Below are positions 1 through 45,336 of a DNA stretch of 45,336 nucleotides, piece by piece (the first letter of the stretch is position 1; every line of letters begins with the position of its first letter). The stretch covers positions 1 through 45,336 of IMG/VR virus record IMGVR_UViG_3300025164_000007; one strand, written 5' to 3'. This DNA is from a virus. The position numbers and the translations under genes are program-made. The notes under the pieces were generated by a model. It saw nothing but the letters and a program-made list of their open reading frames with translations, had not been told where the DNA came from and searched no databases.

Positions 1-99
1 TTCTCGGCGTCTTCCTCGCGCGGTACGTTGATCGTCAACTCTGCGCTGTCGCCGTCTGGTGTGAGCGAGAACTGCTCGAGATAGCCAACCGTGTCTTGC
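1..99. repeat. Terminal direct repeat, copy 1 (circularisation overlap)
   Basis: These 99 bases are identical to 45238-45336. A perfect overlap of this length at both contig ends is what a k-mer assembler leaves when it closes a circle. An open reading frame also continues correctly across the join. The biological genome is therefore taken to be circular or circularly permuted, about 45,237 bp. Confidence 0.95.
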
Positions 100-311
100 G
101 GCAGCCGTCGCCGCTTGTCTCCGACCTTGACCGGCTGGCTGTCCTTCGGGTCGTCGGCGTGGCCCCATCCGATCGGCACGGCCAGATGCGCCGCACGAAA
201 CTTGGCAAATGTGTCGGCCCAATGCTTCAGCCGGGCCTGCGTGACGTCCAGCGTTCCGTCCGGGCTGTGATATGTCCGCGCGCCGAGCATTGTTTTTTTG
301 AACTTGGCCAT
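1..311 (-). CDS. Capsid maturation protease/scaffold, N-terminal part (gene spans the circle junction)
   Basis: This is the 5' part of the gene that continues at 44415-45336. Reading across the junction in frame, the ORF reaches an ATG at 309-311 beginning MAKFKKTMLG, with an in-frame stop just upstream at 327-329. The whole product is 377 residues. The N-terminal half contains VPIGWGHADDP and VGYLEQF, followed later by LSPVVFETW and ITHVDLVQHPV. This arrangement resembles the Mu I-type prohead protease family, in which the protease is fused to a scaffold. Position directly before decoration and capsid genes fits. No clear Shine-Dalgarno precedes the ATG. Confidence 0.7.
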   Translation of the reverse strand, partial: MAKFKKTMLGARTYHSPDGTLDVTQARLKHWADTFAKFRAAHLAVPIGWGHADDPKDSQPVKVGDKRRRLPQDTVGYLEQFSLTPDGDSAELTINVPREEDAE

Positions 312-429
312 ACTGGACACACTACGTTAGATGCGGGCTATTCACTAGCACCACAGTTTGGGAACGCCGAACGAATCGAGGAAAAACACGTTTCCAGTTG
401 ACATGTTTCCGTGCGGCGGTATCATGAGG
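312..429. other. Gap upstream of the protease gene
   Basis: Upstream region of the protease gene on the minus strand, without a recognisable -10/-35 for it. It contains the plus-strand promoter-like sequence at 398-425. No gene. Confidence 0.5.
398..425 (+). promoter_or_regulatory. Possible sigma70 promoter reading into the GC array
   Basis: TTGACA (398-403, perfect), 16-base spacer, TATCAT (420-425, 5 of 6), plus strand. It lies immediately before the G-rich array, so the array would be transcribed from this strand. About one such match is expected by chance in a genome of this size, so it is only suggestive. Confidence 0.35.
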
Positions 430-705
430 TGGTCGGGGCTCGGCACGGCCAGGCCGGGCTGGGCTGGGTCGGGCTGGGCAGGGCGGGCAGCCCGGGCGTG
501 GCCAGGCATGGCGCGGCAGCCCCGGCTGGGCGGGTCGGGGCGCGGCGGGGCAAGGCTGGGTGGGGCGGGGCAGTTGAGTCGCGGCAGCCGCGGCGGGGCG
601 CGGCGGGGCGCGGCCGGGCCGGGCCGGGTCGGGCAGGGCGAGGCGTGGCAGGCGAGGCGAGGCAGCCGGGGCCAGGCGCGGCTTGGCGAGGCGCGGCTTG
701 GTTCT
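430..705. repeat. GC-rich degenerate pentanucleotide array 1
   Basis: About 275 bp, G-rich on the plus strand, with GGCNN/GGGCN units and recurring GGCAGCC phrases. It ends exactly at the stop codon of the adhesin gene, and the sequence on the plus strand is like the minus strand of array 2. Overlapping ORFs on both strands (e.g. 345-782, 358-774) are compositional shadows. It could be a terminator, a replication or packaging signal, or a host-type repeat. Confidence 0.85.
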
Positions 706-1950
706 TCAAGCCGCGCTGACCTGCCGTACATCGCTTGCTCTGGCGATCCCGTTGCTGAACGTGATTGTTCGTAACGGGTCAAGGATCGATCCTCCCCGCT
801 TCAGATTGCAGGTCGTGATCGTCCTCGACGAATTGTCCTGCGAGGCATCCAGCAACCCCGCAACTTGAGCCGTCGTGATCGCACCGGATGACTTATGAAT
901 GAACGTACCGCCGTCCAAGTTTAATGTGGTCACCGTTGCCGTTCCAAGCAACGTCAACGTGCCGTCCGCGATCGTGACCGTCGTAACGTTGTCGCGCATC
1001 GTCACGTTTCCGGCTTGAATCGTCAGCGTGCCCAACGGCGCTGTGAATCCCGGACCGGCTACTAGCGTGCCGTTAGTGACCTCCGCTGTCAGCAACGCCG
1101 CTGGTTCGCCGTTGAACGCCGATATCGATACGCTTCCGTCCTGCAACCGCAGGCTGTTACTCGCATGCGTGCCCTTCCACACGACCCCACCGATTCCGAC
1201 TTCGGCCGCCGAACCTGTCGATTCGATCAGCAGAGCCGTCTGGACCGACCCGCTATCTATCTTGATCCGGCCCGATCCCGACCCCTCTCCGTAGCCGATC
1301 GTGACCGCGCTGCAATCGATGTCGAAATAGGTCAACCTGTATTCGGGATACCCGCTCGCATTGGTCGCTGGCAATCCAATGGTGCCGATGTAGCTGCGTG
1401 CGACATTGCACGACGTCAGCGTGCCGCTGATTCCATCAAGGCCGTAGAGCACCGACACGTCCGAATTGTCGAACCACAGGTCATCGGCAGCGCCTGGCAC
1501 CCCGGTGGGCGACCAATTGTCCGCATCCGATGCGAAATTCGGACCCGTGGCCGCCGTCGCATTGGCCAGCGTCGCCGTCCCAGTGCCTGCCGTGACCTCT
1601 GTCACAGCCATGCCGCTATTCACATTCCAGGGCACCCCCGCCGTATCGCCCGTCAGCGTCACCACCGACCCGGACACCGTGGCCGTGATCTCAGAGTACT
1701 CCGTGAAATCCGGTCCACCTCCCGATGGCCGGACCGTGGCAGTTGTATCCGTGAAGGTCTCCCCTTCCCAAGCCTGTTTCAACGTCGTGGCCACCTGCGC
1801 CGTGGTTACCAATGTCCCGATCGTCACTAACAGGTCTTTTGCGTTAATCGTCACTGTGATCGTGTCGCCTGCCGCCCATGTCAGCGCAATCGTGATCGTG
1901 TTGACCTCTGCCACAGCCCCGGCCCTGCCCAGCCATCGTTTGTTCGCCAT
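706..1950 (-). CDS. Beta-rich adhesin/head-fibre-like protein
   Basis: 414 residues, ATG behind TAGGAG. The N-terminal part (TITIALTWAAGDTITVTINAKDLLVTIGTL) and the rest are a long series of short strands with many Thr/Gly/Ala, ending in ladders (LTLLGTATVTTLNLDGGTFIHKSSGAITTAQVAGLLDASQDNSS) typical of a parallel beta-helix or beta-solenoid. Proteins of this style are common on phages of environmental bacteria and likely decorate the particle or bind the host. The C-terminus abuts the GC array. Confidence 0.65.
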   Translation of the reverse strand: MANKRWLGRAGAVAEVNTITIALTWAAGDTITVTINAKDLLVTIGTLVTTAQVATTLKQAWEGETFTDTTATVRPSGGGPDFTEYSEITATVSGSVVTLTGDTAGVPWNVNSGMAVTEVTAGTGTATLANATAATGPNFASDADNWSPTGVPGAADDLWFDNSDVSVLYGLDGISGTLTSCNVARSYIGTIGLPATNASGYPEYRLTYFDIDCSAVTIGYGEGSGSGRIKIDSGSVQTALLIESTGSAAEVGIGGVVWKGTHASNSLRLQDGSVSISAFNGEPAALLTAEVTNGTLVAGPGFTAPLGTLTIQAGNVTMRDNVTTVTIADGTLTLLGTATVTTLNLDGGTFIHKSSGAITTAQVAGLLDASQDNSSRTITTCNLKRGGSILDPLRTITFSNGIARASDVRQVSAA

Positions 1951-2017
1951 AAAGAACTCCTACCTCATAACCCGTTCGGGCGCAAAAAACTGGCCGCACA
2001 TAACCCACCAGAGGGAC

Positions 2018-2043
2018 AAATCGGTCTCACCTGAGACCGATTT
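2018..2043. promoter_or_regulatory. Perfect 11-bp hairpin between HTH and adhesin genes
   Basis: AAATCGGTCTC (2018-2028), loop ACCT, GAGACCGATTT (2033-2043). Symmetric, with A-rich and T-rich shoulders, so it can act as a weak bidirectional terminator or as a protein-binding site. It lies between the HTH gene and the adhesin-like gene. Confidence 0.6.
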
Positions 2044-2083
2044 GAAGCCAGAAGGGGGGGATCCCGATTATTTCGTCTTTAAT

Positions 2084-2323
2084 TCATCTCTCTAGCTTCT
2101 TGTAGTAGACCACTCCCAGCCATGCCTTGACCGTGCTTTCCCGCACAGCGAACTTGCCGGACGGCATCCGAACTGCCTCGAGCAACCCCTGTTGAATCCA
2201 CGCCATCACGGTTTGCGGCGACCGATTGAACATGTCCCCAGCCGCCTTGAGCGTCAACAGCGGGTCCTCTTCGTTCGTCTTCGCCTCGACTATCTTCCGC
2301 GAGAGTTCTTTACTTCCAGCCAT
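2084..2323 (-). CDS. HTH DNA-binding protein
   Basis: 79 residues, ATG two bases after the terminase stop. LTLKAAGDMFNRSPQTVMAWIQQGLLEAVRMPSGKFAVRESTVKAWL is a MerR/excisionase-like winged HTH. A regulator directly behind the terminase genes is unusual; it could be a packaging-linked or late-gene regulator. The gap after it holds a hairpin. Confidence 0.65.
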   Translation of the reverse strand: MAGSKELSRKIVEAKTNEEDPLLTLKAAGDMFNRSPQTVMAWIQQGLLEAVRMPSGKFAVRESTVKAWLGVVYYKKLER

Positions 2324-2324
2324 G

Positions 2325-3863
2325 TTATGCCCCTATCTTTAACACGCCGCCCCACGATCCGCTGCGCTGCCGCACGTAGTTCGCCGCATAGCTGCATACG
2401 TCTACTTGATCTGCCGTTTCGTCAGGTCGCCCAGTCCAGCCCAGCAATTCTGACTCGAATTCCGGCATCCATTTCGATGCCTTCGGTACCGTCTTCACGT
2501 CCGGCAGCAGGAACTGCCCCGCCTGTAGCTGGGCCATCAGCCCCGAGTTGATCGCTCGCTCCTGCTTGGCACCCTTCACGTCTCCGACCCGGGCTGTGCG
2601 CATTCCTTCGATTACTGGGTTCACGAGCTCCGTTGTGGTTGCTCCCGATAACTCCGAGGCCAACACTTGCCCGTGGTGCGCGTTTTCCACCAGCGCTAAC
2701 GGCACCGACCAGTCGGCCACGACCCGCTTGATCGCAGCCCGCAATTCATTCCACTCGACCCGATCCCGCCACACATACCGCAGGAAAATCAACTCCGCTG
2801 CCGGCCAATAATCCCACACCGCACATACGCTCCAGCTGGCCGACCGTCCCTTATCCTCGGCCGCCTTTTGCCGACTGGTGCCCGCTGTGTCGATCGTAGC
2901 AAATCGCTGGCACTCGCGCCGCTCGATCAGACCAGCCATCAATTCGCCCGACGGCGCAAGCAAAACCAAATGCTCGCCTCTGACGGTGTAATACCTCAGC
3001 CACTCCGGATCGATCAGTGACCCCTCCGTTACCGTCCAGTCGCCGTTTGCCAACCTGGCCGCTAGCAGCGGGCCAAGTTTGCTTCGCAACCGCCCGATGT
3101 ACTCCTCAACCTCGAGAGACGGGTTATCCGCCACTCTCGAGGGCACAAATACCGCGCCGCACGGTGCCCGGAACCGCAGCCCTGGCGGACTCGGGTCGTA
3201 GGCCGTGTATTGCTTGAGGGCTTCCATGGCTTCCGGCGTAATGAACCGCCTTTTCACCCAGCCTGCACCCGTCGGGTTGGCAGCGCAACGGATCCCACAC
3301 GGGATCGGGTAATCCACCGTCCGCCTCAGTCGAGACCACATGTGCTCATACTGGGTCTCGCTGAATTGCTCGACCTGGTCAAAACAAATTCGGTGAAATT
3401 CGGGGCCGTCATAGGAAAACTTGTCCTTTTCCCGCTGCATGTGGCCGAACCGGATCATCGCTCCGTTGTCGAACACCCACCAGCGTTTCGACGCATTGAA
3501 CCGGCCACCAATCGGCGAGAAAAACCTCCAGGAACGCTCGACTGGCGTCGTCGGCGAACCCTCCAATTGGGTGAATGTCCTACGTAGGAACAGGCCTGAA
3601 AAATCCTTGTATCGCACTCCTTGCTGCAGCCATCGCAACAACGCCTCCGTCTTTCCACCACCCACCGCACCGCCAAATAACACCTCTTCGTCGTCCAATG
3701 CTAGGAATTCAGCCTGCCTCGGGTGATTAACCTGCCTGGCCGTTTCCGTTATTTCCAGGTGGCCTGCCAGTCTCGAGAGATACTCCGCGCTTGGCGAGTT
3801 CTCCAAGGATCTCAGCGCGGAGACCAGCAGCTCGCTGCTCAGATGTGATAGAGGACTGGTCAT
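2325..3863 (-). CDS. terL: Terminase large subunit
   Basis: 512 residues. Walker A FGGAVGGGKTEA (about 63-74), Walker B-like ICFDQVEQF (159-167, Glu165), nuclease motifs ATIDTAGTS (Asp325), ALVENAHHG (Glu393) and ADQVDVC (Asp485/Asp488). Both ATPase and nuclease centres are complete. The ATG at 3861-3863 lies inside the small subunit, a long overlap of 137 bp, with no later start that keeps the ATPase domain intact. Confidence 0.9.
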   Translation of the reverse strand: MTSPLSHLSSELLVSALRSLENSPSAEYLSRLAGHLEITETARQVNHPRQAEFLALDDEEVLFGGAVGGGKTEALLRWLQQGVRYKDFSGLFLRRTFTQLEGSPTTPVERSWRFFSPIGGRFNASKRWWVFDNGAMIRFGHMQREKDKFSYDGPEFHRICFDQVEQFSETQYEHMWSRLRRTVDYPIPCGIRCAANPTGAGWVKRRFITPEAMEALKQYTAYDPSPPGLRFRAPCGAVFVPSRVADNPSLEVEEYIGRLRSKLGPLLAARLANGDWTVTEGSLIDPEWLRYYTVRGEHLVLLAPSGELMAGLIERRECQRFATIDTAGTSRQKAAEDKGRSASWSVCAVWDYWPAAELIFLRYVWRDRVEWNELRAAIKRVVADWSVPLALVENAHHGQVLASELSGATTTELVNPVIEGMRTARVGDVKGAKQERAINSGLMAQLQAGQFLLPDVKTVPKASKWMPEFESELLGWTGRPDETADQVDVCSYAANYVRQRSGSWGGVLKIGA

Positions 3864-4260
3864 CCGTTTTCGCCGCCTCCGGGTGCATCGCGACGTACAT
3901 TTCGGCTTGCGAGATCTCCAACGCCAACAGCTTGTCGATACGCTCCTGTGCCTTTATCTTGTCCCGGTTGCTGGCCTTCGGTTCCGCGATTATCGCCCTG
4001 TATAAAGCCAGCGATTCTGCCCGCAATTCCGTCTTCGCTCGGGCGATTTCCGCCAGCATGATGGTCCGCGCGCGACTGAGGTATTGGTCCTTTACCGTTT
4101 TCGTCGCGCAGCCGAACTTTTGTGCCACGGCCCGAGCTATCACCGATGGGCGCTGACCCTTGGCCAACAACTGGTAGGTCAGCTCTATTCGCTGATCGTA
4201 CTCTATCCTAGTCGGCTTTCTGCCCTTTCGCTTGTCTTCTGCCATGGGATTGCGGTCCAT
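3727..4260 (-). CDS. terS: Terminase small subunit
   Basis: 177 residues; the ATG at 4260 or a second at 4245 are equally plausible starts. Basic N-terminus with a HTH-like segment (QRPSVIARAVAQKFGCATKTVKDQYLSRAR), a central helical region (LAEIARAKTELRAESLALYRAI) and a flexible Gly/Asn-rich tail. It sits directly before the large subunit with which it shares 137 bp of overlap. DNA recognition for packaging is the expected role. Confidence 0.7.
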   Translation of the reverse strand: MDRNPMAEDKRKGRKPTRIEYDQRIELTYQLLAKGQRPSVIARAVAQKFGCATKTVKDQYLSRARTIMLAEIARAKTELRAESLALYRAIIAEPKASNRDKIKAQERIDKLLALEISQAEMYVAMHPEAAKTDDQSSITSEQRAAGLRAEILGELAKRGVSLETGRPPGNNGNGQAG

Positions 4261-4325
4261 TTACAGGGTCTTTGGCCGAGTATCGCGTTCGACTTCCTGC
4301 ATAAATTGCCGTCCTTTGCGTCCGT

Positions 4326-4568
4326 TCACATCAACTCATCTACGCGGCACGGCATGAATTCCGCACACCACTGGGTGCTTTGCACCGTGGGAAAAGTCGT
4401 AAGAATCTGGACGCCCTGCGCACCCATTGGCACAACCACTACCTGCGGCGGGAATCTGCAGCACAAGCCGACTTTCGCGCCCAGGTCTCGCGGATTTGGC
4501 TGCGACTTGTACCAATTGCACTTTATACATTGGGCTTCGATTTCTGCCTCGCCGTTGTTTTCGGACAT
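4326..4568 (-). CDS. Cys-rich small phage protein
   Basis: 80 residues from the ATG at 4566-4568. Cysteines are in the order CIKCNWY, GLCCRFPPQ, then a gap and TVQSTQWCAEFMPC, a pattern seen in short, widely distributed phage proteins (C-x2-C, CR-PP, WC-E). It probably binds zinc or an iron-sulfur centre. No function assigned. Confidence 0.65.
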   Translation of the reverse strand: MSENNGEAEIEAQCIKCNWYKSQPNPRDLGAKVGLCCRFPPQVVVVPMGAQGVQILTTFPTVQSTQWCAEFMPCRVDELM

Positions 4569-4578
4569 GTTTTTACCG

Positions 4579-4908
4579 CTACTTAAGACTTTCCATCCCG
4601 TGTAACGTAAACGTGACCGCGTTGGCTGTGGCCGACGACACCGCGATATTCCCGGCGTCCTCATTCATCGGTCCAATCCCGAGTCGCAGCGTGGCCTTGG
4701 CCGCGATCTGCAAATCGAAATACAACGCTGTCGCGGCCGAGTACGTTGTCCCGTCGTGGTCCTGATACACTCGGAGCGTGTCTGCGCTCGCCGTCGTGTT
4801 GACGCAGGTCAGCGTCATATTTGAAGTTTCCACCCCGGCGGCCGGCGAGTAAATGGACGTAGCTGTCCCGGCTGCCGTCTGCGTCTGACCGAGTTGTTTT
4901 TGTGACAT
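4579..4908 (-). CDS. Small beta-rich virion protein
   Basis: 109 residues, ATG start. Thr/Ala/Ser-rich with strands (TATSIYSPAAGVETSNMTLTCVNTTASADTLRVYQDHDG, AKATLRLGIGPMNEDAGNIAVSS). Similar small proteins occur near tail or head-fibre genes in metagenomic phages; exact role unknown. Confidence 0.6.
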   Translation of the reverse strand: MSQKQLGQTQTAAGTATSIYSPAAGVETSNMTLTCVNTTASADTLRVYQDHDGTTYSAATALYFDLQIAAKATLRLGIGPMNEDAGNIAVSSATANAVTFTLHGMESLK

Positions 4909-4910
4909 TT

Positions 4911-5237
4911 CTACTCCTTAACCAATAGAGCCGGAACCTCTCGACCCAGGATCCACAACGCCGATGCGCGATGCATTCCATTTACCGGGAACCAATCTCC
5001 GTCGCGTACCTGTATCTCGTCTCCCGGTTCTGGATTGAATGGTTCTCGGCGAAATCGATCAATCCACTTGAACATCCGCACAACTTCGTTCCACTCGACA
5101 CGGTAATCTGGTGACGGCCTCGGCAGGTCCAGATCATTCAGCAACGCCCCAGTATGGAGCAAATCACGACAAGCCCTCCAAAACGGCACGGCCCGCTTGT
5201 CCAGAGTCAGGTCCGGTATGATCTCGAGTACGATCAC
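4911..5237 (-). CDS. Small protein with ParB/Srx-like motif
   Basis: 108 residues, GTG start overlapping the upstream stop. The C-terminal part DWFPVNGMHRASALWILGREVPALLV has the G-x-HR...A...G...VP pattern of the ParB/sulfiredoxin-like fold, here in a very short protein. Such a domain in the middle of virion genes is unexpected; it may bind nucleotides or DNA, or simply be a structural fold. Not confident about its function. Confidence 0.45.
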   Translation of the reverse strand: MIVLEIIPDLTLDKRAVPFWRACRDLLHTGALLNDLDLPRPSPDYRVEWNEVVRMFKWIDRFRREPFNPEPGDEIQVRDGDWFPVNGMHRASALWILGREVPALLVKE

Positions 5238-7921
5238 GCATTTACCGCATTGTTTACCCGTTCGATGAAAATCAACGAGGCGTATTCCGGCGTGTGGTCC
5301 GCCGGGTCCATGTAGCTCGACGATGTGATGTGCACCAATCCCGAAGCGGTCCCGCCCTCCGGATACGCTGGCTCAATGTTCACCGTGTGTGTCAGAGGTC
5401 CCCACGCGCCGGCCAACAAGCAAACCAAGTCTGGTTCAACCGGATCGCCGGTGCAACCGACCCGGCGAGCCTGATCAGGAGTCCAAGCTTCATAATCCGC
5501 TTTCCAACCCAACGACGGCGTGTCCAGATTGATCGGATGATTGTGGCGCAATTGCGCAACTGTGTGATTATCTACCGAGGCCTCATGGGTGTGATCGAGC
5601 GCCACCGCAAGCTCAAATTGACTGTGCCCTTCTACGAACACGAATAAATTATGCCAGTGTTCCTTATTTCCGCCCTGTTCGCCGGCGCTAAGCGATCCCC
5701 TCACAAACCGATCGATCAGGCTGATCCCGCTGCCATGGGCGACCGCCGAATTGGCCGATCCGTCCATCACCTCCCAACCTGGCGGGATGGCCGCGACCGA
5801 CCCTGACCACATCTTCACCGTCCCGATCTTGTCGTCCAAATAGTCCGACACGCAGACAAACTTGCCATCCTGCCCCAAGCGCGCGGCGATCACATCACCC
5901 GTGACCACGTTCGGATCCATCTCCGCGACCTGGGGCAGGTAGATAGTCTTAGTCACCCCCGTGTCCACATTGATGCCGTCAACATCTTCCGCCGGATTGC
6001 AGAGGACCGTATCCGCGAACGTCTCGATTCTCCAGTTCTCGCTCGCCTTGAAGTAAAACGTCTCCTGATCCTTCGCGGCCAAATACAGAGGTCTTGCCAC
6101 GCCATCCGTTGGCGTGAAGTCGAACCCGGCCGAATAGGCAACGAACTTGCCACCGTGCGTCAGGAAGTACGGATCGGCCGCGGCATCCGAGCCGAGAAAC
6201 GCGAACCACCCCGCCGTCCCCAGTGTGTTCGTTCCATCGCCGCACAACTCTCCACTTACCTGGGCCGGGGTGACCAGGTTGGCGTCCCACACACAGACCG
6301 GGGTGCCTCCGGCGGTTTCCTCGCTCGCTTGGCCTCGACCATCCGGTGTGCCGGCGACCTGGATCATGAACTGCGGTTGTGCCGACCCGGCTTCACCCTT
6401 CCGCACCAAGTAAACCGGTCTGGTCGAGCCCCCGCTTGTCGCGATTCCGTACAACCGCGCGATGAGTCTGTCCTTCTGTTTCAGCTGGACGATCGCTGAT
6501 TCGCTCACCCCCGACAGGTCGGACGGCCGGATCCAACATGCCTCGAGCGTGTCATAGCCAACAGCCGTCCACCGGATCACAAAACCAGGAAACAGGCCGT
6601 CCACATTGGCCGTCAAGTCCGCGCCCGTCGCGCTTGCCCCATCATCCACCTGTACCAACTGTGCCACGCGCGGATGCACTGGGTAGGAAGGCCTGGACAG
6701 GTCCAGCGTGGCCAGGTGCTCGTCAACGGTCTTGTCGCGCTGCGCTATGCGCTCCGTGATCGGCCGCCGTACGATTTCTGTGACCAGCCCTCCACCGTCC
6801 CCATAGTCACGCCAAATCAATTCCGAGATTTCGGCCCCTGGAATGATTGTCTTGACAAGGCCCGAATACGTGCGCCGCAGGCGCTCCTCCGAGACATCTA
6901 TTCGACGCACGATATTCAGGCCAATCTCGTTTGCGCGTGTCTGCAGCGCAGCTGAGTTCGTGTTTAGGTTCGTGTAATCGAACAACGCTGGCAGATCGTC
7001 CCACACCGACACGATGGTGCCCGCCTGCGCGCCAGCGATAGCCGTCGCGTAGTCCTTCGACACAGCGGGACTCATCTCCCAGTTGTCGACTAAAGGCGTG
7101 TCCATCTCAATGCCGTGGTACGTCTCGCGGCGCGCGAAGAACACCCGAATCTTTTCCGGCATGTTGGCAAGCTGATAATTCTCCTGGGGATCGTAATCGT
7201 AAAGTTTCCTGTCTTCTATCCGATCCAACGCGGCCAGCAATCCTGTTTGCGCAACGCCCAACTGAACGTAGGTGAACACATCCAATATCGGATCGTAAAC
7301 CGTCGTGCAGCCGATCTTTTCCAAAACTACATGCAGCCCACGCCATGCGCTAACACCGATGAACCGCCAACCCTCCGGCGTGCCGTCCGGCGTGTACGGC
7401 AGCGCTGGTGCCGTGCCAGCCACCGTTGACGGCAGACTGGCCCATAGGTTTGTGGCCAATGTTTGCCACGTCCAAACTGACCCGCTGTTCAACGATGCCG
7501 TGTAATACAAACCCGTCCCCGATGTGGTGCTCGGCGCTGGGATCCGTACGTTGTACTGGGCGTTGATCGAGGAATACTGAAGTTGACGCCGTTTGTCCTC
7601 AAGGTATACCAGCCGCGGGGCTCGAGCGTCGCCTGCCACCGATTGGCTCATTGTCGAAGATTTGACGATGGACAGGTTTTCGATATCGATGATCGTCTTT
7701 CCGTCAACGAAACGCAGCGTGTGGAATTCGTTGCGGCCGAGCTCGTCCAGCAACTTCCTGGTCATCAGTACCCACGCCTGGCCAGGCTTCTCTCCCCGGC
7801 CGCACGTGTAGCTGTTGGCTCGTTGCCAGAAATCCGTAGGCGTCCTGTTGGTTATCGCGTATTCGTAGACCTCGCGCGGGTGCGTCAGCCTCTTGCCACC
7901 CAGCTCAGCGTAGATCGCCAC
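5234..7921 (-). CDS. Large tail/collar-domain structural protein
   Basis: 895 residues, GTG start overlapping the previous stop. No recognised domain in the first 600 residues beyond a mixed alpha/beta N-terminus (about 1-90) and repeated strands. Residues about 685-750 (DKIGTVKMWSGSVAAIPPGWEVMDG...LIDRFVRGS) are a phage tail collar-like element, followed by a His-rich region (HWHNLFVFVEGHSQFELAVALDHTHE). A long tail fibre or baseplate protein with a receptor-binding tip is the best interpretation. Confidence 0.6.
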   Translation of the reverse strand: MAIYAELGGKRLTHPREVYEYAITNRTPTDFWQRANSYTCGRGEKPGQAWVLMTRKLLDELGRNEFHTLRFVDGKTIIDIENLSIVKSSTMSQSVAGDARAPRLVYLEDKRRQLQYSSINAQYNVRIPAPSTTSGTGLYYTASLNSGSVWTWQTLATNLWASLPSTVAGTAPALPYTPDGTPEGWRFIGVSAWRGLHVVLEKIGCTTVYDPILDVFTYVQLGVAQTGLLAALDRIEDRKLYDYDPQENYQLANMPEKIRVFFARRETYHGIEMDTPLVDNWEMSPAVSKDYATAIAGAQAGTIVSVWDDLPALFDYTNLNTNSAALQTRANEIGLNIVRRIDVSEERLRRTYSGLVKTIIPGAEISELIWRDYGDGGGLVTEIVRRPITERIAQRDKTVDEHLATLDLSRPSYPVHPRVAQLVQVDDGASATGADLTANVDGLFPGFVIRWTAVGYDTLEACWIRPSDLSGVSESAIVQLKQKDRLIARLYGIATSGGSTRPVYLVRKGEAGSAQPQFMIQVAGTPDGRGQASEETAGGTPVCVWDANLVTPAQVSGELCGDGTNTLGTAGWFAFLGSDAAADPYFLTHGGKFVAYSAGFDFTPTDGVARPLYLAAKDQETFYFKASENWRIETFADTVLCNPAEDVDGINVDTGVTKTIYLPQVAEMDPNVVTGDVIAARLGQDGKFVCVSDYLDDKIGTVKMWSGSVAAIPPGWEVMDGSANSAVAHGSGISLIDRFVRGSLSAGEQGGNKEHWHNLFVFVEGHSQFELAVALDHTHEASVDNHTVAQLRHNHPINLDTPSLGWKADYEAWTPDQARRVGCTGDPVEPDLVCLLAGAWGPLTHTVNIEPAYPEGGTASGLVHITSSSYMDPADHTPEYASLIFIERVNNAVNA

Positions 7922-8922
7922 TACCTGCGCCTCCCACCCACGAAATCAGACTCCGGACGAAAAGGGATAAACTCCAACCTCCACTCCGGGACCAGCGGCG
8001 GCTGCCCGGTACGATCCCACATGCGGGCCTCCTGGACGCCCTTCCTGGCAGCAGCCTCAACCGTCAGTAGATTCACCCCGCAACGACACTGATAGCGCCA
8101 CGGCGGCGTGAAAAACTGCCACATCGGATCGTCGCGCCGATAGATGCCGGTCCCGGACAAACCGAGGCTTGCTAGCGCCAAGTGATCCGGGCCAACCCTC
8201 GTGTCGCGGATTGGCAGGTACTCCTGGTACGGGAAGATCTCGCGCACCACCGGGTTGTCAGCCAACTCGTCGTATGCCTCGTGGAATCCGGCCTGAATGT
8301 TCGTCCGGTAGACGTTCTCTAGGTGGCCCGGGCCGATGAAACTGGACTGCAGCGACTCGCCCAGATTCTTCTCGAACGTCTCGAGCGATGCCCCTTCCTG
8401 AATGGTCTCGACCAACGTGTCCCGGATCCGGCCGATCACCTCGTCCGACTGCTCTTTGGCCATCGTGAACGCCCTGGACCTGGCATCCCTGCCCAACTGG
8501 TCGAATTCGTCCCTCGTGACGATATTCCGCTCCGCAAGGGCCTCCGCTGCCCTCTCAATGACCGGGAATCTCACTATCGGCTCATTTCCCTCCGGACCGC
8601 CCGTCAGCGTCTCAAACGAAACTGGAGGTCTTGGGGGGCCCTCGATCGCATCAAGGGCCAGAGCTGGCAATTGTGATATGACCTGGTCAGCACCAGCCAC
8701 CCAGGCGATTATCTCAGCATCTGCCGCGGTCTCGCCAAGGCTAGGCTCCAGGTCGTCCAGCAGCGACCGAGCCGTCAAAAGAAAGGTATCGACTGGCTGC
8801 CCAAGTCCGATATTCGTCAGCTCGTAAAGCAGGACTCTACGGTAATCCGACGCAATAGTCTCTGCCGCCAGCAACGATCGGCCAATAATCGTTTCGACCA
8901 CCTTGCGTCGAGCATCGGGCAT
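7921..8922 (-). CDS. Minor head protein (Mu gpF/SPP1 gp7-like)
   Basis: 333 residues from the ATG at 8920-8922 (a TTG at 8949 is an alternative). The C-terminal part carries the family signature ENVYRTNIQAGFHEAYDE...YLPIRDTRVGPDHLALASLGLSGTG, then WQFFTPPWRYQCRCGVNLLT. These head morphogenesis proteins associate with the portal or capsid and help DNA injection. It lies 36 kb from the portal gene, an odd separation. Confidence 0.8.
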   Translation of the reverse strand: MPDARRKVVETIIGRSLLAAETIASDYRRVLLYELTNIGLGQPVDTFLLTARSLLDDLEPSLGETAADAEIIAWVAGADQVISQLPALALDAIEGPPRPPVSFETLTGGPEGNEPIVRFPVIERAAEALAERNIVTRDEFDQLGRDARSRAFTMAKEQSDEVIGRIRDTLVETIQEGASLETFEKNLGESLQSSFIGPGHLENVYRTNIQAGFHEAYDELADNPVVREIFPYQEYLPIRDTRVGPDHLALASLGLSGTGIYRRDDPMWQFFTPPWRYQCRCGVNLLTVEAAARKGVQEARMWDRTGQPPLVPEWRLEFIPFRPESDFVGGRRR

Positions 8923-8929
8923 GTTTGGA

Positions 8930-9142
8930 TCATCTGGTATGGCCCCCAAGCTCTACCAGGTAAATTTCAGTGGCCCGTTGCCACCGTGTCGCCGGGGGCT
9001 CGTGTGCCACCATGGTAACCGCTTGATCCCATTCCGGCAAATCGGCGACCCAGCATGGCCTATCGCGGCCCTTGTCCATTTGCTCCCTCGCAACGCTGGC
9101 GAGGGCCCTGATGCGCTTTGCCTCCTGTGGGCTGATCGTCAC
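8930..9142 (-). CDS. Small hypothetical protein
   Basis: 70 residues from the GTG at 9140-9142, overlapping the previous stop by 3-4 bases. Helical, basic/acidic mixture with AKRIRALASVAREQMDKGRDRPCWVADLPEWDQAV. The stop lies 8 bp before the next start. No family recognised. Confidence 0.6.
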   Translation of the reverse strand: MTISPQEAKRIRALASVAREQMDKGRDRPCWVADLPEWDQAVTMVAHEPPATRWQRATEIYLVELGGHTR

Positions 9143-9339
9143 TTGATCCGGCCGCCCATCTGCTTGTAGATGTGAGTCACGACCGCGTAGAAATCCTCGG
9201 CCGGTGAGTCTTTTGCAGCCTTCTTGGCCTCTTCCCAAATTCCCTCATTTACAACCCACGACGGCGGGTTTCTCTTGAAGTCCTCGGCCTGACGCTTGGC
9301 ATCCTTTCCATACAATCGATCGTCACTTGTCAATTCCAC
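9139..9339 (-). CDS. Small conserved phage protein (WVVNEGIWEEAKKAA type)
   Basis: 66 residues, GTG start after AAGGG. RNPPSWVVNEGIWEEAKKAAKD...FYAVVTHIYKQMGGRIK is a pattern I associate with short conserved phage proteins that precede head genes; the function is unknown. Its stop overlaps the next start (GTGA). Confidence 0.65.
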   Translation of the reverse strand: MELTSDDRLYGKDAKRQAEDFKRNPPSWVVNEGIWEEAKKAAKDSPAEDFYAVVTHIYKQMGGRIK

Positions 9340-9351
9340 AATACGATCCCT

Positions 9352-9567
9352 TCAAAAAATGAACTCTGCAATAACGCCAACCGCTTCCCGGACCGACAGC
9401 CAAATCGGGTGCCGGTCGCCGTGGATCCACTTTACGGCGAGTGCGCCAATCAGGATACCCGACAATCCACCCGTGATCACTTGAAATCCGATCGCTGCCC
9501 GCATCCATAGCGGCATCGATCTGGTCCGATTCTTGTGTGCACGCAAAACTCTTAGATCATTTGCCAT
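9352..9567 (-). CDS. Small membrane protein
   Basis: 71 residues from the ATG at 9565-9567, with GTGAGGG upstream, overlapping the exonuclease stop. Basic N-terminus (LRVLRAHKNRTRS) and one or two hydrophobic segments (AAIGFQVITGGLSGILIGALAV). Size and topology would suit a holin or a superinfection-exclusion protein, but nothing specific is recognised. Confidence 0.6.
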   Translation of the reverse strand: MANDLRVLRAHKNRTRSMPLWMRAAIGFQVITGGLSGILIGALAVKWIHGDRHPIWLSVREAVGVIAEFIF

Positions 9568-10127
9568 GTATCCCTCACCGGAACTACTTGGCCGCTGATA
9601 CCGTTCACTACGTACTTGTATTTCTGCAAGAAACTGCAAAGGTCCCTCTCCAACCGGACATCGTCCATGCAATACTCGACCAACCTGGGCCAATTCCCCT
9701 CCTGCCACAACTTCGGTGCATCGGCGCCGTGGCCACTTTTCCCTACTCCCAATGTTCCCTTGCAAACGACGTCCAGACCCCACCCGGCATGCCGACTGCT
9801 GAACGAATGCGGATCTAGCCGAAGCGCCGACCAAATCCGCATCAGCAAATCGTCTGTCTTCGATCGCAAATCCTCAACTCGCTCTCGGGACGGCAGGCCC
9901 CAAATCACCGGGAAATCAAACTTCCAGATGTTGTACCCGCTGATCCGGTCAGCCTTCAGGATTCGATCCTTTAGGGCCTCAACATCATTGGGCCCATAGA
10001 TTCGGTATCGGTCCGTGGTGAATTCATAAACCACAGCGCACGATACGCCCATCTGGTCGGTGTTGTTCCACCCTCCGACTTGCTCGATTGTCTTTTGGAT
10101 TTCGACGTCAACAACGATGTGGTCCAC
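9552..10127 (-). CDS. DEDD 3'-5' exonuclease (DnaQ/RNase H-like)
   Basis: 191 residues from the GTG at 10125-10127, which has GGGGAGG six bases upstream; a longer TTG-started reading from 10220 overlaps the zinc-ribbon gene. Motif 1 VVDVE (Asp7, Glu9), motif 2 SGYNIWKFDFPV (Asn66, Asp71), motif 3 YCMDDVRLE (Tyr152, Asp156), so the DEDDy set is complete. Such exonucleases provide proofreading-like or end-resection activity for recombination. Confidence 0.75.
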   Translation of the reverse strand: MDHIVVDVEIQKTIEQVGGWNNTDQMGVSCAVVYEFTTDRYRIYGPNDVEALKDRILKADRISGYNIWKFDFPVIWGLPSRERVEDLRSKTDDLLMRIWSALRLDPHSFSSRHAGWGLDVVCKGTLGVGKSGHGADAPKLWQEGNWPRLVEYCMDDVRLERDLCSFLQKYKYVVNGISGQVVPVRDTWQMI

Positions 10128-10128
10128 A

Positions 10129-10287
10129 CTAGTCCTCCCCTTCCCAATGTTCTCCGGCACCTTGCTGGATTTCCCCGCCACACTTGACGCACTTACGAGG
10201 ATGCCCTGGCGGGTAATCAAGTATTTCCTCGTGGCATTCCTCGCACACCGCGCCGCGCTCGATCATTTCAGCCAGACGATCATCCAT
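10129..10287 (-). CDS. 52-aa zinc-ribbon protein
   Basis: ATG at 10285-10287 with GAGGAAA upstream, overlapping the end of the annealing gene. Product MDDRLAEMIERGAVCEECHEEIL...KCVKCGGEI...EHWEGED: two CxxC pairs (CEEC and CVKC) 18 residues apart form a classical zinc ribbon, as in small DNA-binding phage proteins. Missed easily because of its length. The next gene starts 2 bases after its stop. Confidence 0.75.
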   Translation of the reverse strand: MDDRLAEMIERGAVCEECHEEILDYPPGHPRKCVKCGGEIQQGAGEHWEGED

Positions 10288-11014
10288 TGGTTTCCTCATT
10301 TCCGAAAACGGACTCTTGCTGAATTTCGCTCAATCGGGCGTCGTAAGCCGCCCGAACCCGCGCGACATGGAACGGAGGGAATCCCCGGCTCACGATCGCG
10401 TTCAAGAACTTTTCTGCCTCTTCTACCGTCGCCGTCTTGATGTTATGCACCGCCTTTTGTACTTTCGCCGACAACTCTTGCGGGCTGAGATTTCGCCCTT
10501 CCTTTTCCTTGTAATATGCCTTGGCATCCTTGTACTTGTCGTCGTCGTATTCGCCATAGTACACGTCCGCATACCAGCCCAAGTACGTCATCGCCTTTTT
10601 CAGGCAATCAGTCTGGAGTTTCTTATTCGTATCCGATCCCTTCCGGCAAGGCCAGTCCGCCGTGACCGCGAACGACCCGCCAGGCCAGTAGAATTCCGCC
10701 AGCATCTCGACCTCTGCTGGCAGAGTTTCCTCACACGTGATTTGCCTCTGCCTGTCGTCCGTCTCCGTCCACGTCCGTTTGGATTGACCGCGATTGCGAA
10801 GTCTGATTTTCCGCAATCCCCACTCTGCGCCGTACGGTCCCCAAAGTGCCGTTGCGCGTTCCTTGATCCACGTCGCGTCGACCGCCGTGAATTTTCGCTT
10901 ACCCATCTCGACCGACTTTACGTGCGCGGCGTCCACATGCCGAACTGCATTCCACAGCTTCAGGTTCTCCGACTGCTGTTCGTCGTCCACGATCTGTTCA
11001 AATACGCACCGCAT
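10280..11014 (-). CDS. Single-strand annealing recombinase (ERF/Rad52-like)
   Basis: 244 residues, ATG start. HVKSVEMGKRKFTAVDATWIKERATALWGPYGAEWGLRKIRLRN matches the conserved block of phage annealing proteins (F-T-A-[IV]-D-A...W-G-P-[FY]-G...W-G). It is followed by SFAVTADWPCRKGSDTNKKLQTDCLKKAMTYLGWYADVYYGEYDDDKY, with the conserved small-residue and helical pattern. These proteins anneal homologous single strands during recombination-dependent replication. Overlaps the next small gene by 8 bp. Confidence 0.65.
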   Translation of the reverse strand: MRCVFEQIVDDEQQSENLKLWNAVRHVDAAHVKSVEMGKRKFTAVDATWIKERATALWGPYGAEWGLRKIRLRNRGQSKRTWTETDDRQRQITCEETLPAEVEMLAEFYWPGGSFAVTADWPCRKGSDTNKKLQTDCLKKAMTYLGWYADVYYGEYDDDKYKDAKAYYKEKEGRNLSPQELSAKVQKAVHNIKTATVEEAEKFLNAIVSRGFPPFHVARVRAAYDARLSEIQQESVFGNEETNG

Positions 11015-11016
11015 TT

Positions 11017-12423
11017 CTATTGCCCTTTCCTTGATCGGCCGAGTTTAAATACGTAGTGGCACTCCGCACCTTCGCTGACGCGCTCCACTAGCACTTGCGC
11101 ATCCAAGTCCTCCGCGATTGCCTCCAACTCCTGCAGCCTCTGCTCGTCCAGCAACGATCCGTCGCGGATGATTGCGTATCGGAACACCGGGTTCAGGCTC
11201 ACCGCAATCGCCACGGCAATCTTCAGCTGCTCGCTTGACGCCAAGTCCGGCAGCACGTGGCCGTTCCACACCAAGCCTCCAGCCTCGTCAAATCCAAGAC
11301 CCTCAATAGGCCATTTAGCCTCTGCCATGGTCTTCTTTTTGTTCCTGTCCAATGCCTCGATCGACTCGGTCAGCTCCAGGGATTCTTTCTTGAGCCCATT
11401 CCGCTGCTGCATGACAGCCAGCCGCGCGTCAACCGCTTCGATCTTCGTGTTGATCTCCGCCGCCTTTTCAATTCGTACGCGGATCGGCTCCGGGTCGACC
11501 TCCGGTTTCCCAAACAGTGGCAACTTTTCTATTTCGGCAAGCTGGATTTTAATCGTTCCGATCTCTCTCTGGAAATCACTACCCCTGCGCTCGGCCTCTT
11601 CAACAATCTTGCACAACATCCGACCCTTTTCGGCATTTAGCGCAGCAATGCGACGATCAAAATCATCGTGTATTCGTTGCGTCTCAACCTCTAGCTGGGG
11701 CGCCAACGTATCCCACCTAGTCATCACGTCTCGCAACTCCCTGTTTTTCTCGGCCATCGTGGCATTCAAAATTCTCAAGGATATGTTGTGATTTTCAGCC
11801 GCACGAATCTCCTGCACCTCTCGCGAAACGTCGATCTTCTCGCGCGGCACGTCGTCGTACATGGGCATCTCGCGCAGGTCGCCCTCGATGTCCCGCACTC
11901 GCCGATTCAATGCCGTTCGCGCATTGAATAGCCTAGTCCGCTCGATGTCCATTTCCGTGAAGTCCAGCCCGACCAGCTTCTGCACTATGTCCGCCTGGAC
12001 CGTGGGTTTTTCTCCGATGAATCGAACTGGGTCGAATTCAAGTTTTCTCGGCGTCAGCAAAGAATCCAAAATCTTCTGCGGCGTAGGTGCTGTCTCCCCA
12101 TCGTCCGCGATTATTTTCACTTCCGTTGTGTAGCTCAATCCGCCTTCGTCCCTCGTGATCACCCGATGGACCTTGCATGGCCAAGGCAGCGCCACTGTCC
12201 CTCCGTCCAATGCGATCACGATCTCTGCCTCGTCCTGGCCGTCTTGGATCGGGTCGCGCGGAAATAGTCGCTTACCACCGATCGCCATCGCGATCGCATC
12301 CAGCGCGCTCGACTTTCCCGCCGAGTTGGCCCCCCCCAAGATTGTCAGACCTCGGTCTCGGGGCCGAATGTCCGCGTACTCGCATCCCCGCACGTGATAC
12401 ACTTGGATCGTTTGCAATTTCAT
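11017..12423 (-). CDS. SMC/RecN-like AAA ATPase
   Basis: 468 residues from the ATG at 12421-12423, preceded by CACAAGGGG like the hairpin-SD leaders. Walker A GGANSAGKSSALDAIAMAIGG at residues about 30-50, then a long coiled-coil (about 170-350) and a signature-like LASSEQLKIAVAIAVSLNP followed by YAIIRDGSLLDEQRLQELEAIA, the D-loop/Walker B region. Phage ATPases of this kind work with single-strand annealing proteins in recombination and replication. It overlaps or abuts the annealing protein gene. Confidence 0.75.
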   Translation of the reverse strand: MKLQTIQVYHVRGCEYADIRPRDRGLTILGGANSAGKSSALDAIAMAIGGKRLFPRDPIQDGQDEAEIVIALDGGTVALPWPCKVHRVITRDEGGLSYTTEVKIIADDGETAPTPQKILDSLLTPRKLEFDPVRFIGEKPTVQADIVQKLVGLDFTEMDIERTRLFNARTALNRRVRDIEGDLREMPMYDDVPREKIDVSREVQEIRAAENHNISLRILNATMAEKNRELRDVMTRWDTLAPQLEVETQRIHDDFDRRIAALNAEKGRMLCKIVEEAERRGSDFQREIGTIKIQLAEIEKLPLFGKPEVDPEPIRVRIEKAAEINTKIEAVDARLAVMQQRNGLKKESLELTESIEALDRNKKKTMAEAKWPIEGLGFDEAGGLVWNGHVLPDLASSEQLKIAVAIAVSLNPVFRYAIIRDGSLLDEQRLQELEAIAEDLDAQVLVERVSEGAECHYVFKLGRSRKGQ

Positions 12424-12502
12424 GTCCTTGCCCCTTGTGTGATAGTTGACCGATAAAAAACACCAGACCGCGCACCGCGATGCGCGGGGTTGGCAGCTCC
12501 TA

Positions 12503-12832
12503 TCAGTTCTTGTCGAAGAAAAGCGTTTCCCAATAGCTGGCATTTTGCGACTCTCGCAAAGTCTTGTCCAGATACGCAAACAACTCCGGGAAATCTCTTC
12601 GCTCTAGCTCGTCCTCTTCTCCCATGATCCTATTTACAGTCAAGTCGCACAGCTCGGCCCTGTCCGAGCTCCCTGGGTATCCGCTGCCGTCCTTGTAGTA
12701 GATCACCCGAGGCTCTCCGGGCTTTAATTCGAACTGCAACGTTGCCTCCGCCGTCAACCAAAACGATTTCTGATTCTTCCGAGGAAGTTCGATTTCGAAC
12801 GTGTGCCCTATGTTCTGCGTGGTTCGTGTCAT
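12503..12832 (-). CDS. Hypothetical protein of the recombination operon
   Basis: 109 residues from the ATG at 12830-12832 (a TTG five codons earlier is possible). GHTFEIELPRKNQKSFWLTAEATLQFELKPGEPRVIYYKDG is beta-rich; the C-terminal half is helical and acidic (NRIMGEEDELERRDFPELFAYLDKTLRES). First gene after the TATAAT promoter. No family recognised. Confidence 0.65.
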   Translation of the reverse strand: MTRTTQNIGHTFEIELPRKNQKSFWLTAEATLQFELKPGEPRVIYYKDGSGYPGSSDRAELCDLTVNRIMGEEDELERRDFPELFAYLDKTLRESQNASYWETLFFDKN

Positions 12833-12856
12833 TTGGTGTGTCTCCAAAAGCTACAT

Positions 12857-12886
12857 ATTATACGATCACATAATATCAAACAAGAA
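12857..12886 (-). promoter_or_regulatory. Sigma70-like promoter for the recombination operon
   Basis: On the minus strand a perfect TATAAT (12857-12862) is preceded by TTCTTG (12881-12886, spacer 18) or TTGTTT (12878-12883, spacer 15). The -10 overlaps an AT-rich dyad TATTAT...ATAATA (12856-12875) that could be an operator. The start codon of the next gene is about 25 bases downstream of the -10. It would drive genes from 12.8 to about 9 kb. Confidence 0.55.
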
Positions 12887-12914
12887 TGCTCGACAGCGAT
12901 TTCCCATACTTTTT

Positions 12915-13439
12915 TTAGATCCTCGACAAGATATCGGCAACCCGTGCCGAATAGTCAGAATTGATCGCCAACAGTTCTTCCCTCGTCCACTGACCGCTTT
13001 TCCACTTCAGCGCCAGCAGCCGGTCAATGGTTTCCTGGCCGCGGTTCCGCAGCATCCATGGCCAGTATTCGTCCTTGTTCCCTCCCAGCACGACATTGCA
13101 CCGATGGCATTGCGGGTTGACCCCGTCCGGCTCAAACAGGATCCCCTTCGACCGAGACTGCAGGAAATGCCCCGCATGCATATTCCTGTCGTCCCAAGGG
13201 AGCCTGATGCCGCACGTGACGCACGTGCAATACCCCTCATGATCAGACTTGCTCAGCTTCAGCCACTGTGAAAACACCGCCCACGTAGATCGCTTCAGCG
13301 CCGACACGCCCTCCCGTCGCGCGACCCGGCTGGAACAATACGGGCAAATTTGCTCCTTGACCACTCCGCGACCCGCACGCTTCGGCACAAAGCGCTTGCC
13401 GCATTCCTGGCAACGGATCGTCTTTACCCTAGCCGTCAT
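12915..13439 (-). CDS. ninG: NinG/Rap-like recombination nuclease
   Basis: 174 residues, ATG overlapping the upstream stop. N-terminal zinc-finger pairs CQECGKRF and CPYC, then the NinG core: WAVFSQWLKLSKSDHEGYCTCVTCGIRLPWDDRNMHAGHFLQSRSKG, VNPQCHRCNVVLGGNKDEYWPW. This order (CVTC, GH, QCHRCN) is the HNH-like signature of lambda NinG/Rap, a Holliday-junction and branched-DNA endonuclease. It belongs with the downstream annealing and ATPase genes. Confidence 0.8.
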   Translation of the reverse strand: MTARVKTIRCQECGKRFVPKRAGRGVVKEQICPYCSSRVARREGVSALKRSTWAVFSQWLKLSKSDHEGYCTCVTCGIRLPWDDRNMHAGHFLQSRSKGILFEPDGVNPQCHRCNVVLGGNKDEYWPWMLRNRGQETIDRLLALKWKSGQWTREELLAINSDYSARVADILSRI

Positions 13440-13681
13440 CCTCTGACTGCTTTCGCTGTCTCAAACGCCGACTCAAATGCCGACTCGCCTGCTGCGTCAG
13501 AGATTGGCGACGCCGGCCCAGCGCTCCAATAGCCCCCGTTGCTGTCGACGATCCGGCGCAGCCAGCAGTCACCTGTCCGCTTGATCTGATGCAAATGGAC
13601 ACCTCCAGTCGCTCGTTTGTCCGTGCCAACCTGATACGTGTACGCCCTTACTTCCCAGGTGTTCCACGAAGTTCGTCGCAT
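13436..13681 (-). CDS. Small hypothetical protein (hairpin-SD leader)
   Basis: 81 residues from the ATG at 13679-13681 with AAGGGAG in the leader. MRRTSWNTWEVRAYTYQVGTDKRATGGVHLHQIKR... mixed strand/helix with a C-terminal Ala/Glu/Phe-rich helix (GESAFESAFETAKAVRG). It overlaps the NinG-like gene by 4 bp (ATGA). No family recognised. Confidence 0.6.
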   Translation of the reverse strand: MRRTSWNTWEVRAYTYQVGTDKRATGGVHLHQIKRTGDCWLRRIVDSNGGYWSAGPASPISDAAGESAFESAFETAKAVRG

Positions 13682-13685
13682 CGTT

Positions 13686-13713
13686 CTCCCTTGTGTTGTG
13701 GCCCCGGTGGGCC
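13686..13713 (-). promoter_or_regulatory. Hairpin-SD leader cassette, copy A
   Basis: On the minus strand GGCCC/GGGCC (13700-13713) is followed by ACAACACAAGGGAGA and the ATG at 13681. The hairpin begins immediately after the stop codon of the upstream gene. Confidence 0.7.
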
Positions 13714-14703
13714 TCAGCTTATCGACGCCGATTTTTTCGCGGCCTTCTGTACAGCAATCTCCCGCAATCGCTGCTGCGTCGCCTCGTCCGACTCCACGAT
13801 GCTCCGATAGACCTCCTCCCCGTGGCACCCCGCATACTTGCTCAGCCACGTGGCCGCCTCCTCGGGACTGATGCCGCGGTCGGCGGCACTGGCCAGGCAC
13901 GCTGCTTGCATTACGTCCTCCGGCACCCAGTAGTAGTCCCGCCAGTCGTCACCACCAGTAATCGAGTGATGCCACCCGAGCCGGCCGTCAGATAGCCGGA
14001 ACGCATAGGCGCAGGACCCTTCCCCAAATCGGATAGATTCGCCTGTTCCCCCGATGTCACCAGGACGGACTGTGCAACAGACAAGTCCTGACTTGGCGGC
14101 TTCCCATGCGGTCATCCGAGCATCCTGCTCTACCTTGGCCTTGGCGGCTACGTCCTTTGCGATCTGTTGCCTCTCGGCCGCCTCAGCAGCCTGAGCCGCG
14201 TCGATCGCCCTCTCCTCGACCGTTGGCTCAACCTCCACGCCGTCCCAGGTGTAATGTCCCCCGGGCTGCTCGCCGAAGATATCACAATCGTCGAGGAAAT
14301 CGCGTGACATATACCGCCGTTCCGAACGAGCTACCTGGACGATCCGCTTTCCGGTTCTGGACCGGTGGATCGTGCCGTTCGGGTCGCCATCGTCGTGCTT
14401 GTTCAGGCCGTACACCTCGTACGTCCTGGTAGAGGCCCCAGCCATTGCTGTGCGCTCGTACCGGGACGCCAGCACGCCTGGATCCTCGTCTCCTACCAAG
14501 TCCGCTGGTGGTGGTGAGGCGTACAGGGTCCCACCGACCAGCGCCTGGCACTCCGCTCGGACCTCCTCGGTCGGAGCGTACCAGCTTTTACTGCCGGGAT
14601 CCCACGCGCATCCTTTCCCCTTGATGGCGCCTCTGTGCGCGTAAGTCTCGCCCGAGATTCGCAATCCCAGGCCGACAACCGAACTAGCTTCCTGACGTGT
14701 CAT
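13714..14703 (-). CDS. Hypothetical accessory protein 2, DUF5710-like N-terminus
   Basis: 329 residues from the ATG at 14701-14703, right after the hairpin/SD cassette. Residues about 14-48 (LRISGETYAHRGAIKGKGCAWDP..., SWYAPTEEVR) resemble the DUF5710 module found in conjugative and phage proteins, often near primases or nucleases. The middle has a long charged helix (IDAAQAAEAAERQQIAKDVAAKAKVEQDARM) and the C-terminus a second mixed domain (GWHHSITGGDDWRDYYWVPEDV). Function unknown. Confidence 0.6.
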   Translation of the reverse strand: MTRQEASSVVGLGLRISGETYAHRGAIKGKGCAWDPGSKSWYAPTEEVRAECQALVGGTLYASPPPADLVGDEDPGVLASRYERTAMAGASTRTYEVYGLNKHDDGDPNGTIHRSRTGKRIVQVARSERRYMSRDFLDDCDIFGEQPGGHYTWDGVEVEPTVEERAIDAAQAAEAAERQQIAKDVAAKAKVEQDARMTAWEAAKSGLVCCTVRPGDIGGTGESIRFGEGSCAYAFRLSDGRLGWHHSITGGDDWRDYYWVPEDVMQAACLASAADRGISPEEAATWLSKYAGCHGEEVYRSIVESDEATQQRLREIAVQKAAKKSASIS

Positions 14704-14706
14704 CGT

Positions 14707-14739
14707 TTCCCCTTTCATGTTGTGGCCCCCGCGGGGGGC
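14707..14739 (-). promoter_or_regulatory. Hairpin-SD leader cassette, copy B
   Basis: On the minus strand GCCCCC-GC-GGGGGC (14725-14739) is followed by CACAACATGAAAGGGGAAACG and the ATG at 14703. The ACAACA core and the AAGGGGA ribosome site are conserved. Confidence 0.65.
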
Positions 14740-14746
14740 TAATCCA

Positions 14747-14944
14747 TTACTCAATCCTCACCAGTGCCGCGCTTGATCGAGGATACGCACGATGAATTTT
14801 CCGCAATGTGCCCCGCGCCTGCGATAACGACATGCGTTGCGCAGCTTGACTGGTGAGTTTCCAGTCGCAGCAAATGCACTGCCACCGGTTCTGCCGGATG
14901 GCATACCAATTCCCCATGAACATCGCACAGACGATGAATTTCAT
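14747..14944 (-). CDS. Small basic hypothetical protein (hairpin-SD leader)
   Basis: 65 residues from the ATG at 14942-14944. MKFIVCAMFMGNWYAIRQNRWQCICCDWKLTSQAAQRMS: Cys/Trp-rich N-terminal part (CICCDW) and a basic C-terminus (LRKIHRAYPRSS). Possibly a small metal-binding or nucleic-acid-binding protein. The hairpin/SD cassette precedes it. Confidence 0.6.
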   Translation of the reverse strand: MKFIVCAMFMGNWYAIRQNRWQCICCDWKLTSQAAQRMSLSQARGTLRKIHRAYPRSSAALVRIE

Positions 14945-14951
14945 CACCTTA

Positions 14952-14981
14952 CCCCCTTTGTGTTGTGGCCCCCCTTGGGCC
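14952..14981 (-). promoter_or_regulatory. Hairpin-SD leader cassette, copy C
   Basis: On the minus strand a 5-6 bp stem GGCCC(C)/GGGCC (14967-14981) is followed by ACAACACAAAGGGGG and the ATG of the 65-residue gene seven bases later. Confidence 0.7.
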
Positions 14982-15060
14982 TTGTTGATGTGCGATGGCA
15001 TACATCCGCCGCGCAAAAAGGTGCACCATCACCACTCTGTGTGCGACCGCGGTCGCGAGG

Positions 15061-15140
15061 AAAAAAGGCCGGCGCGGAAAACAGCGAGTCACCAACCGAA
15101 ACTCTAAAAGAAGACACGCTTTGATGGGGCCGCGCCGGCC
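15061..15140 (-). terminator. Long-loop intrinsic terminator or small structured RNA
   Basis: On the minus strand a perfect 11-bp stem (15130-15140 with 15067-15077) encloses 52 bases, with a possible inner pairing AGCG/CGCT, and is followed directly by T6 (15061-15066). The layout is a terminator with an unusually large, partly structured loop. It separates accessory gene 1 from the next one. Confidence 0.6.
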
Positions 15141-15199
15141 CAAGAATCACCTTAGTGAAAACGCTCCCGCCGCGACGCTCGTGGGGCGTTTCGGTTCCG

Positions 15200-15889
15200 T
15201 CACACAACGGCGGCCCATGCCGCCGCCGCCAGACACCCCTCGGCCGCGGCTCGGGACTCGGTCATTACGACCTGCCCCGCGACACACTCCACCCGCAGGC
15301 AGGCTGGCTTACCGTAGAGCCGTCCGCTACGGACGATCTCCACGGCCTGCCCGTGCGCCAACACGAGCAAGTACTCCGGGCCTCCACCCATCATTCCGGC
15401 TTGGCCTTGGGCCGCATAACCCTCAGCGACTACCGTCGCGGATGGTTTCCGCTCTTCGATCGGCGGCGGGCACGCTGGGCAACGGGCTCCGCCCATCGGG
15501 GCGTCGTGACCCAAGCTGGCCGCGCAGAAGGCGGCCTTATTCTCTTCGTTCGTGCCGTCGGCGCGATAGGCGCCGCGACCAGCTTCCACGCACCGCTCAT
15601 GCTCCGCAGCGGTGCACACGACCCTATCCCATTCTTCCGCCGAACGGGCGTCCCGAAGACGCCACGTACCACGGAACCCGGAATGATCCGGGATGTACAG
15701 GAGGGCATTTGCCCCCCCATCGGATTCGATCAGCAGATTTGCATCTCCTCCTGGCCGAATGTCGGACTCCATCACCGACCCAGGCGGTAACGGAACCGAT
15801 ACCAGCTTCCGGCCCCGGCCGGATTCTCCGACAGGAATCGTCCCGGAATCGCACCGGATTCCGGGACAGTCCATGGTGAAACAAAACAT
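15200..15889 (-). CDS. Hypothetical accessory protein 1 (hairpin-SD leader)
   Basis: 229 residues from the ATG at 15887-15889, just after a hairpin/SD cassette; a longer ORF reading from 16255 runs through that cassette and the tRNA-like element and is wrong. The sequence has CPGIRC at the start, several CP-C/C-A-A-x pairs (CPACPPPIEE), and a C-terminal region (GPEYLLVLAHGQAVEIVRS...) with no recognised fold. It is one of four neighbours with the same leader. Confidence 0.6.
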   Translation of the reverse strand: MFCFTMDCPGIRCDSGTIPVGESGRGRKLVSVPLPPGSVMESDIRPGGDANLLIESDGGANALLYIPDHSGFRGTWRLRDARSAEEWDRVVCTAAEHERCVEAGRGAYRADGTNEENKAAFCAASLGHDAPMGGARCPACPPPIEERKPSATVVAEGYAAQGQAGMMGGGPEYLLVLAHGQAVEIVRSGRLYGKPACLRVECVAGQVVMTESRAAAEGCLAAAAWAAVV

Positions 15890-15901
15890 GTGTCTTGTCC
15901 T

Positions 15902-15929
15902 CCCCTTTGTGTTGTGGCCCCACGGGGCC
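15902..15929 (-). promoter_or_regulatory. Hairpin-SD leader cassette, copy D
   Basis: On the minus strand a 6-bp stem GGCCCC/GGGGCC (15916-15929) is followed by ACAACACAAAGGGGA and then, after 12 bases, the ATG of the accessory protein 1 gene. The AAGGGGA part serves as the Shine-Dalgarno. The same arrangement recurs at three other genes. Confidence 0.7.
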
Positions 15930-16059
15930 AGAAAAAACAAAACACGCACCGACCGCAGACAGCCAGCCTTGAGCCCACTTGGGCCGGCCAGAAATCTATC
16001 ACTCGCACCCACCTGGGTGCATATGACCCCACCCAGGACGTGCTGAGTACTCCGGCTCG

Positions 16060-16135
16060 CGCGACGACGGGAATCGAACCCGCAACCGCCAGCGATCGGC
16101 GCGTGTGCCCCCCTATCAAGCCGGGGGGCGTGGCG
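16060..16135 (-). other. tRNA-like element (degenerate)
   Basis: On the minus strand the T-arm GCGGG-TTCGATT-CCCGT is canonical, an acceptor-like pair (CGCCACG with CGTCGCG, 6 of 7) brackets a span of exactly 76 nucleotides, and a CCCC/GGGG D-arm-like hairpin follows the acceptor. The anticodon arm does not work: the only stem there is CGCC/GGCG with loop GATCGCT, lacking U33. It may be a decayed tRNA, a tRNA 3'-end fragment, or chance. No integrase was found that would use it as an attachment site. Confidence 0.35.
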
Positions 16136-16282
16136 ATTCAATTTCGTTTCCCCTTTGCGTTGTTGTTTTCGTCCATTCCTGCCAGGAATACACTGCATGT
16201 TGTGTGCCAATTGGGCACGTTTCTGTAGGCCGATTTTGTGGGGAATTTTGGCCATTCTCCGTGGCTATCGGTCTTGATTTGG

Positions 16283-16410
16283 GGCGTTTTGCCACAGTGG
16301 TTTGGGGCATTGTGCCGCGCTGTCCACTAAACCATTGGAACATAAGAAGTTAGCGTGTGGCGTTTTGCCCCATGGAGATTGGGGCATTGTGCCCCATGGG
16401 ACATTTTGCC
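16283..16410. promoter_or_regulatory. Five operator-like repeats near the XRE gene
   Basis: GGCGTTTTGCC and GGCATTGTGCC form two matched pairs (16283-16293 with 16306-16316; 16359-16369 with 16383-16393), and GACATTTTGCC (16400-16410) is a fifth copy. The core is an imperfect dyad GGC-N5-GCC. The pair-to-pair distance is 76-77 bp, and the spacing inside each pair is 23-24 bp, about two helical turns. Two copies lie past the XRE stop and three overlap its 3' end. Good candidate binding sites for the XRE regulator. Confidence 0.5.
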
Positions 16411-16631
16411 ACGCTAGCCGGCTGGCAAAGAATCTGGGTGTCGAGCCCAAGACGATTGGCAATCCCGATTAGCCGTTCAATCGTCGGCGTTTTCGTCCCG
16501 TTCTCCACGTGCGCGTAATCGCCGCGGGTCAATCCCACGAGTTGGGCCGCGTCAACCTGAGTGAGATGAAGGGCCTTCCGGTGCACCCGAATACACCGCC
16601 GCAGATAGGCGTGATAGATTGTCTTGGGCAT
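16350..16631 (-). CDS. XRE-family (Cro/CI-type) HTH regulator
   Basis: 93 residues, ATG start, no Shine-Dalgarno. CIRVHRKALHLTQVDAAQLVGLTRGDYAHVENGTKTPTIERLIGIANRLGLD is a complete XRE HTH: LTQVDAAQLVGLTRGDYAHVENG spans the recognition helices. The last 25 residues are Cys/Asn-rich and encoded by operator-like DNA repeats, so the natural end may be earlier (the repeats overlap the last codons). Likely represses early transcription by binding those sites. Confidence 0.75.
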   Translation of the reverse strand: MPKTIYHAYLRRCIRVHRKALHLTQVDAAQLVGLTRGDYAHVENGTKTPTIERLIGIANRLGLDTQILCQPASVAKCPMGHNAPISMGQNATR

Positions 16632-16736
16632 AGTTGATTTGGTGGCAACTGGCGTGCCGCCAGTCGCCTCGCTGCTACGTTGTCCGCGAGAGTCATGCTT
16701 CTACCTCTGGGCCAAATCCATGCGATGATACATCTC
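16632..16736. other. Short gap before the XRE gene
   Basis: Contains a 10-residue reading beginning ATG at 16734, behind GTAGGAG, and another ORF starting at ATG 16696 (MTLADNVAARRL...) that overlaps the XRE gene out of frame. Neither is convincing. No ribosome site precedes the XRE start. Confidence 0.35.
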
Positions 16737-16913
16737 CTACTGATTGGTGAAATGACTCAGCCGGTGGATCGGCGACGGCTGGCCATCTTCCGGTTCATTC
16801 CACCTGCCAAGTTGCCGTAGCTCTCGCTCCCAATGCTGGTTGTGTGGCATCTCAGGCGCGTGCATCGTCGCGCAAATCGGACACGTTCCTGGTGCTGCCG
16901 GTAAGAGCATCAT
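16737..16913 (-). CDS. Small 58-aa zinc-knuckle-like protein
   Basis: ATG ATG at 16908-16913, with a near-consensus ribosome site (AAGGAGGAG) seven bases upstream. The product starts MMLLPAAPGTCPICATMHAPEMPHNQHWEREL, with a CxxC pair and several histidines suggesting a small metal-binding fold. It is too short for most gene finders. It is two genes upstream of the XRE regulator on the minus strand. Confidence 0.65.
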   Translation of the reverse strand: MMLLPAAPGTCPICATMHAPEMPHNQHWERELRQLGRWNEPEDGQPSPIHRLSHFTNQ

Positions 16914-16929
16914 CGAAATCTCCTCCTTC

Positions 16930-17286
16930 TATCGTCGCCTGTAGATAAACCACGCCCCTTCTTTCCCCTCTGGTGGCTGACGAGCCACCTGCGAAAGCTG
17001 GTGTGGTTGTCTGGCCCCTACTTGCCAGTCCCTCGTGTGCATGTTCGTTGAGGTGTTACCATTCTGGGTCGAGGGCGACAAGGACAGTCGCTCGTTCCTC
17101 TCTATGCCGGCCTCCCCTATCCACCAATGCCGACTGGCACCTCCCCGATTTGCAGGGCTTGTGACGCCCCTCTTCCATGCCACTCAACAGGCTGGTGTTC
17201 GCCGACTGTCTTCGACCCGAGCGACGCCCAGGATTCTTCCGGAGTCGAGCCCACGCACCGTATACCAATCCCGCATCCCCGCATGG
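16930..17286. other. Region with only weak ORFs
   Basis: Minus-strand readings at 17056-17439 and a 37-residue ORF ending at 16929 (starting ATG 17042) are open but have no good ribosome sites or recognised families. The larger one crosses the ATTGGT hairpin cluster. I cannot support a gene here beyond the possibility that the 37-residue ORF is translated as a leader to the next gene. Confidence 0.4.
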
Positions 17287-17364
17287 AAAAAACGGACCAA
17301 TGCCGAGGGTATTGGTTATTGGTCTCGGGACCCAATTGATATTGGGCCTTAACCAATCGGTCCG
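17287..17364 (-). terminator. ATTGGT repeat cluster with terminator-like hairpin
   Basis: Five ACCAAT/ATTGGT-type units (17296, 17311, 17318, 17352 and the CCCAAT/ATTGGG dyad at 17331-17346) lie in 70 bp, bounded by CGGACC (17293) and GGTCCG (17359). On the minus strand GACCAAT pairs with ATTGGTC and is followed by a T6 run (17287-17292), an intrinsic-terminator layout. An alternative outer pairing (CGGACC/GGTCCG) competes with it, so a regulated terminator or operator cluster is possible. Confidence 0.45.
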
Positions 17365-17518
17365 TTCACATTCCAAGTAGGGGTCAGCCATGGATAACTG
17401 GCCGAGGGGTTCTTGGTTTCTTGGCCGATTCATGCTCATGTATCCGTCTCATGTACGCGGCGAGTTTCGTTGGACCATCCGTGCCCGCGGATCACCAACC
17501 GCAGCACACATAGATGCT

Positions 17519-17653
17519 TCAACAAAAGTCCAGAGTGGACGGCGCAAGAGAAAGACCCCCGGAAGCGCTGCGGTCTGTGAAGGCCGTGACGTGCGGCCCA
17601 AATGATTTGTTCATTTGACCGCGGCGCTTCTGAGGGTCTTGCAGATACGTCAT
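17519..17653 (-). CDS. Small 44-aa protein behind its own promoter
   Basis: ATG at 17651-17653 with CAGGAG 8 bases before it, downstream of a TTGACA-type promoter. The product is 44 residues, MTYLQDPQKRRGQMNKSFG..., polar with no hydrophobic segment or family match. The coding sequence overlaps a strong three-way-junction structure (17554-17638), so either the RNA structure or the peptide may be the functional element. Confidence 0.45.
   Translation of the reverse strand: MTYLQDPQKRRGQMNKSFGPHVTAFTDRSASGGLSLAPSTLDFC
17554..17638. repeat. Imperfect 22-bp inverted repeat forming a three-way junction
   Basis: Arms 17554-17575 and 17617-17638 match 19 of 22 when one is reverse-complemented. Between them are two perfect hairpins: GGCCG/CGGCC (17582-17586 with 17594-17598) and AAATGA/TCATTT (17600-17605 with 17611-17616). 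On the minus strand the linker to the second arm is TTCACA. The topology is the same as at 23543-23625. No terminator U-run follows it. Confidence 0.6.
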
Positions 17654-17679
17654 ATCTACTCCTGACTTTTCACACCCGT

Positions 17680-17709
17680 ATCGTATCACACTGGACGCCG
17701 GCGTGTCAA
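17680..17709 (-). promoter_or_regulatory. Sigma70-like promoter, minus strand
   Basis: On the minus strand TTGACA (17704-17709, perfect) is followed after 18 bases by TACGAT (17680-17685, 4 of 6), with the transcript expected to start about 17673. A small ORF with CAGGAG starts at 17653, so the promoter has a sensible target. Confidence 0.5.
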
Positions 17710-18103
17710 GTTGGCAAGGCAAAAATCCCCGGTACGATGACCAACCGGGCTTTGCTGATCTTCCCTCACAGCACGGGACCCATCTGCTGCCAGTTGCCGG
17801 GACCAGCGTGTCACCGTCCACGCCGCCGCCGCTACCTACATACAGGCCTGTCCCGGTAGGTGTATCGCTCCACAAGCACCACAGATTTGGCTCTGCATTG
17901 CACATCACCTCCCATCTCCAGCAAAACGCTCGTCTCTCCGAGCCGTCACGCCGTTCTGCTGCTGGCCGGACTCCAGGCGTTCTCGTGCCACCCATATCCC
18001 CGTTCAGCTTAGGGTCGGCCGCCTGCTCCTGGGCGTGGCCGAATTTCTATGGCCCAGGCTGGCGTATGTTCCACGCAGCGACTGCTAGGGCTCTCGGGAC
18101 TCC
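17710..18103. other. Gap with no confident gene
   Basis: A long minus-strand ORF (17519-17995) covers this stretch, but its codon pattern is erratic and its real part is probably only the 44-residue ORF beginning at 17653. A tiny 20-residue reading with CGACG (near 17900) has a good ribosome site but ends at once. Nothing here can be supported as a gene. Confidence 0.5.
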
Positions 18104-18577
18104 TTATGGCTTCAAGGCTTCTAAGGCCGTTCGCATCGCCTTTGTTTCTTCCGTCTGCGTCTTGGCGTGCACCTCCAACTGCTCCAGGATCCGCAACATT
18201 CGTTCTGCGCGTGCTGGAGACCCCGCCATCAGCGAATGGGCTGTATCGAATTGTTGTACCAGCTTGGTGATTGATGCCGAGTTGACCGCTTGATTTTCCA
18301 TGGCCCTTTTCAAATTGGCAGCCAGTTCGTCCGACTTCTCCTGGTGGCGATCAAGGCTTTTGGCCACGACTCGAATAAAATCTGCCTGCGCGCCAACGTA
18401 TCGTTGTGACCACTGGTTCAATTCGTACCCAACTCCTCCCAGGATCATGATTGTCAGCAGCGCCCAAGGTCCATTCTTGGCGAACGACATCACGACCACG
18501 AACAGCATTGCCCGCCAATTTCCAGGCATTCTCCCGTTGATATCGATCGACTTGTTGTCACCTGGATCTGAGGCCAT
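18104..18577 (-). CDS. Membrane-anchored coiled-coil protein
   Basis: 157 residues from the ATG at 18575-18577, which is the best spaced behind GGGGG; a GTG (18604) and an ATG (18583) upstream are alternatives. Residues about 25-50 (AMLFVVVMSFAKNGPWALLTIMILGGVGY) form one or two transmembrane helices. The rest is a charged amphipathic helix (RHQEKSDELAANLKRAMENQ, RMLRILEQLEVHAKTQTEET). The topology suits a spanin or holin-related membrane protein, but no lysis gene family was recognised and no endolysin lies nearby. Confidence 0.6.
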   Translation of the reverse strand: MASDPGDNKSIDINGRMPGNWRAMLFVVVMSFAKNGPWALLTIMILGGVGYELNQWSQRYVGAQADFIRVVAKSLDRHQEKSDELAANLKRAMENQAVNSASITKLVQQFDTAHSLMAGSPARAERMLRILEQLEVHAKTQTEETKAMRTALEALKP

Positions 18578-18609
18578 CAGCATTTCCCCCACCTTGGATG
18601 CCACGCCCC

Positions 18610-18637
18610 TTGATCCGTTTTTTGCCCAGCATAAAAT
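18610..18637 (+). promoter_or_regulatory. Possible promoter of the plus-strand HTH gene
   Basis: TTGATC (18610-18615), 16-base spacer, TAAAAT (18632-18637), with the ATG at 18644. The match to the sigma70 -10 is 5 of 6. The position implies transcription begins at or near the start codon. Confidence 0.45.
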
Positions 18638-18643
18638 CCGTCA

Positions 18644-18862
18644 ATGAACCGCACATACACCAGCCGTGAAGTTGCCGACCTATTTGGCATAACCAAAGGT
18701 CGAGTATACCAGTTGATCACCGAGCTCGGCCTGGAGCCCAGCCGATGCGGTTGTCCAGCTCGAACGATTTTTCTTACCCAACGCGATCTGGGCCGAATCC
18801 GAACCTATCTCGAATCGCGCGAAACCGGCGTCGGGCGGCCTCGTCTTTGTCAGTTGCGGTAG
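18644..18862 (+). CDS. HTH DNA-binding regulator (possibly leaderless)
   Basis: 72 residues, plus strand. REVADLFGITKGRVYQLITELGLEPSRCG is a helix-turn-helix, followed by IFLTQRDLGRIRTYL; it resembles MerR/excisionase-type HTH domains. A -10 sequence TAAAAT (18632-18637) with TTGATC 16 bases upstream lies only 6 bases before the ATG and there is no Shine-Dalgarno, so the message may be leaderless, as known for lambda cI. Divergent from the membrane protein gene and convergent with the helicase. Confidence 0.7.
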   Translation: MNRTYTSREVADLFGITKGRVYQLITELGLEPSRCGCPARTIFLTQRDLGRIRTYLESRETGVGRPRLCQLR

Positions 18863-18884
18863 ATCGCCGCCCTCTCTCTTAGTT

Positions 18885-19301
18885 GCCACGACTGCCGCGC
18901 CTCGCCCCGCCCGGCCTCGGCCTGCCTCGCCGCGCCGCGCCTCGACTGCCACGCCCAGACCAGCCTCGCCGGGCCCCTCCACGCCCGTCCAAGCCCCGAC
19001 TGCCACGCCCCGCCCAGCCGTCCCATTCCCAGCCAGGCCTCGCCATGTCTCGACTGCCACGCCGGTCCCGGCCCCGCCCCGCCTTGTCTGGCCTTGCCCC
19101 GGCTGCCGCGCCTCGCCTTGCCTCGCCAGGCCGGGCCCAGCCAAGCCATGGCTGCCCCGCCCCGCCCGGCCATGCCATACCTCGCCCAGCCCGGGCCTGC
19201 CCAGGCTGCCACGCCACGCCATGCCCAGTCTCACCCGGCCCAGCCATGCCCAGTCTCACCCGGCCCAGCCTGGCCCCGACTGCCTCGCCTCGTCGTCGCC
19301 C
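18885..19301. repeat. GC-rich degenerate pentanucleotide array 2
   Basis: About 420 bp, C-rich on the plus strand and G-rich on the minus strand, built from GGCNN/GGGCN units (minus strand) with a GGCAGTCG-like phrase returning every 50-90 bp and a perfect 25-bp local duplication near 19207-19260. It starts exactly at the helicase stop codon and extends to near the end of the convergent plus-strand HTH gene. Long ORFs in it are compositional artefacts. Its minus strand reads like the plus strand of the other array. Confidence 0.85.
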
Positions 19302-22300
19302 TCAAAATGGCATGCCAACCATTTCTCGTCGCTGTCGTCCAGCGTCGCAAATGATCTCTCGGTCGCGCGCTGGAACCGCCTTCCAATACGCGCGCAAATC
19401 GACCTTGATGCGATCTAACTCGGCTGACGATTGCGCCTCGTTGATCAATTCGACAATTTGCGCTGTCGGCGGCGGCGCTAATCCGCCGCCTCGCTTTATC
19501 CTGTCAATCATTTCGCTCGCTGCATACTTCGATAGTTCCTTGTCTGGATTGATCCCGGCCCGGTGCAAAGCCCATCTCTGTTTCTTCGTCGCATAGGCCG
19601 GTTCCCATTGGTCGTCGCTAATCCGGTTCGAGTAAACAACGTCTCCGCGTGGTACACCCGACTTGAGCTGGTTAATGATTCGACCTGCTTGGTTTTTCGT
19701 CGGCTCCCAACCGATCAGCCGGATTCCCAAACTCTCGATGAACTTTAGTTGTGAATCGCTGGCCATGCCCGGTAGCCCGCTGCTGCCAACATCGTGGACT
19801 GTGTAGTCCACCTTGGCCCCGGCCTGGGCACGTCGCTTGGCCTCTTCCTGCGCTGCCTGTTCTCTCTTTTCTTTGGCTATGCGTGCCGACTTGCGTTGCT
19901 GTTCTATTTCGTCCTTTGCCCTCTGGATGGCCAGCTGCACGTCCTCAACGCCTCCCAGGACGATCTCTTCCGCGCGATGGATGACGACATCCTCCAGCCC
20001 CTCCGCGTAAATCTGGACTGTCGTAGCGCAATCCCCGAGTCCCGTAACACCGGTCAGGTCCACGACCAGGCAATTCGGCTTGTCGCTCGCAGCGATGGCC
20101 GCCAGCCGTTCGTCGGCCGTTGCCATCCCCTCAATCAACCCGCGTGTCGGTCGACTACCGCGGCCCTTCATTTGCTCGGCAAGACTGCTGGCCTTGCGCG
20201 ACACCGGCCGGAAAATTGCGACGCATGATATGTCGCAGTTGCCAAGAATCATAACTTTCCCTTGTCGCCGCGTCACAAGAGTTGAATTGCGGTTCGACAC
20301 ACACCATACATGCTCGTTTGACCGTCGTTCAGTAAAGCCAATTCGTGTTGCGCGTGGATCGGATGGACGAACTGTCAACCATTGCGAATCGCGGACAGAT
20401 GCTCGATACACAGTTACGCCGGCCCTTGTTACTACCTCGGCGCAGCTTGTTGCAAAACCGCGGACTGCTGCCATGTGCGTGAAGGCATCGGCCTGCGCCT
20501 TGAGCGAGCAAAGAAGCCATCCAGATTTCCCAGGCATAACCGATCCATCGCCTAGAAGCAATTCGAACCAGAACAGCCGGAATTGCTCACGAGTCATTTG
20601 GTGGAGCAGCGGCGACACATTCTTATCGAGCCAGGGAGCAAGTCTCACCCATCCATTTCTGGCCATGCTCCCGCCGTGAGTTCCCTTTGGAACAGCGAAC
20701 TCTATCATTGGGCACGTGCCGTAGGCGTTCTTGGATTGGGCGTGCTGGCGACGACGATAATCAAATCCGCAAGAACGGAGCACGGCTTCGATTCGGTCGC
20801 ACAATCCCTGATTGGCGGTCGATTGGCTTATGATCAGATCGGTTTTGCCCCAAGAGCCTTCAGTCATAAACCATGCCGCGAATCGAAGCTCGTCATCTGT
20901 CAACGGAACCCCAGAAAACTCGCCCTCAGCCGCCAGAGGGAATGCGAATTCACGCTTGCGGTCAATCAAGTCGCGGGCCTTGAGTGTCGTGAAATCTTTC
21001 GAGTGGCGCGGCGATTTTCTCGAATCGTATTCCTTGCCGTGAATATTGTGGCCCTCGGTAACGCGAACGCTCATGTGCTGACCTGAACACAATACCATCC
21101 TTTCGTCCGGCCTAAGAGGTCGACGAATGTAGCAGCTGATCGGAACGATTTCTATTAGCCCGGTTGTGCGGCTGAGCGAATAGATCAAATCGCCGACGCC
21201 AACTTCGTGCCATCGCTTCCATCCGTTTGGCCCAAGAATTTCAGTCTCGTCGTCCAGGCAGTCGTTGTAGCCCTCCCGGCACAATCCGCACACCGACAAA
21301 AATTGGAACTGGCCCGACTGATGCGCCTGGTATACCTCTTTGCGATCTTGTGCAGGAACCTCACCCCAAACGCACATGGCTTGGAATTCCGGCGTCTTCA
21401 GTACGTCGGTGTCAGTCAGTTGTCGATTACATGCCTTGCATGCAGCGCCGTCTCCGACTCGTGACCGAGCATGCCATTGGGTCGCGCCGCACGAACACCG
21501 GCATTTTGACCGCGCATTGACATACTCAGCTACTCCTTGAGCCATGGAAACGCTCGGGGAAAACACCAACGTCTTGCGGTTCTCAACCAGATCGAGCAAT
21601 GGCTCGCATACGCCGGCCAGCTCTGTCTCCAACCTTTTGGCAACTTCCTGGTCCCACTTCGACTGAACGTCCCCACACAGTTTTTTGATGTCCGCAAAAT
21701 CAATCCGTTCTACCTGGATGTACTTCTGCATGTACGGGACAGCGAACCCATCGCGCACAGCGCACGCCCCATCCGCGACCTTCAGCGGATAATCTATTGC
21801 GATTGCAGGAAACATCTTCGAGCCGATCGATATTCCGTCGGCGCGTTTCGGCGTAGCGGTCATGCCCAGCCGTTTTGACTTCGGGTTCCGTTCAAACCAT
21901 TCCACCAGGTGCCCGACCGTGGACAGTTGCTGCACGTGCTTATGGGCCTCATCGAACGCAACCAACCAATTGAGCCGCCAATCGAACTTGTGCAGTCTCG
22001 ACACAACCCCGCGCTCCTGATCGCATCTGTAATCTTGTCTCCAGTCGTGCAACTCTTGCTCGATCAACTCGGGACCCACACCTCGCCTGATTCCTCGAAT
22101 CAATCGCTGAGCCATTTTGAACGTGCACAGCGCGATACGATCATCGCTATAACCGTGCTCATTCATGAATGCCCGCTGATCCGCGCCGATCAAATTGTGC
22201 TGGGCCAGCGATTGACGACTTGCCACGATCACTTTGGGAATTTTCCCTGGTTTAACGTGCTCCGATTCCATTTCGATCCCCGGCTCGACGCCAAGTACGT

Positions 22301-22571
22301 CTTGGATTTCCTCCGCGAATTGCCACACGAGTTGCTTTTCGTAGCTCACGACCATCACGCGGTAGTCCTCGCCCTGGCTCAACCATCGGTCGGCAATCAT
22401 TGCCGTGGTGATGGTCTTGCCGCCGCCCGTAAATATGCGCAGAAGTACACCTGGCTGACCAACAGCAAACAGCCGAAACGTGCCGTCCAGGGCCTCATGC
22501 TGGTACGGTCGCGGGATTAGTGTGTATCCGACCACGTCAGTTTCTTCTTGTTTGTCAAATAACAGCTGCAT
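19302..22571 (-). CDS. Superfamily-2 DEAD/DEAH helicase interrupted by an intein
   Basis: 1089 residues. Motif I FTGGGKT (about 47-53), motif II FDEAH (206-210), TAT of motif III (238-240), and motif VI QMKGRGSRP (about 800-808) define an SF2 helicase of the UvsW/RecQ-like branched-DNA type. A zinc-ribbon-like cluster (C357, C359, C361, C378, C381) sits between the two RecA folds. A 341-residue intein (C438 to N778) interrupts motif V between EGYND and CDISCVAIFRP. The mature helicase would be about 748 residues. C-terminal region (GLPGMASDSQLKFIESLGI...) is of unknown function. Good ribosome site (AGGACGG). Confidence 0.85.
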   Translation of the reverse strand: MQLLFDKQEETDVVGYTLIPRPYQHEALDGTFRLFAVGQPGVLLRIFTGGGKTITTAMIADRWLSQGEDYRVMVVSYEKQLVWQFAEEIQDVLGVEPGIEMESEHVKPGKIPKVIVASRQSLAQHNLIGADQRAFMNEHGYSDDRIALCTFKMAQRLIRGIRRGVGPELIEQELHDWRQDYRCDQERGVVSRLHKFDWRLNWLVAFDEAHKHVQQLSTVGHLVEWFERNPKSKRLGMTATPKRADGISIGSKMFPAIAIDYPLKVADGACAVRDGFAVPYMQKYIQVERIDFADIKKLCGDVQSKWDQEVAKRLETELAGVCEPLLDLVENRKTLVFSPSVSMAQGVAEYVNARSKCRCSCGATQWHARSRVGDGAACKACNRQLTDTDVLKTPEFQAMCVWGEVPAQDRKEVYQAHQSGQFQFLSVCGLCREGYNDCLDDETEILGPNGWKRWHEVGVGDLIYSLSRTTGLIEIVPISCYIRRPLRPDERMVLCSGQHMSVRVTEGHNIHGKEYDSRKSPRHSKDFTTLKARDLIDRKREFAFPLAAEGEFSGVPLTDDELRFAAWFMTEGSWGKTDLIISQSTANQGLCDRIEAVLRSCGFDYRRRQHAQSKNAYGTCPMIEFAVPKGTHGGSMARNGWVRLAPWLDKNVSPLLHQMTREQFRLFWFELLLGDGSVMPGKSGWLLCSLKAQADAFTHMAAVRGFATSCAEVVTRAGVTVYRASVRDSQWLTVRPSDPRATRIGFTERRSNEHVWCVSNRNSTLVTRRQGKVMILGNCDISCVAIFRPVSRKASSLAEQMKGRGSRPTRGLIEGMATADERLAAIAASDKPNCLVVDLTGVTGLGDCATTVQIYAEGLEDVVIHRAEEIVLGGVEDVQLAIQRAKDEIEQQRKSARIAKEKREQAAQEEAKRRAQAGAKVDYTVHDVGSSGLPGMASDSQLKFIESLGIRLIGWEPTKNQAGRIINQLKSGVPRGDVVYSNRISDDQWEPAYATKKQRWALHRAGINPDKELSKYAASEMIDRIKRGGGLAPPPTAQIVELINEAQSSAELDRIKVDLRAYWKAVPARDREIICDAGRQRREMVGMPF
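20238..21260 (-). mobile_element. Intein with LAGLIDADG-type homing endonuclease, in helicase motif V
   Basis: Residues 438-778 of the helicase ORF. Block A: Cys438 in CLDDETEIL. Block B: Thr505-x-x-His508 (TEGH). Endonuclease-like motifs: AAWFMTEGSW (about 565-574) and FELLLGDGSV (about 669-678). Block F/G: LVTRRQGKVMILGN, ending in Asn778, with Gly777 in the place of the usual His. The +1 extein residue is Cys779. All splicing nucleophiles are present. The excised protein rejoins EGYND to CDISC, the helicase motif V, a favoured insertion site for inteins. Confidence 0.85.
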
Positions 22572-22581
22572 CGGATCCGTC

Positions 22582-23520
22582 CTATAGTTGTGCCGCGAGA
22601 TCCTTTGTCAGCCAGCCGGTTTCGAGACACACCTTGCAGCCGTCCCCGGAACATCGCGGGCAGACCACTGCGCCCTTCCCTGTTCGGACCGTGGTGAGTC
22701 CGGATTGCACGCTAGCCTTCGCCGAGCCGACTCTCCCCAAATGCCGGAGCCAAGCGTTTTCGTTTTCCAATGGCTCTAGGTGCTCCTTGAATGCTGCCAT
22801 CACCGCGCGACAGGCTGACTCGATTTTTTTGTTCGCCGCTTCCATCCTCTGCGAGGGGCTGATCTCGGTCGGTTCTTGTGCCTCCTCTTCCAATGCGGCC
22901 GCCTGGGCCATCGACACCGGCTCGGCCTTGGTTCCCTTCAGCGCCTTGCCGTGGACTAGCTTGTAGGCTTCCTTGGTCGTCTCGGCCTGGCCGACCCGCA
23001 GGGCCCGCTCGACCTGGGACGCCTCCCCGTTGTTCAATAGCGTTTCGACCTGACCAGCCCATAACCGGCAGGTCCCGTCTTCGTGTTGCCGCCGGATCAG
23101 CGGGGGAAGTTTGGCCACCGCACCGGCCAGCTTCTCGGCTTTGGCTTCTTTGCCCACGTCCGACCCGCCTTCGTCCGCATCGCTGGCCAGCATGGTCAAC
23201 GCCCGCCGCACGGTCAAATCAGGATCGTCTTGTCCCTTGAAATCGGCAGCGCGCTGCTGATTTCCCCCACAACGGGTTATTCGATCCCAATTGGCAGCAA
23301 TGCGAATGTAGCTGCTGGCCTGCCGCTCTCGTACGCTGCAATGCTGCCGCAGCCAGGGCAACCATTCGCCGTGGGGTAACTGCGATTTAGCCTCGAGCAG
23401 CAGGCGTCCACAGTGGAGCGCGTGGTCCACGGCAGACCTAGCGTCCCTCATTACCGCCAAATGTTCCGACTTGATCTCCTCGGCCAACTCGTCGAGACTT
23501 TTTGTTTTCACGATCGACAT
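22582..23520 (-). CDS. DUF3102-type protein with C-terminal zinc motif
   Basis: 312 residues from the ATG at 23518-23520 with GGAGAG upstream; an ORF reading from 23616 runs through the hairpin leader. Residues about 8-80 (LAEEIKSEHLAVMRDARSAV..., HCGRLLLEAKSQLPHGEW, RERQASSYIRIAANW) are the DUF3102 pattern. The C-terminus carries CPRCSGDGCKVCLETGW, two CxxC pairs like part of a DnaJ zinc finger. The middle is coiled-coil and charged. DUF3102 proteins occur on phages and plasmids and are thought to bind DNA; the exact role is unknown. Confidence 0.7.
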   Translation of the reverse strand: MSIVKTKSLDELAEEIKSEHLAVMRDARSAVDHALHCGRLLLEAKSQLPHGEWLPWLRQHCSVRERQASSYIRIAANWDRITRCGGNQQRAADFKGQDDPDLTVRRALTMLASDADEGGSDVGKEAKAEKLAGAVAKLPPLIRRQHEDGTCRLWAGQVETLLNNGEASQVERALRVGQAETTKEAYKLVHGKALKGTKAEPVSMAQAAALEEEAQEPTEISPSQRMEAANKKIESACRAVMAAFKEHLEPLENENAWLRHLGRVGSAKASVQSGLTTVRTGKGAVVCPRCSGDGCKVCLETGWLTKDLAAQL

Positions 23521-23538
23521 AAAATCTCTCCGGAAACG

Positions 23539-23625
23539 AAAAAGCCCAGTCATGGGCCGGTTGTACAGGGTGTTGGGTTGACCCTGCCGCATCCTGGCGA
23601 ATGCGGCCCGGCCCATGGCTGGGCT
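23539..23625 (-). terminator. Three-way-junction structured leader/terminator before the DUF3102 gene
   Basis: On the minus strand an 18-bp closing stem (23608-23625 with 23543-23560; one G.U or mismatch) encloses two perfect 6-bp hairpins (23601-23606/23587-23592 and 23581-23586/23566-23571), with a 5-base linker TACAA. The stem is followed by a short T run (minus strand of 23539-23543) and then, 19 bases further, by the start codon of the DUF3102 gene with its GGAGAG site. It could be a terminator that is bypassed, or a regulatory 5' leader. Confidence 0.6.
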
Positions 23626-23679
23626 CTCGCGCTAAACTCTCTTTATTCCCAAACTTTGTACAATTCAGCGATCCCTGTT

Positions 23680-23967
23680 CTATCCGACGGGCCTTGTCAA
23701 CTTCTTGACGACTTCCGAGGCCTTTTCAATCCTGCCTATTGCCCACTCCAACCTGGTGGACAACCGATTGACTTCCTTGCGGAGCGCGTCCTGTTCTGTT
23801 TTCATTTGCGCCACCACTCGCATCAGGTACAGCGTGCTGATTGTTGATTCTCCGTGCAACGCTTCGTGTAGCTCTCTGTTCGCTTCGGCGAGTTTCTCCA
23901 GGCCGGTCATCAGCACCTCGGCCGTTGTCCTCAAGACGTCCGCCTGTGTTTGGATTTCGTCAGTCAT
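23680..23967 (-). CDS. Coiled-coil hypothetical protein
   Basis: 95 residues. Almost entirely amphipathic helix (LMTGLEKLAEANRELHEALHGE, QMKTEQDALRKEVNRLSTRLEWAIGRIEKASEVVKKL), so a two-segment coiled coil. Likely a small DNA-metabolism accessory or structural protein; no specific match recognised. It precedes the structured leader of the DUF3102 gene. Confidence 0.55.
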   Translation of the reverse strand: MTDEIQTQADVLRTTAEVLMTGLEKLAEANRELHEALHGESTISTLYLMRVVAQMKTEQDALRKEVNRLSTRLEWAIGRIEKASEVVKKLTRPVG

Positions 23968-24163
23968 TAACCTCTCCTATCGGCTCCGTCGCCGGGTGCA
24001 TCGCCACCACGTCGTTGATTGCGTCACGGGCAGCGGCGTATGCGCTGATGATCGGTTGATGCTGGGCCATCAAGTCCAACATTTTCACCATTTTTCGCAG
24101 TGACCGGATGTCTCTTTTGGTCAACCGCGTCGATACGCCTTTGTCGGTGATCGTGATTCGCAT
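23960..24163 (-). CDS. Small hypothetical protein
   Basis: 67 residues, ATG start. Helical, charged (LTKRDIRSLRKMVKMLDLMAQHQ) with a short acidic C-terminus. The stop overlaps the start of the next gene by 8 bp, indicating translational coupling. Family not recognised. Confidence 0.55.
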   Translation of the reverse strand: MRITITDKGVSTRLTKRDIRSLRKMVKMLDLMAQHQPIISAYAAARDAINDVVAMHPATEPIGEVND

Positions 24164-24194
24164 GAGGCGATTATTGCCGTTTCACGGAAACGTG

Positions 24195-24446
24195 TCAACC
24201 CCGTCCCCTTTTTTTTATGGACCGTGCTGGCCGCTCGCCCTGCGGTCGCTGGAATTGCTCGATGGACGCTTGCGTGATCAGCGGCTGGTTCCCCAAGTAC
24301 ACCCGGTCCAACCAGCCCCATTCGCCGTATCGCCTGATCGTTTCTGACGTCAATCCCAACAATTTCGCCGTCCGTTCGTAGGTGTGGTAGCCGAGTTTCT
24401 CTGAGGTTTCCTCGTCAACTTGGATCTTGATTGGTTTTTTTGCCAT
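24195..24446 (-). CDS. HTH (MerR/excisionase-like) DNA-binding protein
   Basis: 83 residues from the ATG at 24444-24446; a longer reading from 24518 overlaps the divergent start and is rejected. The sequence YERTAKLLGLTSETIRRYGEWGWLDRVYLGNQPLITQASIEQF is the winged HTH layout of MerR/excisionase-like domains, with a Lys/Arg-rich C-terminus. Divergent from the plus-strand protease module, so it is a candidate regulator of that module or of the early minus-strand genes. Confidence 0.6.
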   Translation of the reverse strand: MAKKPIKIQVDEETSEKLGYHTYERTAKLLGLTSETIRRYGEWGWLDRVYLGNQPLITQASIEQFQRPQGERPARSIKKRGRG

Positions 24447-24460
24447 CTTTGGCTTACCGC

Positions 24461-24489
24461 TTGACGGAATCAGATAGTTGAGGTAGTGT
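24461..24489 (+). promoter_or_regulatory. Possible sigma70-type promoter for the plus-strand module
   Basis: TTGACG (24461-24466), 17-base spacer, TAGTGT (24484-24489), followed 28 bases later by the ATG of the first module gene. The -35 is good, the -10 is weak. It lies in the divergent gap between the module and a HTH regulator gene, which could control it. Confidence 0.35.
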
Positions 24490-24516
24490 ACTCCCAGAAG
24501 AACAAGGAGGAAAGTC

Positions 24517-24843
24517 ATGGTCTCTGAAGCCCGTCACACCCTACCACGTTTATTTTTGGTTTGCATGATCGTTCTACTCGTCTGGACTCATTCAGGGATC
24601 GCAGCCCAACGAGAAGTTCGGGTGTTCTGCCCTGGATGCCGCCAAGCGATTCTGAGGCCGGGACAACTCGCGTATCAGTCCTACCAGACGGTGCCCGCGC
24701 TCCGCTGGGGGATTTTTGGGCGCCGGCTCGTGCCGTGCGCCATGTACGTTCCTGGTCCTGTGTACGTGCCATGGATTCCCCCACAGCAAACTCAGCAACA
24801 GTGTCCGCAGCAGCCAGAGCCGCCTGCGCAGCCATCGCCCTGA
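24517..24843 (+). CDS. Secreted small CPGC protein
   Basis: 108 residues with an excellent ribosome site (AAGGAGG, 7 bases before ATG). N-terminal signal peptide (LFLVCMIVLLVWTHSGIAA) followed by a mature part starting QREVRVFCPGCRQAIL, containing a CxxC pair and a Pro/Gln/Tyr-rich C-terminus (PGPVYVPWIPPQQTQQQC). Family unknown. It opens the plus-strand module ahead of the protease; a partner in the same extracellular function is likely. Confidence 0.65.
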   Translation: MVSEARHTLPRLFLVCMIVLLVWTHSGIAAQREVRVFCPGCRQAILRPGQLAYQSYQTVPALRWGIFGRRLVPCAMYVPGPVYVPWIPPQQTQQQCPQQPEPPAQPSP

Positions 24844-25832
24844 TTTCCATCGCCCTGATTGCCGTCGCCCCCTTGCGAGCCGAGATTTGCTTGGTCCGCG
24901 CTCCACTGGGTGGGGGCGCTTACTCCGTGGGACATGGCGTCTATGTGGGCGAGGGCATCGTTCTCACGGCAGCGCATGTGCTGCGGGGGGCCGTAGCCAA
25001 GCCGACCATCACTTTTCTGCAAGCCGGCCAAGCAACCCGCGCGACGGACTGGATCGCATCCCGGCGGTACGACTTGGCCGGACTGATCGTCGCCCCCCCT
25101 GCCGGCGCTCAATCCTCGACGCTCACGAGCCAATGGCCGGCCGGCCCGGTTCGGTCGGCGCGCAGCCGCGGGGCGGCCTTCCGCGGTGTCTCGAATGAGA
25201 GGGGATTCCCCCTGTTTAGCTTCCGCGGCCGTTCAATCCAAGGTGACAGCGGGGGCCCTATCTGGGACGCCGATGGCGTCGTGTCTATCGTTTGCACGAC
25301 TGACGGCACGTCGACCCACGGACCACCCCCAGAGGCCCTCCTGTCGCTTGTCCGACAATGGCGGCCTCGATCCGTGGCCCAAATCTGCCAAACGTGTCCA
25401 TCTGGTGTGCCACCAGACGGCCGAACTGCGATCCCACCAGCGTATCCGCCAATTGGCTCGGTACCGTTGGCAGATCCTGGTGGGACGCAGGCCGCCGTCA
25501 ATGTCGCGCAACTGGCCTCAGCCATCGTTGAACGCATTTCGAAGGACGAGAAGCTACAACAAGCCCTCCGGGGTCCGACGGGCGGCCCGGGGCCCGTTGG
25601 TCCAACTGGGGCGGCCGGTTCGACTGGTGCTGCCGGTCCGATGGGTCCCACAGGTCCCGCTGGCCTGCCGGCCGACGAATCACAAATATCCGCCCTGCAA
25701 GCACAAATTAACCAACTGCAGGAGAGCGTCTTTCAGGTCGAGGTAATCACTCCAAGCGGCCAGTCACTGACCGGCGAAGTGCATGCGCACGGCGGGCTGC
25801 TTAAACTGGATTTTTCAGCGCTCAATCAATGA
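24771..25832 (+). CDS. Secreted trypsin-like serine protease with collagen-like stalk
   Basis: 353 residues from the ATG at 24771 (upstream in-frame starts would prepend an implausible sequence). Signal peptide: hydrophobic core AAIALISIALIAVAP, cleavage after PLRA. S1 protease core with VLTAAHVL (His69), RYDLAGL (Asp101) and GDSGGPI (Ser160), so the complete catalytic triad is present. Residues about 268-298 are Gly-X-Y collagen-like repeats (GPTGGPGPVGPTG, GAAGPMGPTGPAG), followed by a short coiled coil (ISALQAQINQLQESV) and a beta tail. This is the layout of a trimeric stalked protein. It overlaps the preceding gene by 73 bp. Secreted proteases of this kind are unusual in phages. Confidence 0.75.
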   Translation: MDSPTANSATVSAAARAACAAIALISIALIAVAPLRAEICLVRAPLGGGAYSVGHGVYVGEGIVLTAAHVLRGAVAKPTITFLQAGQATRATDWIASRRYDLAGLIVAPPAGAQSSTLTSQWPAGPVRSARSRGAAFRGVSNERGFPLFSFRGRSIQGDSGGPIWDADGVVSIVCTTDGTSTHGPPPEALLSLVRQWRPRSVAQICQTCPSGVPPDGRTAIPPAYPPIGSVPLADPGGTQAAVNVAQLASAIVERISKDEKLQQALRGPTGGPGPVGPTGAAGSTGAAGPMGPTGPAGLPADESQISALQAQINQLQESVFQVEVITPSGQSLTGEVHAHGGLLKLDFSALNQ

Positions 25833-25842
25833 AAGGGTTCCG

Positions 25843-26163
25843 ATGCCAATTCCCGTTTTTGGTTCTGTGCCCGACGCACAGGGCAACCTGAATTTCAAAC
25901 TGTACTCCGACGCCGCGGCCGCCGTCCCGCTCCTGCAATCGCAGGACGCGGCTGCGCACGCCAACCGCGTCAACATCGCAGCCGAAGGTCTTCTGGCGGC
26001 CTGGGGCAGCCGGCTGGTCAGCGTCGATGTGGTGGAGGCCGTGGCCTCGCAGAAACTGCTCTCCGGCCGCGAGTCCATGGGTATTGGGGAAGCGATCGCG
26101 CTAACCCAACAAATCATGAAAGGCGCGCAGACCACTCCACCCGTTACCGGGAAAGTCACCTAA
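25843..26163 (+). CDS. Tandem paralogue 1, about 106 aa, possible R-body-like subunit
   Basis: 106 residues from the ATG at 25843, preceded by GAAAGGG; an upstream in-frame start lies inside the protease gene. Roughly two thirds identical by eye to the next gene, so a tandem duplication. Ala-rich helical composition with SQDAAAHANRVNIAAEGLLAAWG. Sits directly after the secreted protease gene in the same transcription unit. Function is not recognised with confidence. Confidence 0.6.
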   Translation: MPIPVFGSVPDAQGNLNFKLYSDAAAAVPLLQSQDAAAHANRVNIAAEGLLAAWGSRLVSVDVVEAVASQKLLSGRESMGIGEAIALTQQIMKGAQTTPPVTGKVT

Positions 26164-26219
26164 TCGCGACTTCCCGCGCCGATCCACTTGAACCGATTCA
26201 TTAACCGAGGAGAAACAAA

Positions 26220-26531
26220 ATGGCGATCCCAGCGTTCGACAGCATTCCCGATGCCCAAGCCAACCTCAACTTCAAAATGTTCACCGACGCCGCAGCGGCC
26301 GTGCCCTTGCTGATGTCCCAAAATGCCGCCGCACACGCCAATCGGGCCAGCGTGCTTGCTGAATCGCTGATCAGCGCTTGGGGCAACCGGCTGGTGAAGG
26401 TCGATATCGTCGAAGCCGTCAGCGCACAGAAAATGTTGACCGGCCGTGAAAGCCAAGGAATTGCCGAAGCTATCGCCCTGGCACAGCAGCTGATGAAGGG
26501 CGCGCAGACGACACCTCCACCAACTGCATAA
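26220..26531 (+). CDS. Tandem paralogue 2, about 103 aa, possible R-body-like subunit
   Basis: 103 residues, ATG with GAGGAG upstream. Clearly paralogous to the preceding gene along the whole length (PDAQANLNFK, DAAAAVPLL, AAAHANRA, ISAWGNRLV, EAVSAQKMLTGRESQGIAEAIALAQQLMKGAQTTPP). The QNAAAHANR...LAESL...W...L stretch weakly resembles the RebB (killing trait, R-body) family, whose members also occur as tandem paralogues of this size. That link is speculative. No signal peptide or membrane helix. Confidence 0.6.
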   Translation: MAIPAFDSIPDAQANLNFKMFTDAAAAVPLLMSQNAAAHANRASVLAESLISAWGNRLVKVDIVEAVSAQKMLTGRESQGIAEAIALAQQLMKGAQTTPPPTA

Positions 26532-26556
26532 CCCTTCGGTCTTCTAGGGGCTATCC

Positions 26557-26934
26557 GTGATCAAGATCGAAGTGCAGGGGTCGTTCCTATTCGAAGCAGG
26601 CAAGGTCTTTTTCTCGTGGGAGGACAAGACCATTGCCTTTTCGGACATCACGACCATCGAACAACTTCGAGCCGTGCTGATTGCAATCGCCCAGCACAGC
26701 GCCCAGAAGTCAATGGAGCAAATCCTGAAAACTGCCAGCGCCAATACGTCCGCCACTGTCAGCAAAACGGACGCCTTCACCCGTGCAAAGGAACAAATGG
26801 ATCAAGCGCTCGCTGATTCAGAGCGCTCCTTTCGCGAACACCAACGTCGAACAAGCGAAGCGCTCAAACAGGCAGAAAAAGACTTTGAAGCTTCAACTGC
26901 CGTTAACCCCGTTACTGGACGAAGTGCCGACTGA
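26557..26934 (+). CDS. Coiled-coil hypothetical protein
   Basis: 125 residues with a GTG start after AGGGG. The first 40 residues form a short beta domain (IKIEVQGSFLFEAGKVFFSWEDKTI). The rest is a long charged helix (AKEQMDQALADSERSFREHQRRTSEALKQAEKDFE) predicted to be a coiled coil. Unknown role within the plus-strand module. Confidence 0.65.
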   Translation: MIKIEVQGSFLFEAGKVFFSWEDKTIAFSDITTIEQLRAVLIAIAQHSAQKSMEQILKTASANTSATVSKTDAFTRAKEQMDQALADSERSFREHQRRTSEALKQAEKDFEASTAVNPVTGRSAD

Positions 26935-27097
26935 TGCACAGGTCACGAGCGATCTGCTCGACCGCCTCACGTCGCGCACAATCGCCTCGTCCAAAGATCT
27001 GATAGTTCAAATCAAGCAAATGCAAGCTGACGCCGACGAGCGGGTTGACCGTTGGTTGACCCGTACCGAGCAATTTATCGACCGCATGAAGGATTGA
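26924..27097 (+). CDS. Small helical protein (start uncertain)
   Basis: The frame overlaps the end of the previous gene. From the GTG at 26924 the product is 57 residues (MPTDAQVTSDLLDRLTSRTI...), rich in charged helix with MQADADERVDRWLTRTEQF. A TTG at 26885 would give 70. Neither start has a strong ribosome site, so coupling to the upstream gene is likely. Function unknown. Confidence 0.5.
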   Translation: MPTDAQVTSDLLDRLTSRTIASSKDLIVQIKQMQADADERVDRWLTRTEQFIDRMKD

Positions 27098-27101
27098 TCC
27101 A

Positions 27102-27305
27102 ATGGCTGGGTCCGACGAGATTTCCGTGAATCTTGACAGTGACCTCGAAGAGCTGGTCAGTGCCAAAAAACTGGATGCTATGGCAGCCGTGCAACTGCAG
27201 ACTCTCCGCGACTTGCAGGCGTTCTCCGCGCTGGTGATCGAAGATGACTCTAAAAAAAACGTCACCATTCGGATCCGCGCTCGCAAAAAGTCATCAGGCG
27301 ATTGA
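27102..27305 (+). CDS. Small acidic/basic hypothetical protein
   Basis: 67 residues, ATG with AAGGA upstream, 5 bp after the previous stop. Acidic N-terminal half (EISVNLDSDLEELVSAKKLDAMAAVQ) and basic C-terminus (RIRARKKSSGD). No family recognised. It is part of the plus-strand module and its stop overlaps the start of the membrane peptide. Confidence 0.6.
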   Translation: MAGSDEISVNLDSDLEELVSAKKLDAMAAVQLQTLRDLQAFSALVIEDDSKKNVTIRIRARKKSSGD

Positions 27306-27436
27306 CGCTGCGCTGGTGGCTGCTGTTTTCCGCTTATGCATTACTCGTGTCGCTCGTGTCGTGGCTCGGCTATGAATGGTCTACGGCGTCGCCCGATCTA
27401 CCCCCGAAACCGTCAATAGTCCTGGAGACCAAATAA
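27302..27436 (+). CDS. 44-residue single-span membrane peptide
   Basis: A TTG start overlaps the TGA of the previous gene and gives 44 residues: LRWWLLFSAYALLVSLVSWLGYEW is a clear transmembrane helix, followed by a short Pro-rich tail ending IVLETK. There is no other start nearby and the frame is otherwise open only for this length. Small membrane peptides at the end of phage modules can act in lysis or signalling; no family is recognised. Confidence 0.5.
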   Translation: MTLRWWLLFSAYALLVSLVSWLGYEWSTASPDLPPKPSIVLETK

Positions 27437-27454
27437 TCGAAATCCACCTCCGGA

Positions 27455-28825
27455 TTAAACAGCCAGCTCGCCTGCCGGAATACCCACCGCGCTGAATACC
27501 TGATCCTCGTTTGTCAGGTCCAAGGTGGACGAAGCATCGTCCAACAATCCGCCGACCGTGTTGTAGTTCAACGGCCAGCTGTTGACGGGCAGCGTGCCTC
27601 CAGTCAGCACGACAGCGCCCGAAACCAAATCTCGCATCAGATTACCCGTGCCGGAATTGTAGAGCTCCGTCGCGTTTGTTGCCGTCAATTGCGCCGACCA
27701 GACCGCGACCTCATCGATGTCCCCAGTAAATGCCCCTGTGACTGCGCCGCTGACCAACACAGAACCGATGGTGATGATGTTCCTGGAAGCGTAATCCGCC
27801 CACCAGTTCCCGTTGTTGGCCCCGGCAACCACCGTCAGCGCTCTTACGGCCCCGTCCACGTAAATCGTCCACGCCGTCCCGCTGCTCACGATCACCACGT
27901 TATGCCAATTCCCGTCGTTGAATCCCTGAACCGTCGTGCGCACTTCGTTGGTGCCGTCCGAAATCCCAACAGCGCCCGGCGTCACGGTTCCGTACACGAA
28001 CAATCCAAGCCGGCTTGTCCCCGCCGACTGGCTGCTGGCGAATACGTAATTCGGCCCGTCGGTCGCCGTACTCTTGAACCAAAAGCTGACTGAACCTGAT
28101 GAATCGGCCAAACGATAGTCAGCAATGTTCCGGTACAGGTAGCTGCCGGCTAACCCGTGGTTCACACTGAATCTGCCGGCCAAGTCCGATACGCCCCCCC
28201 CATCAATCTCAATCCTGAAGTCGTAAAACGTGATCGCGCGCACCGCGGCCAATGGTTCGGTCTGAGTCCTCAGCCGGATCCCGAATGACGTACCGGCTGA
28301 ATTGTACAACCCAGTCACGTCTATCGAGTATTCTTGTTGCACGACTGCCCCGGTCGTGTCAAACGTTCCCAAGGTTCCCAGCGATGTGGCATTCAGATCG
28401 GCCAAGCCCTCCGCGTTGTCACCTGTGTAGGCTTCGGCCGTGATGACGCCCGCATATGGCGTCGTCTGTCCGAACAGCCCACCTACCGTCACTCCCGTGA
28501 TATCGGTGACATCGAATACCTTGAACTTGAGCACGGCTGTGCACGCATCGGCTTTCCCGGCGATGTCGAATTCGGCGAGTCCTCTGATGAACTCGGTTGC
28601 ATCCCCGGCAATCGAACCCACTTCGGCCACTTGCAACGGCAACGCCGGAACTGGTGAGCCAGCGATGTTCGCATGCCAGTGGTCCACGTCTCCGGCTCCG
28701 TGGTTCCCGTTGGCCAACGAAAACACCAGTGGTGCCGCGAACGCCTCGGGATTCGGCGACACCGCGCCGGACGTAAGCCCGTGGATGCCCCCGGGCCCGC
28801 CAGAACCAAAATCCGGTCCACCCAT
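27455..28825 (-). CDS. LamG/concanavalin A-like domain adhesin
   Basis: 456 residues, ATG after TTGGAG. The C-terminal half has the LamG signature order: GSVSFWFKSTATDG, GNWHNVVIVSSGTAWTIYVDG, then GDIDEVAVWSAQLTATNATELYNSG. This jelly-roll fold binds carbohydrate. The N-terminal half is a separate beta domain of unknown type. It is the last gene of the minus-strand late block and ends about 20 bp from the convergent plus-strand module, with no strong terminator between them. Confidence 0.75.
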   Translation of the reverse strand: MGGPDFGSGGPGGIHGLTSGAVSPNPEAFAAPLVFSLANGNHGAGDVDHWHANIAGSPVPALPLQVAEVGSIAGDATEFIRGLAEFDIAGKADACTAVLKFKVFDVTDITGVTVGGLFGQTTPYAGVITAEAYTGDNAEGLADLNATSLGTLGTFDTTGAVVQQEYSIDVTGLYNSAGTSFGIRLRTQTEPLAAVRAITFYDFRIEIDGGGVSDLAGRFSVNHGLAGSYLYRNIADYRLADSSGSVSFWFKSTATDGPNYVFASSQSAGTSRLGLFVYGTVTPGAVGISDGTNEVRTTVQGFNDGNWHNVVIVSSGTAWTIYVDGAVRALTVVAGANNGNWWADYASRNIITIGSVLVSGAVTGAFTGDIDEVAVWSAQLTATNATELYNSGTGNLMRDLVSGAVVLTGGTLPVNSWPLNYNTVGGLLDDASSTLDLTNEDQVFSAVGIPAGELAV

Positions 28826-29293
28826 TTAAGGAACTCCAACTAAGTCGCAAATCGAGAATTCGCTCTCTGCCTTCAGCGGCAGCCCAGAGCCCAGCGATGA
28901 AGTGTACGTGCCCTCGATCACCACCCGTCGCTTGCGATTGTCCTCGGCGAATATGGCTAAATCGGCCCCTTGAAGCACAATCGTCACGGACGCCGAAGCC
29001 GCAATCGGCACATCCTGGCGGCTGTTGATAATCGTGCCATCCGTGCGCACCAACGACCAGGTCAGAATCGTCGGCGTCATTGGATTACCGACCTCATCTT
29101 CAAATGTCGCCGTAATCGCATATGTTCCGAGCTCGGCAGCCAACGTAGACAAAAAAGAAATGGCGCCCATCACTATTTCTCCGCCAAAGATGACTTCCGG
29201 CCTTCTGCTTGAGAATACTGCCGAAGCGAACCCGGTGGGCAGCGCGGCACTCGCACCGCCGTAAATGCCCATGACCACATGCCAGAAACTCAC
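28826..29293 (-). CDS. Beta-rich accessory fibre/adhesin protein
   Basis: 155 residues, GTG start immediately downstream of the GGAGG that ends the previous gene. The N-terminus is Gly/Ala-rich, with a likely immunoglobulin-like strand pattern (ELGTYAITATFEDEVGNPMTPTILTWSLVRTDGTII). Proteins of this kind decorate tail fibres. No enzymatic motif was found. Confidence 0.55.
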   Translation of the reverse strand: MSFWHVVMGIYGGASAALPTGFASAVFSSRRPEVIFGGEIVMGAISFLSTLAAELGTYAITATFEDEVGNPMTPTILTWSLVRTDGTIINSRQDVPIAASASVTIVLQGADLAIFAEDNRKRRVVIEGTYTSSLGSGLPLKAESEFSICDLVGVP

Positions 29294-29296
29294 CGC

Positions 29297-30604
29297 TCAT
29301 CCTCCGATGAGCACATTACGTGCTCCGCCACCTGCTGGATCGGTATGTTGAACCGCACCGATGTCTTTGTTGTCCGTTTGTCCCCACGTTCCTACCCCAG
29401 CACCTCTCAACTCCGCGCCGCCCCCCACTGTGCTGTTTGGGCGAAAGTCGCCGCCAGCCCGATTGACGTACGGATCGGCTGTGAGCGTTATTGGATTCAC
29501 GTTTTGTTTTGTGGTGCCAGTTGATCGTCCGGCGGTATTGTTGTAATCCGCACAATTAATTAAGCTACCCGCGCCATAAGCACGATAGCCGTAGCCCGTA
29601 TTGTTGGTTGCTAAACAGTTCAGAACAAAACCGGAAGTGCTATCTACAAGGTCAAAACCATCACCACCGCAACCGTCAGCGGTGCAATTCAGAATACCGC
29701 TAGCACCTGAACGAAATCCGTCGGCGCTGCAGGATCGGGCTAGACCGGACGCATGAAAGCCACCACCGAATCCGTTGGTGCACGAGATTGCCTGAGAACA
29801 AAATGTTGCCACTGTATTGAAGCCAGTACCACAGCCAGATGCTTGGCAACTCGTTGCAAGTACGCCGCCGTTGAATCCATTCGTAGGGCAATCCAGAGCT
29901 TCACAAAATTCAAAAAAAGTTCGATTGCCTCCAGTAAATCCGCTGACGGTGCTTTGCGAATTGCCGTCTGCCTTGAGGTTTACAAACAGCTGAAAATCAC
30001 CGCTTACTCCTGAAAACATTGTAATGGCGGTAATTGCCCCAGCGCTGACAATCGGCCGAGCGGCGCGATCGCCACGTGCAGCCGAATAGCCCTCCATCTT
30101 GAATCGAATGTTAGTTGCCACTACTATCGGACCAGCAGGACCAGGTGTTGCGGTGGTGAGGGTATAAGTGCCTGTTTTTACCCACACTTCCTGGCCATCA
30201 ACAGTCGCCAGAACTGCTGCCTGACCCGGAGTAGCGAGGGCTCCGCCTAACGTGCCTGTTCCACCAGTCGAGCCAACTGCTGCCGGACTCCGGTCAAGGG
30301 TCATGTACCCAGAGCCGTCCATTGAGGTTTCTGTGATTTGATAGAAACCACCTGTCCACGCGCCTCCTGTGACGATCTGAATTAGATTGCCGCGATCTGT
30401 GCCATCGAATGCCCGCGGACTCCCACCAGTGCTCTTGATCTTGGTGTTGGTGGTTGCATGGACTTCCAGGTCCGTCCAGGTTGTGGCAGCTTGGGATGCC
30501 CCGTAGCTCTTGTCGGTGCCAAGAGAGTCCGAGCGAAACCCGCCGCCGTTCGTGTCGACGCCTGTGGTTTGCACCTCGAAGACGGTATTTGCATGAAGGG
30601 CCAT
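29297..30604 (-). CDS. Tail spike-like protein, paralogue of the preceding spike
   Basis: 435 residues. The anchor (MALHANTVFEVQTTGVDTNGGGF) and the C-terminal cap (DIGAVQHTDPAGGGARNVLIGG) match the upstream spike, while the central beta-helix is different and Gly/Cys-rich (CQASGCGTGFNTVATFCSQAI, then CTADGCGGDGFDLVD). Conserved ends with a diverged middle indicate modular exchange of the binding domain. A role in host-surface recognition is inferred. Confidence 0.7.
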   Translation of the reverse strand: MALHANTVFEVQTTGVDTNGGGFRSDSLGTDKSYGASQAATTWTDLEVHATTNTKIKSTGGSPRAFDGTDRGNLIQIVTGGAWTGGFYQITETSMDGSGYMTLDRSPAAVGSTGGTGTLGGALATPGQAAVLATVDGQEVWVKTGTYTLTTATPGPAGPIVVATNIRFKMEGYSAARGDRAARPIVSAGAITAITMFSGVSGDFQLFVNLKADGNSQSTVSGFTGGNRTFFEFCEALDCPTNGFNGGVLATSCQASGCGTGFNTVATFCSQAISCTNGFGGGFHASGLARSCSADGFRSGASGILNCTADGCGGDGFDLVDSTSGFVLNCLATNNTGYGYRAYGAGSLINCADYNNTAGRSTGTTKQNVNPITLTADPYVNRAGGDFRPNSTVGGGAELRGAGVGTWGQTDNKDIGAVQHTDPAGGGARNVLIGG

Positions 30605-30628
30605 AGTAGTTCACGTAAGTGCCAAATG

Positions 30629-32059
30629 TCATCCTCCGATCAGCACATTACGTGTTCCTCCTCCAACTGGATCGGCGTGTTGGGAAGCGCCGAGGTCGCG
30701 ATTCGACAATGTGGCAGCGTTGCCGGGCCAAGTCTCTGGCAACCCAGCCCCGCGCAATAAAGCGCCCTGATTGGCAATATCGTTTAAATCGTAATCATTG
30801 GCAGCGGCATTTATGTATTGTGATCCAACCGTTACGGTGACATCGAGAACATTCGTGTACGGTGCAACGCTGTTGATCCCGGTCGTGTTGTCCATGTTAT
30901 TGCGGCTCCCACTTGTGTTCGCAGGATACCCAAATGCGTTACCGTCCCAGTTTGAATCTGCTGGATTTCCGGACGACAGCGCAAATTCGATCCCATAACC
31001 TCCATTCCCGGAGATGGAATTGTTCTGCCAATAGGACCCAATCAATGTATTGTCTGATGTGCTACTGATGCCATGCCGCCCATTGCCGTGAATCGTGTTT
31101 CCGACAACGATGCAAGCCCACCATACTTGGATGCCATCCGAAGACGCGCCAGTATTATTCGTGACGACGTTATTCAGCACGACCATCAAATTCGAGCCGC
31201 TTGCAGCAACAATTCCTGTACATGCATTGTCGTGGATATAATTCCCTATTACGGCAACATTGCCCACGACGGAAATAGCTCCTGAAGCCGCGCTTGTACC
31301 GTTAGTGATCTCATTTGCAGAGACTACTGTGATCGGGCTGGTTGAGGTTGGTTCAATGCCGACTGAAGTGAACCTATGGACTTTGCAATTTCTGACCACG
31401 GAATAGAACACGGTTCGTATTCCCTTTGATGTGCCGAGATTCGCGCAATCAACCTCGATGTTCTCGATCCACCATCCGTTGCCAGTGGCATCAAGCCCAA
31501 TAAGACCCGTACTTGTCGACAAAGTCAAAACTGCTCTTCCGGCATCACCTCTTGTAGTTGAGTAGCCAATCAACCTATTCGGCATCGTCACACTACCGGG
31601 AGTTACGCTGACAGACAACGTTGTCGTTACGGTGCTGGTGAAGGATCCTTTAACGAAGACTTTGTTGCTCGCAACCATCGCACCGGCCGCTTTCGCTATG
31701 GACGCCAAAGCGCCGCCCATCGCACCAACGACCGTCTGGCCCGCCGTACCGACAGACCGGTCAACTGTCCAGCGGTTAAACACTGTGTCGGCAGCAATGA
31801 TGCGGTAGAAGCCAGCTGTCGCGGTGCCCCCAGTAATTTGAAGAATGTTCCCGACGTCAGCGGCAATCACCGTGTAGTCCGTCGTCGACACATTGATCTG
31901 CTCAGTCGTCGTGTGAACCGTGCTGAGAGTGGTGAGTGTGGCGTGTGCCGCAGCTTGCTGGGATCGATCCGTACCAGATGCTTCAGCGACGAAACCTCCG
32001 CCGTTGCCATCCGATCCAGTGTCCCTGACCTCCCAGACAGTATTAGCTGACAAGGCCAT
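30629..32059 (-). CDS. Tail spike-like protein, right-handed beta-helix
   Basis: 476 residues. The N-terminal anchor MALSANTVWEVRDTGSDGNGGGF is shared with the neighbouring spike. The centre is a series of short parallel strands with Asn ladders (VVLNNVVTNNTGASSDGIQVWW, GNTIHGNGRHGISS), typical of a parallel beta-helix/pectate-lyase fold used for polysaccharide recognition or cleavage. It ends DLGASQHADPVGGGTRNVLIGG, again shared with the neighbour. The last three codons plus stop (ATC GGA GGA TGA) form the Shine-Dalgarno of the next gene. Confidence 0.7.
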   Translation of the reverse strand: MALSANTVWEVRDTGSDGNGGGFVAEASGTDRSQQAAAHATLTTLSTVHTTTEQINVSTTDYTVIAADVGNILQITGGTATAGFYRIIAADTVFNRWTVDRSVGTAGQTVVGAMGGALASIAKAAGAMVASNKVFVKGSFTSTVTTTLSVSVTPGSVTMPNRLIGYSTTRGDAGRAVLTLSTSTGLIGLDATGNGWWIENIEVDCANLGTSKGIRTVFYSVVRNCKVHRFTSVGIEPTSTSPITVVSANEITNGTSAASGAISVVGNVAVIGNYIHDNACTGIVAASGSNLMVVLNNVVTNNTGASSDGIQVWWACIVVGNTIHGNGRHGISSTSDNTLIGSYWQNNSISGNGGYGIEFALSSGNPADSNWDGNAFGYPANTSGSRNNMDNTTGINSVAPYTNVLDVTVTVGSQYINAAANDYDLNDIANQGALLRGAGLPETWPGNAATLSNRDLGASQHADPVGGGTRNVLIGG

Positions 32060-32067
32060 TTATTTTC

Positions 32068-32394
32068 TCAAAATCTCGGCTGTCCATTCACGGCAAATGC
32101 ACGCAGGCGATCTTTCCTTGTTGGGGTTCCCGTGTTGCCCCACGTCGCCAGGTCCGTCGCCGCCGTGACGAGGACATTGATTTTTGCGCCTGTCGCTGGG
32201 TGTCTGCCGTCAATCGCCGCCCCATCGTTTACGATCTCTATGCCGGAATTCGGAATCAACGTCGCCAACATTGGGTTTGCCGTCCATTCCGCAATGAACG
32301 CATCGGCCGTCTCGATCGCTTGCAGCAAGGCATCAGCAAACACCCTTGCACGCTCGTTGCTGAATCGAACGGCTTCCGGGTCTGTTATCGCCAT
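32068..32394 (-). CDS. Small conserved phage protein
   Basis: 108 residues from the ATG at 32392-32394 with AGGA upstream. N-terminal helices (SNERARVFADALLQAIETADAFIAEW) are followed by a short mixed region with DRLRAFAVNGQPRF at the end. The family was not recognised. It lies between the repeat-containing fibre and the first tail spike, so a virion or fibre-assembly role is plausible. Confidence 0.6.
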   Translation of the reverse strand: MAITDPEAVRFSNERARVFADALLQAIETADAFIAEWTANPMLATLIPNSGIEIVNDGAAIDGRHPATGAKINVLVTAATDLATWGNTGTPTRKDRLRAFAVNGQPRF

Positions 32395-32412
32395 GATCAA
32401 ATCCTTTGCTCG

Positions 32413-33951
32413 TTAGACTTCGACGTAGGTCGCCACGGCCACTACGCCATTTGCCAATCCTAAATTGATATTGACTGCCCTGGTGACCGCCGCTGTCTCA
32501 AACCAGCCAAGAGGGCTAAACGGCAGCGTCAATCCTCCAGGACCGGTAGCCCCAGTGACGTCCAACGGAATTTTACGTGTCGCGTCCGCGTACAAATCCG
32601 CCGTCCCGTCATTCAGATAAATTGCATTGGTACCGGCCGTCCCGATCACTTGAAGCGATAAAATCCGAATTATCTTGCCGGCTACGGCTGCCACGAGCGA
32701 TTGATTGCCCGTCGTCGCTGAGCTGAACTTGGCAAACTTCGGAGTCAATGCCGTCGCCGCCACCATCAACGCATCTGTTGCCAGAGCGGCGCTAATCGTA
32801 TCCGTTGTTCTGACTCTAGCCGGCTGAGTCAGAACATCTACGTCACCGATGTTGTTCGTGCCCGCAGCCAAGTTCGCCGTAACGGTCCCATCAACCGTCA
32901 AGGAACCAGCGTTGTCATCGACCGATACGACGCCCGTTGAATCGCTGGCGACCGTTACGCGCAGAGCCGTTGCTTCCGTGCCACCACCGGTCGTTGAAAG
33001 CGGCGCTGGCACGGTCAGTACATCGACATCGCCAATGTTGTTTGTGCCAGTCGGTAAGGCCGCGCTGACTTGAACCGCGAATGTGCCCGTACCGACAACT
33101 GTGGTGTTGCCGCTGGTGATCACCCACAGCGCGCCGTTGGCGTCCACACGTGTTGGGGCATAGTCACCCTCAACGGGCGTCAAAGCGCTCAGCGCGTCAT
33201 CCCTGATGGCCAGGATGGCCATCCCTGTGTCCGTCGCCCCGGCCAACGAATCAACCGCCTTGCCCAGGTTCGTCGCACCTGTTCCGGGGATGATCGACGT
33301 TATATCGACATCTCCGATGTCAACCCCGGAATTCGCGGCCAACTTTCCTATCGCATTTGTACCGGCTGGCAACGGGTTTGTAATCGACGTTACCGCCGTT
33401 ACCGTTCCAATGTTCCACGTGCCTGACTGCGTCGCCGCTATCGTTCCGCTGTGGATGGTCCACAGCGCGCCGTTGGCGTCGACCCGCAGCGGCACATAGT
33501 CGCTCTCGACCGGTGTCAAGGCACTCAGGGCGTCGTCTCTGACTGCCAGCGGCGCAACTCCGGTGTCCGTCGCCCCGGAAGCGCTGTCTACTGCTTTTCC
33601 GAGGTTCGTCGCACCCGTTCCGGGGACGATCGATGCCACATCCACATCCCCGATGTCCACTCCATTATTTGCTGCAAGTTTGCCGATTGCATTCGTACCC
33701 GCTGGTAAAGCGCCAACGAGGTCGCATTGAACATTTCCATCGGCATCGAGCAAAATTGCCAGTACCGTGCCCGTGCCGTTCTTGACCGTGTTGCCCGCAA
33801 CGGGCAGCGGATTCGTGGCGGCGACAAAACCGTTAAACGCTCCATCGATTCCCAATTCGATTTTGGTTACCGGCGTCTTGATCCCTGCATTGTCATCTGT
33901 TCGCAGTGCATCACCACCGGTGCCAATATTTAGGGTTGTGTTGTCTGCCAC
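32413..33951 (-). CDS. Repeat-containing beta-rich structural/adhesin protein
   Basis: 512 residues, GTG start after GAGGAC. It contains two long tandem units of about 100-110 residues, each running from PAGTNAIGKLAAN through GDVD, VPGTGATNLGKAVDS and ALSALTPVE to VDANGALW. Two shorter LPTGTNNIGDVDVLT / LAAGTNNIGDVDVLT units follow. The C-terminus (AGTNAIYLNDGTADLYAD) is typical of phage head-fibre or tail adhesion proteins. DNA repeats make the gene prone to recombination and copy-number change. Confidence 0.65.
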   Translation of the reverse strand: MADNTTLNIGTGGDALRTDDNAGIKTPVTKIELGIDGAFNGFVAATNPLPVAGNTVKNGTGTVLAILLDADGNVQCDLVGALPAGTNAIGKLAANNGVDIGDVDVASIVPGTGATNLGKAVDSASGATDTGVAPLAVRDDALSALTPVESDYVPLRVDANGALWTIHSGTIAATQSGTWNIGTVTAVTSITNPLPAGTNAIGKLAANSGVDIGDVDITSIIPGTGATNLGKAVDSLAGATDTGMAILAIRDDALSALTPVEGDYAPTRVDANGALWVITSGNTTVVGTGTFAVQVSAALPTGTNNIGDVDVLTVPAPLSTTGGGTEATALRVTVASDSTGVVSVDDNAGSLTVDGTVTANLAAGTNNIGDVDVLTQPARVRTTDTISAALATDALMVAATALTPKFAKFSSATTGNQSLVAAVAGKIIRILSLQVIGTAGTNAIYLNDGTADLYADATRKIPLDVTGATGPGGLTLPFSPLGWFETAAVTRAVNINLGLANGVVAVATYVEV

Positions 33952-33963
33952 GTTTCGGGTCCT

Positions 33964-34287
33964 CTATGTTTCCTTCCAGCAAATGATCTCAACCACGACC
34001 CCGGCCTGCCCCGAGCCGCAGTAAATCGTTCTCGGCTGTACAACGAGGTCCTCGGCCCACCCAAGTTTCTCCGGGCTGTTGTACCACATCCCTGACTTGA
34101 TCGTCCCCCAAGGCGCCGTTGGCGTTGCAACCTTCCCGGTCACGAACGCATACCGCACATCAAACGCCGTGCGGCACTGGGCCGAGAAATATTTCGTGCC
34201 AACCGATAGTTGCTGCGAGTATTCCGTGTTCGCGTTGGTCAACGTCAGATTGAAAATCTCAGGCGTTAAAACTTCGGATGAGCCCAT
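33964..34287 (-). CDS. Small virion protein downstream of portal
   Basis: 107 residues from the ATG at 34285-34287, which has a good ribosome site (GGAGAGG); an upstream in-frame start is weaker. All-beta composition with FNLTLTNANTEYSQQL and MWYNSPEKLGW. Proteins with the opening phrase about 'NTEYSQ' occur as small structural proteins in phages, but I do not recognise the family with confidence. Confidence 0.6.
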   Translation of the reverse strand: MGSSEVLTPEIFNLTLTNANTEYSQQLSVGTKYFSAQCRTAFDVRYAFVTGKVATPTAPWGTIKSGMWYNSPEKLGWAEDLVVQPRTIYCGSGQAGVVVEIICWKET

Positions 34288-35587
34288 GTCCGTTCCTCTC
34301 CAAAAACTTCCGGCCGGCCGCGACCAAGTCCGCGGCGTCAACTATTCCACGACCAACAAGCAACTCAGCAGCCGTCGGTTCGTCCACCGCCATCCGTTGC
34401 TGTCCTGGCTGGGTCCCTGGCTGTTGCTGGGCCTGACCCTCGGGCTGCCGCATCTGTTCCATTGCTTGCTGAGCCAACGGCTTTGTCTGCACTTCAAATG
34501 CTTCAGCTTTTCCGTAGTTCAACAGCACCAATGGCTCCATCAGCTGTGTCACCACCACCGCCACGACCTGAGACAGCCACCGGTCGGCATTCGTGAAAAA
34601 CGCTTGCATCGGAACTTGTTTGCCCTGCCACGCGCCAGAGCCCTCCGACGTTAACACGTCGTCCGGTATTTCCAACCCGCGCAACATTTCAATGTCCAGC
34701 TGCTTTGGATAATCGAAAATATGCGTCGGGTTCGACGGCACAGTAGCCCGTTCGATTGGCCACATTTCGCTGCCATCCGCGTACCGTTTGCTCGGCCTCG
34801 TGATGATATGCCCCGCCTTGGCCTGTTCAGCCATTTCTCGGACAATATCCCTGTTTGGCACTTCACCTTTGCCGTCAATGTTCGTTGTTCCTGGCGGATA
34901 ACCCATGTCCAATCCGCCGTATGCGTCCTTGTGCGCAAACAGCCTTCGCACGTCTAGCGCGCCGCCGTTCAACCACTTGTCGGCCCAAGGGCTGTGGGCC
35001 CCCTTACAAGCGCTGACCCCATACGGCGAGTCGCATTCAGCGTTGTAAGCGTGCCACCAACTTTTCGGAAACTCCAGGTCCACGTGTCCCAAGCCCGCGC
35101 CCATTCTCTGCACACGGGTTCCTGCCAGCTCCCCGCCACGCCTGAGCGCCAACACGTCGATAGCTGCCCGTTCCAGCAACCGATCGATCTGAACCTGACC
35201 ATCCTGCAACTTGTACGTGACCTCTCCGGCCGACCAACCCCATATCTGCGCCGACAGAATCTTGTCTAAGTCGAACGACCATATTCGCCCCAACTGTTTG
35301 TAAACGAACCTGGCGACCTCTGGCCGATCTGCAATTACTCCCGGGACCCACTTCGTGACGCCCTGGGACGCGCCAATCTTGTACGCGAACTCAGCTTGAT
35401 ACAACGGTGCGGCGCGCATGGCCAATCCGAGCCGGATCGTCGGGTCAATCAACATCTGGCGGATCGTCTCATAGGTGAATAATGGTAAATCCCGGACCTG
35501 GGTGAACATGTGATACGGGAAGTGCTTGTAGGATGCCGTCAACGGCTTCCCCAAGAATCTCTCGCGTACTCGGTTCACCAAACCCAT
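34259..35587 (-). CDS. Portal protein (DUF935/Mu gp29-like)
   Basis: 442 residues, ATG start. The layout matches DUF935-type portals: FTYETIRQMLIDPTIRLGLAMRAAPLY near the start, WGWSAGEVTYKL with an aromatic-rich core, FAHKDAYGG, and NRDIVREMAEQAKAGHIITRPS. The C-terminal region is Gln/Pro-rich (QPEGQAQQQPGTQPGQQ), then a helical tail. The dodecameric portal is the DNA channel and docks the terminase. It is unusual that the gene lies at the end of the tail block rather than beside the terminase. Confidence 0.75.
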   Translation of the reverse strand: MGLVNRVRERFLGKPLTASYKHFPYHMFTQVRDLPLFTYETIRQMLIDPTIRLGLAMRAAPLYQAEFAYKIGASQGVTKWVPGVIADRPEVARFVYKQLGRIWSFDLDKILSAQIWGWSAGEVTYKLQDGQVQIDRLLERAAIDVLALRRGGELAGTRVQRMGAGLGHVDLEFPKSWWHAYNAECDSPYGVSACKGAHSPWADKWLNGGALDVRRLFAHKDAYGGLDMGYPPGTTNIDGKGEVPNRDIVREMAEQAKAGHIITRPSKRYADGSEMWPIERATVPSNPTHIFDYPKQLDIEMLRGLEIPDDVLTSEGSGAWQGKQVPMQAFFTNADRWLSQVVAVVVTQLMEPLVLLNYGKAEAFEVQTKPLAQQAMEQMRQPEGQAQQQPGTQPGQQRMAVDEPTAAELLVGRGIVDAADLVAAGRKFLERNGHGLIRSFNA

Positions 35588-35590
35588 ACA

Positions 35591-36192
35591 TCACCGTTTC
35601 ATTGCGATCCGCGCGGCTTCCGTTTCTTCACGGACTACCTGTTTCAGCGACTCCAATCGCGCCCGTCTCGCTAACTGCTCATTGCCATACGCCAATAGAT
35701 GCAGATCGTAAACGACCTCATAGTCCGTGTGATCGTACCGCCCATCAAATATCCTCTGCTGAGCCTGTATCCTCCTCAGATTGGCGAGGAGCCCGAGCTG
35801 TCGTTCCCTGCTTAATGCTCCTGCATCGACCCCATACCAATAAGTCAGTTCGGCCGTCAGTTCGTTTTTTTTTGCAGGTCCGCAAAATAATCCGCACACA
35901 CGACCCATGCACGCATTGCAATTGCTGGCGTGCATTCGTATCCGATCTCGACCAATGACGTGCATAGGTCCTTCGCGAACTGAGCCGTCGGCTGATACCG
36001 ACCATCGATGATCTCCAATCCGTGCTTGCGTTCCAGTTCCTCCGCCGACAACTTGACCAACAACGGATCCATCTCGATTGTGTGGCCATCGTATTGACCA
36101 CCGCGCACGTCGAATTTGATCAACCCATCCTGCGCTGCGCCGTTGGCTGACGGCTCGCGACGCGCCCGTACTAGCTTCTTTTTTCTCGTCAT
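35591..36192 (-). CDS. Tail assembly chaperone long form (-1 frameshift product, 200 aa)
   Basis: The short frame and the downstream frame overlap at nine consecutive adenines (minus strand of 35865-35873). Zero-frame reading CTG CAA AAA AAA ACG AAC TGA stops at once. A -1 slip on the A run gives LQKKNELTAELTYWYGVDAG and continues 91 residues to 35591, giving a 200-residue fusion. A short form plus a -1 extended form is the hallmark of tail assembly chaperone pairs (lambda G/GT). The downstream frame has only a poor independent start (35965, inside the first gene) and no ribosome site. Confidence 0.75.
35857..36192 (-). CDS. Tail assembly chaperone short form
   Basis: 111 residues from the ATG at 36190-36192, 5 bases after the previous stop; a longer reading from 36273 overlaps the upstream gene and is rejected. 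A basic N-terminus (MTRKKKLVRARR) is followed by FDVRGGQYDGHTIEMDP, a helical region and ECTPAIAMRAWVVCADYFADLQKK, ending on the slippery A run. Chaperone short forms coat the tape measure during tail assembly. Here the gene lies after the tape-measure-like gene, while the usual order places it before. Confidence 0.75.
   Translation of the reverse strand: MTRKKKLVRARREPSANGAAQDGLIKFDVRGGQYDGHTIEMDPLLVKLSAEELERKHGLEIIDGRYQPTAQFAKDLCTSLVEIGYECTPAIAMRAWVVCADYFADLQKKTN
35865..35873 (-). promoter_or_regulatory. Slippery A9 site for -1 ribosomal frameshifting
   Basis: C-AAAAAAAAA-C in the minus-strand message, 6 bases before the zero-frame stop codon. A-runs are established slippery sequences for -1 frameshifting in phage tail chaperone genes. 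The zero-frame and -1 products join without gap. Nothing else in the phage has such a long A run inside coding sequence. Confidence 0.75.
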
Positions 36193-36197
36193 GCCCC

Positions 36198-37838
36198 TCA
36201 ACCTATCGCTGAATAATTGACCGGAATTGCTACTCTGCCCGGGTTTGCTGCGATCATATAATCGATCGACCACCGCGCCTCAAAGAGGTCAATGCCGAAA
36301 TACGTGTCGACCACGCGCTGCTGGAAGACACTAGCTACTTCCACCGGCGACTGTGTGCCGACCTTTTCCAGCCTAGGCCGTGGTATCACGTGGCCAACGC
36401 GCGTGGCCTTTCCGACGAGCCTGATCCCATATCGACTTGCGCCCCCTACCTGAATCGTATCGGCAATCAAAGACTGTGAAGAAGTTCCATAATCTAACAC
36501 CCGTCCCGGCACAATGCCCGATTGATTGGCATCATGGGATCCAGGCTCCGTGTCGTCTTGTTCTTGCAATGGCGACTGGCGCACCGCGGGACGATCCCTG
36601 TATGGAATGGCTGCACTGTCATATTTGATCCAGCTTTTCTCCTCCGGCGGCTTCGTGTTTTGAAACTGGCCCATTCTCAACTCACCCGGCGAAACGAATA
36701 CGTGCAACTGGGCATTGTTTGGCGAGATGATCTTGTCTCCGGTGCAGAGATTCACGATTGCTTCGTCCGCCGCAATGTCCAACAATCTTGATGAACCTCG
36801 ATTCGAGAATGCCGTGCCCGCGAGCGATATGGCCCAACGCTCCCACGTAGTTCCGATCGGCCGCCATAGCCCTGAATCACCGATGACATTCCGCAACCCT
36901 GTCAAGAGCGTGTAAGAAATCCCGAACGATTGCGGTCTGTTAAATAGGTCCTCTTCGATGTCCAATGCTGTGAGGAACGGATACACCCCGCGACGCTTCG
37001 CCCAATCCAACCGCTGCGAAGCCAACGTATGAAATATCGCCCATGCCTCGGCGGCCGTAATTCCGGCCTGCATCGCAATGGTCGCCGTCATCGTAATCGT
37101 TGGCTTGAAACCCTCCTTGTCCCGTCTCCACGACATCCTTGTCCGGCAATCGATCATTGTGACGTTGGCCGGATATGGGTTTGGCGAATTGATCTCCGTG
37201 TCCATGATCGAGAAATCGATCCGCGCCTTGTTGCCAGCTAACGTCCAGTTCTGTGTCCTGTTGAACCCCGCCAACAACATCGGTGCGAAAAAATCTCGGT
37301 ATCTATCCGCCGAATCAACCCCCAACACCGATAAAGTTTCGATGAATCCCGTCAGCGTTCTGGTCGTCATCCCGTATTGATCGATTGACCAGCCGATTCC
37401 CCACTGTATCGATTTGATCCCGCGCGATTTGAATCCCTTGCATGGCCCGACCGTCACGGTTACGCGCCAAACGATTTCGGCCGCTCGGTTGTCGCCTATT
37501 GGGTTCCACGACAACAGCTCTGGATGGGGCCCGTTGTTGACGTCCCGCTTCGTACCCCGATTGATTACCAAGTCGTTCCCGAAACCCTTATTTTTGAAGA
37601 TCAGGACACCCCCGGACTTCATCAACTTGAATCGCAAATCCTCCATCACCTCATCCAACGTGTCAGCAGTTGATACGCCCTCCGTCACGATCGCATACGC
37701 CGTGATCGTAATCCTATGCTCTTTGGTCGTTCGCCCTGTTTCGTCCAATATCGCCGCCTGTTCAACCGTAATGTGGTGCGCACCGGTAAAGTCGTATCCG
37801 TTGTAGTGTAGCGTTCCGGTAGCTGGCAAACCCGGCAT
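36198..37838 (-). CDS. Large distal-tail/baseplate-like structural protein
   Basis: 546 residues from the ATG at 37836-37838, preceded by GAGGG. A GTG six bases earlier overlaps the previous stop and is an alternative. No family was recognised. The N-terminus is beta-rich (TGTLHYNGYDFTGAHHITVEQ), and there are several WRVTVTVG-like strands and a helical AAEAWAIFHTLASQRLDWAKR segment in the middle. Placement after the tape measure suggests a distal tail or baseplate hub component. Confidence 0.5.
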   Translation of the reverse strand: MPGLPATGTLHYNGYDFTGAHHITVEQAAILDETGRTTKEHRITITAYAIVTEGVSTADTLDEVMEDLRFKLMKSGGVLIFKNKGFGNDLVINRGTKRDVNNGPHPELLSWNPIGDNRAAEIVWRVTVTVGPCKGFKSRGIKSIQWGIGWSIDQYGMTTRTLTGFIETLSVLGVDSADRYRDFFAPMLLAGFNRTQNWTLAGNKARIDFSIMDTEINSPNPYPANVTMIDCRTRMSWRRDKEGFKPTITMTATIAMQAGITAAEAWAIFHTLASQRLDWAKRRGVYPFLTALDIEEDLFNRPQSFGISYTLLTGLRNVIGDSGLWRPIGTTWERWAISLAGTAFSNRGSSRLLDIAADEAIVNLCTGDKIISPNNAQLHVFVSPGELRMGQFQNTKPPEEKSWIKYDSAAIPYRDRPAVRQSPLQEQDDTEPGSHDANQSGIVPGRVLDYGTSSQSLIADTIQVGGASRYGIRLVGKATRVGHVIPRPRLEKVGTQSPVEVASVFQQRVVDTYFGIDLFEARWSIDYMIAANPGRVAIPVNYSAIG

Positions 37839-37840
37839 CG

Positions 37841-38842
37841 TCACACGCCCTCTGGCCCTGGGGGCAACAATTGACCTTCTGGCCAGAAACCAGGCCGACC
37901 CGGAATCATATTCATGAAATCGAGCATGAAGGGATCATCTGCCGGCGGCTCTTCCTTTTCTGTGTTCTTGCCGATCTTTTTCAGCAACTCCATAATCAAC
38001 TTCAGGTTCAGCGCCTCGAAAATTGCCCAAATGAATTCGATAAATGGAATCGCGTACTTCTCGATGAATCTGACCAAAAGATCAATCAGCCGGAGCAAGC
38101 CATCGATCACCGGCTCGTTGCGGTCGATCCATCTCAAGATTGCTTTCAAGACCGTCGTGACGAGGTCAGTCATTCGTGTTTCAAAATTCGCTCGCAATCT
38201 CTCTGCCGTGGCCAATTCAGGCCCGATCGCTTGCGCCCGCCTGAACTGGGCCATCGTCCTTTGCAACTCCGTTTGGGCCTGGGCTAACGTGACCTGCGGG
38301 CTGAATCCAGCCAGCGCCTGAACCTGCCCCTCAACCGTCTGAGCGAATCCCCGGACCACTTTTGTGAACGACCGGACCGCAATAGCCGCCACGCCTAGCG
38401 CTGCTGCTATGGCCGCTGCAGCGATCCCTACCGGGCCCGTCAAGACCGCCATGACTCCCGCGGCGCCCGTTGCCAACGCCCCGCCCACGCGCCCGGCTGC
38501 TAGCGCTGCGCCAATCTGGCTTAATCGGCCGATCGTCGCCCTGGCCTTGGTTTCCGTCTGCTGAAGCGCTTTGCTCGAAGCCTTGGCCGCATTCTCTCTG
38601 TCTTTGGCTGCTTTCTCGTCTGCGGCCCTCTGCCGATCGGCTGCGCTCGGCGGCTCCTTCAATGGCGCTGGGGGCGGCTTTGGTGCCGGTTGTGGCCTCG
38701 GTGCCGCTTGTGGCCATCGTGGTACTTGTGCCCACGGTGCCGCTTGTGCCCAAGGTGGTCGTTGGCCGGCCTGCGCACCGGCTTGGGCCCTGGCTCGTGC
38801 GCCATCCTGATCGACAACCACTATGCGAAGTTCTTCCGACAT
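37841..38842 (-). CDS. Short tape-measure-like protein
   Basis: 333 residues from the ATG at 38840-38842. The sequence has a Pro/Ala/Gln-rich segment (residues about 20-60), a charged coiled-coil (ADRQRAADEKAAKDRENAAKA), an Ala/Gly-rich hydrophobic stretch (about 110-155) and two further hydrophobic helices near 255-285. This mixture of coiled coil and membrane-active helices is typical of tape-measure proteins. At about 333 residues it is far shorter than most, which would imply a short tail (tens of nanometres) if it is the ruler. Confidence 0.5.
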   Translation of the reverse strand: MSEELRIVVVDQDGARARAQAGAQAGQRPPWAQAAPWAQVPRWPQAAPRPQPAPKPPPAPLKEPPSAADRQRAADEKAAKDRENAAKASSKALQQTETKARATIGRLSQIGAALAAGRVGGALATGAAGVMAVLTGPVGIAAAAIAAALGVAAIAVRSFTKVVRGFAQTVEGQVQALAGFSPQVTLAQAQTELQRTMAQFRRAQAIGPELATAERLRANFETRMTDLVTTVLKAILRWIDRNEPVIDGLLRLIDLLVRFIEKYAIPFIEFIWAIFEALNLKLIMELLKKIGKNTEKEEPPADDPFMLDFMNMIPGRPGFWPEGQLLPPGPEGV

Positions 38843-39321
38843 CAACTCTCAACAATCGTGAAAAATAGCCCACTTGCGTCAGGGTACAATCGAAATCGAA
38901 ATGGTATTTCCCTCAGCGCGGGAGCGAATAATAGCCGCACCGGGAATCCTTCCGCCAGTATCGCGCGGGTCGCCGTGACCGAGGTTGGTTGCGTGGCAGC
39001 GGGCGTCCCTGCCGTCGATGTCATTACCAACGTCTTCACCAGTGACGATCCGACGTCTGTGCGGCCGACTGTACTGATCGTCCCAAACGTCGCATGGTAC
39101 GGCCAAAACGCCAACTTTGCTTTCGCCTGGTTGTATTCCATGCAGACGAATTCAATGAAGCACTCCATCCCCTGGTAGACCGCATCCTGCGGAGTTTGTC
39201 CAAAATTGTCCCCGACGATCAACTGTTTCTGCGCCACGTGCTCAATGGTGATCCCGTCCATGATTTGACCTATCGTCGCACCGTCGTACGTGACCGTATA
39301 TCCACCCGCGATGAAAGACAT
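38842..39321 (-). CDS. Tail tube-like protein
   Basis: 159 residues, ATG start. It begins GGYTVTYDGATIGQIMDGITIEHV and continues with strands and FIEFVCMEYNQAKAKLAFWPY, the kind of N-terminal beta domain seen in major tail tube proteins that polymerise into hexameric rings. It directly precedes the tape-measure-like gene, and its TGA overlaps that gene's ATG. Assignment by fold impression and position. Confidence 0.5.
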   Translation of the reverse strand: MSFIAGGYTVTYDGATIGQIMDGITIEHVAQKQLIVGDNFGQTPQDAVYQGMECFIEFVCMEYNQAKAKLAFWPYHATFGTISTVGRTDVGSSLVKTLVMTSTAGTPAATQPTSVTATRAILAEGFPVRLLFAPALREIPFRFRLYPDASGLFFTIVES

Positions 39322-39323
39322 GG

Positions 39324-39857
39324 CTAAACCCTCGTTTGAATTCGTCTAGCGCCGCGGAACCTGATCGTCCGCACAACCGCAGCAACTATTTCGCCACTTG
39401 CAGCATAAAACGTTTCCGCCGGGACTTGTCGAAATGGACCTACTCCCGCAAACTTCAACGGCTCGATAAACCCTTCGGTCGAACCTGTCTCGGCAAATAG
39501 GTACGCATTCGCTGCCGCCAACACCGGATACTTGAAATCCACCTGCAGTTCTACAGCTGCCTCGTACGTCTCGAAACTCTGCGACAAACCGATGAACAGG
39601 CTGCGCCGTCTGTCGCTTGGTACTCTGGGTGCTCGCATCGCGATTGTGACGTCCACGTTATACAACTTGTCGATCGCGCCAGCATTCGTCACATGGCTCG
39701 GCCCAGGTTCAACTCCAGCCGACACCACCAACACATACAGGTCACCGGACGTCGGCGGGACGTGCTCATCTAATTCGACTTCCACCTGCCGATTCTCAAA
39801 ATCCGCATGAAGGCGAATCCGGTCGCGCACAGCCCGCAGCAAAGCACTTTCACTCAT
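39324..39857 (-). CDS. Tail terminator/neck-like protein
   Basis: 177 residues, ATG overlapping the previous stop. An N-terminal helix (LLRAVRDRIRLHA) is followed by alternating strands and LYNVDVTIAMRAPRVPSDRR. The size, helix-then-strands arrangement and position between the gpG-like protein and the tube protein fit the tail terminator position in siphoviruses and Mu-like gp37. No sequence signature was recognised, so the role rests on synteny. Confidence 0.5.
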   Translation of the reverse strand: MSESALLRAVRDRIRLHADFENRQVEVELDEHVPPTSGDLYVLVVSAGVEPGPSHVTNAGAIDKLYNVDVTIAMRAPRVPSDRRRSLFIGLSQSFETYEAAVELQVDFKYPVLAAANAYLFAETGSTEGFIEPLKFAGVGPFRQVPAETFYAASGEIVAAVVRTIRFRGARRIQTRV

Positions 39858-40687
39858 GCCGCCCGCCTAAAGAATATCTGAACACTGACCACCAATGCCC
39901 GATTTGCTACCGCCAACCATCGTTCCCACCACACTCGCGGCACGGGATGCTGTTCATCCGGCAGGAACGGCCTGGCTGGCACCCCGTCGCCTCCGCGTTG
40001 GTGCCGACTCGCATATGCCACATTCGTTCCCACGATAACATGACCTCCCTCCGCTTCCATGATCTGCTCGCTACCGCCAGCCCCGCCCGGCTTCAGATAG
40101 CCAATATTTTCGCCGGAGCCTGTCAACTGCCCAGGAGATAGGCTGTTGAGCAGGACTCCGGTGTCACGCAAAATCTCCACTTGCCGATTGCCGAACACCT
40201 CGAGCATCGTCTTGGCGCCTTCCTTCTTAACGATCGACCACGCGATCCGCGCCGCATGCGACTTGGCTTCCCGTTCTCCCTCCGACAACATGAATCGCCT
40301 CAGCAGCCCGCTGTAGATGCCCCTCCAACGCTTCAACTGGGCTTTGGTCAGTAGTCCCGGCTTATTGCCCGGCGCTGTCCTGTGAGCTCGGCCGAGGCCT
40401 GCAGCCTGCTTTAACCGGGCTTTCTCGCCAGGTCCGAACCTCCGATGATACGCCACGTAGGCTTGGGACAACTTCGGCCATGTGACGCCCATCTCATCCG
40501 TTCCACCCCTCGACTTCATCACATAGGCATCCTTGATGTCCGACAACGCTGCAAATCCCAACGTCAGCGCGAATCCCTTGGCGATCCCGTGTTGATCCGG
40601 TTCGGTTCCCGACAATATCCGGCCGACCAGGTTCGCCAGCCTGCTAATGTCTGATCTGGTTCCCCTAAATTGCACCGTTTCAGTCAT
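39854..40687 (-). CDS. Phage virion morphogenesis protein (Mu gpG / tail completion-like)
   Basis: 277 residues from the ATG at 40685-40687 (a TTG three codons earlier is less likely). The C-terminal half has ILRDTGVLLNSLS, then VIVGTNVAYASRHQRGG and VPARPFLPDEQ. This is the conserved order of the virion morphogenesis/HK97-gp10-like tail completion family, in which the protein joins the head to the tail tube. The central segment KPGLLTKAQLKRWRGIYSGL and the N-terminal helices make it longer than many relatives. It overlaps the next gene by 4 bp (ATGA). Confidence 0.75.
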   Translation of the reverse strand: MTETVQFRGTRSDISRLANLVGRILSGTEPDQHGIAKGFALTLGFAALSDIKDAYVMKSRGGTDEMGVTWPKLSQAYVAYHRRFGPGEKARLKQAAGLGRAHRTAPGNKPGLLTKAQLKRWRGIYSGLLRRFMLSEGEREAKSHAARIAWSIVKKEGAKTMLEVFGNRQVEILRDTGVLLNSLSPGQLTGSGENIGYLKPGGAGGSEQIMEAEGGHVIVGTNVAYASRHQRGGDGVPARPFLPDEQHPVPRVWWERWLAVANRALVVSVQIFFRRAA

Positions 40688-40692
40688 CAATA

Positions 40693-41217
40693 TCAATCGA
40701 GAATCTGCGGGTAATCTTGTTGTGTCGTGTCTTGAGTCAAATGGGTCGGCGCGTCGCTGCTGTTCTGCCGCGTTACGCGAATCGTGCTCCGCTGATATCT
40801 GCGGTCCACCGCTACATTGCTCATCGTCGGTCGCATGTCATCGCGCTGCGCCTTCCCTGGCAGTTGGCGTATGCCCTCCGACACTTGCGCTAAGAGCCCC
40901 TCATCCGGATCAGCTATTCGCTGCCATTCTCTCTCGATCGAATCGGGGATCACATTGCCGCGGCGCAAACACAGAAACCTCACCGCCATCGTCACCGCCC
41001 ATCGTATAACTAACGTCGATGTTGCCAACACTGCCGGCGTATACCTCTGGCGCAAATACAGGTCAATCTCCTCCGTCGCCTGGTTGATGCAATCGTGAAC
41101 GACATCCAAATCCGTCGTTCCGTCGGCATCGTGGTCCGAGAAATCCTGAACCGCCGTAGCGCTCAGCAATCGCTCAACCTGGGCCACCGTGCAATAGACC
41201 GGGCTGATCAGCGTCAT
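40693..41217 (-). CDS. Head-tail joining protein, gp36/DUF1320-like
   Basis: 174 residues from the ATG at 41215-41217; a longer in-frame reading from 41283 would run through the terminator and is rejected. The pattern YCTVAQVERLL, DVVHDCINQATEEIDLYLRQRYTP and the following helical RWAVTMAVRFLCLRRG is the signature layout of the Mu gp36 (DUF1320) connector family: a tetrahelical adaptor docking on the portal. The upstream sequence GGTGAAGAG lies directly before the ATG. Confidence 0.75.
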   Translation of the reverse strand: MTLISPVYCTVAQVERLLSATAVQDFSDHDADGTTDLDVVHDCINQATEEIDLYLRQRYTPAVLATSTLVIRWAVTMAVRFLCLRRGNVIPDSIEREWQRIADPDEGLLAQVSEGIRQLPGKAQRDDMRPTMSNVAVDRRYQRSTIRVTRQNSSDAPTHLTQDTTQQDYPQILD

Positions 41218-41226
41218 CTCTTCACC

Positions 41227-41266
41227 AAAAAAAACAGGCCGGCCGACTGAGAACAATCGGCCGGCC
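41227..41266 (-). terminator. Intrinsic terminator after the capsid block
   Basis: On the minus strand a perfect 10-bp GC-rich stem (41257-41266 pairs with 41237-41246), with a 10-base loop, is followed by CA-free T8 a few bases later (41227-41234). It separates the capsid genes from the gp36-like gene and probably sets a step-down in expression between capsid and joining/tail genes. It also shows that the longer reading of the next gene, starting at 41283, is not the true start. Confidence 0.85.
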
Positions 41267-41292
41267 AATCGAAGGACATTCAACGCAGCAAC

Positions 41293-41829
41293 TTAACTGA
41301 CGACAACTCCGCGGGCCAAAGGTTTGTATCGCAAATGGTGAGTCCAAGTTCCCGTCGTTGCACCCACCGCCGTAATTGCCGTGATGATCCCCGCCGGAAT
41401 GATCAACCGGCCTGCCTGCGAAATAGCAGCCCCGGCTGCAACCACTACGGCCGCATCGGCCAATGTCCCAGTGATCCGAACTACCGTGCCCGCCGCAACG
41501 CTGGCCAGACTGGCTGACGCCGCGCATAGATCGGTCGCTGCTCCGTCCGTCGGATCCGCCGCCCATTTCAATGTCGTCGCCGTGCCGCCATTGTCCGTCA
41601 CGCAAACCGATAACAGAACCTGAAGCTCAATCGGACCGCCCGCGATGGTAAATATCGTTGATGTGCCGTTTGCGATCACTGCCGCTGCCGTAGAGATCGC
41701 TTTTTCTTTCTGATCGTACAGCTCGCGCAACGTACCCAACAACGAAATGTCATTGGCCGGCGCAGCCGCCGATGGCCAAGGTGAAGCACCACTCGGTCCG
41801 CAAATCAACTCTATCGCATCTCGCGGCAT
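41293..41829 (-). CDS. Hypothetical virion-associated protein
   Basis: 178 residues with an ATG start, 9 bp after the preceding gene. The N-terminal 45 residues include the helix LLGTLRELYDQKEKA. The rest is a beta-rich Ala/Thr/Val domain with ITGTLADAAVVVAAGAAI. No family was recognised. A strong intrinsic terminator follows it, so it closes the capsid transcription block together with the previous gene. Confidence 0.6.
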   Translation of the reverse strand: MPRDAIELICGPSGASPWPSAAAPANDISLLGTLRELYDQKEKAISTAAAVIANGTSTIFTIAGGPIELQVLLSVCVTDNGGTATTLKWAADPTDGAATDLCAASASLASVAAGTVVRITGTLADAAVVVAAGAAISQAGRLIIPAGIITAITAVGATTGTWTHHLRYKPLARGVVVS

Positions 41830-41838
41830 ACCCCACCC

Positions 41839-42258
41839 CTAGCCCATGTTGCCGTTAGCCGACATCGGCGTCCACAGCATCCCAAATTCTAGCACCCCTG
41901 CCGTGACGTTCGCCGTAGCCACCGTCAAAATCAAATTGGCGGAGACCACTCGCTCGATCAGCGCAACCGTCACTTCAACTTCCGGGGTCGTGTCCGTCCA
42001 AAACTCGTTCGCATCGATGTCGGTCGCCGTCGTCGCCGCGATCAAACCGCCCGTATTGTTTGCCGTGCCGAATGCGATTGTCGCCGAAGCGCCTGTCAGC
42101 AACGTGGAGCAAAACGAATAAACGTACTGCAACAATACCCGGCCCGTGACCGTGGCTATTGCCACCGTGCCAATAGCTCCCAACCCCGCCGCACCCGTGA
42201 AGGTGACCGTCGTGATCAGCTGTTTTGGAACTCGTGATATCAGATTCAGGGCAGGCAT
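41839..42258 (-). CDS. Small beta-rich virion protein
   Basis: 139 residues, ATG start. The sequence is Thr/Val/Ala-rich with alternating hydrophobics and almost no charge, ending in GMLWTPMSANGNMG. No family was recognised. Its place immediately behind the capsid gene and upstream of the head-joining genes suggests a minor capsid, head-fibre or second decoration protein; that is inference from position. Confidence 0.6.
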   Translation of the reverse strand: MPALNLISRVPKQLITTVTFTGAAGLGAIGTVAIATVTGRVLLQYVYSFCSTLLTGASATIAFGTANNTGGLIAATTATDIDANEFWTDTTPEVEVTVALIERVVSANLILTVATANVTAGVLEFGMLWTPMSANGNMG

Positions 42259-42270
42259 TATTTATGCACC

Positions 42271-43407
42271 TCAGAACACCACCGTACCATAAGCGACCGA
42301 TACCGGGATGTGATTGATCGCCAGCGCATTGTCTAGCGCAAAAATCTCGGTCACAGTCGGGTTCGATGATTCCTTGGACCACGACGCCAAGCCGACTTTG
42401 ACCGACTTCGGGCCGTTGTCGTATTCCGCAATCGGTTCCGAGCCTAGCTGCATGCTGAAAATTCCCATGTTGGGATCCGGCATGAACACTGCTGCATTGT
42501 TCCCGATGTACTTCGTGAACGCCTCCGATCCGGGTGCCCCGAGGTCCAATCCCTCGTCCGTGATCCACCAGGTCAACCCTGGCATGGCAGCCAACTCGCC
42601 CACTTGAGCATTCAACGGGGATCCGTCCTCGCGCGTCCCCACGACTCGCTCAAACCGACGGAAGGGGCTGTTGGCAATGCCCGCTTGGCTTTGCACGAAA
42701 TCGTTCGTGATCACATGCTGCCAGATGGCTCCCTGGCATAGGATGTTTTCCAGCCGACCGCCGTACAGCTGCTGAAATGCCGCGTTGATCTGGGACAGGT
42801 GGCTCGGGATGTCCGCCGCCGGGTTGTCCCAGCTCACATCGAGAATGTTGCCGGCGCCCAACATGTTGAGCTGGGTTTTGTTGGCTGCGGGCATTTGGAA
42901 GTTGATCTGGAAGAGCGAGCCGGCCGAAGTGAAGTTGAAATACCAATCGTCGCCAGCAACAGTCACGTAGAGCGCATCGCGCAACATCCCCGCCACCATG
43001 GCCGCCCGCCAGTTGGCAGCCTTCTGCGCCAGGAACTGGGTTTGCCGGCGAATCATCTGCGCGCCCATCTCATCGCGCATTCTCGGGTCGCCGATCTGGG
43101 CCAAGTTGTGGAGCTCCTCGGCCGTCAGTTGCAGTTGCTCATGCATCCTGGGATACGTGATCGGTACGCGGCCGATCGGGTTGCGCTTCGCGATGGCTGC
43201 GGCCGTAGCCGGCGCACGCCCGCGGCCGATCTGGCGAGAATTGTTGAAGACTTGGTAGCTTCCATCGCGTCCGTGGCCGAAATATTCTTCGTTGCGACCG
43301 CCGGGTTCCATCCCCATGAATTGGAGAATCCACCGCTCGGCCGCCATCTGCCGACTGACCACCTTTGTCAGGGTGATCGGCTGTAAGATTGAGTGAAGCG
43401 ATGCCAC
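42271..43407 (-). CDS. Major capsid protein (HK97-fold)
   Basis: 378 residues with a GTG start. Size, position between decoration protein and head-tail connectors, and composition fit a major capsid protein. The N-terminal third (YFGHGRDGSYQVFNN, HEQLQLTAEELHNL) is helical and charged. The C-terminal half contains the P-domain-like stretch KYIGNNAAVFMPDPNMG, as in lambda gpE-type and related capsid proteins, where the protein binds or displays near a conserved FMPDP-like motif. It would assemble into the icosahedral shell and be processed by the preceding protease. Confidence 0.8.
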   Translation of the reverse strand: MASLHSILQPITLTKVVSRQMAAERWILQFMGMEPGGRNEEYFGHGRDGSYQVFNNSRQIGRGRAPATAAAIAKRNPIGRVPITYPRMHEQLQLTAEELHNLAQIGDPRMRDEMGAQMIRRQTQFLAQKAANWRAAMVAGMLRDALYVTVAGDDWYFNFTSAGSLFQINFQMPAANKTQLNMLGAGNILDVSWDNPAADIPSHLSQINAAFQQLYGGRLENILCQGAIWQHVITNDFVQSQAGIANSPFRRFERVVGTREDGSPLNAQVGELAAMPGLTWWITDEGLDLGAPGSEAFTKYIGNNAAVFMPDPNMGIFSMQLGSEPIAEYDNGPKSVKVGLASWSKESSNPTVTEIFALDNALAINHIPVSVAYGTVVF

Positions 43408-43456
43408 GGTCTTTCATCTCCGCGCCCTGCCCCCAGGACGTTTGCCCTCTTGTGTG

Positions 43457-43510
43457 CAGCGGATGCCCGAGGGGCTCACGGGCATTTCGGGTGCGCCACC
43501 CTATCCGCTG
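43457..43510 (-). promoter_or_regulatory. Three-way-junction leader upstream of the major capsid gene
   Basis: On the minus strand an 8-bp closing stem (43503-43510 with 43457-43464) encloses two hairpins: GGGTG/CACCC (43497-43501 with 43489-43493) and ATGCCCG/CGGGCAT (43479-43485 with 43463-43469, sharing two bases with the closing stem). It sits in the 116-bp gap before the capsid start codon. There is no U-tract after it, so it is not a simple terminator. It may stabilise or regulate the capsid mRNA. Confidence 0.5.
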
Positions 43511-43523
43511 TTTATGCTCTCCA

Positions 43524-44384
43524 TTAAGTCGCAGTCGCGTAGGCAAATCCACCTGTCAAACCCGTACCGAACGCCGGCGTCCACAGATCCAAATGCCACT
43601 TCAAAGTCGTCCCTGCATACAACGATCGCAAACGGCCGCCCGCCCCGATCATCTGGCCCGTTGTCGTCCAAGTCACCGAGTCAGCCGACATGTCGTTGCC
43701 GATAATGAGGTTGTCGCCTTCGGCGCTCGCAATCACGAAATCTTCAGCGGAATTCACGGACCGGATGAGAAAATATTCCAGCCCCGGATGGATGGTCGGC
43801 AATGTGATCGCTGAAGCGGCCGCGCCGGCGAACTCGTAGAAAAACGTTGTTCCGTTTTCCGCTTCCGTAATCGTGTGATCTTCCGCGGTGATCGTCTGCA
43901 TCCGATACCCAGCTCCGGCCTGGTATCCGAATGGGTCGTCATCCAACACGCAGCCAGCAGCGTAGAGTTTCCTCCTGGCCAAAAATTCGTCCACATGGGT
44001 CCTAAAGGCCGTGCCCTGAATCAATAGACTCGTCGCTTTCAGCGGTGCGCGCACGATTGCCGGAGCAACTCGGTCGGCATTGTTCGCGTCGAAATCCTGT
44101 GCTCGCAACTCGTAAGGCACGATCCCCCACAACTCTTGCGTACCGTCCGACGCATCCGCATCCCACTCTTCGAGCTCTCCACTCGCAGTCACTTTCCCCA
44201 TCAGCAACCCGGCTCGGATCACCGTCGTCGGCGTGTTCCCAGCATCGCGCATCGCGCCGCTATACACCACGCTCTGTTCAAGAACCAGACCCTTCGCCCG
44301 ATCACCGCCCCACAGAATTTCATATTCCGTGGTAATGTCGAGCGCACCAGTGCCCGGGATGCCCCATCCGCCAAATCTGGTCAT
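43524..44384 (-). CDS. Head decoration protein (lambda gpD-like N-terminus) with C-terminal extension
   Basis: 286 residues, ATG preceded by AAGGAC. The segment TTVIRAGLLMGKVTASGELEEW matches the conserved start of the lambda gpD-like decoration fold, which caps capsid threefold positions. Decoration proteins are usually 100-150 residues, so the roughly 150-residue C-terminal part, beta-rich and ending in a glycine/alanine-rich tail, is an added domain that could be surface-exposed. It lies between the protease/scaffold and the major capsid gene, the standard order. Confidence 0.65.
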   Translation of the reverse strand: MTRFGGWGIPGTGALDITTEYEILWGGDRAKGLVLEQSVVYSGAMRDAGNTPTTVIRAGLLMGKVTASGELEEWDADASDGTQELWGIVPYELRAQDFDANNADRVAPAIVRAPLKATSLLIQGTAFRTHVDEFLARRKLYAAGCVLDDDPFGYQAGAGYRMQTITAEDHTITEAENGTTFFYEFAGAAASAITLPTIHPGLEYFLIRSVNSAEDFVIASAEGDNLIIGNDMSADSVTWTTTGQMIGAGGRLRSLYAGTTLKWHLDLWTPAFGTGLTGGFAYATAT

Positions 44385-44414
44385 GGTCTCGCGTCCTTAT
44401 GGTTCACCAAAAAC

Positions 44415-45336
44415 TTAGCGCTTGCGCAGTATCTCGTCTACTACCTTGTCGGCCTGTTCGGGCGTCAATGCTTCGCCCGCTTGCTCCGGCCTTTCGACAA
44501 CCTCCATGCGCAGCAACCGAGTTCGTGTTTCCGGGTCCCAAAATGTTCCCTTCGGGACCGCTTCACGACTCGCGATCCAAATCTCAAGATTCGTCGGCTG
44601 CGCGTTCCCGTCATCGTCCAAACTCAACCGGATCGCTTTCACTGCCGGCTGCCTGGACTTGTACTCGGCTGGTGTGCACTGACCAGAAGCCACCAGCGCA
44701 CTCAACCTTGTGGCAACTGTGCCGCGGTGGTGATGGGCCAAGTATTTGAGTTGCCTGTCCGAGGCGGTCGGCTTCTGTTTGTCCAGCGACATCGCGAACT
44801 CCGGTTGCGTGATTTCCATCGGCTCTTCAGCCGGGCCCTCGCCAGCGCCCATCGCCGTAGCCGTCAACAAAGCCTGTTCCAAGTGCTGCAAGAAGTTTTC
44901 CTCGTTCGTGTCGTCCGACAGCACGATCTGCATACCGGCCAGCGCGTCGAGCACCTTTTTCAACCGGTCCCCCTCGTTGTTGACTTCCGATTCTTCCGGT
45001 GGTTTCTTGTCTTCAGGCATGTCCTTATCTTCCCCTTGCAGCCGGTAGATCACCGGTTTGCCTATGTCCAGTCCCAGCCGCAGTGCGCAAGCCACCGGCT
45101 GAAACTCCGATTGGCGCTGGTCCACCGGGTGCTGCACCAGGTCCACATGCGTTATGCAATCCGTCCACTCTTGCCCGTCCCCGTCTTTCCAAGTTTCAAA
45201 TACCACTGGGGACAGCTCGGCCAGGTTGTTCTTAACCTTCTCGGCGTCTTCCTCGCGCGGTACGTTGATCGTCAACTCTGCGCTGTCGCCGTCTGGTGTG
45301 AGCGAGAACTGCTCGAGATAGCCAACCGTGTCTTGC
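44415..45336 (-). CDS. Capsid maturation protease/scaffold, C-terminal part
   Basis: Continuation of the gene starting at base 311 on the circle; if the window is treated as linear, only a TTG-started fragment from 45275 is visible. The protease-like part ends near ITHVDLVQHPV. After it comes an acidic, lysine-rich linker (DKDMPEDKKPPEESE) and a helical Glu/Gln-rich tail of about 190 residues. That is what is expected of a scaffold fused behind an S14/S78/Mu-I type protease. The next gene downstream is the decoration protein and then the major capsid protein. The family assignment is from motif pattern and synteny; catalytic residues were not pinned down. Confidence 0.7.
   Translation of the reverse strand, partial: QDTVGYLEQFSLTPDGDSAELTINVPREEDAEKVKNNLAELSPVVFETWKDGDGQEWTDCITHVDLVQHPVDQRQSEFQPVACALRLGLDIGKPVIYRLQGEDKDMPEDKKPPEESEVNNEGDRLKKVLDALAGMQIVLSDDTNEENFLQHLEQALLTATAMGAGEGPAEEPMEITQPEFAMSLDKQKPTASDRQLKYLAHHHRGTVATRLSALVASGQCTPAEYKSRQPAVKAIRLSLDDDGNAQPTNLEIWIASREAVPKGTFWDPETRTRLLRMEVVERPEQAGEALTPEQADKVVDEILRKR
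45238..45336. repeat. Terminal direct repeat, copy 2 (circularisation overlap)
   Basis: Identical to bases 1-99; one copy is redundant. A true physical terminal repeat of 99 bp cannot be excluded from sequence alone, but the k-mer-like length favours an assembly artefact of a circular map. Confidence 0.95.

What the first reader, a model, noticed from the sequence alone, without database searches (positions are those of the whole stretch)
24517..27436. Plus-strand module with a secreted collagen-stalked trypsin-like protease
The only long plus-strand block encodes a secreted CPGC protein and a protease with complete His/Asp/Ser triad, signal peptide and Gly-X-Y collagen stalk, plus tandem small paralogues and a membrane peptide. 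It looks like an independently expressed accessory system acting outside the cytoplasm, perhaps on the host envelope, on competitors or at lysis. No classical endolysin was found elsewhere.
Basis: partly seen in the sequence, partly recalled or inferred. Interest (0 to 1): 0.78.

Follow-up and report, generated by a model that had tools for sequence, protein, structure and literature searches.

The report
Phage protease plus R-body-like gene cassette
An uncultivated tailed phage carries a small separate gene cassette that combines a probably exported trypsin-like protease with two relatives of Reb, the protein that bacteria build into spring-like R-bodies; the same cassette sits in a second, otherwise unrelated phage, and one published survey looked for Reb relatives in phages and found none.

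Summary
In detail: 24517-27436 is the only supported plus-strand gene block of a 45 kb tailed phage. It encodes a trypsin-like protease with a complete His69/Asp101/Ser160 triad, 11 Gly-X-Y triplets, a CPGC protein, tandem paralogues and a membrane peptide. The emphasis shifts, however. The most conserved part is the pair of 'small paralogues', not the protease. They belong to a family found in 21 uncultivated phage contigs (about 20 phages) and are homologous to bacterial Reb (R-body, 'killing trait') proteins: family profile against bacterial Rebs 95.8% probability, controls at most 1.5%; one member passes Pfam's RebB cut-off. A 69.5 kb phage shares nothing with the window except protease - Reb-like - Reb-like - coiled-coil gene - two small genes, in the same order. 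So it is a self-contained accessory cassette, not a virion operon. The relative keeps the triad but not the collagen repeat or CPGC gene. Neither gene family was found in 50,697 phage records. Phage Reb-like operons have partner genes absent from bacterial reb loci. Whether they polymerise like R-bodies, and what the protease cuts, is untested. Side finding: Reb's signature peptide VNxQITD[A/S]VTQ is embedded in many unrelated phage proteins under peptide-level selection.

The parts
24517..24843 (+). CPGC protein, 108 aa, hydrophobic N-terminus, Cys-x-x-Cys; not found in the relative
   Evidence: ORF with strong ribosome site AGGAGG; no family match above cut-off; no convincing hit in L002
24771..25832 (+). 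trypsin-like serine protease, 353 aa: hydrophobic N-terminus, protease domain with His69/Asp101/Ser160, 11 Gly-X-Y triplets, coiled coil and conserved C-terminal beta domain
   Evidence: Pfam Trypsin_2 4e-8; relative in L002 6558-7208 47% identical with intact triad; C-terminal domain homologous to L002 7233-7649
25572..25670 (+). collagen-like Gly-X-Y stalk within the protease (approximate limits)
   Evidence: 11 triplets, shuffle maximum 6; absent from L002
25843..26163 (+). Reb-like paralogue 1, 106 aa
   Evidence: family A1/A5; homologous to bacterial Reb through the family profile
26220..26531 (+). Reb-like paralogue 2, 103 aa; one long helix predicted (residues 9-59), C-terminal QQLMKGAQTTPPPT motif
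26557..26934 (+). orf5, 125 aa, N-terminal module plus coiled-coil segment
   Evidence: homologue in L002 8331-8717, 41% identical
26924..27097 (+). orf6, about 57 aa, in the +1 frame overlapping the end of orf5 (start inferred)
   Evidence: homologous to the end of L002 8605-8856; 0 of 1000 shuffles as good
27102..27305 (+). orf7, 67 aa
   Evidence: homologous to L002 8849-9031; 0 of 1000 shuffles as good
27302..27436 (+). orf8, 44 aa, one hydrophobic helix, ends IVLETK
   Evidence: an open frame at the same place in L002 (9022-9189) encodes a hydrophobic peptide ending VILETK; sequence match alone not significant (182 of 1000 shuffles as good)
24195..24518 (-). divergent gene next to the cassette with a helix-turn-helix look; probable regulator (inferred; true start probably an internal ATG)
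   Evidence: sequence; HTH families occur among the scanned set but the output does not name the member

Best explanation
The block is a mobile accessory ('moron'-like) cassette of tailed phages, not a virion operon. Its core is a pair of small, mostly helical proteins of the Reb superfamily, made with a coiled-coil partner, two further small proteins and a membrane peptide. In this phage and one other it is preceded by a serine protease that is probably exported and held as an oligomer by its coiled-coil/C-terminal domain (plus a collagen-like stalk here). Most likely mechanism (inferred): in late infection the Reb-like proteins assemble in the host cytoplasm into an ordered polymer with the coiled-coil partner, while the protease works in the envelope; together they change or weaken the host envelope or act on neighbouring cells once released. 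Shown: gene content, homology, colinearity, selection, intact triad. Inferred: export, polymer formation, timing and target.
For: Only the cassette is shared by the window and the 69.5 kb contig G001: tblastn of 60 window genes found the protease, both paralogues and orf5, nothing else, although the phages differ in G+C (58% against 42-45%). orf6 and orf7 also match at the same place. In four further phage contigs that were searched whole only the Reb-like gene is shared. Reb homology: a profile of 18 bacterial Rebs built independently hits only the Reb-like genes in six-frame translations of the window and the phage loci L002-L017 (best 1.5e-6); profile-profile 95.7-95.8%, reversed 0.13%, 40 column-shuffled at most 1.47%; the L003 member is over Pfam's RebB cut-off. 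Tandem copies recur: 2 in L002, 2 in L078, 3 in L086, as in bacterial reb loci (4-11 copies). Long helix predicted, mean pLDDT 69, in line with published Reb models (PMC13430693). A short charged, helix-rich gene follows directly in L003-L008, L013, L079, L083 and L084.
Against: The window pair plus its closest relatives alone do not reach Reb (0.44%); the link runs through other family members. The phage partner genes are not in bacterial reb loci, so function may differ. Most phage members are single-copy, whereas published R-bodies need several Reb proteins. The phage family lacks the QITD signature. The full cassette with protease was found in two contigs only, so the link between protease and Reb-like genes rests on one comparison. 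Export is not predicted by a dedicated program.
Confidence: 0.5

Rival explanations
1. Virion part: the collagen-like protease is a tail-fibre-type protein that opens the host surface at adsorption, and the small proteins are its assembly factors.
For: Collagen-like repeats in phages are mostly tail proteins: the best PHROG matches of the stalk are tail fibres. A LamG-domain protein and beta-helix proteins lie next door on the other strand.
Against: Opposite strand from the whole structural operon; the cassette recurs in an unrelated phage without any shared structural gene; the relative lacks the collagen repeat; a hydrophobic, signal-like N-terminus is unusual for virion proteins.
Confidence: 0.18
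2. Lysis module: the exported protease stands in for an endolysin or spanin, with orf8 as holin-like peptide and the Reb-like polymer as an envelope-breaking device.
For: No lysin family found in the window; holin-type genes sit directly beside the Reb-like gene in L004 (3.7e-9), and weakly in L010 (0.0014) and L078 (0.019).
Against: Other Reb-like genes sit next to terminase-like genes or near replication and recombination genes (L083, L086, L084, L085). The small peptide orf8 has no holin match. Most window genes are unassigned, so a lysin may be missed.
Confidence: 0.17
3. Benefit-to-host cargo: the cassette is expressed in infected or lysogenic hosts and harms predators or competitors, as bacterial R-bodies do for Paramecium.
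For: Reb homology; bacterial R-bodies were long suspected to be phage-borne (PMC3583457).
Against: No integrase or lysogeny genes recognised in the window; no toxin domain; host unknown.
Confidence: 0.1
4. Chance neighbours: an envelope protease gene and a Reb-like pair that only happen to be adjacent.
For: Most phages with the Reb-like gene lack the protease.
Against: The same order of six genes in two phages with nothing else in common.
Confidence: 0.05

Closest known systems
Reb (RebA/B/D) R-body proteins, Pfam PF11747 'Killing trait'
   Same: about 90-110 aa, mostly helical; N-x-K-xxx-[DE] and NA(x)HQQ-like motifs correspond to KXXXD/E and NAV-QQQ; tandem copies in several phages
   Different: no QITD signature, a gap of about 11-17 residues, a conserved C-terminal KGAQTTPP motif in most members, 1-3 copies instead of 4-11, different partner genes
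Trypsin-like serine proteases (Pfam Trypsin_2 PF13365; weak resemblance to glutamyl endopeptidases)
   Same: complete triad in TAAHV, YDLAGL and GDSGGP contexts in window and relative
   Different: joined to a collagen-like stalk and a C-terminal domain seen here only in these two phages; no tblastn hit in 50,697 phages or 72,556 plasmids; PDB match to glutamyl endopeptidase only at E=0.02
Collagen-like phage tail fibre proteins
   Same: Gly-X-Y stalk in a phage protein
   Different: not in the structural operon, carries a protease domain and a hydrophobic N-terminus, repeat not conserved in the relative

Membership tests
Reb / R-body proteins (PF11747) | significant match to the family profile | tested here: met
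   Family level: hhalign 95.8%, controls at most 1.5%; one member over the Pfam cut-off. The window's own two proteins alone: no match.
Reb / R-body proteins (PF11747) | QITD signature with flanking prolines (PMC13430693) | tested here: not met
   absent from all 28 phage members and from the whole window
Reb / R-body proteins (PF11747) | KXXXD/E motif | tested here: met
   N-F-K-xxx-[DE] in nearly all members; window K-MFT-D and K-LYS-D
R-body system | locus with several reb genes and the known partner genes | tested here: not met
   two copies in the window; phage partner families not found in eight bacterial reb loci
R-body system | forms extendable ribbon polymers | not testable with these tools
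   needs expression and electron microscopy
Trypsin-like serine proteases | His-Asp-Ser triad and family profile | tested here: met
Exported protein | cleavable signal peptide | tested here: inconclusive
   hydrophobic stretch before A-E-I-C in both proteases and conserved cysteines; no predictor run, start codon uncertain
Phage tail fibre with collagen-like domain | encoded in the structural operon, part of the particle | tested here: not met
   opposite strand, cassette moves without structural genes; particle content not testable here
Phage lysis cassette | holin, endolysin and spanin genes together | tested here: inconclusive
   no such family in the window, but holin-type neighbours in some related loci

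The most novel reading that the evidence does not exclude
Tailed phages carry their own branch of R-body machinery: Reb-like polymers, here armed with a secreted protease, that break or remodel cell envelopes at lysis or on release, which would supply the long-suspected phage connection of R-bodies.
Probability: 0.2. Interest if true: 0.85.

Novelty: new variant of a known kind. Interest (0 to 1): 0.62.

Why it matters
R-bodies have been suspected of phage origin since phage-like particles were seen with them, yet the 2013 survey states that no Reb homologues were found in phage genomes (PMC3583457), and the main text of the 2026 phylogeny does not mention phages (PMC13430693). A diverged but statistically clear Reb branch in about 20 uncultivated phages, with its own partner genes, makes that question testable with small, easily expressed proteins. 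The protease version suggests an envelope-directed weapon or lysis aid of a kind I found no description of.

Tried and rejected
Protease relatives in IMG/VR: nothing by single sequence, only the already known L002 by alignment. INPHARED: no match for the paralogue, other family members, a bacterial Reb or the protease; PLSDB: none. orf5 alone finds nothing. AlphaFold of the protease from two sequences failed (pLDDT 34), so no fold search was made with it. Foldseek of the Reb-like model: no match with E below 2.7. PDB profile searches for the family and for Reb: none. The C-terminal KGAQTT motif as a general tag: rejected, because searches selected for it and two members without it (L083, L084) turned up when the N-terminal half was used; the serine recombinase ending in KGAQTTPP (L019) is by my estimate within the number expected by chance. 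A programmed frameshift joining orf5 and orf6: considered, not supported; an overlapping start (GTG at 26924) is simpler. Cysteine protease upstream of the L003 gene (Cys and His contexts by eye): no family or PDB support. Host of the phage: not determined; capsid and portal have no match in annotated phages. Gene order around Reb-like genes as proof of a lysis role: rejected, contexts are mixed. Short-peptide tblastn of the Reb signature against INPHARED gave no match, but such a short query is probably below that search's sensitivity.

Full report
What is there. The window is a 45.3 kb virus record (IMG/VR) with a 99 bp direct terminal repeat, so probably complete. It is a tailed phage: large terminase, Mu-F-like head protein, Mu-type portal, major head protein, decoration protein and connector genes are recognised, all on the minus strand. 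The protease has family support (Trypsin_2, 4e-8), a complete triad (His69, Asp101, Ser160) and 11 Gly-X-Y triplets against a maximum of 6 in 20,000 shuffles.

A cassette, not a piece of the virion operon. Searching the second paralogue in 2.9 million viral contigs brought up a 69.5 kb contig (L002; G001) with the same genes in the same order: protease (6558-7208), C-terminal domain (7233-7649), two paralogues (7653, 8001), orf5 (8331), orf6 and orf7 (8849). An open frame at the position of orf8 also encodes a hydrophobic peptide with a similar end (VILETK), but the match alone is not significant. When all 60 called window genes were compared with the whole of G001, the cassette was the only thing in common, although the genomes differ in base composition (58% against 42-45% G+C). 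Differences between the two copies fall mainly on third codon positions, so the genes are under purifying selection; the paralogues are the best conserved (79-84% identical), the protease and orf5 less (41-45%).

What is and is not conserved. The relative keeps the protease triad, two cysteines of the domain (Cys40, Cys175) and the C-terminal coiled coil plus beta domain. It does not have the collagen repeat (a Pro-Ala-Glu repeat lies there), nor a CPGC gene, and a TGA codon separates protease and C-terminal domain in one frame; TGA is an ordinary stop in that phage, so there the gene is split, read through, or carries a stop mutation. The stalk and the CPGC protein, on which the finding put weight, are therefore not essential to the cassette.

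The paralogues are Reb-superfamily proteins. The family was extended to 28 sequences from 21 phage contigs and one proteobacterial MAG fragment. Two contigs (L015, L016) carry what look like copies of one locus, so this is about 20 different phages. Some members match Pfam RebB 'killing trait' (best 8.5e-5; one over the curated cut-off). To test this independently, bacterial Rebs were taken from alphaproteobacterial genomes and aligned. A profile made from them alone hits, in six-frame translations of the phage loci, only the Reb-like genes; profile-profile comparison gives 95.7-95.8%, against 0.13% for the reversed and at most 1.47% for 40 column-shuffled controls. The window and L002 sequences by themselves are too diverged to show it (0.44%), so for the window the homology is transitive. 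Of the published Reb signatures (PMC13430693) the KXXXD/E motif is kept; QITD is missing. AlphaFold predicts one long helix.

What it is not. Bacterial reb loci (eight examined) have 4-11 reb genes and neither of the phage partner families. In phages the Reb-like gene is present once to three times and is often followed by a short, charged, helix-rich gene. Its place in the genome varies: beside holin-type genes in L004, L010 and L078, after what looks like a terminase gene in L083 and L086, near replication genes in L084. This fits a small mobile accessory operon rather than a structural or a fixed lysis gene. I therefore file it as a phage branch of the Reb superfamily and do not call it an R-body system.

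Mechanism. Shown: gene content, order, selection, homology, intact catalytic residues. Inferred: the protease is exported and oligomeric; the Reb-like proteins polymerise with orf5; the module acts on the envelope or outside late in infection. The three main alternatives (particle component, lysis module, cargo that harms predators or competitors) cannot be told apart here; the reasons for and against each are listed in the rivals.

Known work. The 2013 survey of Reb proteins (PMC3583457) asked about a phage origin and reported no Reb homologues in phages; the 2026 phylogeny (PMC13430693) has no mention of phages in its main text. Full-text searches for Reb and phage found nothing that describes such genes, within the open-access library only. 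In INPHARED, neither a bacterial Reb nor three phage family members gave a tblastn hit.

Side finding. Searching viral contigs with bacterial Rebs returned not Rebs but unrelated phage proteins that contain the Reb N-terminal peptide. The proteins include a GGDHY...QPW (DUF3310-like) protein, proteins with peptidoglycan-binding-like repeats, scaffold-like, membrane and lipoprotein-like proteins (names by eye), sometimes with two copies. At DNA level the first two codon positions are 90-95% identical and the third 38%, near the 27% of the flanks, and third-position G+C follows the genome (r=0.80), so selection is on the peptide, not on a mobile DNA element. In 299 Pseudomonadota genomes the same pattern occurs ten times in three genomes; those translated read as Reb proteins, with one (L218) shown only in part. 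The peptide is not in the window and no paper in the library prints it. It deserves its own study.

Noticed in passing
Codon third positions are free and follow genome G+C, so the peptide is selected: a portable short motif, not a mobile DNA element. In 299 Pseudomonadota genomes it was seen ten times in three genomes, in Reb proteins where checked.
   Followed up: partly
L086 5157-6339 and L078 6001-6583: Tandem Reb-like genes in other phages (three copies after a terminase-like gene in L086, two in L078).
   Followed up: partly
L002 7206-7208: In-frame TGA between the protease and its C-terminal domain in the relative, with recognisable sequence (SVA..TCP) continuing after it and TGA used as a normal stop elsewhere in that phage: split gene, readthrough or stop mutation.
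   Followed up: partly
window 1-99 and 45238-45336: 99 bp direct terminal repeat: the record is probably a complete circular or circularly permuted genome.
   Followed up: no
L003 6761-7948: 395 aa protein upstream of a Reb-like gene with Cys and His contexts reminiscent of a papain-like enzyme; no family or PDB match.
   Followed up: partly
window 29297-32059: Two related neighbouring genes with beta-helix repeats (435 and 476 aa), next to a LamG-type lectin-like gene at 27455-28825: probable tail or surface-binding proteins.
   Followed up: no
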